In this document: positions 1-5,372 of the stretch, piece after piece
Position numbering within the stretch: position 1 is the first letter of the stretch
How the letters are laid out: each line of letters opens with the position of its first letter
Assembly: GCA_018903055.1 (NCBI GenBank)
Contig: JAHIPW010000007.1
Location: 1 to 5,372 of the forward strand
Reading direction: 5' to 3'
From: DRGV01 sp018903055 [NCBI: bacterium]
GTDB taxonomy: Bacteria; UBP18; UBA7526
DNA length: 5,372 nt
Made by a program: the position numbers and the translations under genes
The notes under the pieces: model-generated
Database searches by the model: none
What the model was told of the DNA's origin: nothing
The model's input: the letters and a program-made list of their open reading frames with translations, nothing else

Positions 1-525
1 ATAGGCATTCCCTATCTCAGAAGCAAAGTGAGCATCACTGCCTGCGGCAGTTGTAATCCCATTATTCCGGGCAAACTGACTTGCCCTCTTGCCACTTCTC
101 CTGAAGAAACTTCGGGCGTTAAAAATCTCTACGATGTCTATCTTCTTATGAAACCCATATAATTCCTGACCCAGACTATTAGCAATGAGAGGGATGAAAG
201 GATGGGGAATATAGACTAATCCCTCTTGCTCTTTAATCCTTCGTATCGTCTCCTCAGGGGACAATGAGTAAGGAATTCTTTCTTTCAGGAATAGGCCGAT
301 GACTTCACCTTTAGTAGTAAAGATTTCCTCCCCGGTAATCACCTTGATCTTAGCGCTTTTCTTCTCTATTTTTTCCCTTAGTCTCTCTGCCCCTTCAATC
401 GTTCCATGGTCCGTGACTGCTACGGCATTAATGCCTTTCTTCTGACAGACTTTTATAATTGTATCTAACTTGAGCCAGCTATCTATAGAGTATTGGGTAT
501 GAAGATGCATCTCCATCCTTAGCAT
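1..525 (-). CDS. PHP-domain metal-dependent phosphoesterase (3' end cut by window)
   Basis: The reading frame is open from an ATG at 525 to the window edge, giving 175 residues without a stop. The PHP (polymerase and histidinol phosphatase) metal-site motifs appear in order: HLHT at residues 7-10, TDHG at 38-41, GEE at 65-67, PHP at 107-109, VEIFN at 132-136 and GSDAH at 162-166. These residues normally hold two or three metal ions used to hydrolyse phosphoesters. Family members related to TrpH/RNase AM act on short oligonucleotides or 3',5'-nucleoside bisphosphates, but the substrate here cannot be read from the sequence. Stand-alone PHP proteins are often 200-280 residues, so a modest C-terminal part is missing. 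Start codons at 516 or 510 are also possible. ATG 510 has AAGG six bases upstream, whereas ATG 525 has only a weak GGGAA. The gene follows a small membrane-protein gene after a 19-nt gap, which suggests cotranscription. Confidence 0.92.
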   Translation of the reverse strand, partial: MLRMEMHLHTQYSIDSWLKLDTIIKVCQKKGINAVAVTDHGTIEGAERLREKIEKKSAKIKVITGEEIFTTKGEVIGLFLKERIPYSLSPEETIRRIKEQEGLVYIPHPFIPLIANSLGQELYGFHKKIDIVEIFNARSFFRRSGKRASQFARNNGITTAAGSDAHFASEIGNAY

Positions 526-544
526 AATAGCATTTCCCAACTTT

Positions 545-697
545 CTATCTTAGAATGGTTTTAGAAAAATAAAGATTCGCTAATGTAATTGACGCAAAGA
601 CAATGAGATGACCAATAACTAATCCAGCAAACATTAATAGAATACCAAGGGTTATCGTCTTTAATATAACCAGACCAGTCAAAATCTTTTCCCTCAT
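545..697 (-). CDS. Small hydrophobic membrane protein, 50 residues, unrecognised
   Basis: This short gene encodes a protein that is almost entirely hydrophobic from about residue 14 to residue 44, with a basic N-terminus (MREK) and a basic end (SKTILR). The hydrophobic run of about 31 residues would make one long membrane helix or a tight hairpin of two. I chose the ATG at 697 because AAAGGA lies about nine bases upstream and because it falls 14 nt after the stop of the preceding gene. An ATG at 733 in the same frame would give 62 residues but overlap the preceding gene by 22 nt and lacks a comparable ribosome binding site. The segment VILKT near the N-terminus also occurs near the N-terminus of the neighbouring 118-residue membrane protein, with 14 of 15 bases identical, hinting at partial paralogy. 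I do not recognise the family. The coding reality is moderately supported by spacing and ribosome binding site. Confidence 0.55.
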   Translation of the reverse strand: MREKILTGLVILKTITLGILLMFAGLVIGHLIVFASITLANLYFSKTILR

Positions 698-711
698 ATT
701 CTTCTTATCCT

Positions 712-1068
712 TTAAAATATAGGTAAATACCAAATCGTTATCAAAATACCAAGTACCACTCCAATCAAAATTAACAACATTTCGGAAATTACAATTTTCA
801 TTTTCATTCTTAAGCGCTTAAAAAATTTTAAATATAAAATAAGAACAATAACAATTACTAAGCCCAATATTGGTATTAGCGTATCTTTGAAATTAAAAAT
901 TGGTTTCATCTGTGGAATTTCTGATGGCCCACGAATACCGATGTCTCTTTCCATTTCAATAATCTCGGGTATTACGACGGCCGTTACAAAAATAATTATT
1001 CCTAACCCAAATAAAATAACACCGTTTAAAGTTTTTAATATAACCTTTTGTTTCTCTTCCTTCTCCAT
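712..1068 (-). CDS. Three-helix integral membrane protein, 118 residues, unrecognised
   Basis: The protein has three predicted membrane helices at about residues 14-35, 63-81 and 93-114. A polar, partly acidic loop (residues 36-62, containing ERDIGIRGPSEIP) separates the first two, and a strongly basic stretch (residues 81-91, KFFKRLRMKMK) separates the last two. By the positive-inside rule the N-terminus and the basic loop would be cytoplasmic, with the acidic loop and C-terminus outside. The gene starts within TAATG, sharing one base with the stop codon of the carbonic anhydrase homologue, so translation is probably coupled. AGGA lies close upstream of the ATG. The gene is about 30% GC by hand count, clearly lower than its neighbours. 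Part of this comes from Ile, Leu, Phe and Lys codons, but it may also indicate separate origin. No catalytic motif is visible and I do not recognise a family. Confidence 0.75.
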   Translation of the reverse strand: MEKEEKQKVILKTLNGVILFGLGIIIFVTAVVIPEIIEMERDIGIRGPSEIPQMKPIFNFKDTLIPILGLVIVIVLILYLKFFKRLRMKMKIVISEMLLILIGVVLGILITIWYLPIF

Positions 1069-1571
1069 TACTTCCTGAACCTCTTGGCGAAATCGAGATA
1101 CTCTAAAGCAGCATCTTTTAATTTCTTGATCTCTTTCTGATTGAGTTTCCTCACCACCCGGCCCGGAACACCAAGAACCAGACTTCCTTCTGGAATCTTT
1201 CTTCCCTCAGGGACTAAACTTCCCGCACCGATGAGACAATTTTTCTCTATCTTTGCTCCATCGAGAATAATGGCTCCCATGCCAATCAAACAATTATTGG
1301 CAATCTTACAGCCATGAATGATGGCTCCGTGGCCTACGGTAACATAATCCCCTACTATGGCCGGCAGGCCCCAATTGACATGAACCAGAACCCCATCCTG
1401 AATACTGGAACACTTCCCTATTCTAATTGGCTCAATATCGGCGCGCAACACAGCATTGGGCCAGATACTGGAATAATCCCCAATAGTTACCTCTCCAATC
1501 ACCTGAGCACTCTCTGCAATATAAACGTCCTTACCGATCCTTGGCTTCTTCTGTTTCAAGGCAATAATCAT
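1068..1571 (-). CDS. Gamma-carbonic-anhydrase family (left-handed beta-helix hexapeptide) protein
   Basis: The 167-residue product shows the repeating hexapeptide pattern of a left-handed beta-helix from about residue 11 to 140, followed by a C-terminal helix (residues 144-165). The family's metal and active-site positions are present: RAD at 43-45, QD at 58-59, His64 in VLVHVN, and His81 and His86 in GHGAIIHG. These three histidines bind Zn or Fe at the trimer interface in gamma carbonic anhydrases. The acidic proton-shuttle loop of archaeal Cam is absent, as in most bacterial YrdA/PaaY/CaiE-like members, many of which have low or unproven CO2-hydration activity. Length is normal for the short bacterial class. 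The start codon overlaps the preceding glycosylase stop as ATGA. AGGAG is present but about 14 bases upstream, so translational coupling probably contributes to initiation. The annotation of family is firm, while the true substrate is uncertain. Confidence 0.95.
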   Translation of the reverse strand: MIIALKQKKPRIGKDVYIAESAQVIGEVTIGDYSSIWPNAVLRADIEPIRIGKCSSIQDGVLVHVNWGLPAIVGDYVTVGHGAIIHGCKIANNCLIGMGAIILDGAKIEKNCLIGAGSLVPEGRKIPEGSLVLGVPGRVVRKLNQKEIKKLKDAALEYLDFAKRFRK

Positions 1572-2209
1572 TGACTAAATTGACACTCCTTTCTTAAAGG
1601 ACAGAGAAAGCAGTTGGGTTTTGTTTTGCAGTAGTTCTTTCCTAATTCAACAATCAGGGCGTGGAATTCCTGGTAGAGTTCCAAATCGTTGGGAAGATGT
1701 TTTTCAAAGTATTTTCTCAGGTCTTCGTATTGGTCTAAATCAGTGATTCCCAATCTATGGGCCATCCTCCTGGTATAGGCGTCGATGACGAAGATAGGTT
1801 TATTCGCTGCATAGAGGATGATGGAGTCTACCGTTTCCGGGCCAAGACCGTTCAAGGAGAGTAATTCTTCTCTTAAGTTCGGGATAGGTTTTGAAAATAA
1901 TTTATCTAAATCGTCCCCATAATTTTTATAGATATACTTGCAGACCCCCTTTAATCTTTCTGCCTTCTGGTGGAAGTATCCTGCAGGACGGATGACCTTC
2001 TCTAAGCGTCTAAGATTTACCCTGGCCAAGGAAGAAACGTCCAAGAGATCATTCTCCCTTAGATTATCTATTGCCTTCTCGACATTCTTCCAGGTCGTCT
2101 GTTGAGTGAGAATGGCGCCGACGATTACTTCAAATGAAGTATCTGCTGGCCACCAGTATTGTCTACCAAAGTGCTTCAGAAGTCTTTTATAAATTTGTAA
2201 TAGGGCCAC
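1568..2209 (-). CDS. HhH-GPD DNA glycosylase with [4Fe-4S] motif (endonuclease III / MagIII-like)
   Basis: This is a DNA base-excision repair protein of 213 residues. Residues counted from the GTG at 2209 show WWPADTSFE (19-27) and AILTQQTTWKNVEKAI (32-47), typical of COG2231, the 3-methyladenine-glycosylase-III-like branch. The helix-hairpin-helix LNGLGPET (119-126) and the catalytic Asp in VIDAYTRR (Asp143) follow. The lysine that gives endonuclease III its lyase activity is replaced by Glu125, which predicts a monofunctional glycosylase. Four C-terminal cysteines (194, 200, 203, 209) form C-x5-C-x2-C-x5-C. The first gap is one residue shorter than the x6 of E. coli Nth, but the pattern still suits an iron-sulfur cluster. 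I prefer GTG 2209 because GAGGTG sits nine bases upstream. An in-frame GTG at 2221 adds four residues but overlaps that ribosome binding site. The stop overlaps the next start as ATGA. Confidence 0.93.
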   Translation of the reverse strand: MALLQIYKRLLKHFGRQYWWPADTSFEVIVGAILTQQTTWKNVEKAIDNLRENDLLDVSSLARVNLRRLEKVIRPAGYFHQKAERLKGVCKYIYKNYGDDLDKLFSKPIPNLREELLSLNGLGPETVDSIILYAANKPIFVIDAYTRRMAHRLGITDLDQYEDLRKYFEKHLPNDLELYQEFHALIVELGKNYCKTKPNCFLCPLRKECQFSQ

Positions 2210-2218
2210 TTTCTTATC

Positions 2219-2224
2219 CACCTC
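2219..2224 (-). promoter_or_regulatory. Ribosome binding site of the DNA glycosylase gene
   Basis: GAGGTG on the minus strand lies nine bases before the GTG at 2209 and decides that start over the GTG at 2221, which physically overlaps it. It is part of a 10-base unit, CCGTTGAGGT (2229-2220), that is repeated exactly before the release-factor-like gene (3001-2992). Confidence 0.6.
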
Positions 2225-2233
2225 AACGGTGGA

Positions 2234-2250
2234 CCCGCCGAAGAGGCGGG
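2234..2250. repeat. GC-rich perfect palindrome in the intergenic gap
   Basis: Two 6-bp arms, CCCGCC and GGCGGG, enclose a 5-base loop and would form a strong RNA hairpin in the 68-nt space between the LemA-tail gene and the glycosylase gene. On the transcribed strand the 3' arm is followed by TCCACC, not a T-run, so it is not a Rho-independent terminator. Just upstream on the same strand AGGAAAG occurs twice in succession (AGGAAAGTAGGAAAGC). The local GC content is far above the flanks. It may be a REP-like intergenic palindrome or an mRNA-stability or processing hairpin; only a genome-wide search would tell. Confidence 0.6.
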
Positions 2251-2277
2251 CTTTCCTACTTTCCTGCCGTATGAGTC

Positions 2278-2631
2278 TTAATAGTTAGAGGGTAGGCGGA
2301 AGATCTCACCTTTTAATTGTCTATACTTAAAATGGGCCTGATTGAATTCCCGCTCCTTTTCCTTGAAGGCAGATTCGTCCTTGCTAAGATTAATCTCTAT
2401 AGCACGTAGTTTTAATCTTTCTCCCTCATAGGCCGACGGCTTTACTCTGGGCAGAAGAGACCAGAGTCGATCAAGTTGTCTGCGGTATTTACTGATTCTT
2501 CTCTTCCATCGCCATAGTTTAAATCCCCCATACAGAAGTCCCACCTTAGCCAGAATAAAGGGAAAAAGGGCTAAGAAGCGATCCAAAAAATAGATAAAAT
2601 AGTGTTGCTTCTCAGGATAATCTTTTCTCAT
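2278..2631 (-). CDS. Membrane-anchored small protein with LemA-like C-terminal helix
   Basis: The 117-residue product has an N-terminal hydrophobic segment (about residues 12-36, FLDRFLALFPFILAKVGLLY), then a very basic stretch (WRWKRRISKYRRQLDRLW), then charged, probably coiled-coil helices to the end. The final helix contains FNQAHFKYRQLKGEIFRLPSN. LemA proteins end in a closely similar pattern, (Y/F)N-x-A-x3-Y followed by FPSN, although here the distance to PSN is about three residues longer. LemA is a membrane protein of roughly 180-200 residues with a three-helix cytoplasmic or periplasmic bundle. This protein is much shorter and lacks the LKRRxDLIPNLV motif, so it may be a reduced or only distantly related form. 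The start overlaps the preceding release-factor-like stop as ATGA and has no clear Shine-Dalgarno, so it is probably translationally coupled. Existence as a gene is well supported, the family link is tentative. Confidence 0.75.
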   Translation of the reverse strand: MRKDYPEKQHYFIYFLDRFLALFPFILAKVGLLYGGFKLWRWKRRISKYRRQLDRLWSLLPRVKPSAYEGERLKLRAIEINLSKDESAFKEKEREFNQAHFKYRQLKGEIFRLPSNY

Positions 2632-2987
2632 TCTAAAGTAATCTCTACTTTTCTGCGCAGTTTTTTCTTCTTTGCCCGCCTCTTCTTTCTCTCAAGAATC
2701 TTTTCCTTTCTTGCCCGGGATATCTTAGTTGGAATACGTGGTTTCTTTCTCTTATTGAGTTTTGTCAATCTCTTCTGTAATCTCTCAAAGGCCAGTTCCT
2801 TATTCCTTGCCTGATAGCGATGTTCGGTAGCAGTGACCGTGACCCCCGATGGTATATGACGGAGTCTTACACAGGTCTCTTTCTTATTCCTCCTCTGTCC
2901 TCCCGGACCTCGCCCGCAAGAGAGATAAACCCTGGTCTCTCTTTTGAGACTTCTTAGATCAGTATGAAATTTTCTTTTTTCATTCAT
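2628..2987 (-). CDS. Small peptide chain release factor-like protein (RF-1 domain, GGQ)
   Basis: The 119-residue protein is a stand-alone GGQ domain. GRGPGGQ at residues 25-31 carries the GGQ tripeptide that places water for peptidyl-tRNA hydrolysis in the ribosomal peptidyl transferase centre. It is followed by RNKKETCVRLRHIPSGV and ATEHRYQARNKELAFERL, matching the RF-1 domain family (PF00472). The LRHxPSG and Q-x-RN patterns are closer to C12orf65/MTRFR-type and bacterial 'release factor-like' proteins than to ArfB. Codon-recognition domains are absent. The C-terminal 45 residues are roughly half Lys/Arg, like the basic tail that ArfB-class factors insert in the mRNA channel of stalled ribosomes. 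A role in ribosome rescue is therefore inferred. The ATG at 2987 is preferred over an in-frame TTG at 2990, because GAGG lies five bases before it. It overlaps the next gene by four bases. Confidence 0.93.
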   Translation of the reverse strand: MNEKRKFHTDLRSLKRETRVYLSCGRGPGGQRRNKKETCVRLRHIPSGVTVTATEHRYQARNKELAFERLQKRLTKLNKRKKPRIPTKISRARKEKILERKKRRAKKKKLRRKVEITLE

Positions 2988-2991
2988 CAAT

Positions 2992-3027
2992 ACCTCAACG
3001 GACTAAACGGACTAAACGGGTTAAACG
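2992..3027 (-). repeat. Four tandem 9-bp units in the gap before the release-factor-like gene
   Basis: On the minus strand the units read CGTTTAACC, CGTTTAGTC, CGTTTAGTC and CGTTGAGGT (3027 down to 2992). The two central units are identical, and the last one carries GAGG, the ribosome binding site of the gene starting at 2987. The array fills most of the 58-nt gap after the yjbQ stop. The units are far too short and have no spacers, so this is a simple tandem repeat and not a CRISPR array. Its role, if any, is unknown. The 10-mer that spans its last unit recurs before the glycosylase gene at 2229-2220. Confidence 0.8.
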
Positions 3028-3045
3028 ATAATGGCTTCATAGCAA

Positions 3046-3459
3046 TTATTCACCAATAATCTTAACGAGAACCCTCTTTCTTCTCTGACCATCGAACTCC
3101 CCATAGAATATCTGCTCCCAGGGGCCGAAGTCCAATCTACCCTCGGTAATGGCCACCACCACCTCCCGACCCATAATGGTTCTCTTCAAATGGGCATCGC
3201 CGTTATCCTCGCCGGTCTGGTGGTGCTTATAGGCCTTACCATAAGGGGCCAACTTTTCCAGCCACTCTAAAAAGTCCTGATGCAGTCCACTCTCGTTATC
3301 ATTGATGAAGACGCTGGCCGTAATGTGCATAGCATTGACCAAACAGAAGCCCTCTTTGACTTTGCTTTTCCTCACCGCCTCTGCTACCTGGGGAGTGATA
3401 TTAATTAATTCCCTTTTCCTTTTGGTATTGAACCATACTTCCTCTTTGTAAGACTTCAT
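3046..3459 (-). CDS. yjbQ: YjbQ / UPF0047 family protein
   Basis: The 137-residue product matches the whole length of the YjbQ/UPF0047 family, annotated as a secondary thiamine-phosphate synthase because family members show weak activity of that kind. The conserved stretches appear in order: [12 protein letters not shown] (residues 45-56), [16 protein letters not shown] (77-92), and the signature [19 protein letters not shown] (106-124). The clustered His, Asp and Glu residues (H45, E56, H79, H80, D85, D88, H90) fit the metal or ligand pocket seen in structures of the family. No signal peptide is present, so it acts in the cytoplasm. AGGAG lies eight bases before the ATG at 3459. That ATG overlaps the stop of an upstream 52-codon gene as ATGA, which suggests coupling. 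No thiamine biosynthesis gene is nearby, so the physiological role stays open. Confidence 0.96.
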
Positions 3460-3614
3460 TTCTCTAACTCCTCTTCTTCTCTCTCCAGCACTTCTTTAAA
3501 GGAATGTGTCTTCCCTCTCGAGGGAGGCTGGAATTCAGGCAGGTCGGGGTCTCTCTGTTTCCTTTTCCGCAAGACCTCTTTTGATATCTTGGGAATGACT
3601 GATTTTCTCTCCAT
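3456..3614 (-). CDS. Small charged protein, 52 residues, unrecognised
   Basis: The ATG at 3614 opens a 52-codon frame that ends in TGA overlapping the yjbQ start as ATGA. A GGGGGAT stretch (3625-3619) gives a suitable Shine-Dalgarno four to six bases upstream, and the gene begins 13 nt after the stop of the 258-residue protein. The product is soluble and highly charged. It has a basic first half ([20 protein letters not shown]), a proline-rich middle ([13 protein letters not shown]) and an acidic helix at the end ([15 protein letters not shown]). There are no cysteines, no membrane helix and no signal peptide. The frame fills the space between its neighbours almost exactly, which argues for a real gene over chance. 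I do not recognise a family. Its basic front and acidic tail would suit a small adaptor or partner of a larger protein, but that is inference only. Confidence 0.7.
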
Positions 3615-3615
3615 T

Positions 3616-3625
3616 TTTATCCCCC
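3616..3625 (-). promoter_or_regulatory. Ribosome binding site of the 52-codon gene
   Basis: GGGGGATAAA on the minus strand precedes the ATG at 3614 at normal Shine-Dalgarno distance. Together with the 4-nt overlap at the other end, it is the main support for this short gene. Confidence 0.5.
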
Positions 3626-3627
3626 AA

Positions 3628-4404
3628 TTACTCATCGAAGCCCGGGCGTTTAAAAGTACGATGCCCTGGGAATTTTTTATCGATCATCCTGCGTAATCGG
3701 TCCGCCTCTACCAGAAGAGTGAGGGCATCATCCTGCAGGTCCTCATTCCAATGGTAGACCTTCTGTAGAGCAACGATGGACTTCACCACTCCCAGATATG
3801 CTATCTTGGCGCTTCCATTAGCATCGTAGATATCTATCTCGTCCAGTTCTTTATCCTCACTCTTCTCCATCTTCGAGCCCAATGCCCGATAGACCTTTAC
3901 CGAGATTTGGGTATGGTACCAGGATATGATCTCGTGACAAGAGACAATTTCCCTGAGTGTCTCTACGTCCTCCACAGATGAAGGGATAATCTCAATCCGT
4001 TCCGGAAGTTCTATTCCAAAGGCCTGGATCGATTTACGCAATCTCTCAAGGAATTTACGGGCTAAGTCCATATAGTTATGGGAACGCTGATAGAGAGGAT
4101 GTCCCGTGGGATCGGGCGACTCATACTCCTCCTCTGGCAGGTTCTCCAAGTCAATCCCCCGCTCCTTGGCCGTCTTGAGGATCAACTCCTTGGTCTCCTT
4201 AAAGCTTTTTGCAACATCCTTCATTACAATCTTCCAATCGTAGGGATCCTCCCCCTTTCTTCTATGCTCTGCGAGCCTCTTCTGATCCTTGGCATAGAGA
4301 AAGCATTTACTGGTAAGAGAGCAGCGCTCGCACCATCGATCACAGTAGTTATAAATCCCTGAAATAAACTTCTTACCCAAACCTTTCTTCTTCAAATCAC
4401 CCAT
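3628..4404 (-). CDS. Uncharacterised helical protein with N-terminal four-cysteine motif
   Basis: The 258-residue protein opens with a basic segment and then IYNYCDRWCERCSLTSKCFLY, in which Cys21, Cys25, Cys28 and Cys34 form C-x3-C-x2-C-x5-C. This spacing could bind zinc or an iron-sulfur cluster. The rest appears soluble, charged and mostly alpha-helical. Distinctive stretches are SCHEIISWYHTQISVKVYRAL (155-175), with His157 and His164, and DANGSAKIAYLGVVKSIVALQ (194-214), which look like amphipathic helices of a bundle. There is no signal peptide or membrane segment. I have the impression that the YCDRWCERC signature occurs in uncharacterised proteins of other bacteria, but cannot name a family or function. 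AGGAG lies five bases before the ATG at 4404, only 9 nt after the transglycosylase stop. It is followed 13 nt later by the 52-codon gene, so the three are probably cotranscribed. Confidence 0.9.
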   Translation of the reverse strand: MGDLKKKGLGKKFISGIYNYCDRWCERCSLTSKCFLYAKDQKRLAEHRRKGEDPYDWKIVMKDVAKSFKETKELILKTAKERGIDLENLPEEEYESPDPTGHPLYQRSHNYMDLARKFLERLRKSIQAFGIELPERIEIIPSSVEDVETLREIVSCHEIISWYHTQISVKVYRALGSKMEKSEDKELDEIDIYDANGSAKIAYLGVVKSIVALQKVYHWNEDLQDDALTLLVEADRLRRMIDKKFPGHRTFKRPGFDE

Positions 4405-4413
4405 AACTTCTCC

Positions 4414-5372
4414 TCACGAGCGGTAAGGATAGATTTTAATTCTTTGATTGGGATAGATTCTATCTGATTTCAGGTTATTCCATTTCTTCAGCTGCCACAC
4501 ACTTACTCTCTGGTGGCTGGCAATTCTGCCTAAAGTATCACCTTTTTTTACCGTATAAACGATGACTTTTTTCTTTTCAATCTCTTTTTTAGATAAATAT
4601 CTTTCTTCTTCCGGTAACGAAGCGAAGTTCTCTAAGAATATTTCCTTCTTGCCCGGAGGCAATTTTAGAATGTATTCTTCTTTATCGGGCGGAGTACACA
4701 ACTGCTGTAATTCGGGGTTGAATTCCTGTACCTCTTTCAAACTACACTGGGCACATTGGGCTACTAATCTTAAATCAACACAACCCTTCACCTCTACCTC
4801 TTCCCAGAAGATTCCTTCTTCAAAATTAGAAACAAAGCCGAAAATTTCTGGCTCCTTAATAATAAACAGAATAGCCATTATCTTAGGAACGTAATCCTCT
4901 GTCTCACGAGGCAGAGACAATGCCCAGTAGTCCCGGGTTTCGGCCTTCGCTATTGCCTTTTCTACTCTATACTCACCACAATTATAGGCTGCCAAGGCCA
5001 GTTCCCAGGAACCAAACCTCTCATATAAGTCCTTAAATTTTCTGGCTGCTGCCTGGGTGGCCTTTTCGGGATCTCTTCTCTCATCATACCAGTAGTCTAT
5101 CTCCAGTCCGTTTGCCTTGCCAGTATGCTCGATAAACTGCCAGTGACCCACCGCTTTCTTGGGGGACTGGGCAAAGGGATAATATCCAGATTCTACGATG
5201 GCCACATAGGCTAAGTCCTCTGGCAGGGATGCTTCCCGAAAGATCTCCTTTACCCTCTGGATATATTTCTCTGATCTCTTTAACGAACGAGAAAGGCATC
5301 CCCTGCCATTTACGGTATAGTAGTCTATCCATTTCTCCACCCTTGCGTTCCAAATCAAGGGAAAGAGACTGC
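4414..5372 (-). CDS. mltD: MltD-like membrane-bound lytic murein transglycosylase, SLT + LysM (5' end cut by window)
   Basis: The frame is open through the window edge, and the leading residues SLFPLIWNARVEKWIDYY match the segment just before the SLT domain in MltD proteins (typically LVLNERVEKWIxYF). The gene therefore almost certainly starts upstream, and its signal peptide is outside the window. The TTG at 5358 is unlikely to be the real start. Counting from it, the catalytic Glu56 lies in AIVESGYYP, followed by GHWQFIEHTG (71-80), LALAAYNCGEYRV (120-132) and TEDYVPKI (153-160), all SLT family 1 motifs. Residues about 192-236 resemble the NPEL...TPP linker of MltD, and residues 268-309 form a LysM peptidoglycan-binding repeat. 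The enzyme cleaves the MurNAc-GlcNAc bond, giving 1,6-anhydro ends, in the periplasm. Unusual cysteines (CAQC at 202-205, NCGE in place of NAGE) are present. Confidence 0.95.
   Translation of the reverse strand, partial: SLFPLIWNARVEKWIDYYTVNGRGCLSRSLKRSEKYIQRVKEIFREASLPEDLAYVAIVESGYYPFAQSPKKAVGHWQFIEHTGKANGLEIDYWYDERRDPEKATQAAARKFKDLYERFGSWELALAAYNCGEYRVEKAIAKAETRDYWALSLPRETEDYVPKIMAILFIIKEPEIFGFVSNFEEGIFWEEVEVKGCVDLRLVAQCAQCSLKEVQEFNPELQQLCTPPDKEEYILKLPPGKKEIFLENFASLPEEERYLSKKEIEKKKVIVYTVKKGDTLGRIASHQRVSVWQLKKWNNLKSDRIYPNQRIKIYPYRS

What the first reader, a model, noticed from the sequence alone, without database searches (positions are those of the whole stretch)
3628..4404. Unrecognised protein with a C-x3-C-x2-C-x5-C front end and a helical body
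The four closely spaced cysteines at residues 21-34, flanked by aromatic and charged residues, look like a genuine metal-binding knuckle on an otherwise cysteine-poor helical protein (one more Cys at 156, next to His157). No known enzyme motif accompanies it. Cotranscription with a cell-wall transglycosylase and a 52-residue protein makes it the best candidate here for an undescribed function.
Basis: partly seen in the sequence, partly recalled or inferred. Interest (0 to 1): 0.6.

Follow-up and report, generated by a model that had tools for sequence, protein, structure and literature searches.

The report
Undescribed four-cysteine helical protein family
This gene encodes a member of a widespread but unnamed bacterial protein family whose four-cysteine, probably iron-sulphur, front end hardly ever changes; its job is unknown, and it does not depend on the small gene next to it.

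Summary
The 258-residue protein (3628-4404, minus strand) carries C21-x3-C25-x2-C28-x5-C34, and no Pfam, NCBIfam, PHROG, PADLOC or PDB sequence matches it significantly. It belongs to an undescribed family spread over many phyla. All four cysteines are present in 82 of 82 aligned members. They also survive in homologues found with a profile lacking the front end: 29 of 30 loci in one set, 27 of 27 distinct ORFs that reach the front end in another. C156 and H157 are not conserved.

The proposed two-component unit fails. Sister genomes keep mltD and the small gene while the 258-residue gene is missing or decayed, and neither neighbour was found beside the family elsewhere. AlphaFold gives a confident all-helical protein whose four-helix core matches no solved family convincingly.

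The motif spacing resembles [4Fe-4S] sites (endonuclease III, WhiB), so an iron-sulphur helical adaptor is the best reading; zinc remains possible.

An unexpected lead: some Bacteroidota members are fused to a second unnamed cysteine domain. Free copies of that domain lie beside cas genes in 7 of 23 loci read and beside Card1 in two more. One fused member lies inside a type I-B cas operon, one single-domain member before a type I-D-like operon.

The parts
3628..4404 (-). 258-residue protein, member of an undescribed cross-phylum family
   Evidence: ORF; no significant family match; relatives; 82-row alignment
4303..4344 (-). Front-end motif C21-x3-C25-x2-C28-x5-C34 (CDRWCERCSLTSKC), probable metal or Fe-S site
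   Evidence: 82 of 82 conserved; kept in homologues found without it
3664..4098 (-). Predicted four-helix core, residues 103-247, with conserved W162, K170, R173, D194, S198, K200, S209
   Evidence: AlphaFold model pLDDT 88.6, pTM 0.81; conservation; fold comparison
3631..3672 (-). Conserved C-terminal tail FPGHRTFKRPGFDE, residues 245-258 (family: FPxARxFxRPGFD)
   Evidence: P246 82 of 82, R253 81 of 81 ungapped rows, D257 80 of 81
3456..3635 (-). Small downstream ORF (59 aa, or 52 aa from its internal Met); separable neighbour, not a partner
   Evidence: Persists in G005 and G002 without an intact 258-residue gene
4414..5370 (-). Upstream lytic transglycosylase with LysM (MltD-like), open at the contig end; separable neighbour
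   Evidence: Pfam SLT 2.7e-26 and LysM 1.1e-16; matched over 317-318 of 318 residues in 4 of 6 same-family genomes, the own genome included

Best explanation
The protein is a cytosolic helical-bundle protein. Its N-terminal four-cysteine loop binds one metal centre, most likely a [4Fe-4S] cluster. The cluster loop (YNYCDRWCERC...C), the conserved polar residues of the bundle (K170, R173, D194, S198, K200, S209) and the C-terminal RPGFD tail would form one functional surface that docks on a partner protein or nucleic acid, with the cluster as structural staple or redox sensor. It acts as a self-contained, dispensable accessory and not as part of a fixed operon. Shown: the motif, its conservation, the helical prediction, the lack of a known family, and its absence or decay in sister genomes. 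Inferred: the Fe-S identity, the shared surface and the adaptor or sensor role.
For: Four Cys invariant. The spacing C-x2-C-x5-C of the last three Cys equals that of the Fe-S sites of endonuclease III/MutY (Cys-X6-Cys-X2-Cys-X5-Cys, passage in PMC11138216) and WhiB1 (Cys9, 37, 40, 46, passage in PMC5741622). The window's own endonuclease III-like ORF (1568-2221; name from my reading) ends with C-x5-C-x2-C-x5-C. Weak profile matches to WhiB1 cover this loop (E 1.2 and 1.7, not significant). All-helical model, pLDDT 88.6. The Cys loop and the C-terminal tail are the two longest runs of highly conserved columns. Neighbourhoods vary: the commonest recurring neighbour cluster, counted within five genes either side, is seen in 7 of 77 loci. 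At the mltD slot the gene is absent in G005 and G001 and decayed in G002, and a broken copy that keeps the four Cys is seen in G063.
Against: Cysteine spacing alone cannot tell Fe-S from zinc; PMC11138216 says so in a passage seen, and PMC3466216 describes a Cas4-like four-Cys site modelled with zinc. WhiB similarity is not significant, and two unrelated chains score better. The front end alone found no PDB sequence. No coordinates were available to check that the four sulphurs converge or that the tail packs on the loop; the blocks holding the loop have pLDDT 65, 71 and 85 (residues 11-40), lower than most of the body. No operon partner points to a redox role.
Confidence: 0.42

Rival explanations
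1. The four cysteines bind one structural zinc that pins the N-terminus onto the bundle; the protein is otherwise a helical adaptor or binding protein.
For: Four Cys in 14 residues suit a zinc site; Fe-S and zinc motifs are often alike (PMC11138216 passage); titles of relatives name Flavobacteriaceae and Pyrinomonadaceae as well as Desulfobacterales, lineages I recall as aerobic and anaerobic.
Against: The C-x2-C-x5-C spacing matches the Fe-S sites cited; that an x5 gap is unusual for zinc knuckles is recalled knowledge, not a test.
Confidence: 0.3
2. It is an enzyme: the conserved polar residues of the bundle (K170, R173, D194, S198, K200, S209) form an active site and the cluster or metal assists.
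For: These residues are conserved in 79 to 81 of 82 rows, more than folding alone would usually need.
Against: No enzyme family matches significantly; no metabolic neighbour is shared widely; conserved residues of helix 189-219 do not cluster on one face (resultant 0.26).
Confidence: 0.13
3. It is a defence accessory, linked to CRISPR-Cas, that works with a second Cys domain in Bacteroidota, and the window protein is a solo relative.
For: A fused member lies between cas4b and cas3b beside a 39-repeat array; another member (L228) precedes a type I-D-like operon with Csc2 and a WYL-type regulator; free copies of the fused domain have cas genes within about 1.5 kb in 7 of 23 loci read and Card1-type genes in 2 more; the two domains co-occur in 15 of 295 genomes against 4.2 expected.
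Against: Within the same flank only 1 of 29 family loci of that order has cas genes; six other fused loci show none; a simple array finder saw no CRISPR array in the 80 loci; 73 codirectional neighbours of those loci and of L002 gave only generic-looking PADLOC matches; no match in phages, plasmids or viral contigs; none of the nine window ORFs scanned with Pfam is a cas gene.
Confidence: 0.1
4. It is a two-component unit with the downstream small gene or a cell-wall accessory of the MltD-like enzyme.
For: Tight same-strand spacing in the window.
Against: The small gene and mltD persist in G005 and G002 without an intact 258-residue gene; G001 has neither gene next to mltD; neither neighbour was found in the 80 loci.
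Confidence: 0.03

Closest known systems
Endonuclease III / MutY iron-sulphur loop (Cys-X6-Cys-X2-Cys-X5-Cys)
   Same: Last three cysteines have the same spacing (passage in PMC11138216)
   Different: First gap is x3, not x6; no glycosylase domain found; no sequence match
WhiB-like (Wbl) proteins
   Same: C-x2-C-x5-C on a small helical scaffold; weak profile match on the loop (E 1.2)
   Different: First Cys is 28 residues before the second in WhiB1 and 4 here; no GVWGG motif in the window protein; match not significant
Radical SAM CX3CX2C site
   Same: First three cysteines C21-x3-C25-x2-C28 have the same spacing
   Different: Fourth conserved Cys; all-helical model where radical SAM enzymes have a beta/alpha barrel (recalled); no Pfam match
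Cas4 / AddB iron staple
   Same: Four-Cys metal site; a fused relative is encoded next to cas4b in one locus (L214)
   Different: Three C-terminal Cys plus one N-terminal Cys in Cas4 (PMC3466216 passages); no RecB nuclease domain found here
Four-helix-bundle S23 / 23S rRNA IVP proteins (PF05635; 2rld, 2gsc)
   Same: Residues 103-247 superpose on 2rld: Z 12.8, rmsd 2.0, 108 aligned; that 2rld is a PF05635 member follows from its title and recall
   Different: Within the range the tool calls common for bundles; no profile-profile support (hhalign probability 0.2%)

Membership tests
Any Pfam, NCBIfam, PHROG or PADLOC family | Score above curated cut-off or significant E-value | tested here: not met
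   Best Pfam E 0.038 and below cut-off, NCBIfam 0.051 and far below cut-off, PHROG 0.17, PADLOC none at 0.001
The unnamed family described here | YNxC-x3-C-x2-C-x5-C front end, DxxGSAK helix motif, C-terminal RPGFD | tested here: met
   82-row alignment; by construction the window protein is in the profile, so its E 7.6e-84 is no independent proof; the single-sequence hits to relatives are
WhiB-like | Four Cys with distal first Cys | tested here: not met
   First gap is x3; WhiB1 has Cys9 and Cys37
WhiB-like | GVWGG motif after the Cys loop | tested here: not met
   Absent from the 258 residues; motif named in PMC5741622
Radical SAM | CX3CX2C with SAM barrel | tested here: not met
   Spacing is present but the model is all helix and no radical SAM family matches
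Endonuclease III | Helix-hairpin-helix glycosylase domain | tested here: not met
   No Pfam match
Cas4/AddB nucleases | RecB-type nuclease domain | tested here: not met
   No Pfam or PADLOC match for the window protein
S23 / PF05635 four-helix bundle | Sequence profile match | tested here: not met
   hhalign against 25 sequences gathered from PF05635 loci: probability 0.2%; no Pfam hit
S23 / PF05635 four-helix bundle | Fold | tested here: inconclusive
   Z 12.8 to 2rld, within the range the tool calls common for helical bundles
[4Fe-4S] proteins | Bound iron and sulphide | not testable with these tools
   Needs purified protein

The most novel reading that the evidence does not exclude
The family is a new class of Fe-S accessory proteins that, together with a second undescribed Cys domain (fused in some Bacteroidota, free in others), serves CRISPR-Cas immunity, for example at the Cas4-Cas1 spacer-capture step or beside Card1. 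Solo members such as the window's would do the same job for another nucleic-acid system of the host.
Probability: 0.1. Interest if true: 0.75.

Novelty: new variant of a known kind. Interest (0 to 1): 0.42.

Why it matters
A conserved, probably cluster-binding family has no name in any library searched here, yet it was found in 30 of 295 and 27 of 242 sampled genomes of two bacterial orders chosen because they hold known members, and named strains carry it (Draconibacterium, Maribellus, Gracilimonas). A single expression test would settle whether it is a new iron-sulphur family, and the cas-linked fusion partner gives a concrete pathway to test.

Tried and rejected
Two-component unit with the small gene and link to MltD: rejected by sister genomes. 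C156/H157 as extra ligands: not conserved. Known family by sequence: none significant. Fold neighbours: Foldseek gave no E at or below 0.001 in PDB or viral models; the VIA-align list (S23-like 2rld and 2gsc, YicC, copper storage Csp, PMEI, Avd) lies in the range common for bundles, and the S23 profile test failed. Shared operon: no neighbour cluster in more than 7 of 77 loci; close codirectional neighbours (35 downstream, 38 upstream) are mixed. PADLOC names among them (mad3 in 3, mad8 in 1, WYL in 1, AriA in 1; ThsC/HIT in 4) look like generic domain hits, but I did not establish which proteins gave mad3. Mobile-element carriage: no match in plasmids, phages or viral contigs. Literature: no paper holds the string CDRWCERC or CX3CX2CX5C; a CRISPR-linked keyword search gave none; a search on methylation-associated defence gave nothing relevant. 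These searches cover the held PMC library only. Papers: passages only of PMC11138216, PMC5741622 and PMC3466216; all others were seen as listings.

Rows dropped: from the 82-row alignment I left out L001 (own copy), L003 and L005 (the G002 remnant) and L004 (the G063 broken copy); rows were trimmed upstream by script to a nearby Met. In one search, 5 loci (L017, L033, L055, L057, L085) were not placed by my ORF caller; the 77 counted include the window; neighbours rest on ORF calling, not on annotation.

Full report
What is there. The window is one whole contig (C30) of a 1.085-Mb, 191-contig assembly, 85% complete. The likely genes are all on the minus strand: an MltD-like transglycosylase (SLT and LysM domains), the 258-residue protein, a small ORF, a UPF0047 protein, an RF-1-domain protein, a 117-aa ORF, an endonuclease III-like ORF, a carbonic-anhydrase-like hexapeptide ORF, two short hydrophobic ORFs and a PHP-domain protein (nine ORFs were scanned with Pfam, and the endonuclease III and hexapeptide names are my reading of sequences that were not scanned). 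The 258-residue ORF starts 9 bp after the mltD ORF with a GAGGAG ahead of its ATG. The small ORF is 59 aa from its first ATG or 52 aa from an internal Met.

The cysteines. C21, C25, C28 and C34 are at the stated places. A pattern scan of one genome for each of 84,980 species gave 292 relatives (of 300 stretches that matched a pattern, so perhaps a lower bound), of which the best 80 were kept. Aligned with the window protein and the copy from G006, 82 of 82 rows have all four Cys; Y18, N19, D22, R23, W24 and P246 are also invariant in that set. One of the six search patterns covered the motif, so I built a second profile from residues 45-258 alone (A2, 51 rows). In 50 host genomes it found 54 places, one or two per genome. 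In 295 genomes of the order of G425 (Maribellus) it found 30 genomes with a match. In 242 genomes of the order of G430 (a Desulfobacterales assembly) it found 27. Of 30 loci read (L152-L180, and L181, the second copy in G410), 29 have C-x3-C-x2-C-x5-C; in L168 and L170 the script's first match lay in the extra domain and the family motif was seen by eye in the printed sequence. The exception, L177, has lost the whole front end. In the second order 27 of 27 distinct ORFs that reach the front end have the motif (one of them interrupted, L255/L259); the pieces without it begin inside the body (L256, L258, second half of L255/L259). The residues between the first two cysteines vary (DRW, NRW, DGW, DYW, DHW, DQW, DSW, DLW, VRW), the cysteines do not. 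C156 is Cys in 7 of 82.

What it is not. No significant match in Pfam, NCBIfam, PHROGs or PADLOC nor, by single sequence or profile, in the PDB. The profile's weak PDB matches are led by a Nif11-domain protein (E 0.099) and include WhiB1 on the Cys loop at E 1.2; none is significant.

Structure. AlphaFold with the 82-row alignment gave pLDDT 88.6 and pTM 0.81, all helix: 35-49, 57-81, 103-139, 141-180, 189-219, 221-244, besides a short N-terminal helix. Foldseek found no PDB or viral match at E 0.001 or better. VIA-align places residues 103-247 on four-helix bundles, best 2rld (Z 12.8, rmsd 2.0, 108 aligned) and 2gsc (Z 12.2); the tool warns that Z under about 13 may be only a common arrangement for bundles. 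A profile-profile test against 25 sequences gathered from PF05635 loci gave probability 0.2%, so homology to that family is not supported by sequence.

Spread and loss. In 386 genomes drawn as relatives, a profile search found full-length copies only in the own genome and G006, a decayed remnant in G002 and a broken copy in G063 that keeps the four Cys; all other matches were weak (best E 0.0077). In the two order samples about a tenth of genomes have a match (30 of 295; 27 of 242). A tree of 82 rows places the window protein with an unplaced MAG protein (L008, 98/89) and within an eight-row set with WOR-3, Stahlbacteria, Cloacimonadota and Poribacteria rows (98/88); 19 phylum labels need 29 changes where 18 is the minimum, which suggests patchiness, though bins and paralogues can cause the same, and the bootstrap had not settled. 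Plasmid, phage and viral collections gave nothing.

The neighbours. Of 6 same-family genomes, 4 (own, G001, G002, G005) have mltD at full length. G005: mltD, then the small gene about 20 bp on, then the UPF0047 and RF-1 genes, with no 258-residue gene. G002: mltD, a 76-codon open remnant without its start codon, lacking two of the four Cys and most of the body, then the small gene and RF-1 gene. G001: mltD, two UPF0047-like genes, RF-1 gene, neither of the two genes in question. The three sister assemblies are 53-82% complete, but the slot itself was read. Among the 80 loci none shows the small gene or mltD by tblastn in the flank held. Across 77 loci no neighbour cluster occurs in more than 7. 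Close codirectional neighbours scanned with Pfam (35 downstream, 38 upstream) are mixed: downstream DUF2797 in 6 and HIT in 5, upstream M28 peptidase in 5, other unrelated families in 1 or 2.

The fusion. Seven of the 30 loci (L155, L157, L161, L168, L170, L173, L175) carry an extra N-terminal domain of about 150-200 residues with its own Cys cluster; L177 is a truncated fusion, and L051 has the same domain just upstream. The domain has no Pfam match at the gathering score, none in NCBIfam and only doubtful PDB matches (best Crov588, E 1.2e-4 with no stretch passing on its own; protein disulfide-isomerase E 0.02). It was found at 49 places in 41 of 295 genomes, 7 places being the fusions. Of 23 other loci read with about 1.5 kb each side (L189-L211; 42 non-fused places in all, the higher-scoring ones fetched), 7 have cas4, cas1 or cas3 by tblastn (L189, L191, L192, L194, L200, L204, L208; L200 only a short cas4 piece), and L197 and L205 lie beside Card1-type genes (Pfam CARF_Card1 3.4e-35 for L197; L205 by tblastn). 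Family loci of the same order, read with the same flank, show cas genes in 1 of 29 (L157) (Fisher p 0.016, loci treated as independent). The cas queries came from one type I-B locus, so other types may be missed. L157, read longer as L214, is a type I-B locus: a 39-repeat array, cas1b, cas4b, the fused gene, cas3b, cas5b, cas7b. A single-domain member in L228 precedes a UPF0158-like gene, a WYL-type regulator, a 949-aa gene without a match, Csc2/Cas7d (1.4e-30) and a Cas3-like stretch (25% identity, E 2e-11). The two domains co-occur in 15 of 295 genomes against 4.2 expected; without the eight fused or part-fused genomes 7 against 2.5 (hypergeometric p 0.007, not corrected for relatedness). 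The other six fused loci fetched longer have no cas genes by this tblastn.

Most likely working. Cys-X6-Cys-X2-Cys-X5-Cys is the site of endonuclease III/MutY (PMC11138216, passages) and Cys9, 37, 40, 46 that of WhiB1 (PMC5741622, passages); the last two gaps, x2 and x5, are the same here. I therefore prefer a [4Fe-4S] site over zinc, at modest confidence, since the same review says the two are hard to tell apart from sequence. The other conserved blocks are a set of polar residues on the bundle helices and the C-terminal RPGFD tail. I infer one functional surface that serves docking or sensing. No step of function is shown.

Verdict. The lead of most interest is the CRISPR-linked partner domain, which at present covers only a minority of members and none seen in the window's own lineage.

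Noticed in passing
L189, L191, L192, L194, L200, L204, L208 (free copies); L214 5922-7187 (fused): An undescribed ~150-aa domain (MxxYIxQLIEDx..., EFCDYDxxNCPFPGYCNxC) sits near cas3, cas4 or cas1 genes in 7 of 23 loci read, and beside Card1-type genes in L197 and L205: a candidate CRISPR accessory in Bacteroidota.
   Followed up: partly
L161/L212, L164/L228, L177/L196, L195: A UPF0158-like protein (Pfam for L212 and L228, tblastn for the rest) is encoded beside the family, the fused form and the free partner domain in several Bacteroidota loci; SWIM-type proteins likewise (L191, L206, L210, L225, L226; Pfam for L226 only).
   Followed up: partly
G002:C72:27931-28122 and G063:C1:2536832-2537068: Decayed or broken copies of the family gene; in G002 the neighbouring genes remain, which suggests the gene is dispensable in this lineage.
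   Followed up: yes
G000 (PF05635 search): The window's small genome holds 8 matches to the 23S rRNA IVP four-helix-bundle family, five of them over the family cut-off, and its family relatives up to 10: many for a 1-Mb genome.
   Followed up: no
window 2278-2631, 545-733 and 712-1068: Three short ORFs (117, 62 and 118 aa) without a Pfam match above the gathering score; two look hydrophobic.
   Followed up: no
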